From Maricaulis sp. (GTDB taxonomy: Bacteria; Pseudomonadota; Alphaproteobacteria; Caulobacterales; Maricaulaceae): DNA of 64,000 bases. The stretch is from contig NZ_JAEPOL010000008.1 of the NCBI RefSeq assembly GCF_017642925.1, forward strand, positions 62,001 to 126,000, written 5' to 3'. The notes under the pieces are model-generated. The model was not told the DNA's origin, did not search any database, and saw nothing but the letters and a program-made list of their open reading frames with translations. The position numbers and the translations under genes were made by a program. Position 1 is the first letter of the stretch. Each line of letters opens with the position of its first letter. Shown here piece by piece: positions 1 through 64,000 of the stretch.

Positions 1-12
1 CGAGAGCGTCGA

Positions 13-2295
13 TCACCAGTTCGTCTCGAGCGTGACGCCGACGACCCGCGGCTGGCCGAGGATGGCGTAAGGGACGTTGCTCCGCCGGTACTGGAAATAG
101 TCCTCGTCGAACAGGTTGTTGACGAAGAGCGACACCGCCCAGCTGTCCTGTTCATAGCCGACAGACCCGTTGACGAGTGTCCGTGCAGCGACTTCCGATC
201 CGGCCTGGTTGACGCCGGTGACCGTGTACTCCTCGCTGCGATAGCTGCCGTTGAGATTGGCGAAGAGGCCATTGCTCCAGGTCCAGTTCGCGCCGGCGGC
301 CAGCGTCCAGGCCGGGGCGTAGGCGAATTCGGAGCCGGACAGGTCGTCGGTGGAGCTGCCATCGACGATGACGAAATCGTCGAACTCGGTCTTCGTGTGC
401 CCAAGCGAGGCATACCAGTCGAAGCCGCGGGATACCCGATGGGCCACTTCCAGCTCGAACCCGTAGAGATGCGAGCTGCCGGCATTTTCGGTCTGGGTAT
501 CGAAGTCGTTGAGGCCGAGATTGACCCACACCTGCTGGTCGGTCCAGTCGATGTAATAGGCGTTGGCGTTGACCGAGAGATCGCCGTCCAGCCACAGAGA
601 GCGCAGCGAGAGCTCGTAATTCCACGTGTATTCGGGATCGTAGGGCACGACGGTCGAGCGGGCGATGTTGACGGTCGAGCCGCCGGACCGGTAGCCGCGC
701 TGCACGATGGCGCTGGTCGAGAGATCGTCGGTCCAGTTGTAGGTCAGGCCGAGCTTGGGCAGGAAGGCTTCGAAATCGCGCGAGTCCGTCGGCGCCGAGG
801 CCCCGGCCTGGGCGACGAAGAGATCGACGACCTGGTTCAGGCCCGCAATCACCGGGGCGTAGGGACCGTACAGGGCCGGGTCCGGATAGGTGCCGGCGAA
901 CACCGCCGTCTGGTCCGAGGTGATGGTGTAGGTCTCGCGGTCATAGCGGAAGCCGCCGAGCAGGGTCAGCCTGGGCGTCAGCTCGAACCGGCCGTCGGCG
1001 AACAGGGCCGAGGTCTCGATCGAGGACGGAGCCTGGGACGCATAGGACACGGCAATCTGCGGCAGCGCCGACACGTAGAGGCCGGCGGCAAAGGCGGCCG
1101 TGGCGGCATCGAGCCCGAAGGGCGGGCCCTGCAGCACGCCGACCAGGGTGGTTTCCGGCGTATTCACGAGCGTGAGGCTGGAGCTTTTGTTGTCGACATC
1201 GCGATCCGACAGGTAGAGGCCGACCAGGCCCGTCAGGCGGTCGCCGGAATAATCGAGACGAAACTCCTGGGTCAGGGTCTCGGTCTCGTTATCCGTGTCG
1301 CCATAGGCTGCGGGCTGGGCGCTGAGATCGTTGTCATACTGGAGATAGGTATCGACCAGGCTCCAGGCCGTCAGGCTGGTCAGCACGAACCGGTCGGTCA
1401 GCTCGTAGTCGATATTGAGCGTGACCATGTCGGTTGTTGAATCGTTGGAATTGGGCGCGTCGGACGTGTTGATCCGGTTGTCGAAGAAGTCCGGCGTATC
1501 CGTGCGGATATAAGTGTAGGGATAGCCCGACTCCTGTTCGTAGTGCGTATAGCTGCCCAGGACCGACAGGCCGGGCACGGCGTCCGGTTCGATCAGCAAG
1601 CGCGCACGGGCGTGCAGGTTGGACACGCCGTCCACCGTGCCGCCGCGCGTCGGATTGTCGACGATGCCGTCAAACTCGCGGTTCTCCACCGCGATGTGGA
1701 AAGCGATCTGGTCCTCCACGATCGGGCCGCCGCCGGCGAAGGAGAGGGTTACATCGTCCTGATCCGTCGCGGACAGGCGGGCGCGGGCATCCCATTCCCA
1801 GGTCGGCGCGCGGGACTGGACGACGATCGCGCCGGCCAGCGAGTTGCGGCCCTGCAGGGTGGATTGCGGACCGCGCAGGATTTCCACCTGCTCGACATCC
1901 CACATGTTGAAGGGGCCGGCCGATGTGCCGGTCACGCCGTCGGGCACGGCCACGCCATCGACATAGATGCTGGCCAGGCCGCCGGTGCCGCCGCCGGAGA
2001 CATTATGGCTGGAGATGCCGCGGATGGTGAATTCGGTCGGGCCGTAGGTCTCGCCGACATTGGCGGTGCGGTTCACGATGTCGAACAGGGTGCGGATATT
2101 CTCGTTCTCGATCCGCTCGGCCGTGGTGACTGCAACACTGGTGGGCGTGTCCTGCAGCGAGCGTTCGATCTTCTCGCCCAGGATGGTGATGACATCCTCG
2201 TTGCTGTCCGCCGCCTCCTGGGCCGTTGCAGGCTGAGCCAGGCCGAAGACCAGGATGCTGGCCGTTCCGGCCAGCAGGAATTGACGATTGAACAC
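13..2295 (-). CDS. TonB-dependent outer-membrane receptor
   Basis: Outer-membrane receptor of the TonB-dependent family, probably for a siderophore or other large ligand. I prefer the GTG at 2295, giving 760 aa: a GAGGGG Shine-Dalgarno lies 7-8 nt upstream, and the product then begins with a clean signal peptide ending in ATAQ at about residue 24. An in-frame ATG at 2367 would add 24 charged residues ahead of the signal peptide. The plug domain follows (motifs QVEILRGPQST and GRNSLAGAIVV), then a long beta-barrel ending in an aromatic residue (ETNW). DVITILG near the mature N-terminus may be the TonB box. An inverted repeat resembling a Fur-type box lies just upstream, which supports iron control. 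The ligand cannot be told from sequence. Confidence 0.93.
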   Translation of the reverse strand: MFNRQFLLAGTASILVFGLAQPATAQEAADSNEDVITILGEKIERSLQDTPTSVAVTTAERIENENIRTLFDIVNRTANVGETYGPTEFTIRGISSHNVSGGGTGGLASIYVDGVAVPDGVTGTSAGPFNMWDVEQVEILRGPQSTLQGRNSLAGAIVVQSRAPTWEWDARARLSATDQDDVTLSFAGGGPIVEDQIAFHIAVENREFDGIVDNPTRGGTVDGVSNLHARARLLIEPDAVPGLSVLGSYTHYEQESGYPYTYIRTDTPDFFDNRINTSDAPNSNDSTTDMVTLNIDYELTDRFVLTSLTAWSLVDTYLQYDNDLSAQPAAYGDTDNETETLTQEFRLDYSGDRLTGLVGLYLSDRDVDNKSSSLTLVNTPETTLVGVLQGPPFGLDAATAAFAAGLYVSALPQIAVSYASQAPSSIETSALFADGRFELTPRLTLLGGFRYDRETYTITSDQTAVFAGTYPDPALYGPYAPVIAGLNQVVDLFVAQAGASAPTDSRDFEAFLPKLGLTYNWTDDLSTSAIVQRGYRSGGSTVNIARSTVVPYDPEYTWNYELSLRSLWLDGDLSVNANAYYIDWTDQQVWVNLGLNDFDTQTENAGSSHLYGFELEVAHRVSRGFDWYASLGHTKTEFDDFVIVDGSSTDDLSGSEFAYAPAWTLAAGANWTWSNGLFANLNGSYRSEEYTVTGVNQAGSEVAARTLVNGSVGYEQDSWAVSLFVNNLFDEDYFQYRRSNVPYAILGQPRVVGVTLETNW

Positions 2296-2343
2296 GGTGA
2301 GCCCCCTCGATGTTGATCGGATGCGGGTCTTGTCATTGTTACA

Positions 2344-2362
2344 AATGCGAGTCAATCGCATT
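2344..2362. promoter_or_regulatory. Fur-like inverted repeat upstream of TonB receptor
   Basis: AATGCGA-N5-TCGCATT is a perfect 7-bp inverted repeat about 50 bp upstream of the receptor GTG start. Its 15-bp core (TGCGA-N5-TCGCA) has the same length and outer bases as the palindrome at 2944-2958. It matches the TGCRA...TYGCA pattern of alphaproteobacterial Fur/Mur boxes. Iron repression of the receptor is inferred. Confidence 0.6.
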
Positions 2363-2460
2363 CTCATCTAGGCGCTGATGCGGGAGGTGCAGCAAGAGGG
2401 GGGACAGGCGGGCAGGCGATCCCGCTGGCGGGTTTCGGCCGGGCGGGCAGATTGCGTCAT

Positions 2461-2934
2461 ATGAACGCACGATCCGTCCGGCCCCTTCCGATTCTCCGCC
2501 TGATCGACCCGGTCTGGCCGCCCTTGCTGCTGGCGGCGTGCTGTCTCGTCCTTGCCTTCGCGATTTCCCCCTTCTTGTGGCTCGACGCGCTGGCGATACT
2601 GGGATGCGGTGTGCTGGTGCTGGATACGGCGGCGCGCTACCGCCAATACCGTGTGCTGCGCATGGCGTTGCGCCAGGCCAATGGCGTGACCGGACGGGCC
2701 CGGCGGCTCTTCCGGCGTGCCCGGGGGACATGGTGCACACGCCGGGCAGCCCTGGCGGCGGCGCATGCCGAGGGGTTCGGCCGTGAGGCCCGGGCACTGG
2801 TCTGCCGGTGGGGCTATCGCCCCTGGCATATTTTTCCGGACGGGACCTTCACCCGCCGCTCGCCCTTCCTCCGGTTCGCCTTCTGGCGCTCGGTTGTCGG
2901 GCTGGAGCGGCGCGGGCAGGGCCATCCCGGCTGA
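2461..2934 (+). CDS. small membrane protein of unknown function
   Basis: I do not recognise a family. The 157-aa product (ATG at 2461; an in-frame TTG lies at 2452) has two adjacent hydrophobic segments at about residues 16-33 and 36-55. These are followed by a strongly basic, Arg-rich cytoplasm-like tail with a WGYRPWHIFPDG segment. It has no convincing Shine-Dalgarno. A minus-strand open frame covers the same bases, but its product is low-complexity and hydrophilic, so the plus frame with membrane segments is the better call. It lies between two iron-box-like palindromes, upstream of the complex I operon. Confidence 0.55.
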   Translation: MNARSVRPLPILRLIDPVWPPLLLAACCLVLAFAISPFLWLDALAILGCGVLVLDTAARYRQYRVLRMALRQANGVTGRARRLFRRARGTWCTRRAALAAAHAEGFGREARALVCRWGYRPWHIFPDGTFTRRSPFLRFAFWRSVVGLERRGQGHPG

Positions 2935-2943
2935 TTTCGATAT

Positions 2944-2958
2944 TGCAAATCATTTGCA
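2944..2958. promoter_or_regulatory. Fur/Mur-type box upstream of nuo operon
   Basis: A perfect 7-1-7 palindrome, TGCAAAT-C-ATTTGCA, in the form known for alphaproteobacterial Fur/Mur operators. It lies upstream of a TATATT -10 candidate at 2981-2986, and the hexamer spaced for a -35 is poor. The box centre (2951) would then be about 42 bp before the start of transcription, the place of an activator. Regulation of nuoA-N by an iron-sensing Fur protein is inferred. Confidence 0.6.
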
Positions 2959-2980
2959 TTTATTGTTCGCTGTGTGTCGC

Positions 2981-2986
2981 TATATT
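2981..2986 (+). promoter_or_regulatory. candidate nuo promoter -10 element
   Basis: TATATT, with no good -35 hexamer 15-18 bp upstream (candidates ATTTAT, TTTATT, TTATTG), as in activator-dependent promoters. Transcription would start near 2993, leaving a leader of about 175 nt before nuoA. Confidence 0.35.
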
Positions 2987-3002
2987 CGTCAGAACTGACA
3001 GA

Positions 3003-3038
3003 GGGCGGCCTTTAGGCCTTGCCCGCAGCGCCGCTGCG
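3003..3038 (+). other. structured leader of the nuo transcript
   Basis: Two GC-rich hairpins lie side by side in the likely 5' untranslated region. One is GGGC/GGCC around a TTTA loop (3003-3024, with a TT bulge). The other is CGCAGC-GCC-GCTGCG (3024-3038). No T-run follows, so I do not call a terminator. I see no known riboswitch. Confidence 0.35.
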
Positions 3039-3167
3039 CTCTAGCTTCCGCGCCAAATCGGGCAGGGGGTCCCGTTGCCGGTGGTTGATTCGTCCCGAGG
3101 CGGATCACACCTTGAAAACAACGGCCTCCCGCACCGCAAAACCGACGCTAGAAGGCGAGGCTTGGCG

Positions 3168-3536
3168 ATGGACGCGCTGCTTCTCGATTACCTGCCCATC
3201 CTGATCTTTTTCGGACTGGCCACTGCGATCGGCCTCGGCTTCATGCTGGCCGCTTTCGTCATCGCGCCGTCAAAGCCGGACCCCGAAAAGGTCTCGACCT
3301 ATGAATGCGGCTTCAACGCCTTCGACGACGCCCGCATGAAATTCGACGTGCGATTCTATCTCGTCGCCATCCTGTTCATCATTTTCGACCTGGAAGTCGC
3401 CTTCCTCTTCCCCTGGGCCGTGACCCTGCGGGAGCATCTGGGCGAGTTCGAGTTCTGGTCGATGATGGTGTTCCTGGGAGTTCTCACCATCGGCTTCATT
3501 TACGAGCTGAAAAAAGGCGCGCTGGATTGGGAGTAG
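3168..3536 (+). CDS. nuoA: NADH-quinone oxidoreductase subunit A
   Basis: Membrane subunit of respiratory complex I, at the junction of the membrane arm and the peripheral arm. The 122-aa product has three membrane segments (about 8-30, 62-84, 94-112), the family motif YECG at 45-48 and [11 protein letters not shown] at 73-83. The frame stays open upstream to 3075, but the ATG at 3168 is preceded by AAGGCGAGG and gives the usual family length. It is the first gene of the complete nuoA-N operon; nuoB follows after 6 nt. Confidence 0.96.
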
Positions 3537-3542
3537 TCCACC

Positions 3543-4109
3543 ATGGCATCTGATCTGACCCCTCATGCCGGCATGGCCGGACGCGCGACCGTTCCCGGCT
3601 ATGACCCGAAGAAACACGACCCGTTCTTTGACGGCGTCAGCGATGCGCTGGCCGACAAGGGCTTCGTGGTCGCCGCTGCCGACGATCTCGTCACCTGGGC
3701 CCGTACCGGCTCGCTGATGTGGATGACGTTCGGCCTGGCTTGTTGCGCCGTCGAAATGATGCAGGCCTCGATGCCGCGTTACGACGTCGAGCGTTTCGGC
3801 TTTGCGCCGCGGGCCTCCCCGCGCCAGTCGGACGTGATGATTGTCGCCGGCACGCTCACCAACAAGATGGCGCCGGCCCTGCGCAAGGTCTACGACCAGA
3901 TGCCCGAGCCGCGCTACGTTATCTCGATGGGTTCGTGCGCCAATGGCGGCGGGTATTATCATTATTCCTATTCGGTCGTGCGCGGTTGTGACCGCATCGT
4001 CCCGGTCGACGTCTATGTGCCGGGCTGCCCGCCCACCGCAGAGGCGCTGGTATACGGCATTCTTCAACTGCAAAAGAAGATCCGCCGTGAAGGCTCGATC
4101 GAACGGTGA
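3543..4109 (+). CDS. nuoB: NADH-quinone oxidoreductase subunit B
   Basis: Peripheral-arm subunit of complex I that carries the [4Fe-4S] cluster N2, the last cluster before quinone. The 188-aa product contains the tandem cysteines C67-C68 ([10 protein letters not shown]), C132 ([10 protein letters not shown]) and C162 ([11 protein letters not shown]), the four N2 ligands. The N-terminal 45 residues are a variable extension common in alphaproteobacteria. It lies 6 nt after nuoA, and its stop overlaps the region just upstream of nuoC. Confidence 0.97.
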
Positions 4110-4135
4110 TGGCAGGCGCGAGGAGTGACAAGGCG

Positions 4136-4738
4136 ATGAGCGAAGCTCTCAAGGTTCTCGGCGAGCACATCCAGGCGGGTCAGCCCACGGCTGTTACCGG
4201 CTGGACTGTGACCCAGGGCGAGCTGACCGTGACGATCCATCGCGACCAGGTCGAGGATGTGATCACCTGGCTGCGCGACGAGCCGGCCTGCAAGTTCACG
4301 ACGCTGGTCGATATCTGCGGTGTCGACTATCCGCAGCGCGCCGAGCGGTTCGAAGTGGTCTACCACCTGCTCTCCATGCACCAGAACCACCGGGTGCGCG
4401 TGAAGCTGTCGACGGATGAGGAGAACCCGGTTGCCTCGATCCATCATGTCTACCCGGTTGCCGACTGGTTCGAGCGCGAGGCGTTCGACATGTACGGCAT
4501 CGTCTTCTCCGGCCATCCGGATCTGCGCCGCCTGCTGACCGATTACGGTTTCGAGGGCTATCCGCTGCGCAAGGACTTCCCGCTCACCGGCTATGTCGAA
4601 GTGCGCTGGGACGAGGAGCAGAAACGCGTGGTCTACGAACCGGTCGAACTGGTCCAGGAATACCGCGACTTCGATTTCATGAGCCCGTGGGAAGGCGCCA
4701 AATACGTCATCCCGGGCGACGAGAAGGCGGAGGGCTAG
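4136..4738 (+). CDS. nuoC: NADH-quinone oxidoreductase subunit C
   Basis: 30-kDa-type peripheral subunit of complex I, 200 aa from the ATG at 4136, which has AGGAG at 4121-4125. An in-frame GTG at 4106 would overlap nuoB and add ten residues without a good ribosome site. The family signature is present: [10 protein letters not shown], then [14 protein letters not shown] and PLRKDFPL in the C-terminal third. nuoC and nuoD are separate genes here, unlike the fused nuoCD of Escherichia coli. Confidence 0.96.
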
Positions 4739-4742
4739 AGCC

Positions 4743-5948
4743 ATGGCTGCCGACGACATGACGCAATCCGGCGAACGCAAGTTCACCCTCAATTTCGGTC
4801 CCCAGCACCCGGCCGCCCACGGCGTGCTGCGTCTCGTGCTGGAGCTGGACGGTGAGGTGGTCGAACGCGTCGATCCGCATATCGGCCTTCTGCACCGCGG
4901 CACCGAGAAGCTGCTGGAGCACAAGACCTATCTCCAGGGCATCGGCTATTTCGACCGTCTCGACTATGTCGCCCCGATGAACCAGGAGCACGCCTTCTGC
5001 ATGGCGGCCGAGCGTCTGGCCGGGATCACCGTGCCCAAGCGCGGCCAGTATGTGCGCGTGCTCTACTGCGAGATCGGCCGTATCCTGAATCACCTGCTCA
5101 ACGTGACGACCCAGGCCATGGACGTCGGCGCCCTGACGCCGCCGCTCTGGGGCTTCGAGGAGCGCGAGAAGCTGATGGTGTTCTACGAGCGCGCTTCGGG
5201 CAGCCGCATGCACGCTCACTATTTCCGTCCCGGCGGTGTCCACCAGGATCTGCCGCCGAAACTGGTCGAGGACATCCGTGCCTGGTGCGACCAGTTCCCG
5301 GAAAAGCTCGACGATATCGACAGCCTCCTGACCGAAAACCGCATCTTCAAGCAGCGCAATGTCGATATCGGCGTGGTGACCAAGGAAGACGTGCTCGCCT
5401 GGGGTTTCTCCGGCGTGATGGTGCGCGGTTCGGGCCTGGCCTGGGATCTGCGCCGCGCGCAGCCCTATGAAGTCTATGACGAGCTGGAATTCAACATTCC
5501 GGTGGGCAAGCACGGCGATTGCTATGATCGCTATCTGTGCCGCATGGAAGAGATGCGCGAGAGCGTGAAAATCATGATCCAGTGCTGCGACTGGCTCATG
5601 AAGGAGGAGAATGCGGGCGAGGTGCTGGCCACCGACTCGAAATTCTCGCCGCCGCGCCGCGCCGAGATGAAGCGCTCGATGGAAGCGCTCATCCAGCACT
5701 TCAAACTCTACACTGAAGGCGTCCACGTCGAGGCCGGCGAGGTCTATGCCGCCGTCGAGGCGCCGAAGGGCGAGTTCGGCGTCTACCTGATCGCCGACGG
5801 TTCCAACAAGCCGTATCGCGTGAAGATCCGGGCCCCCGGCTTCCCGCACCTGGCCGCCATGGACTTCATGAGCCGTGGCCACATGCTGGCCGATGTGTCG
5901 GCCATTATCGGCTCGCTTGATGTCGTGTTCGGGGAGATCGACCGATGA
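4743..5948 (+). CDS. nuoD: NADH-quinone oxidoreductase subunit D
   Basis: 49-kDa-type subunit of complex I that, with NuoB, forms the quinone-binding cavity. It is related to the large subunit of [NiFe] hydrogenases but lacks the metal-binding cysteines. The 401-aa product begins with [14 protein letters not shown] and has [10 protein letters not shown] and the conserved C-terminal [11 protein letters not shown]. It starts 4 nt after nuoC, and its stop codon overlaps the nuoE start (ATGA). Confidence 0.97.
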
Positions 5949-6619
5949 GCGTTCGACGCTTGGCAAAGGACCAGCCCGAGAGCTTCGCCTTCAACAAGAA
6001 GAGCGAGGACGAGATCAAGTTCTGGCTGGCGAAATATCCCGAGGAAAAGAAAGCCTCGGCCGTCATCCCCATGCTGTGGATCGCACAGAAGCAGGAAGGC
6101 TGGGTCTGCGAGCCCGCCATCCGCGAGATCGCCGACCGGCTGGAGATGCCCTATATCCGCGTCTACGAGGTCGCGACCTTCTACACCATGTTCAACCTGG
6201 CCCCGGTCGGTGAGCATCTGATCCAGGTCTGCGGCACCACGCCGTGCATGCTGCGCGGGTCGGACGAGCTGATCTCGGTGTGCAAGAACCGCATCGGCAA
6301 GCAGCACGAGATTTCCGAGGACGGCAAGTTCACCTGGGTCGAGGTGGAGTGCATGGGCGCCTGCGCCAATGCCCCGATGATCCAGCTCGCGAACAAGGAT
6401 GGCGACCATTACATCGAGGATCTCGACGCGGAGAGCTTCGAGAAACTGCTCGATGACCTCGCCGCCGGCAAGAAGGTCAAGTACGGCCCGCAATCCGAGC
6501 GCAATGCGTCCGAGCCGCATGGCACCAAGGTGCTGACCGATGAGAGCCTCTATGACGGCTCGCGCGCCAAGCCGGTCACGCTTCCCAATACCGGCAAGTC
6601 CGAAAAGGCGGAGGGCTAA
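5945..6619 (+). CDS. nuoE: NADH-quinone oxidoreductase subunit E
   Basis: 24-kDa-type subunit of the NADH dehydrogenase module of complex I. It carries the [2Fe-2S] cluster N1a, bound by C96, C101, C136 and C140 (CGTTPC and CMGAC). The 224-aa product has a C-terminal tail of about 50 residues beyond the thioredoxin-like fold, a common extension in alphaproteobacteria. The start overlaps the nuoD stop by 4 nt, which suggests translational coupling. Confidence 0.96.
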
Positions 6620-6622
6620 GTC

Positions 6623-7936
6623 ATGACCCAGCTTCTCCAGGACAAGGACCGTATCTTCACCAATCTGTTCGGCCACCACGACCCCGGTCTGGACGGCGCC
6701 AAGCAGCGGGGTGCATGGAATGGGACCAAGGAAATCCTCGAACAGGGCCGCGACTGGATCATCGACCAGATGAAGGCGTCAGGCCTGCGCGGCCGCGGCG
6801 GCGCCGGTTTCCCGACCGGTCTGAAATGGTCCTTCATGCCCAAGGAAGTGGGCGCACGTCCGCACTATCTCGTCGTCAATGCCGACGAGTCCGAGCCGGG
6901 CACGTGCAAGGACCGCGAGATCATGCGCCACGATCCGCACCTTCTCATCGAAGGCTGCCTGATCGCGTCATTCTCGATGCAGGCACACGCCTGCTACATC
7001 TATCTGCGCGGTGAGTATGTCACCGAGCGCCTGGCGATGGAAAAGGCCGTCAAGGAGGCCTATGAGGCCAAGCTGATCGGCGAGAAAAACGTCCATGGCT
7101 GGCCGTTCCACGTCTATATCCATCACGGCGCTGGCGCCTATATCTGCGGCGAGGAAACGGCCCTGCTGGAAAGCCTGGAAGGCAAGAAGGGCCAGCCGCG
7201 CCTGAAGCCGCCTTTCCCGGCCAATGCCGGTCTCTACGGCTGTCCGACCACGGTGAACAATGTCGAATCCATCGCGGTGGCCGGCACGATCCTGCGCCGC
7301 GGGGCGCAATGGTTCGCCTCTTTCGGCCGCGAGCGGAATGTCGGCACGAAGATCTTCTCGATCTCCGGCCATGTGAACAAGCCGTGCAATGTCGAAGAAG
7401 CCATGTCGATCCCGATGAAGACGCTCATCGAGACGCATGCCGGCGGCGTGCGCGGCGGCTGGGACAATCTCAAGGCCGTCATTCCGGGCGGCTCCTCGGT
7501 GTCGCTGTTGCCGAAGGATATCTGCGACGACGTGCTGATGGATTTCGACGCGCTGCAGGCGCACAAGTCCGGTCTGGGCACCGCCGCCGTCATCGTCATG
7601 GACAAGTCCACCGATGTGGTGAAGGCGATCGCGCGCATTTCCTACTTCTACCGCCATGAAAGCTGCGGCCAGTGCACGCCGTGCCGTGAAGGCACGGGCT
7701 GGATGTGGCGCGTGCTGGAGCGCATGGCGCGGGGCGAGAGCTCGATCGAGGAGATCGACATGCTGCTCGACGTTGCCGGCCAGGTGGAAGGCCACACGAT
7801 CTGTGCGCTCGGTGACGCGGCCGCCTGGCCCGTCCAGGGCCTGATCCGCCACTTCCGCGGCGAGATCGAGGAACGCATCAACAATTATCGCGCCGGCAAA
7901 CCCGTGTTTGTCAGCCAGACCGTTGCGGCAGAGTAG
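6623..7936 (+). CDS. nuoF: NADH-quinone oxidoreductase subunit F
   Basis: 51-kDa-type subunit of complex I that binds NADH, FMN and cluster N3. The 437-aa product shows the glycine-rich nucleotide motif [10 protein letters not shown] at 57-66, the second motif [13 protein letters not shown], and the four cluster ligands C348, C351, C354 (ESCGQCTPC) and C394 (TICALGD). Its Shine-Dalgarno (GGAGGG) lies inside the last codons of nuoE, 3 nt before the start codon gap. Confidence 0.97.
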
Positions 7937-7948
7937 GGACTTCATCCA

Positions 7949-10042
7949 ATGAGCGACGACCTTCGCAAAATCGTAGTCGACGGTGAAGAAGTCGAAGTAC
8001 CGAATTCCTTCACGCTGTTGCAGGCTGCCGAGGCGGCCGGCCGGGAAATCCCGCGCTTTTGCTATCACGAGCGCCTGTCGGTCGCCGGCAATTGCCGGAT
8101 GTGCCTGGTGGAGCTCGTCGGCGCGCCGAAACCGGCTGCGTCCTGCGCCATGCAGGTGCGCGACATGCGCGGCGGGCCGAATGGCGAACCGCCGGCCATG
8201 AACACGCTGTCGCCGATGGTGAAGAAGGCGCGCGAAGGGGTGATGGAGTTCCTGCTCATCAACCACCCGCTGGACTGCCCGATCTGCGACCAGGGCGGCG
8301 AGTGTGACCTGCAGGACCAGTCGCTGGTCTATGGCCGCACCGGCTCGCGCTTCCCGGAAAACAAGCGCGCCGTCGAAGACAAGGAAATGGGTCCGATCAT
8401 CAAGACGGAGATGACGCGCTGCATCCAGTGCACGCGCTGCGTCCGCTTCGTCACCGAGGTCGCAGGCGTGCCGGAAATCGGCATGATCGGCCGCGGCGAG
8501 GATGCCGAGATCACGACCTATCTGGAAAACGCGGTGACGTCGGAACTGTCCGGCAATGTCATCGATCTGTGCCCGGTCGGTGCGCTGACCTCCAAGCCCT
8601 ACGCCTTCAACGCCCGTCCCTGGGAGCTGAAGAAGACCGAGACCGTCGATGTGATGGACGCGGTCGGCTCGAACATCCGCGTGGATGCCCGCGGCGGCGC
8701 CGTGCTGCGCATCCTGCCGCGCGTCCATGAGGGCGTGAACGAGGAATGGATTTCCGACAAGACGCGCTACGCCTGGGAAGGCCTTGGCAAGCGCCGTCTG
8801 GACAAACCCTATGTCCGCGAGAACGGCAAGCTGCGCGCCGCGAGCTGGAGCGAGGCGCTGGACGTGGCGGTCAAGCGCCTGTCGGGCGATGCCTCGAAGA
8901 TCGGCATGATCGCCGGCGATCTGTGCTCGGCAGAAGAGATGAAGGCGGCGAAGGATCTGGCCGATGCCCTGGGTATCGCCTCGATCGACTGCCGCCAGGA
9001 TGGCGCCAAGCTGGGTACCGGTCCGCGCCAGGAATACCTGTTCAACGCGACGATTGCGGGCATTGAGGAGGCAGACGCCATCCTCATCGTCGGCGCCAAT
9101 CCGCGCGTCGAGGCGGCCATCGTCAATGCGCGGATCCGCAAGACCTGGCTGCACAATGACACCAAGGTCGGCGTGATCGGCGAGCCGGTCGACCTGACCT
9201 ATGAGTACGAGCATGTCGGGACCGGCGCCAAGGATCTGGCCGGCCTGAAAAAGAAGCGCTCCGGCTTCATCAAGACGCTGAAGGACGCCAAGCGTCCGCT
9301 CATCCTGGTGGGTGCCGGTGCACTGGCCCGCGAGGACGGCGCCCAGGTGCTGCGCGCGGCCGGCGATCTGGCCGCTGCCGTTGGCGCTGTCAGCGAAGAC
9401 TGGAACGGTTTCTCGGTTCTGCACACGGCCGCCAGCCGCGTTGCGGGTCTCGATCTCGGCTTCGTGCCGGGCGAGGGCGGTCAGGATGTCGCCGGCATGC
9501 AGTCGGGCGGCATGGAGACGATTGTCCTCATGGGCGCCGACGAGCTGGACATATCGAAGTTCGGCGACGCCTTCGTCATCTATGTCGGCAGCCATGGCGA
9601 TGCCGGTGCCCACCGTGCCGATCTCGTACTGCCGGGTGCGGCCTGGACCGAACAGGACGGCCTGTTCGCCAACACTGAAGGCCGCGTGCAGCTGGCTTTC
9701 CGCTCGGTCTTCCCGAAGGGCGAGGCCAAGGAAAACTGGGCCATCTTCCGCGCGCTGTCCGAGCGTGTCGGCAAGACGCTGCCCTATGACAATCTCACCC
9801 AGCTGCGCCTGAAACTGTTCGAGGACGTTCCCGTGCTCGGCGGAATCGATCATGCCCCGGGAGCCGAAGGCGCGGCGGAGTTCGACGCCAAGTCGATCGG
9901 TGCCGACGGGGATGTCGCCGATGCGGCCTTCACGCCGGCGGTGCGCAATTTCTATTTCACCAACCCGGTTGCCCGGGCTTCCAAGACGCTGGCCGAATGC
10001 GCCGCGCTCAAGGACGCCCCGGCGGCAGTAGCGGCGGAGTAA
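7949..10042 (+). CDS. nuoG: NADH-quinone oxidoreductase subunit G
   Basis: 75-kDa-type iron-sulfur subunit of complex I, 697 aa. The N-terminal ferredoxin domain has C38, C49, C52 and C66. The next cluster is held by H107, C111, C114 and C120 (HPLDCPICDQGGEC). A third set begins in TRCIQCTRC and ends in LCPVGAL. The remaining two thirds are a molybdopterin-oxidoreductase-like domain without catalytic cofactor ligands, as is usual for the family. Spacing to nuoF is 12 nt and to nuoH 3 nt. Confidence 0.97.
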   Translation: MSDDLRKIVVDGEEVEVPNSFTLLQAAEAAGREIPRFCYHERLSVAGNCRMCLVELVGAPKPAASCAMQVRDMRGGPNGEPPAMNTLSPMVKKAREGVMEFLLINHPLDCPICDQGGECDLQDQSLVYGRTGSRFPENKRAVEDKEMGPIIKTEMTRCIQCTRCVRFVTEVAGVPEIGMIGRGEDAEITTYLENAVTSELSGNVIDLCPVGALTSKPYAFNARPWELKKTETVDVMDAVGSNIRVDARGGAVLRILPRVHEGVNEEWISDKTRYAWEGLGKRRLDKPYVRENGKLRAASWSEALDVAVKRLSGDASKIGMIAGDLCSAEEMKAAKDLADALGIASIDCRQDGAKLGTGPRQEYLFNATIAGIEEADAILIVGANPRVEAAIVNARIRKTWLHNDTKVGVIGEPVDLTYEYEHVGTGAKDLAGLKKKRSGFIKTLKDAKRPLILVGAGALAREDGAQVLRAAGDLAAAVGAVSEDWNGFSVLHTAASRVAGLDLGFVPGEGGQDVAGMQSGGMETIVLMGADELDISKFGDAFVIYVGSHGDAGAHRADLVLPGAAWTEQDGLFANTEGRVQLAFRSVFPKGEAKENWAIFRALSERVGKTLPYDNLTQLRLKLFEDVPVLGGIDHAPGAEGAAEFDAKSIGADGDVADAAFTPAVRNFYFTNPVARASKTLAECAALKDAPAAVAAE

Positions 10043-10045
10043 GCG

Positions 10046-11119
10046 ATGAGCGAGTTCGTCTCCCAATTCGGCCCGCTCTGGGGCACGCTTGCCGTGATCG
10101 GCCAGATCCTGGCCTTCATGATCGTGCTGCTGATCTCGCTGGCCTTCCTGCTGCTGATGGACCGCAAGGTCTGGGCGGCAGTGCAGATGCGCAAGGGCCC
10201 GAACGTGGTCGGCGCTTTCGGCCTGCTGCAATCCTTCGCGGACTTCTTCAAGTTCGTGTTCAAGGAAATCGTCGTGCCGGCCGGCGCGGACCGCTCGCTC
10301 TACCTGCTGGCGCCGCTGATCACGCTGATCCTCGCCTTCATCACCTGGGCCGTCGTGCCGGTGGCGCCGGGCTGGGTGATCGCCGACCTCAATGTCGGCA
10401 TTCTCTACCTGTTCGCCATGTCGTCGCTGGGTGTCTACGGCATCATCATCGGCGGCTGGGCCTCGAACTCGAAATATCCCTTCCTCGGCGCGCTGCGCTC
10501 GGCGGCACAGATGGTGTCCTATGAAGTCTCGATCGGCTTCATCATCGTCACCGTGCTGCTGTTCGCCGGCTCGATGCGCCTGTCCGACATCGTCGACATC
10601 CAGGCCGGTGGTTTCTGGAACTGGAACCTGCTGGCGTTCCACGCCTTCCCGCTGCCGATGTTCCTGGTGATGGTGCCGATGGCGGTGATGTTCTTCATCT
10701 CGGCGCTGGCAGAAACCAACCGTCCGCCCTTCGACCTTCCCGAAGCCGAATCCGAACTCGTCGCCGGCTATCAGGTGGAATACTCCTCCACGCCCTACCT
10801 CCTCTTCATGGTGGGTGAGTATCTCAACATCGTGCTGATGTGCGCGATGACGACCATCCTGTTCTTCGGCGGCTGGCATGCGCCTTTCCCGGACGGCTTC
10901 GTCAATGACTGGCCCTATCTGGCCTCGCACGCCTGGCACTTCTTCTGGTTCGCCGCCAAGGTCGTGTTCTTCTTCTTCATGTTTGCGATGGTGAAGGCCC
11001 TGGTCCCGCGTTACCGCTACGACCAGCTGATGCGCCTCGGCTGGAAGATATTCCTGCCGACCTCGCTGGTTGCGGTGGCCCTGGTGGGTGCTGCCGTCGT
11101 CTACGGCCCGCAAGGATAA
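10046..11119 (+). CDS. nuoH: NADH-quinone oxidoreductase subunit H
   Basis: Membrane subunit of complex I that completes the quinone site and links to the proton-pumping arm. The 357-aa product has about eight hydrophobic segments and the characteristic loops [15 protein letters not shown] near residue 50 and [21 protein letters not shown] near residue 220. It follows nuoG after 3 nt. Confidence 0.97.
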
Positions 11120-11124
11120 CTCCC

Positions 11125-11613
11125 ATGAGCCGACTGCAACAAACCATTCGCGGCGCCCTGCTGATGGACTTCTGGTCCGCCTTTGGCTTGGGCATGCGCT
11201 ATTTCTTCAAGAAGAAGGCGACGCTGAACTATCCCTTCGAGAAGGGGCCGCTCAGCCCGCGCTTCCGCGGCCAGCATGCGCTGCGCCGCTATCCCAACGG
11301 CGAAGAGCGCTGCATCGCCTGCAAGCTGTGCGAGGCGATCTGTCCGGCGCTGGCGATCACGATCGAGGCGGAACCGCGCGCCGACGGCTCGCGCCGCACC
11401 ACGCGCTACGACATCGACATGACCAAGTGCATCTATTGCGGTTACTGCCAGGAGGCATGCCCGGTGGATGCGATCGTGGAAGGCCCGAACTTCGAGTTCG
11501 CTGCCGAGACCCGCGAGGAACTTTTCTACGACAAGGCAAAACTGCTCGAGAACGGCGATCGCTGGGAACGGGAAATTGCCAGAAACCTGGAACTCGACGC
11601 CCCGTACCGCTGA
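11125..11613 (+). CDS. nuoI: NADH-quinone oxidoreductase subunit I
   Basis: Subunit of complex I carrying clusters N6a and N6b. The 162-aa protein has two 4Fe-4S ferredoxin motifs: C63, C66, C69, C73 ([12 protein letters not shown]) and C102, C105, C108, C112 ([12 protein letters not shown]). It lies 5 nt after nuoH. A 41-nt gap, the widest in the operon, separates it from nuoJ. Confidence 0.97.
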
Positions 11614-11654
11614 TTGGCGGGGCGTTGGCTGAACAATAGACGGAAGAGGGCATC

Positions 11655-12266
11655 ATGCTCGCATCACTGGCCTTCTGGGCCTTTTCCGGAGTGGCGATCC
11701 TGTCGGCCCTGATGGTCGTCATCGCCCGCAACCCGGTCAGGTCCGTGCTGTTCCTGATCCTGGCCTTCATCTCGGCCGCGGGTCTGTTCGTGCTGCTGGG
11801 CGCCGAATTCCTGGCGATGCTGCTGATCGTCGTCTATGTCGGCGCGGTCGCGGTGCTCTTCCTCTTCGTCGTCATGATGCTGGACGTCGACTTCGCCGAG
11901 CTGAAGCAGGGCTTTCTGAGCTATCTGCCGCTGGGCGGGCTGATCGCCATCGTGCTGGCGATCGAGCTGGCGATGATCGGGATGAGCTGGCAGAGCGCGC
12001 CGCAGGCCGAGGCCCTGCGCGCGGCGGCCATGCCGGAGGGCATGACCAATGTCGAGGCGCTCGGCACCGTGATCTACGACCAGTATGTCTACTTCTTCCA
12101 GATTGCGGGCCTGGTGCTGCTGGTCGCCATGATCGGCGCCATCGTGCTGACGCTGCGTCACAAGGAAGGCGTCAAGCGCCAGAGCGTGACCGCCCAGGTC
12201 GGCCGCGACCGCAAGACCGCCGTTGAAATGCTGGATATCAAGCCGGGACAGGGGATTGGAGAATGA
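11655..12266 (+). CDS. nuoJ: NADH-quinone oxidoreductase subunit J
   Basis: Small membrane subunit of complex I, 203 aa with about five hydrophobic segments. The conserved middle helix region [21 protein letters not shown] includes the pi-bulge helix implicated in coupling. A GGAAGAGGG ribosome site precedes the ATG. The C-terminal tail after the last helix (about 40 residues) is hydrophilic. The stop codon overlaps the nuoK start. Confidence 0.95.
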
Positions 12267-12574
12267 TGGAGATCGGGCTGGGGCATTACCTCGCCGTCGC
12301 CGCGGTGCTCTTCACCATCGGTGTGTTCGGCATTTTCGTGAACCGCAAGAACGTCATCATCCTCTTGATGTCGATCGAGCTGATCCTCTTGTCGGTGAAC
12401 ATCAACCTCGTCGCCTTCTCGTCCTTCCTGGGCGATCTGGCCGGGCAGGTGTTCGCGCTGTTCGTTCTGACCGTGGCCGCGGCGGAAGCCGCTGTGGGCC
12501 TGGCCATTCTCGTCGTCTTCTTCCGCAACCGGGGCGATATCTCGGTTGAGGGCGTCAACCTGATGAAGGGCTAG
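12263..12574 (+). CDS. nuoK: NADH-quinone oxidoreductase subunit K
   Basis: Antiporter-like small subunit of complex I, 103 aa and three membrane helices, with the conserved Glu residues in LMSIELIL and [10 protein letters not shown]. There are tandem ATGs at 12263 and 12266. The first overlaps the nuoJ stop; the second is better spaced from GGAG at 12258-12261, so the real protein may be one residue shorter. Confidence 0.95.
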
Positions 12575-12580
12575 GGGATC

Positions 12581-14719
12581 ATGGCACCTATTATCGTCTT
12601 CGGGCCGCTCCTCGCCTCGGCCTTTGCCGGTCTCTTCGGCAATTATGTCGGCCACCGCGCCGCGCAGATCGTCACCACCGGTGCGGTCCTGCTGTCGGCC
12701 ATCCTGTCCTGGATCGTCTTCTTCGACGTGACGGTGGGCGGCAACACGACCACGATCCATCTCGCGACCTGGATGAGCGTCGGCGATTTCGACGTCTCCT
12801 GGGCGATCAAGCTGGACAGCCTGTCGGCCGTCATGCTGGTCGTGGTGAACTCGGTCTCCTCGCTGGTGCACATCTATTCCTGGGGCTACATGTCCCACGA
12901 TCCGCATCGCGCACGCTTCTTCTCCTACCTGTCGCTCTTTACCTTCGCGATGCTCGCCCTGGTGACCGCCGACAACTTCCTGCAGCTCTTCTTCGGCTGG
13001 GAAGGCGTGGGGCTGGCCTCCTACCTGCTGATCGGCTTCTGGTACAAGAAGAAGTCGGCCAATGATGCGGCCATCAAGGCTTTCGTGACCAACCGTGTCG
13101 GCGATTTCGGCTTTGCCCTGGGCATCATGGCGATCTTCCTCGTCTTCGGCTCGGTGGCGTTTGACGATGTCTTCGCCCAGGTCGGCGACCAGGCGGATGC
13201 GGTCCTGTCCTTCGCGGGCATGTCCTTCAACGCGATCGAGCTGATTGCCTTCCTCCTGTTCATCGGCGCGATGGGCAAGTCGGCACAGTTCTTCCTGCAC
13301 GTCTGGCTGCCGGACGCGATGGAAGGCCCGACGCCGGTTTCCGCCCTGATCCACGCCGCGACCATGGTGACGGCGGGTGTCTTCCTCGTCTGCCGGGCCT
13401 TCCCGATCTACGAGATGGCGCCGAACGCCTCGGCCATTGTCACCGTGATCGGTGCCGTGACGGCGCTGTTCGCGGCCACGGTCGGCATGGCGCAGAACGA
13501 TATCAAGCGCGTCGTCGCCTATTCGACCTGTTCGCAGCTGGGCTACATGTTCTTCGCTGCGGGCCTGGGCCTTTACGGCGCGGCCATGTTCCACCTGTTC
13601 ACGCACGCCTTTTTCAAGGCGCTCCTCTTCCTCGGCTCCGGCGCGGTGATCCACGGCGTCCATGACGAGCAGGACATGCGCAAGATGGGCGGGCTGTTCC
13701 GCATGATGCCGATGACCTGGCTGATGATGATCATCGGTACGCTGGCGCTGACCGGTGTCGGTTTCTCCTTCGGCGCGCTCGGTCTCTTCCTGCCGGATCT
13801 CGGCTTTGCCGGCTTCTTCTCGAAGGATGCCATCATCGAGGGCGCCTTCATGGCGGGCCGCGAAGGCGTGCTCTTCGGTATTCCGGCCTTCTGGATCGGC
13901 ACGATCGCGGCGCTGCTGACGAGCTTCTACTCCTGGCGCCTGATCTTCATGACCTTCCACGGCACCTATCGCGGTCCCAAGGACGTCTACGATCACGCCC
14001 ACGACCCGAAATGGCCGATGGCGCTGCCGCTGGTCGTTCTGGCCGTCGGTGCCGTGCTGGCCGGCGGGCTCTACAAGTCGAGCTTCATCGGTGACAATTC
14101 CGGCCACTTCTGGGGCGAGGCCCTGCCGGCCGCGGCCCATGGCCCGGCGGCTGCCGGCGAGGATCACGGCGCGGCGGACGATTCTGGCGAAGACACGCAC
14201 GCCGTGGCCACGGACAGCCATGCCGAACCGGCTGCCGACGACCACGCAGTTGTCGCTGCTGACGATCACGCCGTCGCGGCGGACGAGCATGCGGCCGAGG
14301 GCGATCATGGCGGCGGTCACCACCCGCCGGTATGGGTGCTGCTCTCGCCGTTCTTTGCAACGCTGATCGGTTTCCTGGGCGCGATCTGGTTCTACCTGAT
14401 CAATGAGGGCATGGGTGCCCGCATCGCCGCCCGCGGCGGTCCGCTGCACAGCTTCCTCTATAACAAGTGGTATGTGGACGAGATCTACCACTTCGTCTTC
14501 GTGCGCGGCGCGAAGGGGCTGGGCGACCTGTTCTGGAAAGTCGGCGATGTCCGCATCATTGACGGCTTCGGCCCGAACGGTGTGGCCGGTTCGACCCTGG
14601 CGGCGGCCAAGCGCCTCGCCAAGGCCCAGTCCGGTTATCTCTATCACTACGCATTCGTCATGCTGATCGGCGTGCTGGGGCTTCTGCTCTGGGCCCAGTT
14701 CGGCGCAGGAGGCCAATAG
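12581..14719 (+). CDS. nuoL: NADH-quinone oxidoreductase subunit L with His/Asp-rich insert
   Basis: Distal antiporter-like proton-pumping subunit of complex I, 712 aa with many membrane helices. Conserved features include FFGWEGVGLASYLLIGFW, HVWLPDAMEGPTPVSALIHAATMV and AYSTCSQLGYM. Odd feature: residues 517-581, between two late membrane helices, are a low-complexity segment of Ala, Asp, Glu and His with ten histidines, many in DDH, DEH or EDH units. NuoL of this class often has a short His-containing loop ending in PxWVxLSP, so this looks like an expansion of an existing loop rather than a new domain. Confidence 0.97.
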   Translation: MAPIIVFGPLLASAFAGLFGNYVGHRAAQIVTTGAVLLSAILSWIVFFDVTVGGNTTTIHLATWMSVGDFDVSWAIKLDSLSAVMLVVVNSVSSLVHIYSWGYMSHDPHRARFFSYLSLFTFAMLALVTADNFLQLFFGWEGVGLASYLLIGFWYKKKSANDAAIKAFVTNRVGDFGFALGIMAIFLVFGSVAFDDVFAQVGDQADAVLSFAGMSFNAIELIAFLLFIGAMGKSAQFFLHVWLPDAMEGPTPVSALIHAATMVTAGVFLVCRAFPIYEMAPNASAIVTVIGAVTALFAATVGMAQNDIKRVVAYSTCSQLGYMFFAAGLGLYGAAMFHLFTHAFFKALLFLGSGAVIHGVHDEQDMRKMGGLFRMMPMTWLMMIIGTLALTGVGFSFGALGLFLPDLGFAGFFSKDAIIEGAFMAGREGVLFGIPAFWIGTIAALLTSFYSWRLIFMTFHGTYRGPKDVYDHAHDPKWPMALPLVVLAVGAVLAGGLYKSSFIGDNSGHFWGEALPAAAHGPAAAGEDHGAADDSGEDTHAVATDSHAEPAADDHAVVAADDHAVAADEHAAEGDHGGGHHPPVWVLLSPFFATLIGFLGAIWFYLINEGMGARIAARGGPLHSFLYNKWYVDEIYHFVFVRGAKGLGDLFWKVGDVRIIDGFGPNGVAGSTLAAAKRLAKAQSGYLYHYAFVMLIGVLGLLLWAQFGAGGQ

Positions 14720-16234
14720 ATGTTTGGCGAGTTCGAAGCCTTTCTTTCGATCCTGACCTTCGTCCCGGCCATCGGCGCGCTGGTCATCGCGCTCTTCCGC
14801 TTCACGGCGCGGCCCGAGGATCAGGCCCTGATCGACCGGAATTCGCGCCTGGTGGCCTGGGTGGCGACCATGGTGACGCTGGTTCTGTCCATCATCCTGG
14901 TGGCCAATTTCGACCGTGAAACGGCGGGCTTCCAGTTCGTGCACGAGATCGAGTGGCTGGCCGAGATCGGCATGGGCTACCGGCTCGGCGTGGACGGTAT
15001 TTCCGTGCTCTTCGTGCTGCTGACCGCCGGTCTGATGCCGCTGTGTATCATGGCGTCCGGCGCGATCGAGAAGCGCGTCGCCGACTACATGATCGCCTTC
15101 CTGCTGCTGGAAACCCTGGTGATCGGCGTGTTCTGTGCGCTCGATCTGGTGGTGTTCTACATCTTCTTCGAAGGTGGCCTGATCCCGATGTTCATCATCA
15201 TCGGCGTGTGGGGCGGACAGAACCGGGTCTATGCGGCCTTCAAATTCTTCCTTTACACCCTGCTTGGCTCGGTGCTGATGCTGGTCGCGATGGTCTATAT
15301 GTTCCTGCAATCGGGAACGACCGACATCACGGCGCTGCTGGACTATGAGTTTGCCCGCAATGCCCAGATGTGGATGTGGCTGGCTTTCTTTGCCTCCTTT
15401 GCGGTGAAGATGCCGATGTGGCCGGTGCACACCTGGCTGCCGGACGCTCACGTGCAGGCCCCGACGGCGGGCTCGGTCATCCTGGCCGGTGTGCTGCTGA
15501 AGCTGGGCGGCTACGGCTTCCTGCGCTTCTCCATCCCGATGTTCCCGGAAGCGTCCGACTATTTCGCGCCGCTGGTCTTCGCGCTGTCGATCATCGCGAT
15601 CATCTACACCTCGCTGGTGGCCTTCCGTCAGACCGACATCAAGAAGCTGATCGCCTATTCCTCCGTCGCCCACATGGGTTTCGTGACGATGGGCCTGTTC
15701 GCCATGAACGAGACGGGCGTGCAGGGCGCGATCTTCCAGATGATCTCGCACGGTGTGATCTCCGGTGCGCTCTTCCTGTGTGTCGGCGTGATCTATGACC
15801 GCATGCACACCCGCGAGATCGCCTTCTATGGCGGCCTTGTGCACCGTATGCCGGCCTATGCCGCGATCTTCGCGCTGTTCACCATGGCCAATGTCGGCCT
15901 GCCGGGCACGTCCGGCTTCATCGGCGAGATCATGACGATGGTGGGTGCTTTCCAGGTGAGCTGGTGGATCGCCACGGGTGCCGCCGCCGGCGTCATCCTG
16001 TCGGCCATGTACATGCTGACCATGTATCGCGATGTGGTGTTCGGCGAGATGACCAATCCGAAACTCGAGACCATCACCGACCTCAACCGCATGGAATGGG
16101 CGATCTTCATCCCGCTCATCATCATGACGCTGTGGCTCGGCGTGTCCTCGACCGTGGTGACCGACATCACGGCGGCCTCGGTCGACAATCTGATCACCAA
16201 TTACAATGCGGCGCTGCCCGCACCGGCCCAGTAG
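14720..16234 (+). CDS. nuoM: NADH-quinone oxidoreductase subunit M
   Basis: Antiporter-like proton-pumping subunit of complex I, 504 aa with about 14 helices. Family motifs seen are [45 protein letters not shown] and [11 protein letters not shown]. The start codon directly follows the nuoL stop, with an AGGAGG-like site (gcaggaggcca) inside the end of nuoL. Confidence 0.97.
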
Positions 16235-16246
16235 GAGAGGCACGCC

Positions 16247-17689
16247 ATGACTGCGGACATGCTTTCCCAGGATCTGACGCTCCTCATCCCGGAAATCCTC
16301 CTGGCCTGCGGCGCCATGGCGCTGCTCATGCTGGGCGTTTTCCTGAAGGGCGAGGGCGCCAATCGCCTCGTACAGTGGCTGACGGTCGGCCTGCTGGCCG
16401 TTGCCGGTCTGGCGGCCCTGTTCGCCATGACGGGCGAGGGGACGGCCTTCTCCGGCGGCTTCATCTTCGACAGCCTGGCCCGCTTCTCCAAAGTGGCCAT
16501 CGGTATTGTCGCCGCGATCGCCATGCTGCTCGCCATGCCGTACCTGCAGGCGGAAAAGCTCGGCAAGATGGAATATCCCATCCTGGTCGCGCTTGCCGCT
16601 GCCGGCATGATGATGATGGTGTCGGCCAACGACCTGATCTCCATGTATATGGCGATCGAGCTGCAATCCTTGGCGCTCTATGTGCTGGCAGCCTTCAACC
16701 GCGACAGCCTGCGCGCCTCGGAAGCCGGCCTGAAGTATTTCGTGCTCGGCGCACTGTCGTCCGGCCTGCTGCTCTACGGCGCGTCGCTGGTCTACGGCTT
16801 TGCCGGTGCCACGGGCTTCAACGAGATCGCTATTGCCGTGGAAAGCGGTCCGACGGTCGGCCTCATCTTCGGCCTCGTCTTCGTGATCTGCGGTCTGGCC
16901 TTCAAGGTCTCCGCTGCGCCGTTCCACATGTGGACGCCGGACGTCTATGAAGGTGCACCGACGCCGGTGACGGCCTTCTTTGCGACGGCTCCCAAATTTG
17001 CTGCCATGATCCTTCTGGCCCGCGTGCTGGTCGAGCCCTTCGGCGGCATGGTCGAACAATGGCGCGACGTGATCTGGATCCTGGCCGTGCTGTCCATGGG
17101 CATCGGCGCCTTCGGTGCGCTGACCCAGACCAATATCAAGCGCCTGATGGCTTATTCCTCGATTGCCAATATGGGCTACGCCCTGGTGGCTGTTGCGGCC
17201 GCCAGCCAGACCGGCATGTGGGCGCTTCTGGTCTACATGGTGCTCTACATGATCTCGGTGATCGGCTCCTTCGGCGCCATCCTGTCGATGCGCACCCGCG
17301 AGGGCATGGTGGAACAGATCTCCGATCTGGCCGGCGTTGCCCAGCGCAATCCGGGCCTGGGCTGGTCGATCACCGCACTGATGTTCTCCATCGGCGGCCT
17401 GCCCTTCATGGTCGGCTTCTTCGGCAAGTTCTTCCTGATCTACGCAGCCGTCGAATCCGGCCTGCTGATCCTGGCGGTCCTGGCCGTTCTCTTCTCCGTG
17501 GTGGGCGCGGCCTACTATCTGCGGGTGGTGAAGACGGTCTGGTTCGACGAGGGCGAGGTGGAATTCGTTCCGGCAGCCCTGTCGATCTACTGGGTGACGC
17601 GCCTGGCCGGCCTGGCCACAGTGGCCCTGCTGCCGGTCGTGGGCTGGGTGGTTTACCGGGCCGTGTCCGTCGGGCTGACCGTCCTCTAG
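16247..17689 (+). CDS. nuoN: NADH-quinone oxidoreductase subunit N
   Basis: Third antiporter-like subunit of complex I, 480 aa and about 14 helices, with YMAIELQSLALYVLAAF, AAPFHMWTPDVYEGAPTPVTAFF and AYSSIANMGYAL. AGGAGAGG precedes the ATG. It is the last nuo gene. birA follows 3 nt after its stop, so the transcript probably continues. Confidence 0.97.
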   Translation: MTADMLSQDLTLLIPEILLACGAMALLMLGVFLKGEGANRLVQWLTVGLLAVAGLAALFAMTGEGTAFSGGFIFDSLARFSKVAIGIVAAIAMLLAMPYLQAEKLGKMEYPILVALAAAGMMMMVSANDLISMYMAIELQSLALYVLAAFNRDSLRASEAGLKYFVLGALSSGLLLYGASLVYGFAGATGFNEIAIAVESGPTVGLIFGLVFVICGLAFKVSAAPFHMWTPDVYEGAPTPVTAFFATAPKFAAMILLARVLVEPFGGMVEQWRDVIWILAVLSMGIGAFGALTQTNIKRLMAYSSIANMGYALVAVAAASQTGMWALLVYMVLYMISVIGSFGAILSMRTREGMVEQISDLAGVAQRNPGLGWSITALMFSIGGLPFMVGFFGKFFLIYAAVESGLLILAVLAVLFSVVGAAYYLRVVKTVWFDEGEVEFVPAALSIYWVTRLAGLATVALLPVVGWVVYRAVSVGLTVL

Positions 17690-17692
17690 ACC

Positions 17693-18460
17693 TTGTCGGC
17701 CCCTTCGCCTGCGATCGAGTGGCTCGACGAGACGCAATCGACCAATGCGGATGCGCGTGAGCGGGCTCTGGCCGGCGCGCGCGGTCCGCTGTGGATCGCC
17801 GCGCGCCGGCAGCTCGCCGGCCGTGGCCGTCGCGGCCGGGCCTGGACCGGGCTCGAGGGCAATCTCTTCACCACGGGGCTCTACGTCTTCCAGGCCGAGC
17901 CCGGCCGGGTGGCAGAGCTTTCCTTTGCCGCGGCCTTGGCTGTGGCCGAAGTCTGCGACACGGCGCTGCGCGATCCGGCCGCTACGCGTGTGAAATGGCC
18001 CAATGACGTGCTTGTGAACCGGCGCAAGGTGTCCGGCATCCTGCTTGAGTCGGGCCAGGCCCCCGGCGGCGGTCTGTGGCTGGCGCTGGGCATCGGAATC
18101 AATCTCGCCGCTGCGCCGGATGACAGCGAACGCCCGGCGACCTCGCTGGCCGCCGCAGGCGGGGCGATGTCCCGGGAACAAGCCCTCGACACCCTCGTGA
18201 ACGCTTTCGAACGCTGGCGCCGCCGCTGGCTGCAGGACGGGTTCGGCCCGCTGCGCGATGGTTGGCTAGCCCGGGCTCACGGGCTGGGCGATCACTGTGA
18301 GGCGCGCCTGCAGAACGAGACCGTGAGCGGCGTGTTTGCCGATCTGGGCCCTGACGGATCGCTGCGGCTGGACTTGGATGATGGCGGGCGGCGATATATC
18401 TCCGCTGGTGACGTCTTCTTCCCCGCCGGGGTGACGGCGCCCGCGGTGAGGAGAGACTAG
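17693..18460 (+). CDS. birA: biotin--[acetyl-CoA-carboxylase] ligase
   Basis: Attaches biotin to the biotin carboxyl carrier protein of acetyl-CoA carboxylase. The 255-aa product has the catalytic domain only: [11 protein letters not shown], the biotinyl-AMP loop in [19 protein letters not shown] and GILLES. It lacks the N-terminal DNA-binding domain of E. coli BirA and so should not repress biotin genes. The start is a TTG at 17693, 3 nt after nuoN, without a clear Shine-Dalgarno; translation is probably coupled to nuoN. birA-coaX-rnj after nuoN is a known alphaproteobacterial arrangement. Confidence 0.93.
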
Positions 18461-18462
18461 CC

Positions 18463-19242
18463 ATGCTGCTCGCGATCGATTGCGGCAATACCAATACACT
18501 GTTCGCCGTTCATGACGGCAAGACCTGGGTCGCGCAATGGCGATCCGGCACGGATTCGACCCGCACGGCCGACGAGCACGCCGTCTGGCTGTCGCAGCTG
18601 ATGTCGCTGCAGGGGTTCAAGCTGAGCGATATCACCGGCTGTGTGATCTCCACCGTGGTGCCGCAGGCCCTGTTCAACCTGCGCAATCTGTCGCGCCGGT
18701 ATTGCAGCACCGAGCCGGTGATTGTGGGCGAGCCGGGCGTGCTGATGGATATCGAGGTGCGTCTCGACCGTCCGCAGGATGCCGGTGCCGACCGTCTGGT
18801 CAACGCACTCGGCGCGCGCTCGGTCTATCATGGCCCGCTGATCATCATCGACAGCGGCACGGCGACGACATTCGACGTGATCGGCGCCGACGGAGCCTTC
18901 GAGGGCGGCATCATCGCGCCGGGCATCAACCTGTCCATGCAGGCCCTGCACGCAGCGGCGGCGAAACTGCCGCGGGTCGCGATCGCCAAGCCGCAGCGCG
19001 TGATGGGCAAGGATACGGTATCCGCAATGCAGTCCGGCGTGTTCTGGGGCTATATCGATCTCATCGACGGTCTGGTAAACCGTCTGAAGACCGAATGGGG
19101 CGCGCCGATGACGGTTGTCGCCACCGGGGGCGTGGTGTCCCTGTTCGAAGGGGCCTCCCGCACCATCGACCATTACGATGGCGATCTGACCATTCGCGGC
19201 CTCATGGAAGTCTGGAAACTCAATGGCGGAAGCCTTGACTGA
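18463..19242 (+). CDS. coaX: type III pantothenate kinase
   Basis: First step of coenzyme A synthesis from pantothenate. The 259-aa product has the ASKHA-fold phosphate motif DCGNTNT at 6-12, the [11 protein letters not shown] segment, the second phosphate loop [13 protein letters not shown] and GGIIAPGI, and ends with TGGVVSLF and [11 protein letters not shown]. It starts 2 nt after birA and overlaps rnj by 20 nt. Confidence 0.95.
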
Positions 19243-20908
19243 TAGTTTGTATTTTCTGCCGCTCGGCGGTTCCGACGAAATCGGGATGAACCTCAACCTC
19301 TATGGCTACGGCCCGGAGGACGACCAGAAGTGGATCATTGTCGATTGCGGCGTCACTTTCGGTGACCTGTCGACCCCCGGGGTCGACATCATCATGCCCG
19401 ATCCCGCCTTCATCGAAGAACGGCGGGACGATCTGATCGGCATGGTGCTTACGCATGCACACGAGGATCATATGGGTGCCGTAGCGCACCTGTGGCGCCG
19501 TCTTAAGTGCCCGATATGGGCAACACCCTTTACCGCCTGGCTGGTGCGCGACCGCCTGCGGGAATTTGGCCTTGAGGACGAAGTCGAGCTGCACGAGATA
19601 TCGCTCGACAGCCGGTTCGATCTCGGCCCGTTCGATATCCAGCTGGTGACGCTGACCCACTCCATTCCCGAACCCAACGGTCTGGCGATCCGCACGCCGG
19701 CCGGCCTGGTGCTGCACACCGGCGACTGGAAGATCGACCCCGATCCGCTGATCGGCGAGACGACCGACGTATCGGCGCTGACGGCGCTGGGCGAGGAGGG
19801 CGTGCTGGCCATGGTCTGCGACAGCACGAACGTCTTCTCGGCCGGCGAGAGCGGTTCGGAAGCGGACGTGAAGGACGAGCTGGTCAAGGTCGTCGGCGAG
19901 AACACGACCGGCAAGGTCGCGATCGCCGCTTTCGCCTCCAACGTCGCGCGCCTGCAATCGGCGATCGAGGCCGCCGAGGCCAATGGCCGGCGTGTCTGCC
20001 TGGTGGGCCGGTCCATGCACCGCATGACGGCGGCGGCGAAGTCGGTCGGTCTGCTGAGCCATGTGCAGGATTTCGTTGGTGAAGAGGAGGCGGGTTTCTT
20101 CCCGCCGGAGAAAATCCTCTATCTGTGCACCGGGTCCCAGGGTGAGCCGCGCGCGGCACTGTCGCGGATTGCCGAGGGCAATCACCGCAATGTCACGCTG
20201 GGTACGGGCGATACGGTGATCTTCTCCAGCCGCGTCATTCCCGGAAACGATATCGGCATTTTCCAGCTGCAGAACCGGCTCGCCGAGCGCGGTGTCGAGA
20301 TCATCACCGAGAAGAACCGTCCGATCCACGTCTCCGGCCATCCGTGCCGCGACGAGCTGGCCCAGATGTATCAATGGGCTCAGCCGAAAGTGGCGATCCC
20401 GGTGCATGGCGAGCGCCGTCACCTGATCGAGCACGCGGCCTTTGCCCGCCAGCTGCAGGTGCCGCACGCCGTCACCGTGCGCAATGGCGACATGGTGGAA
20501 CTGCGTGCTGATGGCGGGGCGTCGATTGTCGACGAGGCGCCGGCGGGCCGGCTGCATCTGGACGGCAATTTCGTCACCGATGCCAATGCCCTGTCGATGC
20601 GCGAGCGCCGCAAGCTGGCCTATGCCGGCCAGGTCACGGTTGCGATGGCGGTACATGGCAAGAAGGGCGAGCTGGTCTCAGGTCCCGATGTGCGCGCCAT
20701 GGGTGTCGCCGAGGACCGGTCGCTCTCACTGGAAGAGTTTCTCGATGCGCTGGCCGATGAGGCCGAGCGGGCCTTTGACCGTCTGTCCAATCGCGATCGC
20801 CGTGATGTGGAAACGGCGGAAGAGGAAGTGCGCCGCGCCGTGCGCCGCGAGGCCAACCGGATCTGGGGCAAGAAACCCTGGGTCGAAGTGATCATTCTGG
20901 AGGTTTGA
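19223..20908 (+). CDS. rnj: ribonuclease J
   Basis: Metallo-beta-lactamase-fold RNase with endonuclease and 5'-3' exonuclease roles in rRNA maturation and mRNA decay. The 561-aa product has the zinc site HAHEDH at 78-83, further metal ligands around [17 protein letters not shown] and [10 protein letters not shown], and the beta-CASP domain motifs [20 protein letters not shown] and PVHGERRH. The start lies inside the end of coaX (20-nt overlap). Confidence 0.96.
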
Positions 20909-20909
20909 G

Positions 20910-21326
20910 ATGAAGATCGGACGTCTGAACCATGTCGGCGTGGCCGTGCCGGATATCGAGGCGGCTAAGGCGACCTATGCCGAGCTCTACGGCGCGGACG
21001 AGGCGACGCAGACGAAGGACTTCCCGCATCTGGGGGTTCGCGTCGCCTTCGTGCATCTGGCCAATTCCGAGATCGAACTGCTCGAGCCGCTGGGCGATGA
21101 CAGCCCGGTCCACAAATTCCTCGAACGCAATCCCAAGGGCGGCCAGCACCATCTGTGCTTCGAAGTGCCCGACATCGTCGCTGCGCGCGATGCGATGGTG
21201 GCAAAGGGCGCGACCGTTCTGGGAACGGGCGAACCCTATATCGGCGCTCATGGCGTGCCCGTGATCTTCATTCATCCGAAGAACTCCCACGGACAACTTA
21301 TTGAACTCATGCAGGAACCGGCCTGA
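20910..21326 (+). CDS. mce: methylmalonyl-CoA epimerase
   Basis: Interconverts the (R) and (S) forms of methylmalonyl-CoA in propionate metabolism. It is a 138-aa vicinal-oxygen-chelate protein with two glyoxalase-like repeats. Likely metal ligands are H8 (LNHVGVAV), the His in QHHLCFEV and the Glu in QLIELM. It starts 1 nt after the rnj stop; its own stop overlaps the next start. Confidence 0.93.
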   Translation: MKIGRLNHVGVAVPDIEAAKATYAELYGADEATQTKDFPHLGVRVAFVHLANSEIELLEPLGDDSPVHKFLERNPKGGQHHLCFEVPDIVAARDAMVAKGATVLGTGEPYIGAHGVPVIFIHPKNSHGQLIELMQEPA

Positions 21327-21670
21327 TGCCGCGCTGGGTTCAATACGTCCTGCCGGGGATTGCCGCGACGCTCTGGCTGTCGCGCTTCTTCATCCGGGAT
21401 GAAGGCGTGGGCGTGGTCAACGGGCTGGTCGTTTTCCTGATCGTCTGGTGGCTGGTTTTCTTCATGATGCTGCCGATCGGCGTGCGGTCGCAGGAAGAAG
21501 CCGGAGACATCGTGGCGGGAACCGAGCCCGGCGCGCCGATGGCGCCCAACCTGCTGAGGAAGGGCTGGTGGTGCACCATCGTCACCTCCGGCCTCTGGAT
21601 CATCTATTACATCATCAACGAATCCGGCCTGGTGGCGCGCTACATGCCTACCGATGGCAGCTGGGGATAG
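21326..21670 (+). CDS. DUF1467 family membrane protein
   Basis: A 114-aa protein with three hydrophobic stretches (about 4-18, 30-52 and 83-96) and a central segment rich in Glu, Gly and Pro. Its size, the phrase MLPIGVRSQEE and its place between mce and proS fit the alphaproteobacterial DUF1467 family. The function is unknown. The start overlaps the mce stop (A of ATG shared). Confidence 0.85.
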   Translation: MPRWVQYVLPGIAATLWLSRFFIRDEGVGVVNGLVVFLIVWWLVFFMMLPIGVRSQEEAGDIVAGTEPGAPMAPNLLRKGWWCTIVTSGLWIIYYIINESGLVARYMPTDGSWG

Positions 21671-21714
21671 AGCAGACGGCTTTCGGGAGACGGGCCGGCA
21701 GTGAGGGGAAACGC

Positions 21715-23313
21715 ATGAGTGACGGTCAGACGGAACGGGGCGCGCCGCGCCGCGGGGTTTTCACGCGGTTTCTCGACGGGGTGGAATGGCTGGGAAATCT
21801 GCTGCCGCACCCGGTCACCCTGTTCGCGCTCCTGGCCGTCGGCATCGTGCTGCTGTCCGGCGTGTTCGGCTGGCTCGGGGTTGCGGTCGAGGATCCGCGT
21901 CCGGCCGGTGCGCGCGGTGTCGCCGCGGACGGCATGATCCGCGCTGTCAGCCTGCTCGACGGCGATGGCATTCGCCGGATATGGACCAACCTGGTCACAA
22001 ACTTCACCGGTTTCGCACCGCTCGGCGTGGTGCTGGTCGCCATGCTGGGGGTCGGTGTGGCCGAGAAGTCCGGTCTCTTGTCTGCTGCCGTCCGGGCGAT
22101 GGTGCTGTCGGCGCCGCGTCACGTGGTGACGGTGGCCGTCGTGTTCGCCGGCATTCTCTCGAACACGGCCTCCGAGGTGGGCTATGTCGTGCTGATCCCG
22201 CTGGCCGGCGCGATCTTCTACGCTCTGGGCCGGCATCCGCTGGCCGGGATGGCGGCTGCCTTTGCCGGTGTCTCCGGCGGCTACAGCGCCAATCTGCTCA
22301 TCGGCACGATCGACCCGCTGCTTGCCGGCATCACCCAGGAAGCGGCGCGGCTGATCGATCCCGACTATGTCGTGGTCGCGACGGCGAACTGGTATTTCAT
22401 GTTCGTCTCGACCTTCGTGATCACGGCTATCGGTTCGCTCGTGACCATCTTCATCGTCGAGCCCAAGCTGGGGAAATACGATCCGTCCCGGGCCGACGAG
22501 ACCGTGCTCGACAAGCACATGATGCAGCCGCTGGAGCCGGGCGAACGCAAGGGCCTGCTCTGGGCCGGCCTGGCCATTCTGGGCGTCTTCGCGCTGATGG
22601 CGCTGACCCTCGCACCGGAATGGGGCGTGCTGCGCAATCCGGATACCGGCGACCGTATCGCGTCACCCTTCTTCCGCGGCTTCGTGGTGTGGATCCTGAT
22701 CTTCTTCATCGCGGCGGGCTATGCCTATGGCCGGGCCACCGGCACGATGAAGACCGACCGGGACGTGATCGACGCCATGGCCGGTGCGATCAGCGCCCTG
22801 GGCCTCTACATCGTCCTCGTCTTCTTTGCCGCCCAGTTCGTGGCCTTCTTCGGCTGGACCAATCTGGGCGCGATCACGGCCGTCACCGGCGCACAATTCC
22901 TGCAGGATACCGGCATGACCGGCCCGCTGGTCTTCTTCCTCTTCATCCTGATGTGTGCGGTGATCAATCTGTCACTGGGGTCCGCCTCGGCGCAGTGGGC
23001 CGTCACCGCGCCGATCTTCGTGCCGATGCTGATGCTGATCGGTTATGCTCCGGAAGTGATCCAGGCGGCCTACCGGATCGGCGATTCATCGACCAATATC
23101 ATCACCCCGATGATGAGCTATTTCGGCCTCATCCTCGCCTGGGCAACGCGCTACGACAAAAATCTGGGCGTCGGCACGCTGATCGCGATGATGCTGCCCT
23201 ACAGCATCTTCTTCCTCCTGCTGTGGTCCAGTTTCTTCTTCCTGTGGACGTTCGGCCTGGAACTCCCGGTCGGCCCGGGATCGCCCACCTATTATCCGGT
23301 CGAGGCCGAGTAG
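21715..23313 (+). CDS. AbgT family transporter
   Basis: Integral membrane transporter of the AbgT family, 532 aa with about 11-13 helices. Family members import p-aminobenzoyl-glutamate or export sulfonamide-type antimetabolites; which applies here cannot be told. Typical segments are WLGNLLPHPVTLFAL, SNTASEVGYVVLIPLAG, GGYSANLLIGTIDPLLAGI and the C-terminal RIGDSSTNIITPMMSYFGL. The ATG at 21715 has GAGGGG upstream; the frame stays open further upstream inside the DUF1467 gene but is not credible there. It seems to be inserted into an otherwise conserved gene order. Confidence 0.93.
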   Translation: MSDGQTERGAPRRGVFTRFLDGVEWLGNLLPHPVTLFALLAVGIVLLSGVFGWLGVAVEDPRPAGARGVAADGMIRAVSLLDGDGIRRIWTNLVTNFTGFAPLGVVLVAMLGVGVAEKSGLLSAAVRAMVLSAPRHVVTVAVVFAGILSNTASEVGYVVLIPLAGAIFYALGRHPLAGMAAAFAGVSGGYSANLLIGTIDPLLAGITQEAARLIDPDYVVVATANWYFMFVSTFVITAIGSLVTIFIVEPKLGKYDPSRADETVLDKHMMQPLEPGERKGLLWAGLAILGVFALMALTLAPEWGVLRNPDTGDRIASPFFRGFVVWILIFFIAAGYAYGRATGTMKTDRDVIDAMAGAISALGLYIVLVFFAAQFVAFFGWTNLGAITAVTGAQFLQDTGMTGPLVFFLFILMCAVINLSLGSASAQWAVTAPIFVPMLMLIGYAPEVIQAAYRIGDSSTNIITPMMSYFGLILAWATRYDKNLGVGTLIAMMLPYSIFFLLLWSSFFFLWTFGLELPVGPGSPTYYPVEAE

Positions 23314-23316
23314 GGC

Positions 23317-23784
23317 TCAGGCGCGCTCCACCCGCGCGGCAAAACAGCCGTGCGCGGCATTGTGGACGTCGATATAGGCGATCTCGCTGCGGGCGAGGGC
23401 GGTCTCGATGGCCGCGCGGGGATCGCCGGTCAGGACCAGGTCGGCGCCGGCCAGCATGCCATGCTTGTCGAACAGGCGCAGCGCCAGCGGGCGGCCCCGC
23501 ATGACGGGCGGGATCTCGTCGGTCAGCTGCGCCGCCTCGGCCGCATTCTCCCGCACATAGATCGCATAGGCCGAGCGGTAGGGCGTGTCGGCGCTGTGGC
23601 TTTCATGATGGAGCAGCAGCACGCTTTCGCCCGGTTCGGCGTCGTCCAGCGTGATGCGGCAGGGAAAGCCGGGCTTGGCGGTGACGGTCTTGCGGACAAT
23701 GCCGCGGGCGGCGAGTTCCGCGTCCGGCAGACCGAACAGGGGGCGGAAGGGTTCCGGCGACAGGCCGGTGATGCGAAAGGACAT
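23317..23784 (-). CDS. DUF1203 domain-containing protein
   Basis: A 155-aa soluble protein that matches the DUF1203 family in length and features: the N-terminal FRITGLSPEPFRPLF, then GFPCRITLDDAEPGE, LLLHHE, YAIYVRE and the C-terminal YIDVHNAAHGCFAARV. Its biochemical role is unknown. It converges on the AbgT transporter gene with a 3-nt gap and no visible terminator between them. Confidence 0.85.
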   Translation of the reverse strand: MSFRITGLSPEPFRPLFGLPDAELAARGIVRKTVTAKPGFPCRITLDDAEPGESVLLLHHESHSADTPYRSAYAIYVRENAAEAAQLTDEIPPVMRGRPLALRLFDKHGMLAGADLVLTGDPRAAIETALARSEIAYIDVHNAAHGCFAARVERA

Positions 23785-23915
23785 AGCTGAGCTCCAAGGT
23801 TGGGGTTCCCAGCAGGCTTTCGCGAAAATCGATATACCGCCACCCGATCCTTGCGATCAGGGTTTTAAACCTGCCCCAACAATGAAATTGCGCGCTTTCC
23901 TGAAGCATTCCGCAC

Positions 23916-23989
23916 AAGGGCGCGAGGGACTCGAACCCCCGACAACCCCTTTGCGAAAAGGGCGCTCTATCCAACTGAGCTAGCGCCGC
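23916..23989 (-). tRNA. tRNA-Ala(CGC)-like gene with a poor acceptor stem
   Basis: The D arm (GCTC-loop-GAGC), anticodon stem CCCTT/AGGGG with loop TTCGCAA, five-base variable loop and T arm (GGGGG-TTCGAGT-CCCTC) are all good. The anticodon is CGC at 23955-23953, which reads Ala GCG. The acceptor stem is weak: positions 3-7 pair, position 2 is a C.C mismatch and position 1 is G.U. There is no G3.U70 pair, the main alanine identity element, and the D loop (AGTTGGATA) looks more like tRNA-Arg. No CCA is encoded. It could be a divergent tRNA or a remnant of one. Confidence 0.7.
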
Positions 23990-24141
23990 TCAAGGCATCG
24001 CACATAGTGCGATGGCTGGTGCTCTTTAAAAACCAGTAGATAGGTTAGACACTACACGGATAAATAGCAAGGTGTCGACGTCATTTGCTCGGTGCCGTAA
24101 GCAGGGCATGTTCCCTCTGCAGCACCATCGCCATCCCCGCC

Positions 24142-24169
24142 TTGTCATTGCTTCCCAACGCGTTCTAAT
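24142..24169 (+). promoter_or_regulatory. candidate proS promoter
   Basis: TTGTCA, a 16-bp spacer, then TCTAAT. Transcription would start near 24176, giving a leader of about 29 nt before the proS ATG at 24205. Confidence 0.45.
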
Positions 24170-24204
24170 GGGGGTTGAACCTCTTATCGCGGAATTCCCC
24201 ACCC

Positions 24205-25539
24205 ATGCGCCTGTCCCGCTTCTTCCTGCCCGTCCTCAAGGAAACCCCCTCCGACGCCCAGATCGTCTCGCACCAGCTGATGTTGCGGGCCGGCATGATC
24301 CGGCAGCAATCCGCCGGCATCTATTCCTGGCTGCCGCTGGGTCTGAAGGTTCTCAAGAAGGTCGAGCAGATCGTCCGCGAGGAGCAGAACCGCGCCGGTG
24401 CTGTGGAGCTTCTGATGCCGACCATCCAGTCGGCCGATCTGTGGCGCGAAAGCGGCCGCTATGACGATTACGGCGCGGAGATGCTGCGCATCACGGATCG
24501 TCACGAGCGCGACATGCTGTTCGGGCCGACGAATGAGGAGATGATCACCGAGATCTTCCGCTCCTATTGCCGGTCCTACAAGGACCTGCCCAAGCTGCTC
24601 TACCATATCCAGTGGAAGTTCCGCGACGAGATCCGCCCGCGCTTCGGCGTGATGCGCGGCCGCGAATTCCTGATGAAGGATACCTATTCCTTCGATCTGG
24701 ACGAAGAGGCGGCGCGCCGCTCCTACAACAAGATGTTCATCGCCTATCTGAACACCTTCTCACGGATGGGTCTGAAGGCCGTGCCGATGAAGGCGGATAC
24801 CGGGCCGATCGGCGGTGACCTGTCGCACGAGTTTATCGTTCTGGCAGAAACCGGCGAGAGCGAGGTGTTCTGCCATGCCGACCTCGTCGACATGGGCGCA
24901 CCCGGCACGGACGTCGATTTCGACGGCGATCTGCAGCCGCTGGTCGACCAGCGCACCGCGCTCTATGCCGCGACCGACGAGATGCACGAACCCGATGTGT
25001 TCGCCCGGGTGCCCGAGGATCGCCGTCTGACGGCGCGCGGTATCGAGGTGGGCCATATCTTCTATTTCGGCACCAAGTATTCCGATCCGATGAAAGCCCT
25101 GGTCACGCATCCCGACGGCAAGGAGCGGGCGGTGCATATGGGCTCCTATGGTGTGGGCGTGTCGCGCCTCCTGGGTGCAATCATCGAGGCCCATCACGAC
25201 GAGAAGGGCTGTATCTGGCCCGAGGAAGTCGCGCCCTTCGGTGTCGGCATTCTCAATCTGCGCGCCGGCGATGGCGAGGCCGATGCGGCCTGCGAAGACG
25301 CCTATGGCAAGCTCACGGCTGCCGGTCTCGACCCGCTTTACGACGATACGTCCGAGCGCCCGGGCGGCAAGTTTGCCACGGCCGACCTGATCGGCTTGCC
25401 CTACCAGCTTGTGATCGGGCCGCGCGGCCTGAAAGAGGGCAAGGTGGAGCTGAAAGTGCGCCGCACCGGCGAAACCCACGAGCTTTCGCCCGAGGATGCC
25501 GTCAACCGTCTCGCCGAAAGGGCTTTTGCCGATGGCTGA
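24205..25539 (+). CDS. proS: prolyl-tRNA synthetase (short alphaproteobacterial type)
   Basis: Charges tRNA-Pro. The 444-aa product is the short form without the inserted editing domain found in E. coli ProS, as is usual in alphaproteobacteria. It shows the class II motifs: [28 protein letters not shown] at the start, then [21 protein letters not shown] and [14 protein letters not shown]. The ATG at 24205 gives the canonical MRLSRFFLP start; an in-frame TTG at 24175 is less likely. Confidence 0.96.
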
Positions 25540-26848
25540 TCCTGCAGTCCGTGCAGCCGGGGGCGCACGCCCCTTCTCGCCCTATGAATTCATGCTGGCC
25601 TTCCGCTATCTGCGGGCCCGGCGGAAGCATGGCGGCGTGGCACTGATTGCCATGATCTCCTTTGGCGGGATCACCCTGGCCGTTCTCGGCCTGATCGCTG
25701 TCATGTCGATCATGAACGGTTTCCGGGCCGAGCTCTTCAGCCAGCTGCTCGGCTTTCAGCCGCATGTCTATGTCGATACACGTAATCTCGATGCCGAACG
25801 TGTCGATGCGCTGGTGCGCGAGCTTGAGGCGATGCCGGGCGTGGTCAGCGCCGATCCGGTGGTCCAGGGGCAGGTGCTGGCGTCCTCCGAGCGCTATCAG
25901 AGCGTCATCGTCGTGCTGGGCACCCAGCCCGAGGATGTGGCGGCGCTGGACGTGATCGCCAATCCGTCGCCGGATGGCCGCACGGGCCTTGTCGAAGGCA
26001 ATCTCGACGGGTTCGGTGAGGGCCATAATGGCGGCGACACGATCATCCTGGGCTCGGGGATTGCCCGGCGTCTTGCCGTCGGTGTCGGCGACCGCGTGAC
26101 CTTCACAACGGCCCGGGGCACGCCGACCGTGTTCGGCGCGCGACCCAACCAGAAAGCCTATTATGTCGGGGCCGTCCTGGCCGCCGGCGTGTCGACGATC
26201 GACGAGAGCGCGGCCTTCATGCCGCTGGACCAGGGACGGGTCTTCTTTGCCAAGGGCGAGGGGACCGACCAGATCCAGGTGCGGCTGACCAATCCGGACA
26301 TGGCCGCCAGCATGGTGGGAAGCATCGGTGCGCTCGCCGGTCCCGATGCGGCCGCCTACGACTACACCCAGCTCAATCCGGCCTTCTACAACGCGCTCGA
26401 ATTCGAGCGCACGGCGATGCGGCTCATCCTGTCGATCGTTGTCGCGATCGCCGCGATGAACATCATTTCCGGCCTAGTGATGCTGGTGAAGAACAAGGGG
26501 CGCGACATCGCCATCCTGCGCACGATGGGGGCGACACAGGCGTCCGTGATGCGGGTTTTCCTGATCGTCGGGGCCTCGATCGGCGTTCTGGGCACGCTGG
26601 CCGGCATCCTCCTGGGCATTCTTTTCGTGGTGAATATCGGCCCGATCCAGGATTTCATCACCTGGACCACGGGCACCAATCCCTGGGATCCGAGCGTCTA
26701 TCTCCTCTATCGCATTCCGGCGAAGCTGGACTGGGGCGAGGTGGCCTTCATCTCCATCTTCGGCTTCATCGTCTCGCTGCTGGTGACGCTGCCGCCGGCC
26801 TGGCGGGCCGCCCGTCTCGATCCCGTGGAGGCGCTGCGCTATGAGTGA
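25532..26848 (+). CDS. lolC: lipoprotein-releasing ABC transporter permease LolC/E
   Basis: Inner-membrane permease that, with LolD, releases outer-membrane lipoproteins to the periplasmic carrier LolA. The 438-aa product has a first membrane helix at about 36-58, a long periplasmic domain, and three C-terminal helices of the FtsX family with [14 protein letters not shown]. One LolC/E-type permease is encoded, as is usual in alphaproteobacteria. The ATG overlaps the end of proS by 8 nt, with AAAGGG upstream. Confidence 0.94.
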
Positions 26849-27536
26849 TCCCGTCCTCGATCTGCGCGACATCGTGCGCACCTATGTGACCGAAGCCGAC
26901 ACGCTGGAAGTGCTGCGCGGGGTCAGCCTGACGCTGATGCCCGGCGAGATTGTCGGCCTGGTCGGCCCCTCCGGTTCCGGCAAATCATCGCTTCTGCATG
27001 CAGCAGGGCTTCTGGAACGGCCCGATGGCGGGGAAGTGGTTGTCTGCGGTGCTGCGACAAGCGGCCTGTCCGACCGGCAACGCACGGCGATCCGCCGCCG
27101 GGATATCGGCTTTGTCTACCAGTTCCACCACCTGCTGCCCGAATTCGATGCGCGCGAGAATATCGTGCTGCCACAGCTGATCGGCGGTGTGCCGCGCAAG
27201 GCCGCCATCGCGCGGGCCGATGCCCTGCTCGAGCGGCTGGGCCTGTCCGACCGCGCCACCCATCAGCCTTCGCAATTATCCGGCGGTGAACAGCAGCGCG
27301 TGGCCATTGCCCGCGCGCTGGCCAATGCCCCGCATGTACTGCTGGCCGACGAGCCGACCGGCAATCTCGATCCGACGACCTCGGCGACCGTATTCGAGGC
27401 TTTCCGCGAGACGGTGCGCGATGCCGGGGCCGCCGCCCTGGTAGCGACCCATAATCACGAGCTGGCCGCGAAGATGGACCGCGTCGTGACGTTCGAGGAC
27501 GGGCACCTTGCGCCCTATAGCCCGGAAACGGCCTAG
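26841..27536 (+). CDS. lolD: lipoprotein-releasing ABC transporter ATP-binding protein LolD
   Basis: ATPase that drives the LolC/E permease. The 231-aa protein has Walker A GPSGSGKS at 42-49, the signature LSGGEQ at 146-151 and Walker B VLLADE at 166-171, followed by the D-loop GNLD. Its start overlaps the last 8 nt of lolC. The SOS-type promoter of the next gene begins 24 bp after the lolD stop. Confidence 0.96.
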
Positions 27537-27559
27537 ATATTCCCGGAACACGTCAGGCG

Positions 27560-27574
27560 GAACATTTGTGGAAC
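27560..27574. promoter_or_regulatory. LexA operator 1 upstream of small SOS gene
   Basis: GAAC-ATTTGTG-GAAC is a perfect match to the alphaproteobacterial LexA site (direct repeat GAAC-N7-GAAC, i.e. GTTC-N7-GTTC on the other strand). It lies just upstream of the -35 hexamer. Confidence 0.85.
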
Positions 27575-27581
27575 TTTCCGC

Positions 27582-27610
27582 TTGACGTCATGTCTGTGCC
27601 GAAATAGAAC
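27582..27610 (+). promoter_or_regulatory. SOS-type promoter of small membrane protein gene
   Basis: TTGACG at 27582-27587, a 17-bp spacer, TAGAAC at 27605-27610. The hexamers and spacing are the same as at the lexA promoter. The GAAC of the -10 is also the first half-site of LexA operator 2. Transcription would begin near 27617. Confidence 0.75.
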
Positions 27611-27621
27611 AAAACCGGAAC
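27607..27621. promoter_or_regulatory. LexA operator 2, over the -10 and start site
   Basis: GAAC-AAAACCG-GAAC, a second perfect LexA site, covering the -10 hexamer and the likely transcription start. Binding here would block RNA polymerase directly. Confidence 0.85.
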
Positions 27622-27640
27622 ATGAATTCGGGAGGTTGTC

Positions 27641-27736
27641 ATGCGCCGCGTTCTTCAAGATGTGTCTGCCGCTACGGCTGTACTGGGTTTCGCCTGGATG
27701 ATCGCCATGTGGGGAAGCGTGCTTGGCGCAGCCTGA
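27641..27736 (+). CDS. SOS-regulated 31-aa membrane peptide, SidA-like
   Basis: A 32-codon frame with a strong Shine-Dalgarno (GGGAGG at 27630-27635, 5 nt before ATG). The peptide has a short charged N-terminus (MRRVLQD) and a single unbroken hydrophobic stretch at about 9-31, rich in Ala, Trp and Met, fitting one inner-membrane helix. Two LexA operators bracket its promoter, so it should be strongly DNA-damage-induced. Caulobacter crescentus SidA is a 29-residue SOS-induced inner-membrane inhibitor of division acting on FtsW/FtsN, and I recall that it maps beside dnaE, as this gene does. Function as a division inhibitor is inferred from size, topology, regulation and place, not from alignment. 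Confidence 0.72.
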   Translation: MRRVLQDVSAATAVLGFAWMIAMWGSVLGAA

Positions 27737-27876
27737 GGCCGGCGCGAGGGCTGATGCCGCGCAAGCCGCAGGTCTTTCCGGTCGCGTTTACTGAGATCGG
27801 GCCCGCAAGCCTGATTTCGCCCGACGCGTTCCTGGCGTAGTTTGTTTGTTTCTCGACTCGCGGCGGCCGGTTCCGA

Positions 27877-27894
27877 CCCGGTTGCCGGGCTTTT
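27877..27894 (+). terminator. weak candidate terminator before dnaE
   Basis: CCCGG-TTG-CCGGG followed by CTTTT, 140 nt after the small SOS gene and about 50 nt before dnaE. The stem is short, so confidence is low. If real it would end the SOS transcript ahead of dnaE. Confidence 0.3.
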
Positions 27895-27946
27895 GTCCCG
27901 GTGATGTGCGCGGCGAGGCGGTTCTGAAGCGCTGACGGAGCGGGCG

Positions 27947-31390
<3,444 letters not shown>

Positions 31391-31461
31391 TCTTGGCGCG
31401 ACAGGGCCGGACATCGGAACAGGCCCGTGTGATCCGCTGCATCTGAAGCGCCTTGCCCCGC

Positions 31462-31491
31462 TTGCCAAACCGGCTGTCTTGGGCCTATAAG
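31462..31491 (+). promoter_or_regulatory. candidate rpsB promoter
   Basis: TTGCCA, an 18-bp spacer, then TATAAG. Transcription would start near 31498, leaving a GC-rich leader of about 105 nt before rpsB, room for ribosomal-protein autoregulation. Confidence 0.5.
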
Positions 31492-31603
31492 CCGCGCCAT
31501 CACGCACACGGGGCATCGTCCGGCCGAAGGCCTGACGCTCCGGTGCCGTTCGCATGTGCGGGCGGCTCCGCTCCGTGGAGGCCAACCGGAAAAGGAAAAA
31601 TCG

Positions 31604-32458
31604 ATGGCTCTCCCTGAATTCAGCATGCGCCAGCTGCTCGAAGCCGGCTGTCACTTCGGTCACCAGACCCACCGCTGGAACCCGAAGATGAAGGACTTCA
31701 TCTTTGGCGAACGCTCCAACATCCACATTATCGACCTGTCCCAGTCCGTCCCGCTGCTCCACCAGGCCCTGGTGAAGGTGCGCGAAACGGCTGCCAAGGG
31801 CGGTCGCGTCCTGTTCGTCGGCACGAAGCGGCAGGCCCAGGAACCGCTGGCCCAGGCGGCCTCGCGCTGCGCCCAGTACTACATGAACCAGCGCTGGCTC
31901 GGCGGTACGCTGACCAACTGGCGCACCATCTCCAACTCGATCGCCCGTCTGCGCGAGCTGGAAACCATGTTCGAAGGTGAGGGCGGCCTGGCCGGTCTGA
32001 CCAAGAAGGAACAGCTGATGCTGACCCGCGAGCGCGAGAAGCTCGACCGGTCGCTCGGCGGTATCAAGGATATGGGCGGCACGCCGGACCTGATGTTCGT
32101 GATCGACACGAACAAGGAAGGCATCGCCATCCAGGAAGCCAAGAAGCTGGGCATTCCGGTCATCGCCGTGGTCGACACGAATTGCGATCCGGACCCGATC
32201 GATTTCCCGATCCCGGGCAATGACGACGCCTCGCGCGCCATCGCCCTGTACTGCGACCTGATCGCCGACGCTGTGCTGGACGGCATGGCCGACAGCCAGA
32301 TGGCCATGGGCATGGATCTGGGCGAAGCCGAAGCGCCGGTCGAGACGCTGGTCGAGGAAACCGCCGCCGAAGAGACCGCTGCCACGGAAGCCGAAGCCGC
32401 TAAGGCTGACGAGGCTGCCACGGAAACGTCGTCTGAATCTGACAAGACCGAAGCGTAA
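31604..32458 (+). CDS. rpsB: 30S ribosomal protein S2
   Basis: Small-subunit ribosomal protein, 284 aa. The N-terminal [22 protein letters not shown], the middle [12 protein letters not shown] and [26 protein letters not shown] are typical. The last 45 residues are an acidic Ala/Glu-rich tail, seen in other alphaproteobacteria. The ATG at 31604 is preceded by GGAAAAGGA; an earlier in-frame start at 31556 is unlikely. tsf follows after 36 nt. Confidence 0.97.
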
Positions 32459-32494
32459 GCTTCGATTTCACGAGCGATAATCCAGGAGATACCG

Positions 32495-33430
32495 ATGGCC
32501 GCGATTACTGCTGCTCTCGTCAAGGAACTGCGCGAAAAGACCGGCGTAGGCATGATGGACTGCAAGAAGGCGCTGAACGAGACCGATGGCGACTTCGAAG
32601 CCGCCGTTGACTGGCTGCGCAAGAAGGGCCTGTCCAAGGCTGCCAAGAAGGCTGACCGCGTTGCTGCCGAAGGCCTCGTTGCCGTGGCAACACAAGGCGG
32701 CCAGGGCGCCGTCGTCGAAGTGAACTCGGAAACCGACTTCGTCGCCCGGAACGAGAAGTTCCAGTCGGCGGTGAAGGAAATTGCCGCGCTCGCAATCGGC
32801 ACGTCCGGCGATGTGGACGCCCTGAAGTCGTCCAAGCTGGCCTCCGGCGACACCGTCGAGGACAAGCTGACCAACCTGATCGCCACGATCGGCGAGAACA
32901 TGGCCCTGCGCCGTGCCGCCGTCGTGACGGCCGAGCCGGGCGTGGTCGCCAGCTATGTCCACAATCCGGCTGCGGACGACATGGGCGCCATCGGCGTTCT
33001 GGTCGGCCTGAAGTCGAGCGGCGATGCCGCCAAGCTGGCCGAGCTGGGCCGCAAGATCGCGATGCATGTCGCTGCCGGTTCGCCGGCCGTGGCCGTCTCC
33101 GTCGATGTCGACGGCGTCGACTCGGCCCTGGCGGACAAGGAACGCGAAGTGTTCGCCGACCAGGCCCGTCAGTCCGGCAAGCCGGAAAACATCGTCGAGA
33201 AGATGGTGGAAGGCCGTATGCGCAAGTTCTACGAGGAAGTCGTGCTGCTGAAGCAGGCTTTCGTCATGGACCCGGACCGCACCATCGAGCAGGTGTTGGC
33301 CGATACCTCCAAGGAACTGGGCACGCCGGTCGAGATCTCCGGCTTCGCGCGCATGGCGCTGGGCGAAGGCGTCGAGAAGAAGTCCGAGGACTTTGCCGCC
33401 GAGGTCGCCGCGGCGACCGGCCAGTCCTGA
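32495..33430 (+). CDS. tsf: translation elongation factor Ts
   Basis: Nucleotide-exchange factor for EF-Tu. The 311-aa product begins with the UBA-like segment [20 protein letters not shown] and has [13 protein letters not shown] and the C-terminal [20 protein letters not shown] lies upstream of the ATG. A strong terminator follows 10 nt after its stop. Confidence 0.97.
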
Positions 33431-33440
33431 TCGCATTGAG

Positions 33441-33472
33441 AGCGGCGGCGCTTTAAAGCGCCGCCGCTTTCT
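33441..33472 (+). terminator. intrinsic terminator after tsf
   Basis: A perfect 28-nt palindrome (AGCGGCGGCGCT and its complement around TTTAAA) followed by TTCT. It ends the rpsB-tsf transcript, or attenuates transcription into pyrH, whose start codon lies only 3-7 nt further on. Confidence 0.85.
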
Positions 33473-33474
33473 AT

Positions 33475-34269
33475 ATGCTGCACGCCGTGACTGATTCATC
33501 TGCATCCGGGCCGGTTTCAGGCCAAGAGAACCCGCCGCAATTCCGGCGGGTTCTGCTCAAGATTTCCGGCGAAGCCCTGATGGGCGACCAGAATTACGGG
33601 ATCGATATGCCGACGGCAGATCGCATCGCGTCCGAGGTCGCCGAGGCCGTGCGCGCCGGTACCGAAATCTGCCTGGTGATCGGCGGCGGAAATATCTTCC
33701 GCGGTCTCACCGGTGCCGCCAAGGGCATGGACCGGGCCGCAGCCGACTATATGGGCATGCTGGCGACCGTGATGAATGCGCTGGCCATGCAGACCGCGCT
33801 GGAACGCATCGGCATCCAGACGCGCGTCCAGTCCGCCATTCCCATGACCACGGTGTGCGAGCCCTATATCCGGCGCCGCGCCACCCGTCATATGGAAAAG
33901 GGCCGGGTGGTGATCTTCGCCGCGGGTACGGGCAATCCCTTTTTCACGACCGATACGGCTGCAGCCCTGCGCGCGGCCGAGATGGGCTGCGATGCGCTGC
34001 TCAAGGGCACGCAGGTCGACGGTGTCTATTCCGACGATCCGCGCAAGAACCCGAATGCCGAGCGCTATGATCAGCTCGACTATCTCGACGTGCTGACGCG
34101 CGACCTCAAGGTGATGGATGCCTCGGCGGTGACGCTGATGCGGGAAAATGCCATTCCGATCGTCGTCTTCAGCATTCACGAGAAGGGCGGCCTGGCCCGC
34201 GTCCTGGCTGGCCAGGGCGTGTGCACCATGATCGGCAAGCCGCGGCCCGCTCCGTCAGCTGGCAAATAA
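33475..34269 (+). CDS. pyrH: uridylate kinase
   Basis: Phosphorylates UMP to UDP. The 264-aa product has [19 protein letters not shown] and the C-terminal [17 protein letters not shown] of the family. The N-terminus is uncertain. ATG 33475 and GTG 33487 are both in frame, neither has a Shine-Dalgarno, and the first lies against the tsf terminator. Homologues usually start about 15-20 residues later, close to the FRRVLLK segment. A leaderless or re-initiating start is possible. Confidence 0.95.
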
Positions 34270-34285
34270 CAGGAAAGAGCAAGCC

Positions 34286-34852
34286 ATGAGCGACGATATC
34301 GATTTCGACGAAGCCGACCTCAAGCGGCGCATGGACGGGGCGATCGAGGCCCTGCGCAAGGAATTCGGCGGTCTGCGCACCGGCCGCGCCAGCGCCGGCC
34401 TGCTCGATCCGATCAAGGTCGAGGCCTATGGCACGCCGACCCCGATCAACCAGGTCGCCACGGTCTCGGTTCCCGAACCGCGCATGATCTCGGTCCAGGT
34501 GTGGGACCGGACCATGGTCGCCGCCGTGGACAAGGCGATCCGCAATTCCGGTATCGGCCTGAACCCGGTGATGGAAGGCCAGCTGCTGCGCATTCCGATC
34601 CCGCCGCTCAACGAGGAGCGCCGCGCCGAGATCGCCAAGCTGGCCGGCACCTATGCCGAACATGCCCGCGTCGCCGTGCGCAATGTGCGCCGCGACGGCA
34701 TGGACGCGCTGAAGAAGATGGAAAAGGATGGCGTGCTGTCCGAGGACGAGCACAAATCCTTCGCCGAGGACGTGCAGAAACTGACGGACGATGCGATCAA
34801 GCGGATCGATGAGAGCCTGAAGACCAAGCAAGAAGAAATCATGCAGGTCTGA
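34286..34852 (+). CDS. frr: ribosome recycling factor
   Basis: Splits post-termination ribosomes together with EF-G. The 188-aa product has the expected three-helix-bundle sequence with [37 protein letters not shown] and the C-terminal [18 protein letters not shown] precedes the ATG. It lies 16 nt after pyrH, the usual neighbour. Confidence 0.97.
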
Positions 34853-34875
34853 TCCCCCGCTTGCGGAGCGAACCC

Positions 34876-35613
34876 ATGACCGACGACGCTTCCGCTTCCC
34901 AGCCGGGGCCCGCCCATGTGGCGATCATCATGGACGGCAATGGCCGCTGGGCGAAGTCCCGCGGCCGGCCGCGGGCCTTCGGGCACCGGCGCGGCGTCGA
35001 GACCGTGCGCAAGGCGGTCGAGACCGCCGGCGATCTCGGCGTGCGCTATCTGACCCTGTTCTCGTTCTCGACGGAAAACTGGAACCGTCCGGCCGACGAG
35101 GTCGGGGCGCTGTTCCAGCTCATGAAAACCTATGTCGAGGCCGATCTCGAACAGCTCGCCGCGCGCGGCGTGCGGATCCGTATCATCGGCCGCCGCGACA
35201 ATCTGGGCGAGGACATCAAGGCGATCATCGAACGGGCCGAGACGCAGACCGCCGCAAACGACCGGTTTCACCTCACCATCGCCTTCAATTACGGCGGACG
35301 TGACGAGCTGGTGCGCGCAGCGCGGACGCTGGCGCGTGCCGCGCGGGATGGCGGGATCGATCCCGACACCATCGACAATACAGCCTTCGAGCAGGCCCTC
35401 GACACGCATGGCCTGCCCGATGTCGATCTTTTGATCCGCACCAGCGGGGAAGAGCGCATTTCCAACTTCCTGCTGTGGCAGCTGGCCTATGCCGAACTGC
35501 TCTTTCTGGATGTCTTGTGGCCTGATTTCTCGGCCGCGCATTTCGCCGATGCGGTCGAAGCCTTCAAGCAGCGCAGCCGGCGCTATGGTGGGCTCGATGC
35601 CGGCGCGGCGTGA
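34876..35613 (+). CDS. uppS: isoprenyl (undecaprenyl) diphosphate synthase
   Basis: cis-Prenyltransferase that makes the C55 lipid carrier for peptidoglycan and lipopolysaccharide synthesis. The 245-aa product has the catalytic IIMDGNGRWAKSRG (Asp20), FSTENWNRP, and the C-terminal IRTSGEERISNFLLWQLAY. The ATG at 34876 has GGAG 6-7 nt upstream and is preferred over the TTG at 34861. Its end overlaps the cdsA start. Confidence 0.96.
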   Translation: MTDDASASQPGPAHVAIIMDGNGRWAKSRGRPRAFGHRRGVETVRKAVETAGDLGVRYLTLFSFSTENWNRPADEVGALFQLMKTYVEADLEQLAARGVRIRIIGRRDNLGEDIKAIIERAETQTAANDRFHLTIAFNYGGRDELVRAARTLARAARDGGIDPDTIDNTAFEQALDTHGLPDVDLLIRTSGEERISNFLLWQLAYAELLFLDVLWPDFSAAHFADAVEAFKQRSRRYGGLDAGAA

Positions 35614-36400
35614 CCCGGTCTTCCAGCGCCGTCTGATTTCGGCGCTGCTGCTGGGACCGCTGGCCCTGGTCCTGTTATGGATGGGCGGGCTGGTCTTCAC
35701 CGCCTGGGTGGCGGCCTTTGCTGCGGCCATGGCCTGGGAATGGATCCAGATGTCCGACCCCAAGGCGCCGCCGGTCGCCTATGCCATTGCCTGCGCCACG
35801 GCGTCCGGCGCGGTCCTGCTGGCGGGTGAGACCTCGACCCAGGATGCGCTGTTCTGGGGTGCTGCGGGTACGCTGGCGGCCGGTATCGAGCGCTGGCGGC
35901 GCGGCTGGTCGATCGAGGTTCTCGGCGTGCTCTACGTGTCGCTGGCTGCGGGATTGCTCGCCTCCATGCGCGCCGAGCCGGAACACGGCCTGCCGATGGT
36001 GGTGCTGCTGTTTGCCATCGTTTGGGCTGCGGACAGTCTGGCGTATATTGCGGGCACCTGGCTGGGCGGTCCGAAACTCGTGCCCCAGGCCAGTCCCAAC
36101 AAGACCTGGTCCGGCTTTATTGCCGGGCTTGCCGCCGGAACCGCTGCGGGCGTTGCCGCCGGCGCGGTCTTCGATCTCAACCTGCCGGTGGTGGCCGTCT
36201 TTGCGGCGGTCGTCGCCGTCGCATCCGTGCTGGGCGATCTGGCGATGTCCCTGTTCAAGCGCAGTTTCAACGTCAAGGATTCCGGAACGCTGATTCCGGG
36301 CCATGGCGGCGTGCTGGATCGTGTGGACGCGTTGATGCTGGCCGTGATTACCGCCGTGCTGTTCCAGCGTGTGATCCCGCTGGGCTGGGGGGCGGCATGA
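35597..36400 (+). CDS. cdsA: phosphatidate cytidylyltransferase
   Basis: Makes CDP-diacylglycerol, the precursor of all phospholipids. The 267-aa integral membrane protein has several hydrophobic helices and the CDP-alcohol signature KRSFNVKDSGTLIPGHGGVLDRVDA near the C-terminus, plus PNKTWSGFIAG. The ATG at 35597 (GGTGGG upstream) overlaps the uppS end; another ATG at 35585 is in frame. Its stop overlaps the dxr start. Confidence 0.95.
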   Translation: MPARRDPVFQRRLISALLLGPLALVLLWMGGLVFTAWVAAFAAAMAWEWIQMSDPKAPPVAYAIACATASGAVLLAGETSTQDALFWGAAGTLAAGIERWRRGWSIEVLGVLYVSLAAGLLASMRAEPEHGLPMVVLLFAIVWAADSLAYIAGTWLGGPKLVPQASPNKTWSGFIAGLAAGTAAGVAAGAVFDLNLPVVAVFAAVVAVASVLGDLAMSLFKRSFNVKDSGTLIPGHGGVLDRVDALMLAVITAVLFQRVIPLGWGAA

Positions 36401-37611
36401 CCGCGCCCCGCCGTATCAGTGTTCTCGGCGCCACCGGCTCGGTCGGACTGGCCACGCTCGACCTGGTCGCCCGGGCTGCGCCGGGGACGTTTGACGTGGT
36501 CGCTCTGACCGCGCGGACCAATGCGGTGGAACTGGCGCGTCAGGCGATCCGGCACCGGGCTTCGCATGTCGCGATCGCAGACCCCGCTGCCGCGCCGGAG
36601 CTGCGCGAGGCCCTGGCCGGGCATCCCGGTATCGCGATCGGTGTCGGCGAGGACGCTGTCTGCGAGGCAGCAGCAGTACCGGCTGACTGGACGATGGCCG
36701 CCATTGTCGGGGCAGCCGGCTTGCGGCCCACACTGGAAGCCGTCCGCCAGGGCGCCGCGCTGGCCTTTGCCAACAAGGAATGCCTGGTCTGCGCCGGGCC
36801 GCTCTTCATGCAGGAAGCGGCGCGCTGCGGCGCGGCGCTGCTGCCGGTGGACAGCGAGCACAATGCCGTTTTCCAGGTGTTCAACGGGGCACACAGGTCT
36901 GCGATCCGCTCGATCACGTTGACGGCGTCGGGCGGGCCTTTCCGCACCTGGCCGCTCGAACGCATGGCGGCCGCCAGCCGCACCGATGCGCTGACCCATC
37001 CGACCTGGTCGATGGGGGCCAAGATCACCATCGACAGCGCGTCGATGATGAACAAGGGGCTGGAGATCATCGAGGCCTGCTGGCTGTTCGACCTGCCGCC
37101 GGAACAGGTCGAGGTGGTGGTGCATCCCCAGTCCATCGTGCACGGCCTTGTCGAATACGCCGATGGCAGCCTGCTGGCGCAGCTGGGTTCGCCGGACATG
37201 CGCACGCCGATCGCCAGTGCGCTGGCCTGGCCGGAGCGCATGGAGGCGCCGGTCGAGCGTCTCAGACTGGACCAGATCGCGCGGCTGGAGTTCGAGGCGC
37301 CGGATCCTGTGCGGTTTCCGGCCATCCGCCTGGCCCGCGATGCGATCCGGGCCGGGGGGATTGCGCCCGCCGTGCTGAACGCCGCGAATGAAATTGCAGT
37401 CGAGGCGTTCCTGGCCGGGCGGATCGGCTTCCTTGACATCACCGCGAGTGTTGAAGAGGTTCTGGCGCTCGCTCAGGCGGATGCGGACATGCCGCGCGCG
37501 CTTGCGGCCTTCGAGGATGTGTTCGCCATCGACCGGCGGGCCCGCGAGCTGGCACGCGACTTGATTGGTGGCCTGTCAGTGGAAACGAGATCACGGAACA
37601 CGATGTTATGA
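36397..37611 (+). CDS. dxr: 1-deoxy-D-xylulose 5-phosphate reductoisomerase
   Basis: Second step of the MEP isoprenoid pathway, feeding the UppS reaction encoded just upstream. The 404-aa product has the NADPH motif GATGSVG at 11-17, ANKECLVCAG, the metal-binding LPVDSEHNAVFQ, LTASGGPFR, and MGAKITIDSASMMNKGLE. The ATG overlaps the cdsA stop (ATGA), and the stop overlaps the rseP start. Confidence 0.97.
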   Translation: MTAPRRISVLGATGSVGLATLDLVARAAPGTFDVVALTARTNAVELARQAIRHRASHVAIADPAAAPELREALAGHPGIAIGVGEDAVCEAAAVPADWTMAAIVGAAGLRPTLEAVRQGAALAFANKECLVCAGPLFMQEAARCGAALLPVDSEHNAVFQVFNGAHRSAIRSITLTASGGPFRTWPLERMAAASRTDALTHPTWSMGAKITIDSASMMNKGLEIIEACWLFDLPPEQVEVVVHPQSIVHGLVEYADGSLLAQLGSPDMRTPIASALAWPERMEAPVERLRLDQIARLEFEAPDPVRFPAIRLARDAIRAGGIAPAVLNAANEIAVEAFLAGRIGFLDITASVEEVLALAQADADMPRALAAFEDVFAIDRRARELARDLIGGLSVETRSRNTML

Positions 37612-38786
37612 GCCTGATCGGCACCGGCTTTCTCACGATTTTCTCATTCGTCTTCCTGATCTCGATCGTCGTCGTGATCCACGAGCTCGGCCACTACTGG
37701 GCCGGCCGCATGTGCGGTGTGCATGCTGAAGCCTTTTCCATGGGGTTCGGCCCGACCATCGCCTCCTGGCGCGACAAGCGCGGCACGGTCTGGCGCATCG
37801 CGGCCTTTCCCCTTGGCGGATATGTGAAGTTCCTGGGCGATGCAGGCGCTGCGAGCGAGCCGGACGCCGAAAAACTCGACGAGATTCGCCGGCGCATGGG
37901 GCCGGATGCCGACAAGTGCTATCATTTCAAACCGCTCTGGCAGCGCGCTTTCGTGACGGCGGCGGGTCCGATCGCCAACTTCATCCTGGCCATCTTCATC
38001 TTCGCCAGCCTTGCCTTGGCGCTGGGCGGGGCGCCCTACCAGCCGCCGGTCGTCGGAACCGTGGCTGAAGACAGCGCCGCTGCAGACGCCGGCTTCCAGG
38101 TCGGTGACCGCATTGTCGCGATCAACGGCACGGGCATCGATTCCTTCGACGATATCGTGACGGAAGTCGTCTGGCGGCCGGGCGAGGAAATGCGCTTCGA
38201 CGTCGAACGCGCCGGCGAGATGATCGTGCTCCGGGCTGCGCCACGGGCGACCGAGGTTGAAGATCGTTTCGGCGGCACACGGACGCTTGGCCGCCTCGGT
38301 CTGGGTTCGGTCATGACGCCGCCATTGCGCGAAAGCTATAACCCCGTCACGGCCATCGGCTATGGTGTCGACCGGACCTGGACGGCGGTGTCGATGACCG
38401 CGCGCTATGTGATCCGCGTCGTCACGGGCCGCGTCTCGCCGGAATTGCTCAACGGGCCGGTGGGAATCGCGACGGCGGCCGGCCAGACGGCCGTGACCAG
38501 TGTCGAAGCGGGCGGAAATGCCGGCGAAAGCACTTTCTTGCTGCTTGTTAATCTCGTGCATCTGGCAGGCTTCCTGTCGGTTGGACTGGGTTTGGTGAAT
38601 CTTCTACCGATCCCCATCCTCGACGGCGGCCATCTGGTGTATTACGCCTATGAGGCGGTTGCCCGGCGTCCGCTGAGCATGAAAGCGCAGGCCATCGGAT
38701 TCCGGGTGGGACTTGCACTTGTGCTCGGTATGATGCTTGTAGCGACCTGGAATGACCTGAATTACCTGCTCGGGCAGATTTTCTGA
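37608..38786 (+). CDS. rseP: site-2 protease RseP/MmpA family
   Basis: Intramembrane zinc metalloprotease for regulated proteolysis of membrane proteins; the Caulobacter homologue MmpA cleaves PodJ. The 392-aa product has the HELGH site at 25-29 in the first helix, a single PDZ domain at about 125-210, and the second active-site motif NLLPIPILDGGHL near 335. The start overlaps the dxr stop. Confidence 0.95.
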   Translation: MSLIGTGFLTIFSFVFLISIVVVIHELGHYWAGRMCGVHAEAFSMGFGPTIASWRDKRGTVWRIAAFPLGGYVKFLGDAGAASEPDAEKLDEIRRRMGPDADKCYHFKPLWQRAFVTAAGPIANFILAIFIFASLALALGGAPYQPPVVGTVAEDSAAADAGFQVGDRIVAINGTGIDSFDDIVTEVVWRPGEEMRFDVERAGEMIVLRAAPRATEVEDRFGGTRTLGRLGLGSVMTPPLRESYNPVTAIGYGVDRTWTAVSMTARYVIRVVTGRVSPELLNGPVGIATAAGQTAVTSVEAGGNAGESTFLLLVNLVHLAGFLSVGLGLVNLLPIPILDGGHLVYYAYEAVARRPLSMKAQAIGFRVGLALVLGMMLVATWNDLNYLLGQIF

Positions 38787-38812
38787 CCGGGCCCAGCAAG
38801 CGGCGATCTTCC

Positions 38813-41194
38813 ATGGCGAGTGTTCTGCGTATTCTCTTCGCAGCCCTTTTGACTGTGACATTGCCGGCCATCGCGCCGGCCCAGCAATCCGGTGTGGAAG
38901 AGACTCCGCAAGCGGCCCCGGAAGCCCAGGCCCGGCCGGTGATCCGGCAGATCCTGGTTGAGGGCAATCAACGGGTCGAAGCCGATACCGTTCTGTCCTA
39001 CCTGCTGATCCAGCCGGGGCAGACTTTCGATACCCGCCTGGTCAACCTGTCGATCCAGACCCTGATGGCGACCGGCCTGTTTTCGGACGCGCAATTCGAG
39101 GATCGCGGCGAGCTCGTTGTCGTCCGCGTCCAGGAAAACCCGATCATCAACCGGGTGATCCTCGAGGGCAACAGCGCCATTGACGACGACAAGATTACCG
39201 ACGAGATCGAGGCCCAGCCGCGCGCGATCTTCACGCGGGCTCGCGTCCAGTCTGACGTCCAGCGCATCATCGAGGTCTATCGCCGGTCCGGCCGTTTTGC
39301 GGCTTCCGTGACGCCGAAGATCGTCGAGCAGCCACAGAACCGCGTCGATCTGATTTTCGAGATTTCCGAAGGTCCGGTGACCGGCGTTCGCCGCATCAAC
39401 TTCATCGGCAATGAGAGTTTCTCCGACCGCCGTCTGCGCCGCGAACTGGTGACGCGCGAATCGCGCTGGTGGCGGTTCTTCTCGTCGAACGACAATTACG
39501 ATCCGGACCGTCTGGAATACGACCAGGAATTGCTGCGCCAGTTCTACATGAACCAGGGCTATGCGAACTTCCGGGTTCTCTCCGCGGTCGCCGAGCTGAC
39601 GCCGGACCAGGAAAGCTTCTACATCACGCTCACCATCGACGAGGGCGAAATCTTCAACTTCGGCGAAGTCACCGTGTCGACCGAGATCGAGGACCTCAAC
39701 GAGGAATTCCTTGCCGCGACCCTGCCGATCCGGGAAGGCGACCTCTATCGCGGTGAACTGATCGAGAGCGGCATCGACCAGCTGACCTTTGCCGCCGGTG
39801 CCGCAGGCTATGCCTTTGTCAACATTTCGCCGCGCACGACGCGTAATCGCGAAGACCGGACCGTCGATATCGAGTTCGTGATCGACGAAGGGCCGCGCGT
39901 CTATATCGAGCGCATCGACATTGTCGGGAATACCCGGACGCTGGACCGCGTGATCCGCCGGGAGCTGGACATTGTGGAGGGCGACGCCTTCAACCAGGTC
40001 CTGATTGACCGGTCGCGCAACAATGTGCGGCGCCTGGGCTTCTTCGAGGAAGTCGAAGTCAACGAGACGCCGGGCTCCGCGCCGGACCGGGCGCGTGTCC
40101 AGGTGGCCGTGACCGAGCAGCCGACCGGCGAACTGGCCTTCGGCGCTGGCTTCTCCTCGACCGATGCCTTCCTGGTCGACCTGTCGATCTCGGAGCGGAA
40201 CCTGCGGGGCCGCGGCCAGTTCCTGCGCTTCCGCATCTCGGCCAGCTCGAACCGCGAATCGATCGATATCCGCTTTACCGAGCCGCGCTTCCTGGACCGC
40301 AATCTGGCCGCCGGCTTCGACCTCTTCCGCGTCAATTCGGACTTCCTCTCGGAAGCCTCCTTCCAGACCGAATCGACCGGTGCCAGCGTGCGTCTCGGCT
40401 TCCCGGTGACGGCGTCGACCAATCTGCAACTGGGCTACACGCTGCGAACCGACAATGTGCTGGTCTATTCGTCGGCCTCGCAGGCCCTGCTCAACCAGGC
40501 CGGCGAGCGCACGACGTCCGTGCTCACCTATACGCTCAACTGGTCGCGTCTGAACGACCCGATCGAGCCGAGCCGCGGCTATCGCCTGCAGTTCTCGCAA
40601 GGTTTTGCCGGCATTGGCGGGGATGTCCGCTATGTCCGGTCTGAAGTCGAGGGTGCCATCTACCGGCCGGTCCTCCCGCGCCTGTTCGACAACAACATCA
40701 TCGCGAGCTTCACGATGAATGGCGGTTTCGTTCAGCCGTGGGGCGGGGATACCGTCCGCATCAATGACCGCTTCTTCAAGGGCGGCAATTCGTTCCGCGG
40801 CTTCGAGGTGGCGGGTATCGGCCCGCGCATCGTGACCCGGAACGCAGAGACGGGCGAGTTGACCCGGGGCGATGCCCTGGGCGGTCGCCTGTACGCAGTC
40901 GGGGCGTTCGAGGTGTCCTTCCCGACCGGGTTGCCGGAGCAGTACGGGGTCCGAGCCAGTGTCTTCACCGAATTCGGTACACTGGGGCTCCTCGATACTC
41001 CCGACCAGATCGACGAAGGGGCCGCCGGGACAGCTTTCACGATCGACGACATGGCCCTGCGGGCCTCCGCCGGCGTGAGCATTTTCTGGGATTCACCTTT
41101 CGGACCGGTGCGTTTCGACTTTGCCGAGGCCTTCATTCGCGAGGACTACGACAGAGCCGAATTCTTCCGGTTCAGCACGAGAACAGGGTTCTAA
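38813..41194 (+). CDS. bamA: outer membrane protein assembly factor BamA
   Basis: Core of the outer-membrane beta-barrel assembly machine. The 793-aa product has a signal peptide (to about residue 23), five POTRA repeats to about 420, and a 16-strand barrel. The L6-loop motif appears as FRGF in GNSFRGFEVAGIG, and the protein ends in TRTGF, a typical C-terminal beta signal. It is 26 nt after rseP and 4 nt before the skp gene. Confidence 0.97.
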   Translation: MASVLRILFAALLTVTLPAIAPAQQSGVEETPQAAPEAQARPVIRQILVEGNQRVEADTVLSYLLIQPGQTFDTRLVNLSIQTLMATGLFSDAQFEDRGELVVVRVQENPIINRVILEGNSAIDDDKITDEIEAQPRAIFTRARVQSDVQRIIEVYRRSGRFAASVTPKIVEQPQNRVDLIFEISEGPVTGVRRINFIGNESFSDRRLRRELVTRESRWWRFFSSNDNYDPDRLEYDQELLRQFYMNQGYANFRVLSAVAELTPDQESFYITLTIDEGEIFNFGEVTVSTEIEDLNEEFLAATLPIREGDLYRGELIESGIDQLTFAAGAAGYAFVNISPRTTRNREDRTVDIEFVIDEGPRVYIERIDIVGNTRTLDRVIRRELDIVEGDAFNQVLIDRSRNNVRRLGFFEEVEVNETPGSAPDRARVQVAVTEQPTGELAFGAGFSSTDAFLVDLSISERNLRGRGQFLRFRISASSNRESIDIRFTEPRFLDRNLAAGFDLFRVNSDFLSEASFQTESTGASVRLGFPVTASTNLQLGYTLRTDNVLVYSSASQALLNQAGERTTSVLTYTLNWSRLNDPIEPSRGYRLQFSQGFAGIGGDVRYVRSEVEGAIYRPVLPRLFDNNIIASFTMNGGFVQPWGGDTVRINDRFFKGGNSFRGFEVAGIGPRIVTRNAETGELTRGDALGGRLYAVGAFEVSFPTGLPEQYGVRASVFTEFGTLGLLDTPDQIDEGAAGTAFTIDDMALRASAGVSIFWDSPFGPVRFDFAEAFIREDYDRAEFFRFSTRTGF

Positions 41195-41198
41195 AGTT

Positions 41199-41798
41199 AT
41201 GAAATTTATCAAGTCTCTCCTTCTTCTTCCGGTGATGATCGCCGGGCTGGCCGCGCCGGTGCTGGCGCAGCAGCCGAACATCGCGGTCATGAACGAGGAA
41301 CGTGTCCTGCGCGAAAGCGCTGCCGGTCAGCACATCCAGACCCGCATGCAGGAAATCGCCCGGGAAATCGACGCCGAGCTGACTGCCATGGGCCAGCCGA
41401 TCCAGCAGGAAACCGAGCGTCTGAACGCGGAAACCGCGTCCATGACGCCGCAGGCCATCCAGCAGCGCCCGGACCTGATGCAGCGTATCGAAGCGCTCAA
41501 CCAGCAGGCCCAGCAATTCGAACTGGCCCGCCGTGCGCGTCAGCAGGAAATCGTCCAGACCGAGCGTCAGGCCATGCGTCCGATTTATGATGCTCTGGGT
41601 CCGATCCTGGAAGCCGTCGTGGCGGAACGCGATATCGACATCCTGGTCGACCGCGCCAACCTGGTCTTCGCGTCGCCGGACGTCGACATTTCCGCCGATG
41701 TGATCGGCCGCCTCAATGCGCAGGTGCCGACCGTGACCGTGACGCGCGTCCGCGTATCGCAGGAAGCGGCGGCCGGGGCTGGCCAGCAGCAGCAATAA
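41199..41798 (+). CDS. skp: OmpH/Skp family periplasmic chaperone
   Basis: Periplasmic holdase that escorts outer-membrane proteins to the Bam complex. The 199-aa product has a signal peptide with cleavage likely after VLA (residue 23), then NIAVMNEERVLRESAAGQ and a long helical Gln/Glu/Arg-rich coiled coil. The tail ends in a run of glutamines. The ATG at 41199 comes 4 nt after the bamA stop; an upstream in-frame start inside bamA is a shadow. Confidence 0.92.
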   Translation: MKFIKSLLLLPVMIAGLAAPVLAQQPNIAVMNEERVLRESAAGQHIQTRMQEIAREIDAELTAMGQPIQQETERLNAETASMTPQAIQQRPDLMQRIEALNQQAQQFELARRARQQEIVQTERQAMRPIYDALGPILEAVVAERDIDILVDRANLVFASPDVDISADVIGRLNAQVPTVTVTRVRVSQEAAAGAGQQQQ

Positions 41799-41811
41799 GA
41801 CGGCACGGACC

Positions 41812-42849
41812 ATGGCCGATCCGCGTTTCTTCGACGGACTTGGACCGCTGACGCTCAACGAGATCGCCGCACTTTCGGGTGCGGCGATTTCCGATTCTGC
41901 GTCCGGTTCAGACACTGTGTCCGAGGTCGCGCCGATCAGCGAGGCCCGTCCGGGGTGCCTGTGCTATCTCGAAAACGGGCGTCTTCTCAAAGCCTATCCG
42001 GACATCCGTTTGGACGATGTGGTGATGCTGGCACCGGCCAGCCTGGCCGCCGCCCTGTCCGAACGCGGCGCCAAAGTGCTGGTGCACGCGCAGCCGCGTG
42101 CTGCATTCGGGCGCGCGGTTCCCGGTCTTTTCCGGCCGCGCGCGATGCCGGTCGAGCATGCCGTCGATCCATCCGCCCGCATCGCCCCCGGCGCCCAGCT
42201 GGGCGTGGGCACGGTGATCGGCGCCGACGCAGAGATCGGCGCGAACGTCATGATCGGGCCGGGCAGTGTGATCGGGCCCGGCTGCCGTATCGGTGCGGGC
42301 AGCCGTATCGGTCCCCGCGTGGTCATCCAGTGCGCGGATTTTGGCGAAAACTGCAACATTCTTTCAGGAGCCGTGATTGGCGAGGCGGGCTTCGGTGCCG
42401 CAGTATCCGACGCGGGTCTCGTCGATATGCCGCATCTGGGCACGGTCGAGATCGCGGCGTCGGTGACCATCGGTGCCAATAGCTGTGTCGACCGGGGGCT
42501 GTTCGGTCCGACGCGGATCGGGGAGGGCACCAAGATCGATAATCTCTGCCATATCGGTCACAACTGCCAGGTCGGCCGCAATGTCGCCATGGCGGCCTTT
42601 GCCGGCGTATCGGGCAGTTGCGTGATCGAGGATGATGTGATGTTCGGCGGCCGGGTCGGCCTGCAGGACCACATCACGATCGGCAAGGGCGCGCGGATCG
42701 GCGGCAATTCGGCCCTCGCGGAAAGCGTGCCGGCCGGCGAAACCTGGATGGGCGACCCCGCCCAGCCGCTGCGCCAGTATTTGCGCCAGGTCTCCGAAGT
42801 GCGCCGCCTGGCCCGGCGCGATGCAAGAACATCAAAAAAGAAGGACTGA
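41812..42849 (+). CDS. lpxD: UDP-3-O-(3-hydroxyacyl)glucosamine N-acyltransferase
   Basis: Third committed step of lipid A synthesis. The 345-aa product has an N-terminal uridine-binding domain (to about 110) and a left-handed beta-helix of hexapeptide repeats rich in GxxxIGxxxxIGP units. It also has the family segment DNLCHIGHNCQVGRN holding the catalytic His. It lies 13 nt after skp and 5 nt before fabZ. Confidence 0.96.
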   Translation: MADPRFFDGLGPLTLNEIAALSGAAISDSASGSDTVSEVAPISEARPGCLCYLENGRLLKAYPDIRLDDVVMLAPASLAAALSERGAKVLVHAQPRAAFGRAVPGLFRPRAMPVEHAVDPSARIAPGAQLGVGTVIGADAEIGANVMIGPGSVIGPGCRIGAGSRIGPRVVIQCADFGENCNILSGAVIGEAGFGAAVSDAGLVDMPHLGTVEIAASVTIGANSCVDRGLFGPTRIGEGTKIDNLCHIGHNCQVGRNVAMAAFAGVSGSCVIEDDVMFGGRVGLQDHITIGKGARIGGNSALAESVPAGETWMGDPAQPLRQYLRQVSEVRRLARRDARTSKKKD

Positions 42850-42854
42850 CCGGC

Positions 42855-43298
42855 GTGTCCGACCGGATTGAACACAACGAAATCCTGAAACTCCTGCCGC
42901 ACCGTTACCCCTTCCTCCTCATCGACGCTGCCGAGGACTACCGCGCTGGCGAATCGATCGTGGGGCTGAAGGCCGTAACGGCGAACGAGCCCTTCTTTCC
43001 GGGTCATTTCCCCGGCAATCCGGTGATGCCCGGCGTGCTGATGATCGAGGCCATGGCCCAGGCCGGTGCCGTGCTGATGTACAAGACGCTGAAGGCCGCG
43101 CCCGATTCGGCGACGGTCTATTTCATGGGCGCCGACAAGGTGCGGTTCCGTTCGCCGGTCCGTCCCGGGATGATGCTGCGCATGCCGGTCTCGGTAACCG
43201 CAGCGCGCCATGGCGTCTTCAAATTCAAGGGCGAGGTCTTTGCCGACGGCGTGCGTGCCGTGCAGGCGGAATTCTCTGCCAAGGCGGTAGAACACTGA
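42855..43298 (+). CDS. fabZ: 3-hydroxyacyl-ACP dehydratase
   Basis: Dehydratase of fatty-acid elongation. The 147-aa hot-dog-fold protein has the catalytic His51 and Glu65 in [12 protein letters not shown] and LMIEAMAQ. The start is GTG at 42855, supported by the usual N-terminal sequence [20 protein letters not shown]. The stop overlaps the lpxA start by one base. Confidence 0.97.
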
Positions 43299-44089
43299 TG
43301 AGCGCGACCATTCATCCCACGGCAATTGTCGACCCGGCGGCCCAGCTGGGCGAGGGCGTCGAGATCGGTCCCTTCTCGATCATCGGTCCGAAAGTGAGGC
43401 TGGGCGATCGCGTACGGCTGATGTCGCATGTCACGATTGCCGGCAACACGACGCTGGGCGAGGACTGCGTGCTCTATCCGGGCGTCCATCTCGGCCATCC
43501 GCCGCAGGACTTCAAATACCAGGGCGAGGATACGCGCCTGATCATCGGCAAGCGCAATATCATGCGCGAGAATGTCACCATGCATCCCGGCACCACATTC
43601 GCACGCAGCCAGACGGTTGTGGGCGATGACGGCTATTTCATGGTCGGCTCGCACGTCGCGCACGACTGCATCGTCGGCGACCGGGTCGTGTTCGCCAATT
43701 GCGCGGCCATCGGCGGCGAAACGACGGTGGCCGATCACGTGATCTTGGGCGGCTATGCCGGCATTCACCAGAAGAGCCGGATCGGTCGTCACGCTTTCGT
43801 CGGCGCCATGGCCATGGTGACGGCGGATGTCATCCCCTACGGCTCGGTGATCGGCAATCATGCCCATCTGGCGGGGCTGAACGTGGTCGGGCTGAAGCGC
43901 CGCGGCATGCCGCGCGAGACGCTGCGCGATCTGCGGGCAGCCTATCGCCTGCTGTTTGCCCAGGAGGGCACGTTCGAGGAACGGGTCGACGACGTTGCGC
44001 ACCTCTATCGCGACAATGCACCGGTGATGGAGATCATCGGTTTCATTCGCGAAGACGCAAAACGCTCCGTCTGCATGCCTCATGACTGA
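43298..44089 (+). CDS. lpxA: acyl-ACP--UDP-N-acetylglucosamine O-acyltransferase
   Basis: First step of lipid A synthesis. The 263-aa protein is a left-handed beta-helix starting [22 protein letters not shown], with catalytic His122 in VAHDCIVG and a C-terminal helical domain (LRAAYRLLF). It overlaps lpxI by 8 nt. Confidence 0.97.
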
Positions 44090-44939
44090 CACGCAGCATG
44101 CGGCCCCCTGGACCCGTCTCGGCCTGATCGCCGGCGGCGGCGGGCTGCCGCGTGAAATCCTCAATGCGCTCGACCCGCAGTCGGTTCTGGTGATCCGGCT
44201 GAAAGGCTTTGCCGACGATCCCTTCGACGATATCGGGCATGTCGAGCATTCGGTTGGCGAGATCGGAGCGATCACGCGGTCGCTCAAATCGGCCGGATGC
44301 GATGCGGTGTGCTTTGCCGGCTATGTCACACGGCCCGATTTCAAGGCGCTGCGCCTGGACGGGGCCGGGCTAAAACTCCTGCCGCGCGTGCTGGCGGCGG
44401 GGCGCAAGGGCGATGATGCGATCCTGCGCGTAGTGGTCGAGGCGTTCGAGCGCGAAGGCCTGACTGTTGTCGGTGCCGACAGCCTGCTGACCCGGAACCG
44501 TCTGGAGGCGGGGCGTCTGGGGCGGGTCGAGCCGGATGCCAATGCTCAAGCCGATGCCGACAAGGCCATGCATGTGGCCGCCGAGATCGGCCGGCTGGAT
44601 ATCGGTCAGGGCGCCGTCGTTGCCGACGGACTGGTGCTGGCCGTCGAGGCCCAGGAAGGCACAAATGCCATGCTGGAGCGCGTGGCGGGCCTGCCGGCCG
44701 CGCTGCGCGGATCGCCTGATGAGCGCCGCGGTGTGCTCGCCAAACGGCCCAAGCCGATCCAGGAGCGCCGCATCGACATGCCGGTCGTCGGCGTCGACAC
44801 GGTGCGCCTGTGCGATGCGGCGGGACTGGCGGGGATCGTGCTGGAGGCGGGCGGTGCGCTGGTAGTGGATCGCGAGGCGGTGATCCGCGAGCTCGATGCG
44901 CGCGGCCTCTTCCTGGTGGTGAGGGACGCAGAAGCATGA
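44082..44939 (+). CDS. lpxI: UDP-2,3-diacylglucosamine pyrophosphatase LpxI
   Basis: Hydrolyses UDP-2,3-diacylglucosamine to lipid X in the lipid A pathway; LpxI replaces LpxH in alphaproteobacteria. The 285-aa product matches the former DUF1009 family: [40 protein letters not shown] and the C-terminal LPVVGVDTV-like segment ([12 protein letters not shown]). It lies between lpxA and lpxB, and its stop overlaps the lpxB start. Confidence 0.95.
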
Positions 44940-46111
44940 CCGGCACGCCGCTCATCTATGTCGTCGCGGTCGAACGCTCCGGCGATCTTCTGGGCGCCGC
45001 CCTGATGCGCTCCCTGCGGACGAAAACCGGTGGTGAGATCCGCTTTGCCGGCATTGGCGGCCGCGCCATGGCCGAGGAAGGCGTGACCTCGGCCATCGCT
45101 ATTTCCGACCTCGCCATTTTTGGCTGGATCGACGGGCTTATGGCCTACAAGCGCGTGAAGGCGGCCGTGGCGGCCAGTGTCGACGACATCCTGCGGGTCA
45201 AGCCCGATGCCGTCGTGCTGATCGACAGCTGGGGCTATACGCTACGCGTGGCCCAGGGCGTGCGGGCGGCCGATCCGTCCATCCGGCTGATCAAATATGT
45301 CGGACCGCAGGTCTTTGCGACACGGCCCGGCCGGGCGGCAACCCTCGCGGCGACGGTCGACCGGCTGCTGACCATTCTCGATTTCGATGCGCCCTATTAC
45401 GAAGCCCACGGCCTGCCGGTGACCTTCGTCGGCAATCCCACGCTGGAACGCCTGGAAGCCGGCGATGGCGCGGCTTTCCGGGCGCGGCATGCTATTGCGG
45501 CCGATGCGCCGGTGCTGACCGTGCTGTTCGGCAGCCGGACATCGGAGATCAGGCGCATGTTCGGGCCGTTTGCCCGGGCGGTTGCACGGCTGCGGGAGCG
45601 CTATCCCGGACTGTCGATCGTCATTCCCGTCGCCGATCCGGTCGAGGCCGATCTGCGCGCCCGGCTGGACAACGCGCGCTGTTTCGACGGTGCCGTCCTG
45701 GTCGAGGAGACCGAGAAGGCCGATGCCTTTGCCGCGGCGGACGCGGCGCTGGCCTGTTCCGGCACCGTGGTGACCGAGCTGGCCACGGCCGGTGTGCCGA
45801 CCGTGACCAGCTATCGGCTGGGCTGGATCACCTGGGCGCTGGCCCGCGCCTTCAACCTGATGAAGGCGAAGTATATCAGCCTGGTGAATATCTCGGCCGA
45901 TGCGGAACTGGTGCCCGAACTCGTTCAGACCCGGGCCACCGGCGCCAATCTGGCAGAGGCGGTCGGCGCCCTGATCGACGATGCCGGACGCCGGGAAAAG
46001 CTTTCGCGCCAACTCGTCGAGACGACCGCCCGCATGCGCGGAGACGGCAAGGCCAGCGACCGGGCCGCCGATGCCGTGCTTGAGACGCTGGACGCGTCCT
46101 CCGGACAATAA
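44936..46111 (+). CDS. lpxB: lipid-A-disaccharide synthase
   Basis: Glycosyltransferase joining lipid X to UDP-diacylglucosamine. The 391-aa product has VAVERSGDLLGAALM at the N-terminus, FGWIDGLMAYKRVK, KYVGPQVFATRPGRA, FVGNPTLE and the C-terminal TSYRLGWITW and VNISADAELVPELVQ segments of the family. The ATG at 44936 overlaps the lpxI stop. It is the last gene of the long plus-strand envelope run, closed by the terminator after it. Confidence 0.95.
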   Translation: MTGTPLIYVVAVERSGDLLGAALMRSLRTKTGGEIRFAGIGGRAMAEEGVTSAIAISDLAIFGWIDGLMAYKRVKAAVAASVDDILRVKPDAVVLIDSWGYTLRVAQGVRAADPSIRLIKYVGPQVFATRPGRAATLAATVDRLLTILDFDAPYYEAHGLPVTFVGNPTLERLEAGDGAAFRARHAIAADAPVLTVLFGSRTSEIRRMFGPFARAVARLRERYPGLSIVIPVADPVEADLRARLDNARCFDGAVLVEETEKADAFAAADAALACSGTVVTELATAGVPTVTSYRLGWITWALARAFNLMKAKYISLVNISADAELVPELVQTRATGANLAEAVGALIDDAGRREKLSRQLVETTARMRGDGKASDRAADAVLETLDASSGQ

Positions 46112-46113
46112 AA

Positions 46114-46139
46114 AAGGCCGCTCCGGAGAGCGGCCTTTT
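46114..46139. terminator. bidirectional terminator between lpxB and gltA
   Basis: A 10-bp stem AAGGCCGCTC/GAGCGGCCTT with loop CGGA, with A's on the left and T's on the right. It can end lpxB transcription on the plus strand and gltA on the minus strand. Confidence 0.88.
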
Positions 46140-46159
46140 CTGTGCAGGAACTCCAGCGT

Positions 46160-47467
46160 TTAGCGCTTGGAGAAATCCACATAATCGCGCGGCGTGGCGC
46201 CGGTGAAGAGCTGGCGCGGACGGCCGATCTTCTGGGACGGATCCTCGACCATTTCGGTCCATTGCGCGATCCAGCCGACGGTGCGGGCCAGGGCGAACAG
46301 AACGGTGAACATCTCGGTCGGGAAGCCCATCGCCTTCAGCGTGATGCCCGAATAGAAGTCGATATTCGGATAGAGCTTTTTCTCGACAAAGTAGTCGTCT
46401 TCCAGCGCGATGCGCTCCAGCTCCATGGCGACCTGCAGGGTCGGATCGTTGCGCACGCCCAGCTCGTCGAGCACCTGGTGGCAGGTGTCGCGCATGACTT
46501 TCGCGCGCGGGTCGTAATTCTTGTAGACCCGGTGACCGAAGCCCATCAGGCGGAACGGATCGTCCTTGTCCTTGGCGCGCTTCACATATTCCGGAATCTT
46601 GTCGACCGAGCCGATCTGGTTGAGCATGTTCAGCGCGGCTTCGTTCGCACCGCCATGCGCCGGGCCCCACAGCGAGGCGATGCCCGAAGCGATACAGGCG
46701 AACGGATTGGCACCGGACGAACCGGCCAGGCGTACCGTGGAGGTCGACGCATTCTGCTCGTGGTCGGCGTGCAGGATGAAGATCTTGTCCATCGCCTTGG
46801 CGAGCACGTCCGAGCCCTTGTAGTCCTCGGCCGGCACGGCAAAGCACTGACGCAGGAAATTCCCGGCATAGTCCATGTCGTTGCGCGGGCTGATGAAGGG
46901 CTGGCCGATGGAGTATTTGTAGGCGCGGGCCGCGATCGTCGGCATCTTGGCGATCATGCGGTGCGACGCGATGGTGCGTGCCTCCGGATCGTTGATGTCG
47001 GTCGAGTCGTGGTAGAAAGCCGACAGCGCGCCGACCGTGCCAACCATGATGGCCATCGGGTGGGCATCACGGCGGAAGCCGCGGAAGAACTGGTCGAACT
47101 GGTCGTGCAGCATGGAATGCCGGCGGATCGTCCAGTCGAAATTCTCGAACTCGTCGGCCTTGGGCAGCTCACCGTGCAGCAGCAGGTAGCAGACCTCCAT
47201 GAAGTTGGAGCTCTCGGCCAGCTGGTCGATCGGGTAACCGCGGTAGAGCAGGGTGCCTTCGCCACCGTCGATATAAGTGATCTGGCTTTCACAGCTCGCC
47301 GTCGAGGTGAAGCCCGGGTCGAAGGTGAACAGGCCGGTTTCCGCATAGAGTTTGCGGATGTCGATCACATCCGGGCCGATCTCGCCGCTCAGCACCGGCA
47401 GGTCAACGGACTTGCCGTTATACGAGAGCGTGGCCGTCCCGTTCGGTTTGGCTTTGTTTTCCATCAC
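46160..47467 (-). CDS. gltA: citrate synthase
   Basis: First enzyme of the citric acid cycle. The 435-aa product is the hexameric proteobacterial type, with [16 protein letters not shown], the catalytic-site His in [27 protein letters not shown] and [16 protein letters not shown]. It follows gltX after 24 nt on the same strand and is probably co-transcribed. The shared terminator lies 20 nt after its stop. Confidence 0.97.
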
Positions 47468-47491
47468 GTCATCCCCTAGGTTCGCGGCCGC

Positions 47492-48922
47492 TTACGCGTC
47501 CGCCATCATCTGGTCCTTGATCCGATCGAGCGCTTCGCCGCGGCCCAGGAAGGCCATGACAAGCGACAGATCGGGGGCGGGGGCCCCGCCGGTCAGGGCC
47601 GCACGCAGCGGCTGCCCGACCTTGCCGAAACCGACCTCCTCGGCTTCGGCGAAATTCTTCAGTTCTGCGGCCAGCGCCTCGTCCGTCCAGCCATCCAGAT
47701 CGCTCAGACGGGTGAAGAGCCGGTAAAGACGCTGCCGGGCTTCGTCGTCCAAGGGTTTGGCGGCCTTGCCTTCCAAGTGGAACGGGCGGGGTTTGAGCAA
47801 GAAATAGCTCTGCCGGGCGAGTTCTTCCAGTGTCGCTGCCCGGGTCTTCAGAACCGGCATGGCGGCCAGAAGTCGCTCACGCGTTATCTGGGGATCGTCG
47901 ATGCGGTCTTCAAGCACATCGAGGAAGGGCGTCACCAGTTCGACCAGCCGCGCGTCGCCGGCGCGGGCGATATGTTGCCCGTTGATATGGTTCAGCTTGT
48001 CCAGGTCCATGCGGGCCGGCGCCTTGTTCAGCCCGTCCAGCGTGAAGGCGGCAATTGCCTCCTCGTCACTGAAGATTTCCTGGTCGCCACGGGCCCAGCC
48101 CAGACGCAGCAGGTAGTTGCGCAGGCCTTCGGGCAGATAGCCCATGTCGCGATAGGCTTCCGCGCCCAGCGCGCCATGGCGCTTGGACAGCTTTTTGCCG
48201 TCCTGGCCGTGGATCAGCGGCACATGGGCGAAGACCGGGCGGTCCCAGCCCAGCGCGTCATAGATCTGGCTCTGGCGGCCGCCATTTACCAGATGGTCGT
48301 CGCCGCGCACGATGTGGGTGATGCCCATATCGTGATCGTCGACCACGACAGCGAGGTTATAGGTCGGGCTGCCGTCCGAGCGCAGCAGGATCAGATCGTC
48401 GAATTCCTTGGCAGCCCAGCGCACCGTGCCCTGCACCGCATCTTCCAGTACGACATCGCTGTCCGGTGCACGGAAGCGCACGACGAAGGGCGTGTCGGCG
48501 GGCGCGTCACTGGCCGGGCGGTCGCGCCAGGGCGAGCGCAGGGCACGGCCCTCGGCAAAGGCCTGGTCGCGCAGCGCCTGCACCTCTTCTGTCGTGCAAT
48601 AGCATTTGAAGGCCTTGCCGGCGGCCAGCAGCTCGTCGACGACCTCGACATGGCGCGGGGCGCGCTCGAACTGGGAAACGGCATCGCCGTCCCAGTCCAG
48701 GCCCATCCAGGTCAGCCCCTCCAGGATCGCGTCGATCGCGGCCTGGGTCGAACGGGCGCGATCGGTATCCTCGATGCGAAGATAGAAGGCGCCGCCGTGA
48801 TGGCGGGCGAAGAGCCAGTTGAAAAGCGCGGTACGGGCGCCGCCAATATGCAGGAAGCCCGTCGGCGACGGGGCGAAGCGGGTGCGAATGGGGTTGTCGT
48901 TGTTTTGCACGTGCGAATTCAT
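47492..48922 (-). CDS. gltX: glutamyl-tRNA synthetase
   Basis: Charges tRNA-Glu. The 476-aa class I enzyme has the HIGH-type motif in SPTGFLHIGGAR (25-28), and KLSKRHG near residue 243 as the KMSKS motif. The gene is divergent from comEC with a 70-bp gap that must hold both promoters. gltA follows downstream. Confidence 0.96.
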   Translation of the reverse strand: MNSHVQNNDNPIRTRFAPSPTGFLHIGGARTALFNWLFARHHGGAFYLRIEDTDRARSTQAAIDAILEGLTWMGLDWDGDAVSQFERAPRHVEVVDELLAAGKAFKCYCTTEEVQALRDQAFAEGRALRSPWRDRPASDAPADTPFVVRFRAPDSDVVLEDAVQGTVRWAAKEFDDLILLRSDGSPTYNLAVVVDDHDMGITHIVRGDDHLVNGGRQSQIYDALGWDRPVFAHVPLIHGQDGKKLSKRHGALGAEAYRDMGYLPEGLRNYLLRLGWARGDQEIFSDEEAIAAFTLDGLNKAPARMDLDKLNHINGQHIARAGDARLVELVTPFLDVLEDRIDDPQITRERLLAAMPVLKTRAATLEELARQSYFLLKPRPFHLEGKAAKPLDDEARQRLYRLFTRLSDLDGWTDEALAAELKNFAEAEEVGFGKVGQPLRAALTGGAPAPDLSLVMAFLGRGEALDRIKDQMMADA

Positions 48923-48992
48923 GCTGCGCTGCGGAAAGGGAAAGTCGTGTTAGCATGAATATCAGCTTTTGCGATAGACCGAAGGCTGCTTC

Positions 48993-51110
48993 GTGCTTCA
49001 CCTCGCCGCAAGCCTGCCCCGACCGGCGGCAGGCCGCTTTAAAAAACCGGTATTGAGCACTGGGACTGAAAACTATTTCAGTCCTGCGATCCTCTTCGCG
49101 CTCGGGCTGGCGGCGGGCGCAATTCTCGCACTTGTGACCCCGCTGTCCGCCGGCGTGCCGGCGGTTGCCGGTATTGTCCTGGCTGCAGGTATCGCCGTGA
49201 CATGGCGCGGTCCTGACCGGTACCGGCGTTTCGCCCTGCTGACGGCCGTCTTCGCCGCGGGGCTTGTGGCGGGGCAGATGCGGACCGAAGCGCGGATCGA
49301 CGGCGCCGAGGCCATTCCCGCGATCGATACACGCGACAATGCGGTGCCGCTGACCGGCTGGCTGGGCGCGATCGAGCGCAGCGGCAGTGGCCGGCAAAGG
49401 CTGGTGATCCGGGTTCCGGCAATAGATGAGAGGCCGGCTTATTCCGTGCGGGTTCTGGGCGATCCTGGGGACTTGCGGCCGGGCGATCCGGTTTCGGTGG
49501 AGGCGGTGCTGTCGCCGCCGCGGCCCGCCGCGATGCCTGGCGGCTATGATTTCGCCTTTCACGCCTTCTTCGCCCGGATCGCGGCAACCGGCTATGCCGT
49601 CGCACCGGCGCAGCCGGCGCCGGATCTTGCGGCCGATGGCGTACAGCGCTGGATCGCGCAACTGCGCTGGCGGATGGCTGAACGGATTGCGCGGCAGGTT
49701 CCGGGCCGGTCCGGCGCGCTCGCGGCGGCTCTCCTGACGGGTGACCGTTCGCGGCTGGATCCGGCAGATGTCGACGCTCTGCGCAGTGCGGGGCTGGGGC
49801 ATATGTTGGCGATTTCCGGCATGCATATGGGGCTGTTCGCGGGCGGGGTGTTCTTTGCCGTGCGCATGATGGCCGCGGGCCTGGGCGGCTGGTCGCGGCG
49901 TCACGACCCTGCTGTTCCGGCGGCGCTTGCGGCCCTGATCGCTGCCGCGCTCTATCTCGCCGTGTCGGGCGGGGCCATCCCGACCCAGCGGGCCTTCATC
50001 ATGACGGTCTCGGCGCTGGGCGCGGTTCTGGCCCGGCGGCGTGTGCTCTCCTTCCATACGCTGGCGATCGCGATGACGGCCGTTCTGCTGCTGACGCCGG
50101 AAGCCGTCGTCACGCCGGGTTTCCAGATGTCCTTTGCCGCTGTGGCCGCGCTCATCGCCGCGGCGCAGGTCTGGCAGGCAAAACGCCCGCCGCCGGCACC
50201 GCTCGATCCGGGGCGCGGCCTGCGGCAATTCTTTGGCGGGCTGGGCATGACCAGTCTTGTCGCCGGTGTCGCGACATCGGGCTTCGCCGCCTTTCACTTC
50301 CACCGGATCGCGGCCTGGGGGCTGATCGGCAATCTCATCGTCATGCCGGTCTTCACCCTGCTGGTGATGCCGGCCGGTGTGCTGGCGCTCTTCCTGATGC
50401 CGCTCGGACTGGATGCCGTGCCGCTCGCCGTCATGGGATGGGGGCTCGATCTGGTCCTGACACTGGCCCACATGGTGGCGGACTGGCCGGGTGCGGAACG
50501 CGCGATACCGTCCGCGCCGGGATGGGTGCTGGCGCTTTATGGCTGCGGATTTGCAATTGCCTGTGCGGCGCGGGGGCTGTGGCGGGCGCCCGGCATCGGC
50601 GTGATGCTGGTCGCGATGGCGATCTGGGCGACAGGTCCGCGGCCCGACCTCTTCGTTACCCGAGACGGCGTGGTGCTGGCGCAGGGCGAGGACGCGGCGG
50701 GCTGGGCGATCAGCGACCGCCGGCGCAGCCGCTTTCCGGTGCGGGTCTTCCTCGAGGCCGAGGGCGAGCGCGAGCGGCCGGACCGTCTGGTACTGGCCTG
50801 CGACGACACCGGATGTGCCGGGCGCACGCCGGGCGGTACCGTGTTCACCTTGCTCGAGGAACTCGACAGCCTGGCGGAGGACTGCCGGCTGGCCGGGCTG
50901 ATCGTGACAAGGTTGAGCATTCCGGAACACCGGATCCGCACCTGTGCTGCCCGTGTCATCGACGGCGGCGTTCTGGCACGGCAGGGCGGGGCGCTGATCC
51001 GGGAAGCGGCGAGTGGCGAGCTCGTCATCCGCCACGTCCTGCCGCGCGATACGCGCTTGCCCTGGCATGCGCGCCGGACGACGGGACCCGAGCATGTCAG
51101 ATGGAACTGA
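48993..51110 (+). CDS. comEC: ComEC/Rec2 family competence protein
   Basis: Predicted inner-membrane DNA-uptake channel. The 705-aa product has an N-terminal helical/OB-like region (DUF4131 type, to about 220) and then the Competence domain with many helices, including LLTGDRSRLDPADVDALRSAGLGHMLAISGMHMGL. The C-terminal metallo-beta-lactamase-like part is short and seems to lack the HxHxDH site, as in many alphaproteobacterial forms. The GTG start at 48993 is a best guess. Adjacency to lexA and gltX is conserved in the class. It implies DNA-uptake potential, not proven competence. Confidence 0.9.
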   Translation: MLHLAASLPRPAAGRFKKPVLSTGTENYFSPAILFALGLAAGAILALVTPLSAGVPAVAGIVLAAGIAVTWRGPDRYRRFALLTAVFAAGLVAGQMRTEARIDGAEAIPAIDTRDNAVPLTGWLGAIERSGSGRQRLVIRVPAIDERPAYSVRVLGDPGDLRPGDPVSVEAVLSPPRPAAMPGGYDFAFHAFFARIAATGYAVAPAQPAPDLAADGVQRWIAQLRWRMAERIARQVPGRSGALAAALLTGDRSRLDPADVDALRSAGLGHMLAISGMHMGLFAGGVFFAVRMMAAGLGGWSRRHDPAVPAALAALIAAALYLAVSGGAIPTQRAFIMTVSALGAVLARRRVLSFHTLAIAMTAVLLLTPEAVVTPGFQMSFAAVAALIAAAQVWQAKRPPPAPLDPGRGLRQFFGGLGMTSLVAGVATSGFAAFHFHRIAAWGLIGNLIVMPVFTLLVMPAGVLALFLMPLGLDAVPLAVMGWGLDLVLTLAHMVADWPGAERAIPSAPGWVLALYGCGFAIACAARGLWRAPGIGVMLVAMAIWATGPRPDLFVTRDGVVLAQGEDAAGWAISDRRRSRFPVRVFLEAEGERERPDRLVLACDDTGCAGRTPGGTVFTLLEELDSLAEDCRLAGLIVTRLSIPEHRIRTCAARVIDGGVLARQGGALIREAASGELVIRHVLPRDTRLPWHARRTTGPEHVRWN

Positions 51111-51412
51111 GAGGGCAGCCCGAACGGCAATGGCCGGCAAATGGCGCCTCGGTCTGCGCGAGACGGACAGATAAAGGCCACCACAGGCCGTGACTGGCGA
51201 GCCCCGTCAGTATCCGGCGACCAGTTGGCATAAACAGTATTCGTTGAAGTCTGTTATCGACCGTGCCGAAGCGAGCCTCGCAGCCTGCTTCAGCAGCGCT
51301 CGTGGAAAGCCCGGCGGATCATCACGCCGGCAAGATCAGAACGTCACACAGATCAGCCTCCCGGCTGCACTCGCAGTCCGGAAAGCAGCGCCAGGAACAG
51401 GCGCTCGCCCCG
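51111..51412. other. 302-bp intergenic region between comEC and lexA
   Basis: The 3' ends of comEC and lexA face each other here. Apart from the weak lexA terminator at its right end I see no credible gene. Short open frames cross it but have no ribosome site or recognisable product. Confidence 0.5.
51382..51405 (-). terminator. weak candidate lexA terminator
   Basis: On the minus strand a six-base stem AGCGCC/GGCGCT with a seven-base loop is followed by GCTTTC, starting a few bases after the lexA stop. The T-run is short. Confidence 0.35.
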
Positions 51413-52108
51413 TCAGTGATACTTGCGGATCAGGCCGACCAGCAGACCCTGAACCTTGACCCGGTCGGGGCCGAAGATCCGGGTTTCGTATTCCGGATTG
51501 GCCGCTTCCAGGGCGATCGAGCCGCCCTTTTTGCGCAGGCGCTTCAGCGTGGCTTCCTCGTCATCGACCAGCGCCACGACGATATCGCCGGTATCGGCAG
51601 ATTCGCAGCGGCGGATCAGAACGGTGTCGCCGTCCAGAATACCGGCCTCGATCATCGAGTCGCCCTTGACCTCGAGCGCGAAATGCTCGCCGCCGCGGAT
51701 CATGTCCGCCGGGATGGGCAGGCGGTCGGTCTCGTGCTGGATCGCGGAGATCGGCACGCCAGCCGCGATGCGGCCAAGCACAGGGATTTCCACCGTGGTT
51801 TCGCGCTCGCTGTCTTCCGGCTTGTTGAAATTGGCACGCACGACATTGGGGCCAAGATCGCCCGACGGCACCGGCGCCTTTGCGCTGGCGGCGGATTCGG
51901 GGAGTTTGAGCACTTCCAGGGCGCGGGCCCGGTGCGGCAGGCGCCGGATGAAACCGCGCTCTTCCAGCGCTGTGATCAGCCGGTGCACGCCGGATTTCGA
52001 GGCCAGCTGCAGCGCCGCTTTCATCTCGTCGAAGGAGGGCGACACGCCCGTTTCCTTGATCCGCTTGTGGATGAAGAGCAGGAGTTCGTTCTGTTTCCGG
52101 GTCAGCAC
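51413..52108 (-). CDS. lexA: LexA repressor
   Basis: Repressor of the SOS regulon, inactivated by RecA-stimulated self-cleavage. The 231-aa product has an N-terminal winged helix ([15 protein letters not shown] to about residue 70), the cleavage site Ala116-Gly117 (RIAAGVP), catalytic Ser151 ([10 protein letters not shown]) and Lys189 (EATLKRL). The start is GTG at 52108, with GAGGG upstream. Its promoter has a LexA operator, so it is self-regulated. The same repressor should control the microgene at 27641-27736. Confidence 0.97.
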
Positions 52109-52176
52109 GGCAGGCCCTCGTCTGGACGAATCCCGACACGATTCACGCCGGGAACAAATCAGGAATTCTGCCGTTT

Positions 52177-52191
52177 GTTCTACAAGTGTTC
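52177..52191. promoter_or_regulatory. LexA operator of lexA
   Basis: GTTC-TACAAGT-GTTC on the plus strand, a perfect alphaproteobacterial LexA site. One GTTC is the complement of the GAAC in the -10 hexamer. A degenerate second site (GAAC-N7-GAAT) lies at 52152-52166, closer to the gene. Confidence 0.88.
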
Positions 52192-52205
52192 CCGATGCGC
52201 GTCAA
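52177..52205 (-). promoter_or_regulatory. lexA promoter
   Basis: On the minus strand: TTGACG (52205-52200), 17-bp spacer, TAGAAC (52182-52177), start near 52170, leader of about 62 nt. The -35 overlaps the trpC stop codon, so lexA can be transcribed on its own as well as from upstream. The hexamers are identical to those at 27582-27610. Confidence 0.72.
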
Positions 52206-53014
52206 GCGTCACCGGGCGGGGTCATGAGGGCACGGGTCGCGGCTGCGACATCCTCCTGGCGCATCAGGCTCTCGCCGACCAGGAGTGCCCGGGCGCCGGC
52301 CCGCTGCAGGCGGCGCGCGTCCTCGGGCGTGAAAATGCCGCTTTCGCCAACCAGGAAACGCCCGGAGCCGACATGCGGGGCGAGACGTTCGAAGGTCTCC
52401 AGCGAGGTCTCGAACGTACGCAGATTGCGGTTGTTGATGCCGACCAGCGGGGCGTTGAGATCGAGCGCGCGCTCCATCTCGGCATCATCATGGACTTCGA
52501 CGAGGACATCCATGCTCCAGCGTTCGGCCTCGTCGGAGAGGCGCCGGGCCGTATCGTCGTCGACGGCGGCGAGAATCACCAGAATCGCATCGGCCCCCAG
52601 CATGCGCGCTTCGGCGACCTGATAGGGGTCGTACATGAAGTCCTTGCGCAGGGCGGGCAGGGCGACCGCATCGCGGGCCGCGCCAAGAAAGGCGTCGGCA
52701 CCCTGGAAGCTGGGACCGTCGGTGAGAACGGACAGGCAGGTCGCACCGCCGGCCTCATAGGCGCGGGCGAGGGCAGGCGGATCGAAATCGGCGCGGATCA
52801 GCCCCTTGGAGGGGCTGGCCTTCTTGATCTCGGCGATGAGGCCCAGCCCGTCCGTGCGGGCGGCGGCTTTCAGCGCCTCGAGAAAACCGCGCACCGGTGC
52901 GGCGTCGCGGGCTTTTGCCTCGATCTCGGCAAGCGGATGCTCGGACTTGCAGGCCTCGATATGGGCGCGCTTGTAGGTGCCGATGCGGGCGAGGGTGTCG
53001 GGTGTGTCGGTCAT
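52202..53014 (-). CDS. trpC: indole-3-glycerol phosphate synthase
   Basis: Fourth step of tryptophan synthesis from chorismate. The 270-aa TIM-barrel protein has [11 protein letters not shown] at 61-71, [23 protein letters not shown] and [12 protein letters not shown]. It starts 2 nt after trpD. In many alphaproteobacteria moaC and moeA lie between trpC and lexA; here lexA follows directly. Confidence 0.96.
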
Positions 53015-53016
53015 GG

Positions 53017-54036
53017 TCAGGCGTCGCCCCGGGAAATGGCAATCATACGGTCGAGCGTGGTGCGGGCGCGGCCGTCGTCAAGGGCTGCGGCTGCCAGGCC
53101 GGCGCCCTCGGCAATGGTCGCCGCCTTGCCCGCCACCAGAAGGGCGGCGCCGGCATTGAGCATGACGATATCGCGGAACGGCCCGGTCTCGCCGTCGAGC
53201 AGGCGGTTGATGGCGGCCGCATTATAGGCCGGGTCGCCGCCGCGCAGGTCCTCCTCGGATGCCAGCGCAATGCCGGCTTCGCCCGGGTGGAAATCGAACG
53301 TGTCGATCCGGCCCTGGCGCAGTTCGGCGATATGGGTGGATGCGGTCGTGGTGATCTCGTCCATCCCGTCGGCGCCGCAGATGACCAGCGCGTGTTCGCA
53401 GCCCAGATCGCGCAGCGCCTCGGCCATGGGGACCAGCCAGCGCCGGTGATAGACGCCCAGCAATTGCCGCTTCACGCCGGCCGGGTTGGAGAGCGGTCCC
53501 AGCAGGTTGAACACCGTGCGCACGCCCAGGGCCTGCCGGGCCGGGCCGACATGGCGGACGGCGGAATGGTGCGCCGGAGCGAAGAGGAAGCCGGCGCCGG
53601 CCTCGTTCAGCGAGCGCTCGACGCGTTCCGTGCCGCAATCCAGATCGAACCCGAGGGCGGCCAGCACGTCGGAGGAGCCGGATTTGGAGGAGGCGGCACG
53701 GTTGCCATGCTTGGCGACAATGGCGCCGGCACCGGCGGCCACGATCGCGGCGGCGGTGGAGATATTATAGGCGCCCTTGCCATCGCCGCCCGTGCCGCAG
53801 GTATCGATGGCGCCCTCCGGCGCTGTGATACGGGTCATCCGGGCGCGCATGACCCGGGCCCCGGCCGCGATATCGGCGGGGGTTTCGCCCTGGGCCGCCA
53901 GGCCGATCAGGAAGCCGGCAATCGCCGGATCGGAGGCTTCGCCATCCATCAGCTCGGCAAAGGCGCCGGCAATGGCGTCATGGGACGGGCGTTCGGCCCG
54001 GCTGAAGGCCTGGAGGCAGGTCGACAGAAAACGCAT
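53017..54036 (-). CDS. trpD: anthranilate phosphoribosyltransferase
   Basis: Transfers phosphoribose to anthranilate. The 339-aa product has the PRPP-binding DTCGTGGDG at 78-86, [17 protein letters not shown] and the later GADGMDEIT segment. It follows trpG after an unusually long gap of 270 nt on the same strand. Confidence 0.96.
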
Positions 54037-54306
54037 GGTGAACAGGGTCCGGTTCGGAAGGTCTCGGGGCAGGGCGGGCAGTCGGTCAGGCCGATGTGCG
54101 CCAGCATCCCGTTGCGGCCGCCACGTATCGAACGCGCGCTCCGCACATCCACGCGCCGTTCACCGCGCGGGCGGCGGTGCAGACAGGGGCGGAGGATGTG
54201 GAACAGATCGGCATACGTGTCTGAAGACCGGTGATGAACTTCGCGAACCCGTTGCGAATAGCGTGCACAGGCGGGCGAGGCAATCGCCAGCCGCGCCGGA
54301 GCACAC
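54037..54306 (-). other. 270-nt spacer between trpG and trpD
   Basis: This stretch separates two genes that usually touch. Read on the minus strand it has no clear terminator, no run of Trp codons typical of an attenuator leader, and no recognisable gene. A 72-codon open frame (54304-54086) and part of another have low-complexity products. It may be a decayed gene or carry an internal promoter for trpD. Confidence 0.4.
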
Positions 54307-54897
54307 CTAGGCTGCAGCCGCGTGCGGTTTGCGCGTCATGGCCAGGAAGTTGGCCAGCAGGTCGTGACCGTGTTCCGAGGCGATGGATTCCGGGTGGAAC
54401 TGCACGCCGTGAACCGGCCGCTCGCGGTGGGCCAGACCCATGATCTCGCCATCGCCGGTGCGCGCCGTTACGCGCAGCACGTCCGGCACGCTGTCGGGCT
54501 TCACGGCGAGGGAATGATAGCGTGTCGCGGTGAAGGGATTGGCGAGGCCGGCGAAGACGCCGGTTCCGTCATGCTCGATCGGGCTGGTCTTGCCATGCAT
54601 GATTTCCATCGCCGAGACGACCTTGCCGCCGAACACCTGGCCGATGGATTGGTGGCCCAGGCAGACCCCCAGGATCGGCAGGTCGGCCGGTGCTTTCTCG
54701 ATCAGCCCCAGGCAGATGCCGGCGCGGTCGGGGTCGCAGGGGCCGGGCGACAGCACGATCCCGTCCGGGGCCAGCGCGAGGGCTTCCTCCACGGACATTG
54801 CGTCATTGCGAATGACACGAGTCGTGGCACCCAGTTCCTGGAAGTAGTGCACCAGGTTGAAGGTGAAGCTGTCATAATTGTCGACGATCAGAAGCAT
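54307..54897 (-). CDS. trpG: anthranilate synthase component II (glutamine amidotransferase)
   Basis: Supplies ammonia from glutamine to TrpE. The 196-aa class I amidotransferase has nucleophile Cys79 (GVCLGHQS), the oxyanion region [11 protein letters not shown], and the His-Glu pair in [13 protein letters not shown]. It is not adjacent to trpE: the deacetylase gene, on the other strand, lies between them. The upstream 100 bp is shared with that divergent gene. Confidence 0.95.
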
Positions 54898-54959
54898 GGC
54901 TCTCTCCGGTTGGCGGAAATCTAGGCGGTCCGGCCCGTTGCGCCAATCCCGCGGGCTGT

Positions 54960-54974
54960 TTAACGCCGGTTTAA
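54960..54974. promoter_or_regulatory. CtrA box in trpG-deacetylase intergenic region
   Basis: TTAA-CGCCGGT-TTAA is a full match to the CtrA recognition sequence TTAA-N7-TTAA. It ends 23 bp before the deacetylase ATG and lies 63-77 bp upstream of the trpG start. A further GTTAAC half-site lies at 54990-54995. Cell-cycle control of the deacetylase is inferred. Confidence 0.6.
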
Positions 54975-54997
54975 GCCCTTTGGAGCGTGGTTAACGC

Positions 54998-56011
54998 ATG
55001 AAACCCGATCAGCGCCCCCTGATTCGCAGCGCGAGCTCTGCCGTGCCGGCCTTTGCCGGTGCGCTGGTCGCGTCTGCCTATCTCGTTGGTGCTGTAGTGT
55101 TTTCCCTCGCCAGCCAGGCCGGTGAAGCGGATGCGGGCGTGGTGGAGCCGGCCGTTGCCGTTGCCGTTGCGGACGCGGCTGTCGTGATTCGCGAGCCCGC
55201 CCACGCGCAAGGCGGTGCCAAGTCGGTTCGCACGTCCGAAACCGCGCGGACCCGCATGGCCCCGGCGGCCAGCGATATCGATGCCGTCGACGCTTTCCTG
55301 CCGGCCGGGCCGCGCCTTGCCATCGTGATCGACGATGTGGGGCTGGACCTGGCGGCCGCGCGACGCGTCATCGCGCTGGATGCCGGCGTCAGTATCGCCG
55401 TTCTGCCCTATGCCGAGGCTGCCGCGACCGTGTCCTCAGAGGCTTCGGCTGCAGGCCATGATGTCCTGCTGCATATGCCGATGGAGCCCGTGGGACTGGC
55501 CGATCCGGGACCGAACGCCCTGCGTCTGGGCATGAGCGACAGCGATCTTGAGGCCCGGATCCGCTGGGCGATGAGCCGCGTGCCGGAGGCCGTGGGGCTG
55601 AACAATCACATGGGCAGCCGCTTTACCGCCGATCCGCGGGCGATGCGTGTGGCGCTGTCTGCGGTCGCCGACCGCCAGCCGCTGTTTCTCGATTCCCTGA
55701 CGACGGGCGAGAGCCGCGGCCAGGCTGTGGCGGCGGGGCTGGGACTGGACGCGCTGCAGCGAGATATTTTCCTCGATCACGTCCAGACGCCGGCCGAGGT
55801 CACCGCCCGGCTCGACGAAGCCGAGGCGCTGGCCCGTTCGCGCGGCTGGGCGATTGCCATCGGCCATCCGCACGACACGACGCTGGATGTGCTGGAAGCC
55901 TGGATCGCGGATGCGCGCGAGCGCGGCGTGGAATTCGTCACCGTGACGACCCTGTCCGACCAGATCGCCCGCACCGCCACACCGACGGCCGACGCCTCAG
56001 CCCTGCAGTGA
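54998..56011 (+). CDS. divergent polysaccharide deacetylase family protein
   Basis: Predicted envelope enzyme or binding protein of the divergent polysaccharide deacetylase family (DUF610). The 337-aa product has one N-terminal membrane anchor (about 17-39), an Ala/Val-rich linker to about 100, then the domain with LAIVIDDVGLDL at 108-119, LLHMPMEP, LNNHMGSRFT and AIAIGHPHDTTLDVL. In many alphaproteobacteria this gene lies beside a carboxy-terminal protease gene; here it splits the trp cluster. Its 3' end overlaps the trpE 3' end by 15 nt on the other strand. A CtrA box precedes it. Confidence 0.88.
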   Translation: MKPDQRPLIRSASSAVPAFAGALVASAYLVGAVVFSLASQAGEADAGVVEPAVAVAVADAAVVIREPAHAQGGAKSVRTSETARTRMAPAASDIDAVDAFLPAGPRLAIVIDDVGLDLAAARRVIALDAGVSIAVLPYAEAAATVSSEASAAGHDVLLHMPMEPVGLADPGPNALRLGMSDSDLEARIRWAMSRVPEAVGLNNHMGSRFTADPRAMRVALSAVADRQPLFLDSLTTGESRGQAVAAGLGLDALQRDIFLDHVQTPAEVTARLDEAEALARSRGWAIAIGHPHDTTLDVLEAWIADARERGVEFVTVTTLSDQIARTATPTADASALQ

Positions 56012-57493
56012 GTCCTCGGCGGCGCGGAACAGCGCGGCGGCCTTGTTGACCGTTTCCACCCGTTCCGATTCCGGATCGCTGTCGAGCACGACGCCGGCTC
56101 CGGCCTGGACGTGGATCCGTCCGTCCTTCACCACCGCCGTGCGCAGCGCGATACACGTATCCATGCCGCCATCGGCCGAGAAATAGCCCACCGCGCCGGA
56201 ATAGATGCCGCGGCGATGCGGCTCCAGCTCGTCGATGATCTCCATCGCCCGCACTTTCGGCGCGCCGGACACGGTGCCCGCCGGGAAGCCGGCAAAGAGG
56301 GCCGAGACGGCGTCCTCGCCCTCGGCCAGATCGCCTTCGACATTCGAGACGATGTGCATGACGTGGCTGTAGCGCTCGACGATTTCGCGCGAAGTGATGC
56401 GCACCGAACCGGGCTTGGCGACACGGCCGACATCGTTGCGGCCCAGATCGAGCAGCATGAGGTGTTCGGCGCGTTCCTTCGGATCGGCCAGCAGATCGGC
56501 CTCAAAGGCGTCGTCCTCGGCCGGTGTCTTGCCGCGCGGACGCGTGCCGGCGATCGGGCGCACCGTCACCGTACCGTCGCGCAACCGGACCAGGATTTCC
56601 GGGCTGGAGCCGACAATCTCGAAACCGTCAAAGCGGAAGAAGAACAGGAAGGGCGAGGGGTTCAGGCGCCGCAGCGAGCGGTAGAGCCAGAAGGGGTCGG
56701 CCGGATAATCGGCCGAGAAACGCTGGCTTGGCACGACCTGGAAGGCGTCGCCGGCACGGATATAGCCGCGCGCACGGTCAACGGCCTCACGATAGGTCGC
56801 ATCGTCCTGGTTCGAGCTGCGCGGGCCGAGCTCGCCGTCCGGCGTCGCCATGTCTGGCGTTCCGCCGGCGAGCGCATCGAGCGCCATCTGCATGCGTTCC
56901 ACTGCGGCATCATAGGCTTCGCGGGCTGAATACTCGCCGGGACGAACCGGGCTATAGACCTGGATTTCCTGCTTCAGCGCATCGAACACGACCATGACAC
57001 GCGGCCGCAGCAGACAGCTTTCGGGCACGTCCAGCGGGTCCGGTGCGGCATGTTCCGGCAGGCGTTCCAGATAGCGCACCATGTCGTAACCGACATAGCC
57101 GAACAGGCCGGAGGCCAGAGGCGGTGCGCCGTCGGGCAGGGGGCAGCGGGCATCCTCGATCACGCGCCGCAGCGCCTGCATGGGCGGTTCGTCGACGGGC
57201 GTGAATTCGCGGCGGGCCACGGCGAGCCCGCGGGCTTCGGACACTTGTCCGTTGCGGCACTGCCAGATCAGGTCGGGATCGAGACCGATTGCCGAATAGC
57301 GGCCGCGCCAGGCGCCACCTTCCACCGATTCCAGCAGGAAAGTGTCGGCCCGGTTGCGGGCAAGTTTGAGATAGGCGGCGACCGGCGTCAGCAGATCGTC
57401 CACACGCCGGGCCTGGAGTACCGCGGTTTCGCCGCGTTCGAACGCAGCGGCGACGGTTTCGAAGTCCGGCGAGACCGTCGCGCGTACGGTCAT
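55997..57493 (-). CDS. trpE: anthranilate synthase component I
   Basis: Converts chorismate to anthranilate with ammonia from TrpG. The 498-aa product has an N-terminal regulatory region and a chorismate-binding domain with FRFDGFEIVGSSPEILVRL, IAGTRPRGKTP, LLDLGRNDVGRVAKPGSV, FPAGTVSGAPKVRAMEIID and AGAGVVLDSDPE. Its start overlaps the ppiD stop (ATGA), so the two are coupled, a pairing common in alphaproteobacteria. Confidence 0.96.
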   Translation of the reverse strand: MTVRATVSPDFETVAAAFERGETAVLQARRVDDLLTPVAAYLKLARNRADTFLLESVEGGAWRGRYSAIGLDPDLIWQCRNGQVSEARGLAVARREFTPVDEPPMQALRRVIEDARCPLPDGAPPLASGLFGYVGYDMVRYLERLPEHAAPDPLDVPESCLLRPRVMVVFDALKQEIQVYSPVRPGEYSAREAYDAAVERMQMALDALAGGTPDMATPDGELGPRSSNQDDATYREAVDRARGYIRAGDAFQVVPSQRFSADYPADPFWLYRSLRRLNPSPFLFFFRFDGFEIVGSSPEILVRLRDGTVTVRPIAGTRPRGKTPAEDDAFEADLLADPKERAEHLMLLDLGRNDVGRVAKPGSVRITSREIVERYSHVMHIVSNVEGDLAEGEDAVSALFAGFPAGTVSGAPKVRAMEIIDELEPHRRGIYSGAVGYFSADGGMDTCIALRTAVVKDGRIHVQAGAGVVLDSDPESERVETVNKAAALFRAAEDSLQG

Positions 57494-59427
57494 GGCTGGG
57501 TCGTCTGGTCTTGGCCGAGGGCGCGAGCAAAGAGCTGGCGATCGACGGCACCGTCATTCAGCCCGTATTCCTGCTGCAGGGCCTGTTGCAGCGCGATCAG
57601 CACGTCTTCGCCCATCTCGTTGGCGAGCTCTTCCTGCATCGTGGCCATCTCGCTTTCGGAGATCGCGCTCGTATCGGCCGGAATGATCTCGTCCACGCGG
57701 ACCAGCGCATAGCTGCCCGTGCCCGTCTGGACACTGTCCCAGACGCCCGGATCCAGGCTGAAGGCGCGGCTGACGACATTGCGGCCGAAATTCGGAGCCG
57801 TGGCGCTGCGCGTCGTGGTCGTGCTTTCGGTGCGGCCACCGGTCGTCAGGGCGACCACGTCGAGCGGTTCGCCGGCCTGCAGCTGTTCCAGCGCCTCGTC
57901 GGCGCGGGCGGACAATTGCGTGTCGACCTGGATCTCGCGCCAGCGCGCCTCAGCGACATCGCGGACATCGTCCAGCGCACGCGGAGCCGACGGGATGATC
58001 TCGTCGACGCGAACGGTGAAATAGTCGGTCTCGTTGTATTGCTCGAGATCGATGGCAAAGCCCTGGGATTGCTGGAACGCCGTCGCCAGGATGTCGGGAC
58101 CCAGCTCGGTATAGCGCTGCATGTCGATTTCCAGGCTCTCATCGCGGCCATACTGGTCGAGCGGGCCGTAGACCTCGATCGGGGTGCCGGACTGGGCGGC
58201 GGCCTGTTCCAGCGTCGAGCCGCTGGCGCGCGCTTCCTCGAAGGCGGCGATCTGGTCGTAGAGCGCGTCCAGCGCGTCGGCGCGGGCGGCATCCTCGCGC
58301 AGCTGCGGCAGCTGCTCCTCGAAGGTCGGCAATTGCTCGTCTTCCGACATCGTCACCAGAACGGCATTCCAGCCGAACCGGCCCTCGACAGCGGCCGTTG
58401 CGCCTTCGCTCATGGCGAACACGGCTTCGCCGACCTGGCTGTCGGGCACTTCATAAGCCTCGACTTCTTCCAGCTCGACCGGTTCACCCAGGCCCATATC
58501 GGCGGCGATGGCTGTGGCGGTCTCGCCGGCTTCGAGGCGCGATGCGACGGTTTGCGCGGTGGCTTCGTCGGCAGCCGTCAGCTGCACGAAGGAACGGCGG
58601 GCCGGCGTGCCCAGCTGTCCGGTCTCGACCTGGTAGTCATAGGTTTCGCGCAGCATCGTCTCGTCGATCTCGATATCGCGCAGGAAGTCGGCGAGGCGGA
58701 AGCGAACCAGGGTGATGGCGCGGAATTCCGGTGCCGTGAAGACCGGCAGGCCGTTGCGGTCGGTCATGTCCTGATTGTTGGCGATGAAGCTTTCCAGCTG
58801 TTCCTCGGTGGGATCCTCGATCTCGTCGGCGGTCGAGGCATCCAGCAGCAGCGCCGTGATCTGGCGGCGCTCGCGGCGGACGTCGTAACGCGTCTCGGCG
58901 AGGAATTCCGGAGCCGGGACGGATCCGGCCAAGGCAAAGATCAATTGCTGGCGCAGAAGATCGCCCTCCAGCTCGGAGCGGAATTGCGCTTCGGTCATGC
59001 CGTTGTTCTGCAGCACGCTGATCATGGTGTTGTAGTCGAACCGGTCGGTGACCGGATTGCGAAAGGCCGTCTGGCGCGCCGCTTCGTCGACCAGCGCATC
59101 CGGCGAGATGGCGAGACCCAGCTCGCTCGCTTTCGCTTCCAGCGCCGCGAAGGTCGTCAGGCGCTGCAGCACCTGCTCGCCCAGACCGAATTCCAGGGCC
59201 TGTTCGCGGGTGATGTCGGGATTTTCCGTCTGCACGCGCTGCAATTCGCGTTCAAAGGCCTGTGCGACCTGGCGCACCGAAACCTGCTGATTGCCTGCGA
59301 CCACGACGGCGGTCCCGCTGCCGGTGAAGATGCCGCCCACGCCTGTAAATGCAAAGGCGAGCACGATGAGAAGGATGATCACCAGGGCAAACGGCGATTT
59401 GGCGAAGGACCGGAATAGGGTCAGCAT
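57490..59427 (-). CDS. SurA/PpiD-type periplasmic peptidyl-prolyl isomerase
   Basis: Membrane-anchored periplasmic foldase. The 645-aa product has one N-terminal membrane helix (about 13-33), then a SurA-like N-terminal region (FERELQRVQTENPDITREQAL), a parvulin-like domain near 240-360 and an acidic, Gln/Ala-rich C-terminus. The layout is that of PpiD. It heads the minus-strand run into trpE and is divergent from tpiA with a 190-bp gap. Confidence 0.9.
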   Translation of the reverse strand: MLTLFRSFAKSPFALVIILLIVLAFAFTGVGGIFTGSGTAVVVAGNQQVSVRQVAQAFERELQRVQTENPDITREQALEFGLGEQVLQRLTTFAALEAKASELGLAISPDALVDEAARQTAFRNPVTDRFDYNTMISVLQNNGMTEAQFRSELEGDLLRQQLIFALAGSVPAPEFLAETRYDVRRERRQITALLLDASTADEIEDPTEEQLESFIANNQDMTDRNGLPVFTAPEFRAITLVRFRLADFLRDIEIDETMLRETYDYQVETGQLGTPARRSFVQLTAADEATAQTVASRLEAGETATAIAADMGLGEPVELEEVEAYEVPDSQVGEAVFAMSEGATAAVEGRFGWNAVLVTMSEDEQLPTFEEQLPQLREDAARADALDALYDQIAAFEEARASGSTLEQAAAQSGTPIEVYGPLDQYGRDESLEIDMQRYTELGPDILATAFQQSQGFAIDLEQYNETDYFTVRVDEIIPSAPRALDDVRDVAEARWREIQVDTQLSARADEALEQLQAGEPLDVVALTTGGRTESTTTTRSATAPNFGRNVVSRAFSLDPGVWDSVQTGTGSYALVRVDEIIPADTSAISESEMATMQEELANEMGEDVLIALQQALQQEYGLNDGAVDRQLFARALGQDQTTQP

Positions 59428-59616
59428 GGTCAGCAGGGCCTCAGATCAATGTCGCGCGGAAGGTAACGGGGCGGATTCAGGGTCGCAAGCGCCAGTCGCG
59501 GTTGCAGGGCTTGCAGCGCAGCCATCGGGCGCAGGCGCGGTTATTGCCCCGGACGCCGGAGCCGACTAATCCTCGGCAGGCTCGGGGCGGAGCTAGAGAC
59601 AGGCATGGGAGGGGTT

Positions 59617-60366
59617 ATGCCGAGACGGAAACTGATCGCCGGCAACTGGAAAATGAACGGTCTGGCGGCCGATCTGGAATTTCTCGACGCAATCGGACCG
59701 GCCGCAGCGGCAGCGGATGCCGAGGTTCTGATCTGCCCGCCGGCGACACTTTTGGCAGAGGCCGCGCGCCGGGCCGGTGTGCACGGCATCAAGGTGGGCG
59801 GGCAGGATTGCCATGCCGCCGTGTCGGGTGCCCATACCGGCGACATTTCCGCCGCCATGCTGCGCGATGCCGGTGCCAGTCATGCGATTGTCGGTCATTC
59901 GGAGCGCCGTAGCGATCACGGCGAAAGCGACAGCACCGTGCGCGACAAGGCCGTCGCGGCGCTCGAGGCCGGCCTGGTGCCCGTGATCTGCGTCGGTGAA
60001 ACCCAGGCCGAGCGTGAAGCCGGCCGCGAAGAGACCGTGATCGCGGCACAGCTCGCCGGATCCCTGCCGGAAAACCCGGATCAGCGGGAATTGGTCATAG
60101 CTTATGAGCCGGTCTGGGCGATCGGCACCGGGCTGACGGCGGAGCCGGAGGACGTCCAGGCCATGCACGCCTTCATCCGCAGCCGGCTGCCCGACCCTGT
60201 CAACACACGGATTTTGTACGGGGGATCGGTGAAGCCGGACAATGTATCGACGCTGCTCGAATTGCCGGATGTCGATGGGGCCCTGGTGGGCGGTGCATCC
60301 CTGAAAGCTGATGATTTTATACCGATTATCCAGGCCGCCTGTCGCGAATCACAACTATTCCGGTAA
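59617..60366 (+). CDS. tpiA: triose-phosphate isomerase
   Basis: Interconverts glyceraldehyde 3-phosphate and dihydroxyacetone phosphate. The 249-aa product has the substrate Lys12 (AGNWKMNG), catalytic His in AIVGHSERR and Glu in AYEPVWAIGTG, and the phosphate loop ILYGGSVKPDN. The ATG at 59617 has GGAGGGG 2-8 nt upstream, which favours it over the ATG at 59605. It starts the plus-strand run tpiA-receiver-secG-pyrG. Confidence 0.96.
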   Translation: MPRRKLIAGNWKMNGLAADLEFLDAIGPAAAAADAEVLICPPATLLAEAARRAGVHGIKVGGQDCHAAVSGAHTGDISAAMLRDAGASHAIVGHSERRSDHGESDSTVRDKAVAALEAGLVPVICVGETQAEREAGREETVIAAQLAGSLPENPDQRELVIAYEPVWAIGTGLTAEPEDVQAMHAFIRSRLPDPVNTRILYGGSVKPDNVSTLLELPDVDGALVGGASLKADDFIPIIQAACRESQLFR

Positions 60367-60441
60367 GCGGATCGAAACTTCTTTCTGCGCAGTGTTCCGG
60401 TTCGACGATACCTGTCCGCCGAACCGGGAGCTTCTCAGCGC

Positions 60442-61509
60442 ATGGCCGAAACCGACTACGCCCGAGCGTCCGTCCTGCTTTTCGACCCGGTTCACGTGAA
60501 CCAGCGGACGACGCGCTATGCCCTGTTCGAAATCGGCTTCCGGCAGATCGAGTGCGTCTCGTCTCTGCGGGAGTTCAAGTCGACGCTGGCGGAGACGGCG
60601 CCCGCGCTCGTGGTGGCCGAAACCAGCGCGACCGATACGGACATCTTCAACCTTGTGCGCTCGGTGCGCCGCGGCGATCTGGGCAATAACCCGTTCTCCG
60701 TCATGCTGCTGACCACCTGGAGCCGCGACACCTCGCATATCCGCAAGGCCATCGAGTGCGGCGCCGACGACGTGATCGTGCGGCCATTCTCCACCATGTT
60801 TGCGGAAGAGCGGGTCAAGACGCTGATCAAGAACCGCAAGGAATTCATCGTCACCAGCGACTATATCGGCCCTGACCGCCGCAAGGACAGCGAGCGTTCG
60901 TCGGACGCGCCGCCGCTGAAAGTGCCTAACTTCCTGCAGGCAACGGTCGAGAATGACTATGAGGCGCTGAACAACGCCAATCAGTGGATCCGCGAAGCGC
61001 GCGAGACCGTGACGGCCGAGCGCCTGCGCCGTCTGGCGATGCGGATCGTGATCACGGTCGAGCTGCAGATGTCCAAGGCGAGTGGTGGCGACAATCCGCC
61101 GGTCCGGCTGGATGTGGCGGATCTCGGCCGCTCGGCCCGCGAGCTGAAAGCCCAGCTGATCAAGGCCAATCGCCGCGAGGCCGCCGAGGTTGCCGAGGCC
61201 CTGATCGACCAGATCCGCGCCATGGGTGACGGTTCCAGCGTGCCGGCGAGCTCGCTCCGGCTGATCAAGGAATTGTCGATGGGCGCCTATGCCGCCTTTG
61301 CCAATGGCGAGACGCTGGAACGTTCGAAGGACGAAATCGGCCGGACCGTTACCAATCTGCGCAAACGGCTGCAGGCCAAGGCCGATCTGGCCCAGCGCCG
61401 GGCCGAACTGGCCGCCGAGCAGGCGGCGGCATCCGGCGAGGGTGGAGACGTAACCGCAGACGATGCTGGCCAAGACCAGAACGCTGGTATAAAACGCGCC
61501 GCGATGTAG
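60442..61509 (+). CDS. degenerate receiver-domain protein (phospho-Asp replaced by Glu)
   Basis: A 355-aa protein with an N-terminal CheY-like receiver fold at about 9-130 and a helical C-terminal part of unknown type. The receiver keeps Asp15, Thr91/92 and the beta5 segment ADDVIVRPF. However, the phospho-accepting Asp is Glu60 (ALVVAET) and the conserved Lys is Arg114. It is thus unlikely to be switched by phosphorylation and may be locked in an active-like form. Residues 141-147 are YIGPDRR, a motif seen after receiver domains in other alphaproteobacterial proteins. The C-terminus is a coiled-coil-like Ala/Glu/Arg region. No output domain is recognised. Confidence 0.8.
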   Translation: MAETDYARASVLLFDPVHVNQRTTRYALFEIGFRQIECVSSLREFKSTLAETAPALVVAETSATDTDIFNLVRSVRRGDLGNNPFSVMLLTTWSRDTSHIRKAIECGADDVIVRPFSTMFAEERVKTLIKNRKEFIVTSDYIGPDRRKDSERSSDAPPLKVPNFLQATVENDYEALNNANQWIREARETVTAERLRRLAMRIVITVELQMSKASGGDNPPVRLDVADLGRSARELKAQLIKANRREAAEVAEALIDQIRAMGDGSSVPASSLRLIKELSMGAYAAFANGETLERSKDEIGRTVTNLRKRLQAKADLAQRRAELAAEQAAASGEGGDVTADDAGQDQNAGIKRAAM

Positions 61510-61625
61510 CCGGGCTTGGGTTCGCCGATGTGCGGACCCATATGCATTCCGGGCGATATGCATGTGTGTGTCGAGCACATGTGTGTGGAGCCAGACCGGC
61601 AGGTTCCGAAACGACGGCGGTATTC

Positions 61626-61952
61626 ATGACGACAGTCCTCCTGATCATCCAGCTCCTGGTTGCGGCCGGTCTTGTGGGCGTGATCCTGATGCAGCGTTCC
61701 GAAGGCGGAGCCCTCGGGATCGGTGGCGGCGGTGGTGGCATGATGTCCAGCCGCGGTGCCGCCAATGTGCTGACGCGCACGACGATGCTGCTCGGCGCGG
61801 TGTTCATCGCCAATTCCATCCTGCTGGCCGTCGTTGCCAGCGTCGATGCGGATGGCCGCAGCGTGTTCGACCGCACGGTCGACCAGAACCCGGCGATCGG
61901 TGTTCTCGACGAGGAAGAAGAGCCGGGCACGGGTGTTCCCACCGACGGCTAG
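61626..61952 (+). CDS. secG: preprotein translocase subunit SecG
   Basis: Small accessory subunit of the SecYEG protein-export channel. The 108-aa product has two membrane helices (about 3-22 and 57-80) around the family segment LMQRSEGGALGIGGGGGG, and an acidic tail. The ATG at 61626 gives the usual start (MTTVLLIIQLLVAAGLV); the frame is open upstream but the extra residues are Cys/His-rich and not credible. The stretch before it (61510-61625) has two ATATGCAT copies at about 61542 and 61555. Confidence 0.95.
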   Translation: MTTVLLIIQLLVAAGLVGVILMQRSEGGALGIGGGGGGMMSSRGAANVLTRTTMLLGAVFIANSILLAVVASVDADGRSVFDRTVDQNPAIGVLDEEEEPGTGVPTDG

Positions 61953-63662
<1,710 letters not shown>

Positions 63663-63673
63663 ACTTACGTTCC

Positions 63674-63700
63674 ATCCTTCCCCATGATGGGGAAGGATGA
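63674..63700. repeat. 27-bp perfect palindrome downstream of pyrG
   Basis: CATCCTTCCCCAT, one G, then its exact complement, starting 12 bp after the pyrG stop. There is no T-run, so it is not a standard terminator. It may be a dispersed intergenic palindrome or a Rho-independent end that uses the stem alone. Confidence 0.6.
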
Positions 63701-63733
63701 GACAACGTCTCCTCAGCCATTGCGGAGACATTC

Positions 63734-64000
63734 ATGTCCGATCTCGTCCTGACGACCTATGACTGGGTGCCGGAAACGCCGCGCGGGCATGTGCGCGACT
63801 TGCGAATCCGCTGGGCGCTGGAGGAGGCGGGGTTGGCCTATCGGGTCGAGAGCACGCCGTTCCACGACAGGGGCGAGGGTCACTACGCCAACCAGCCTTT
63901 CGGCCAGGTGCCTTGGCTGACCGATGGCGGGGCTCCGATTTTCGAGAGCGGAGCGATTCTGCTCTATCTCGCCGAGCGCAGCGAGACGTTGATGCCCGCC
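63734..64000 (+). CDS. glutathione S-transferase family protein (partial)
   Basis: The window ends inside this gene; 89 codons from the ATG at 63734 are visible. The product begins LVLTTYDWVPETPRGHVRDLRIRWALEEAG, then has FGQVPWLTDGGAPIFESGAILLYLAE. This is the thioredoxin-fold N-terminal domain of a glutathione S-transferase, with the cis-Pro (VPW) and the ES glutathione-binding pair. TGCGGAGA upstream is a possible ribosome site. Substrate unknown. Confidence 0.85.
   Translation, partial: MSDLVLTTYDWVPETPRGHVRDLRIRWALEEAGLAYRVESTPFHDRGEGHYANQPFGQVPWLTDGGAPIFESGAILLYLAERSETLMPA

Follow-up and report, generated by a model that had tools for sequence, protein, structure and literature searches.

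A predicted LexA-controlled membrane peptide encoded upstream of dnaE in Maricaulis, the probable SidA of its lineage

A 31-codon frame upstream of dnaE in Maricaulis sp. is confirmed as a real gene under purifying selection, and it is very probably the sidA of its lineage, encoding a LexA-controlled peptide that most likely holds off septation at FtsW/FtsI/FtsN. The locus combines LexA operators, a conserved frame under selection, a predicted helix, linkage to dnaE, and profile similarity to SidA. This is a kind of gene that is already known: PMC4211646 describes SidA as the main inhibitor of division in the SOS response of Caulobacter, a 29-aa inner-membrane peptide that interacts with FtsW. 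The stretch of DNA analysed, referred to here as the window, is 64,000 nt long and comprises positions 62,001 to 126,000 of the forward strand of NZ_JAEPOL010000008.1 (assembly GCF_017642925.1).

The 410-bp spacer between lolD and dnaE holds two LexA operators, a promoter, a ribosome-binding site and the 31-codon frame, all on the plus strand. Both operators—GAACATTTGTGGAAC at 27560..27574 and GAACAAAACCGGAAC at 27607..27621—are perfect GAAC-N7-GAAC sites, and the second overlaps the −10 of a TTGACG-N17-TAGAAC promoter (27582..27610, with TTGACG at 27582-27587 and TAGAAC at 27605-27610) read from the sequence. A GGGAGG ribosome-binding site, also read from the sequence, lies at 27630..27635, and relatives are likewise purine-rich ahead of the ATG. 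The frame itself (27641..27736, ATG at 27641, stop ending at 27736) encodes a predicted SidA-like single-helix membrane peptide of 31 aa, MRRVLQDVSAATAVLGFAWMIAMWGSVLGAA. All of these elements had been reported in a preliminary description of this DNA, and all are confirmed from the sequence. Upstream is lolD (26841..27536, plus strand), for which LolD is the best model at 248 bits, below the cut-off of 307.75; lolC/E is identified by a curated model. Downstream is dnaE (27947..31390, plus strand), encoding the DNA polymerase III alpha subunit and matching NF004226 at 1463 bits (cut-off 1002). In the interval from the peptide gene to dnaE, a possible weak terminator (27861..27889, plus strand; two overlapping hits against a shuffle mean of 1.0) is doubtful because its fold is no better than those of shuffles (z −0.56). 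The presumed regulator gene, lexA, lies at 51413..52108 on the minus strand (TIGR00498, 188.5 bits, cut-off 110.95), and a motif scan places a perfect LexA-type site ahead of it at 52177..52191 on the same strand, −86 relative to the lexA match. An additional GAAC-N7-GAAC within the dnaE coding sequence (30935-30949) is probably due to chance.

The number of operators within the window alone is unremarkable (four sites, against a mean of 1.49 in shuffles, 6 of 100 of which reach four), whereas the genome-wide count is striking, with 85 sites (41+44) against 32 (16+16) for the reversed pattern. The regulon was checked in 20 stretches around sites that were chosen, mostly as A-rich or paired, and so are not a random sample. 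GAAC-N7-GAAC precedes recA, ssb and uvrA (divergent), a gene for a UvrD/PcrA-type helicase, and lexA, and it is also found ahead of genes for a YifB-type ATPase and a PA0069-type radical SAM protein; most of these matches fall below curated cut-offs because only protein starts were scanned. Two frames beside LexA sites that we take to be ImuA and MmcB have no NCBIfam match, and several of the 20 sites have no obvious SOS gene adjoining. Candidate frames adjoining perfect LexA-type sites at two other loci of this genome, L277 and L264 (the latter with two sites in opposite orientation), presumably encode glyoxalase/VOC-type proteins. Each of the 17 lexA genes examined is preceded by a perfect site and, opposed to it, one with a single mismatch.

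A perfect operator is present no more than 170 bp upstream of the frame in 70 of 88 genomes of the window's family, and a perfect or one-mismatch operator in all 88. Random 170-bp windows inside dnaE of Caulobacteraceae loci contain a perfect site in 0/400 cases and one with at most one mismatch in 20/400; for windows drawn from any part of the family's loci, with true sites counted, the corresponding background is 27/900 and 70/900. A second perfect site, 47-59 bp 5′ of the promoter-proximal one, is also seen in L002, L003, L005, L006, L009 and L010. A different arrangement is observed in 18 family loci (L012-L016, L018-L023, L025-L029, L031 and L032), where the perfect site is replaced by a pair of sites with one mismatch each (GAAC-N7-GAAA or GAAT), spaced by exactly 25 bp. 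TTGACn with a −10-like element at a spacing of 16-19 nt precedes 37 of the 88 frames; nine of the ten genomes of the window's genus have TTGACn with TAGAAC (seven with a 17-nt and two with an 18-nt spacer), and the TTGACG/TAGAAC element of the window recurs in L002-L007. A generic sigma-70 scan, whose rule requires T at the last −10 base, reported no promoter at the window locus.

The DnaE N-terminus was searched for in 99 family genomes and matched in 92, and 90 dnaE-upstream regions (30 + 60 loci) were read. In 88 of the 90, a frame of 30-34 aa with one hydrophobic stretch is found shortly before dnaE. Two genomes with a DnaE match, G017 and G022, are outside these 90 regions, and G022 has a family-profile match just upstream of its dnaE. 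One of the two loci that lack the frame, L055, has no perfect LexA site upstream of dnaE either. The other, L056 (genome G002), has a perfect LexA-type site some 51 nt ahead of where dnaE is inferred to start, and no peptide frame; the operator here has apparently survived the loss of the peptide. This is the sole locus of the 90 at which the site is kept and the frame lost, a pattern that the preliminary description had named as counting against a gene and that is not the rule in the family.

Among all ten genomes of the window's genus, pN/pS of the 31-codon frame is 0.22. The same codons read in the other frames give 1.18 and 3.86 (sense) and 0.91, 0.35 and 4.85 (antisense), the low value of 0.35, in antisense frame 1, probably being an effect of codon phase. 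Across rows from eight genera including the window's, picked by hand (four for g8, two for g9 and seven for g19), pN/pS ranges from 0.05 to 0.34. Purifying selection in relatives, which had been put forward as a check on the frame, is thus found. AlphaFold, run on the single sequence, predicts one helix spanning residues 2-30 (mean pLDDT 91.7, pTM 0.46), and a tryptophan at about position 24 is present in 79 of the 88 family peptides and absent from the C. vibrioides copy. No Pfam match was obtained for the four peptides tried, and the window peptide's only NCBIfam match is a twin-arginine signal at 14 bits (cut-off 16.7). An overlapping 72-codon frame (27622-27840) was rejected as it is not the conserved frame, and an RNA element was rejected after an Rfam search gave no match.

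The relationship to SidA was examined in a sample of 200 genomes of the order, 160 of them from outside the family; 50 of the latter were picked and 49 yielded dnaE. An automatic filter for length, hydrophobic stretch and ribosome site recognised a mini-frame upstream of dnaE in 17/17 genomes of family f3, 9/9 of f5, 4/12 of f4 and 0/11 of f2, and relaxed criteria yielded no further ones in f2 or f4. The mini-frames of f5 and f4 are LexA-linked. Locus L151 (G121) has a perfect LexA-type site at −119 of dnaE and no recognised membrane mini-frame. We take f3 to be the Caulobacteraceae because the DnaE of the f3 genome G148 matches mostly Caulobacter and Phenylobacterium among the best 80 of 193 named loci. 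In these best 80 of 193, a filter of the same type recognises a frame of 26-30 aa upstream of dnaE in 76 (exactly 29 aa in 67), with a LexA site that is perfect in 55 and has one mismatch in 21; the frame was not detected in L196, L216, L240 and L223, the last with a flank of just 68 nt. The sidA gene of C. vibrioides (L239, T5M6) has a one-mismatch site, GAAC-N7-GAAT (GAACGAAAGGGGAAT).

The curated SidA model, NF033228 (cut-off 35), is narrow. It scores the C. vibrioides copy (L239) at 72.4 bits and that of L130 at 59.7, and an f3 peptide from another genus in the same position (L134) at only 20.5 bits. It exceeds its cut-off in 25 of the 200 order genomes, all f3; in 14 control genomes it matches seven including C. 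vibrioides, one of them above the cut-off. The window peptide is unmatched, nothing in the window genome matches at E≤1, and the model also misses two more peptides and five further ones (two from the family, one from f4 and two from outside the order). In G112 a second match, below the cut-off at 28.5 bits, lies away from dnaE within a 132-codon open frame (G112:C3:315102-315185).

In the order sample, a profile built from 54 family peptides has matches at E≤3.2e-9 in 40/40 genomes of the family; the majority of these had contributed peptides to it, G246 and G251 being new. Outside the family it has no match below 0.0037 in the order sample, and several of the weak matches there (in G112, G109, G101 and G118) lie just upstream of dnaE on the same strand. 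Aligned with hhalign, the family and Caulobacteraceae profiles give 95.5% and 1.6e-8 with MAFFT columns. When the first sequence fixes the columns, the values are 39%, 5.3e-5 and a score of 26.45, and leaving out the window's genus gives a score of 25.5. The similarity exceeds that of composition, as none of 150 column permutations reached 26.45, although permuting the helix columns alone comes close (up to 23.1). The helices share composition, and this counts against a link to SidA by profile. A gapless alignment of the window peptide with that of C. vibrioides has 8/29 identical residues, including F17, W19 and M20.

The window gene thus shares with sidA a position directly upstream of dnaE, a length of about 29 aa with one predicted membrane helix, and a LexA-type operator at the promoter. 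Since the Caulobacteraceae frame at the dnaE-upstream position is SidA, the window gene is best read, from sequence and position, as a positional ortholog of SidA rather than an unrelated counterpart. The proposal of a SidA-type inhibitor in the preliminary description is supported in that a LexA-linked candidate membrane peptide lies directly upstream of dnaE across relatives; its qualification of the gene as a functional counterpart in a different lineage is too cautious, as the gene sits where sidA sits. The suggestion that divergence would defeat similarity searches holds for NF033228, which misses the peptide, and fails for the family profile, which aligns with the Caulobacteraceae peptides.

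When the start of dnaE is placed by alignment, the distance separating it from the stop codon of the peptide gene is −1 to 220 nt in the 88 family genomes (median 57), and 40 nt or less in 33 of them; the window's gap of 210 nt is the second longest. Many of these arrangements are operon-like, and co-induction of dnaE with the peptide is plausible. The fetched flank contains a LolD C-terminus in 54 of the 90 family loci, in 31 of 49 loci from elsewhere in the order and in 30 of the best 80 of 193 named loci. The constant neighbour is therefore dnaE rather than lolD, and the setting between lolD and dnaE proposed at the outset stands for its dnaE side only. Because the perfect site in L056 stands directly before dnaE with no frame between, dnaE itself may be SOS-controlled in that genome.

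The same role as that of Caulobacter SidA is assigned to the peptide because position and sequence agree; by analogy with Caulobacter we infer its induction, topology, FtsW binding and division block. DNA damage would activate RecA and lead to cleavage of LexA, which would leave both operators, including the one covering the −10, so that the 31-aa peptide would be made. Its arginine-bearing N-terminus is expected to remain in the cytoplasm while the single helix inserts in the inner membrane, where it would most likely touch FtsW within the FtsW/FtsI/FtsN complex and hold off septal wall synthesis until repair is complete.

In PMC4211646, SidA and DidA are proposed to keep FtsW/FtsI/FtsN inactive; FtsW A31K suppresses SidA and not DidA, and F145L and A246T bypass both. 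FtsW was compared in loci L250-L262, with that of the window genome at G000:C21:30575-31618. At position 31 (Caulobacter numbering) the window genome has V, and V, I, T or L is found in the eight family members compared; the residue is A in 4/4 f3 proteins compared, and one f5 genome has I. All eight family proteins compared retain F145 and A246. In a single f5 genome (G106, L262), FtsW naturally has L145 and T246, though a SidA-like frame precedes its dnaE. The valine at position 31 suggests either that the contact has shifted or that, in the window's lineage, FtsW is not the target.

An alternative is that the gene encodes an SOS membrane peptide with a target other than FtsW, such as another divisome or wall protein, or with a membrane action like that of TisB of E. 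coli. TisB is a 29-aa SOS membrane peptide and the toxin of a type I toxin-antitoxin pair. The loss of A31 from FtsW in the window's family and the identity of just 8/29 to the C. vibrioides peptide speak for this alternative, which we nevertheless consider improbable: the gene shares its position, length and profile similarity with sidA, and the residues of the helix appear more conserved over genera than membrane disruption would demand. A further alternative is a leader that tunes dnaE: translating the frame would couple dnaE to SOS transcription, and its product would be inert. The constancy of dnaE as neighbour, the short gaps in 33/88 genomes and the site before dnaE in L056 would suit such a leader, and co-induction of dnaE is compatible with a SidA. 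We regard the leader as very improbable, in that selection acts on the amino acids, the gap is variable (210 nt in the window), Rfam gave no match, and Caulobacter has SidA at the same position, where its loss and overproduction have division phenotypes (PMC4211646).

A chance frame next to a LexA site has practically no probability left. The frame is very short, with no Pfam match and a sub-cut-off twin-arginine match as its only NCBIfam match, as a chance frame might be; conservation of the frame and the site, codon-position bias and selection contradict it, and this explanation was rejected. Controls point the same way, the mini-frame test being positive at 0/24 other sites of the same genome, 0/19 lexA-locus sites and 31/1600 random positions.

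Among known systems, the window peptide and SidA (NF033228) have in common, besides length, single predicted helix, LexA-type site and place directly upstream of dnaE, an R/K then D/E ahead of the helix and F17-x-W19-M20 in the gapless alignment; the window differs in escaping the curated model, in having two operators and in its 210-nt gap to dnaE. YneA, SosA and ChiZ of Gram-positive bacteria are also SOS-induced small membrane division inhibitors. They are larger than the window peptide and have another sequence and other gene neighbours. AlphaFold 3 models put all three and SidA on FtsW, SidA on helix 7 in a low-confidence model and none with high confidence (PMC13396833). DidA of Caulobacter is likewise a small division inhibitor with a single helix, produced in response to DNA damage, but it is SOS-independent, 71 aa long and binds FtsN (PMC4211646), differing from the 31-aa window peptide with its LexA-type operators in length, control and presumed partner. 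SulA of E. coli is an SOS division inhibitor as well, and its target is FtsZ polymerisation (same source).

Relationships at greater distance are less direct. The f5 peptides do not align significantly with those of Caulobacteraceae (hhalign 1.8%, and 0.25% in another run), and a direct link between them was rejected; with the window's family they give 87.9%, falling to 14.4% with fixed columns, yet no permutation of 150 reached the score. Beyond the order, a class sample of one genome per family included 79 with a dnaE match, of which 40, mostly best matches, were picked and read up to 600 bp upstream of dnaE (180 bp in L308). A perfect site is present in eight of these 40 hand-picked families, plus-oriented in six, and a membrane mini-frame follows it in all six plus-oriented cases (five by the strict filter and L302, with a GTG start and 47 aa, by a looser one). 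Locus L321, also outside the order, has a mini-frame without a LexA site. Starting genomes included, the order of G263 has the frame in 3/3 genomes and a perfect site in three, and the order of G341 has the frame in 8/9 and a perfect site in seven; the order of G317 contains only that genome. The distant peptides have a common pattern of K/R, then D/E or N, then the helix, usually with Trp. Their candidacy as SidA-like genes rests on position, operator and this pattern, L312 and L335 being the weakest cases. We lean slightly towards a broader proposal, in which SidA would be an old alphaproteobacterial checkpoint gene fixed ahead of dnaE, with orthologs in several orders that are too short and divergent to be caught by the curated model, often in a single SOS transcript with dnaE, and with a peptide that has changed together with FtsW position 31.

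No report of SidA outside Caulobacter was found in the literature searched, the coverage of which is partial, so absence is not proven; with the same limit, it yielded nothing either on the breadth beyond Caulobacteraceae, the tie to dnaE or the gene's failure to match the curated model. SOS division inhibitors tend to be treated lineage by lineage, as SulA, YneA, SosA and SidA. If all of the short frames are sidA, a single dnaE-linked inhibitor has persisted through several families, probably also through orders, and the curated model fails to recognise it in many genomes; position and operator together can recover genes that the model loses. A shared SOS transcript, if real, would raise the polymerase and the division brake together. 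Natural SidA/FtsW pairs that differ at FtsW position 31 offer a direct way of mapping how a 30-residue helix blocks the septum, and if peptide and position 31 have changed together, they would form lineage-specific lock-and-key pairs.
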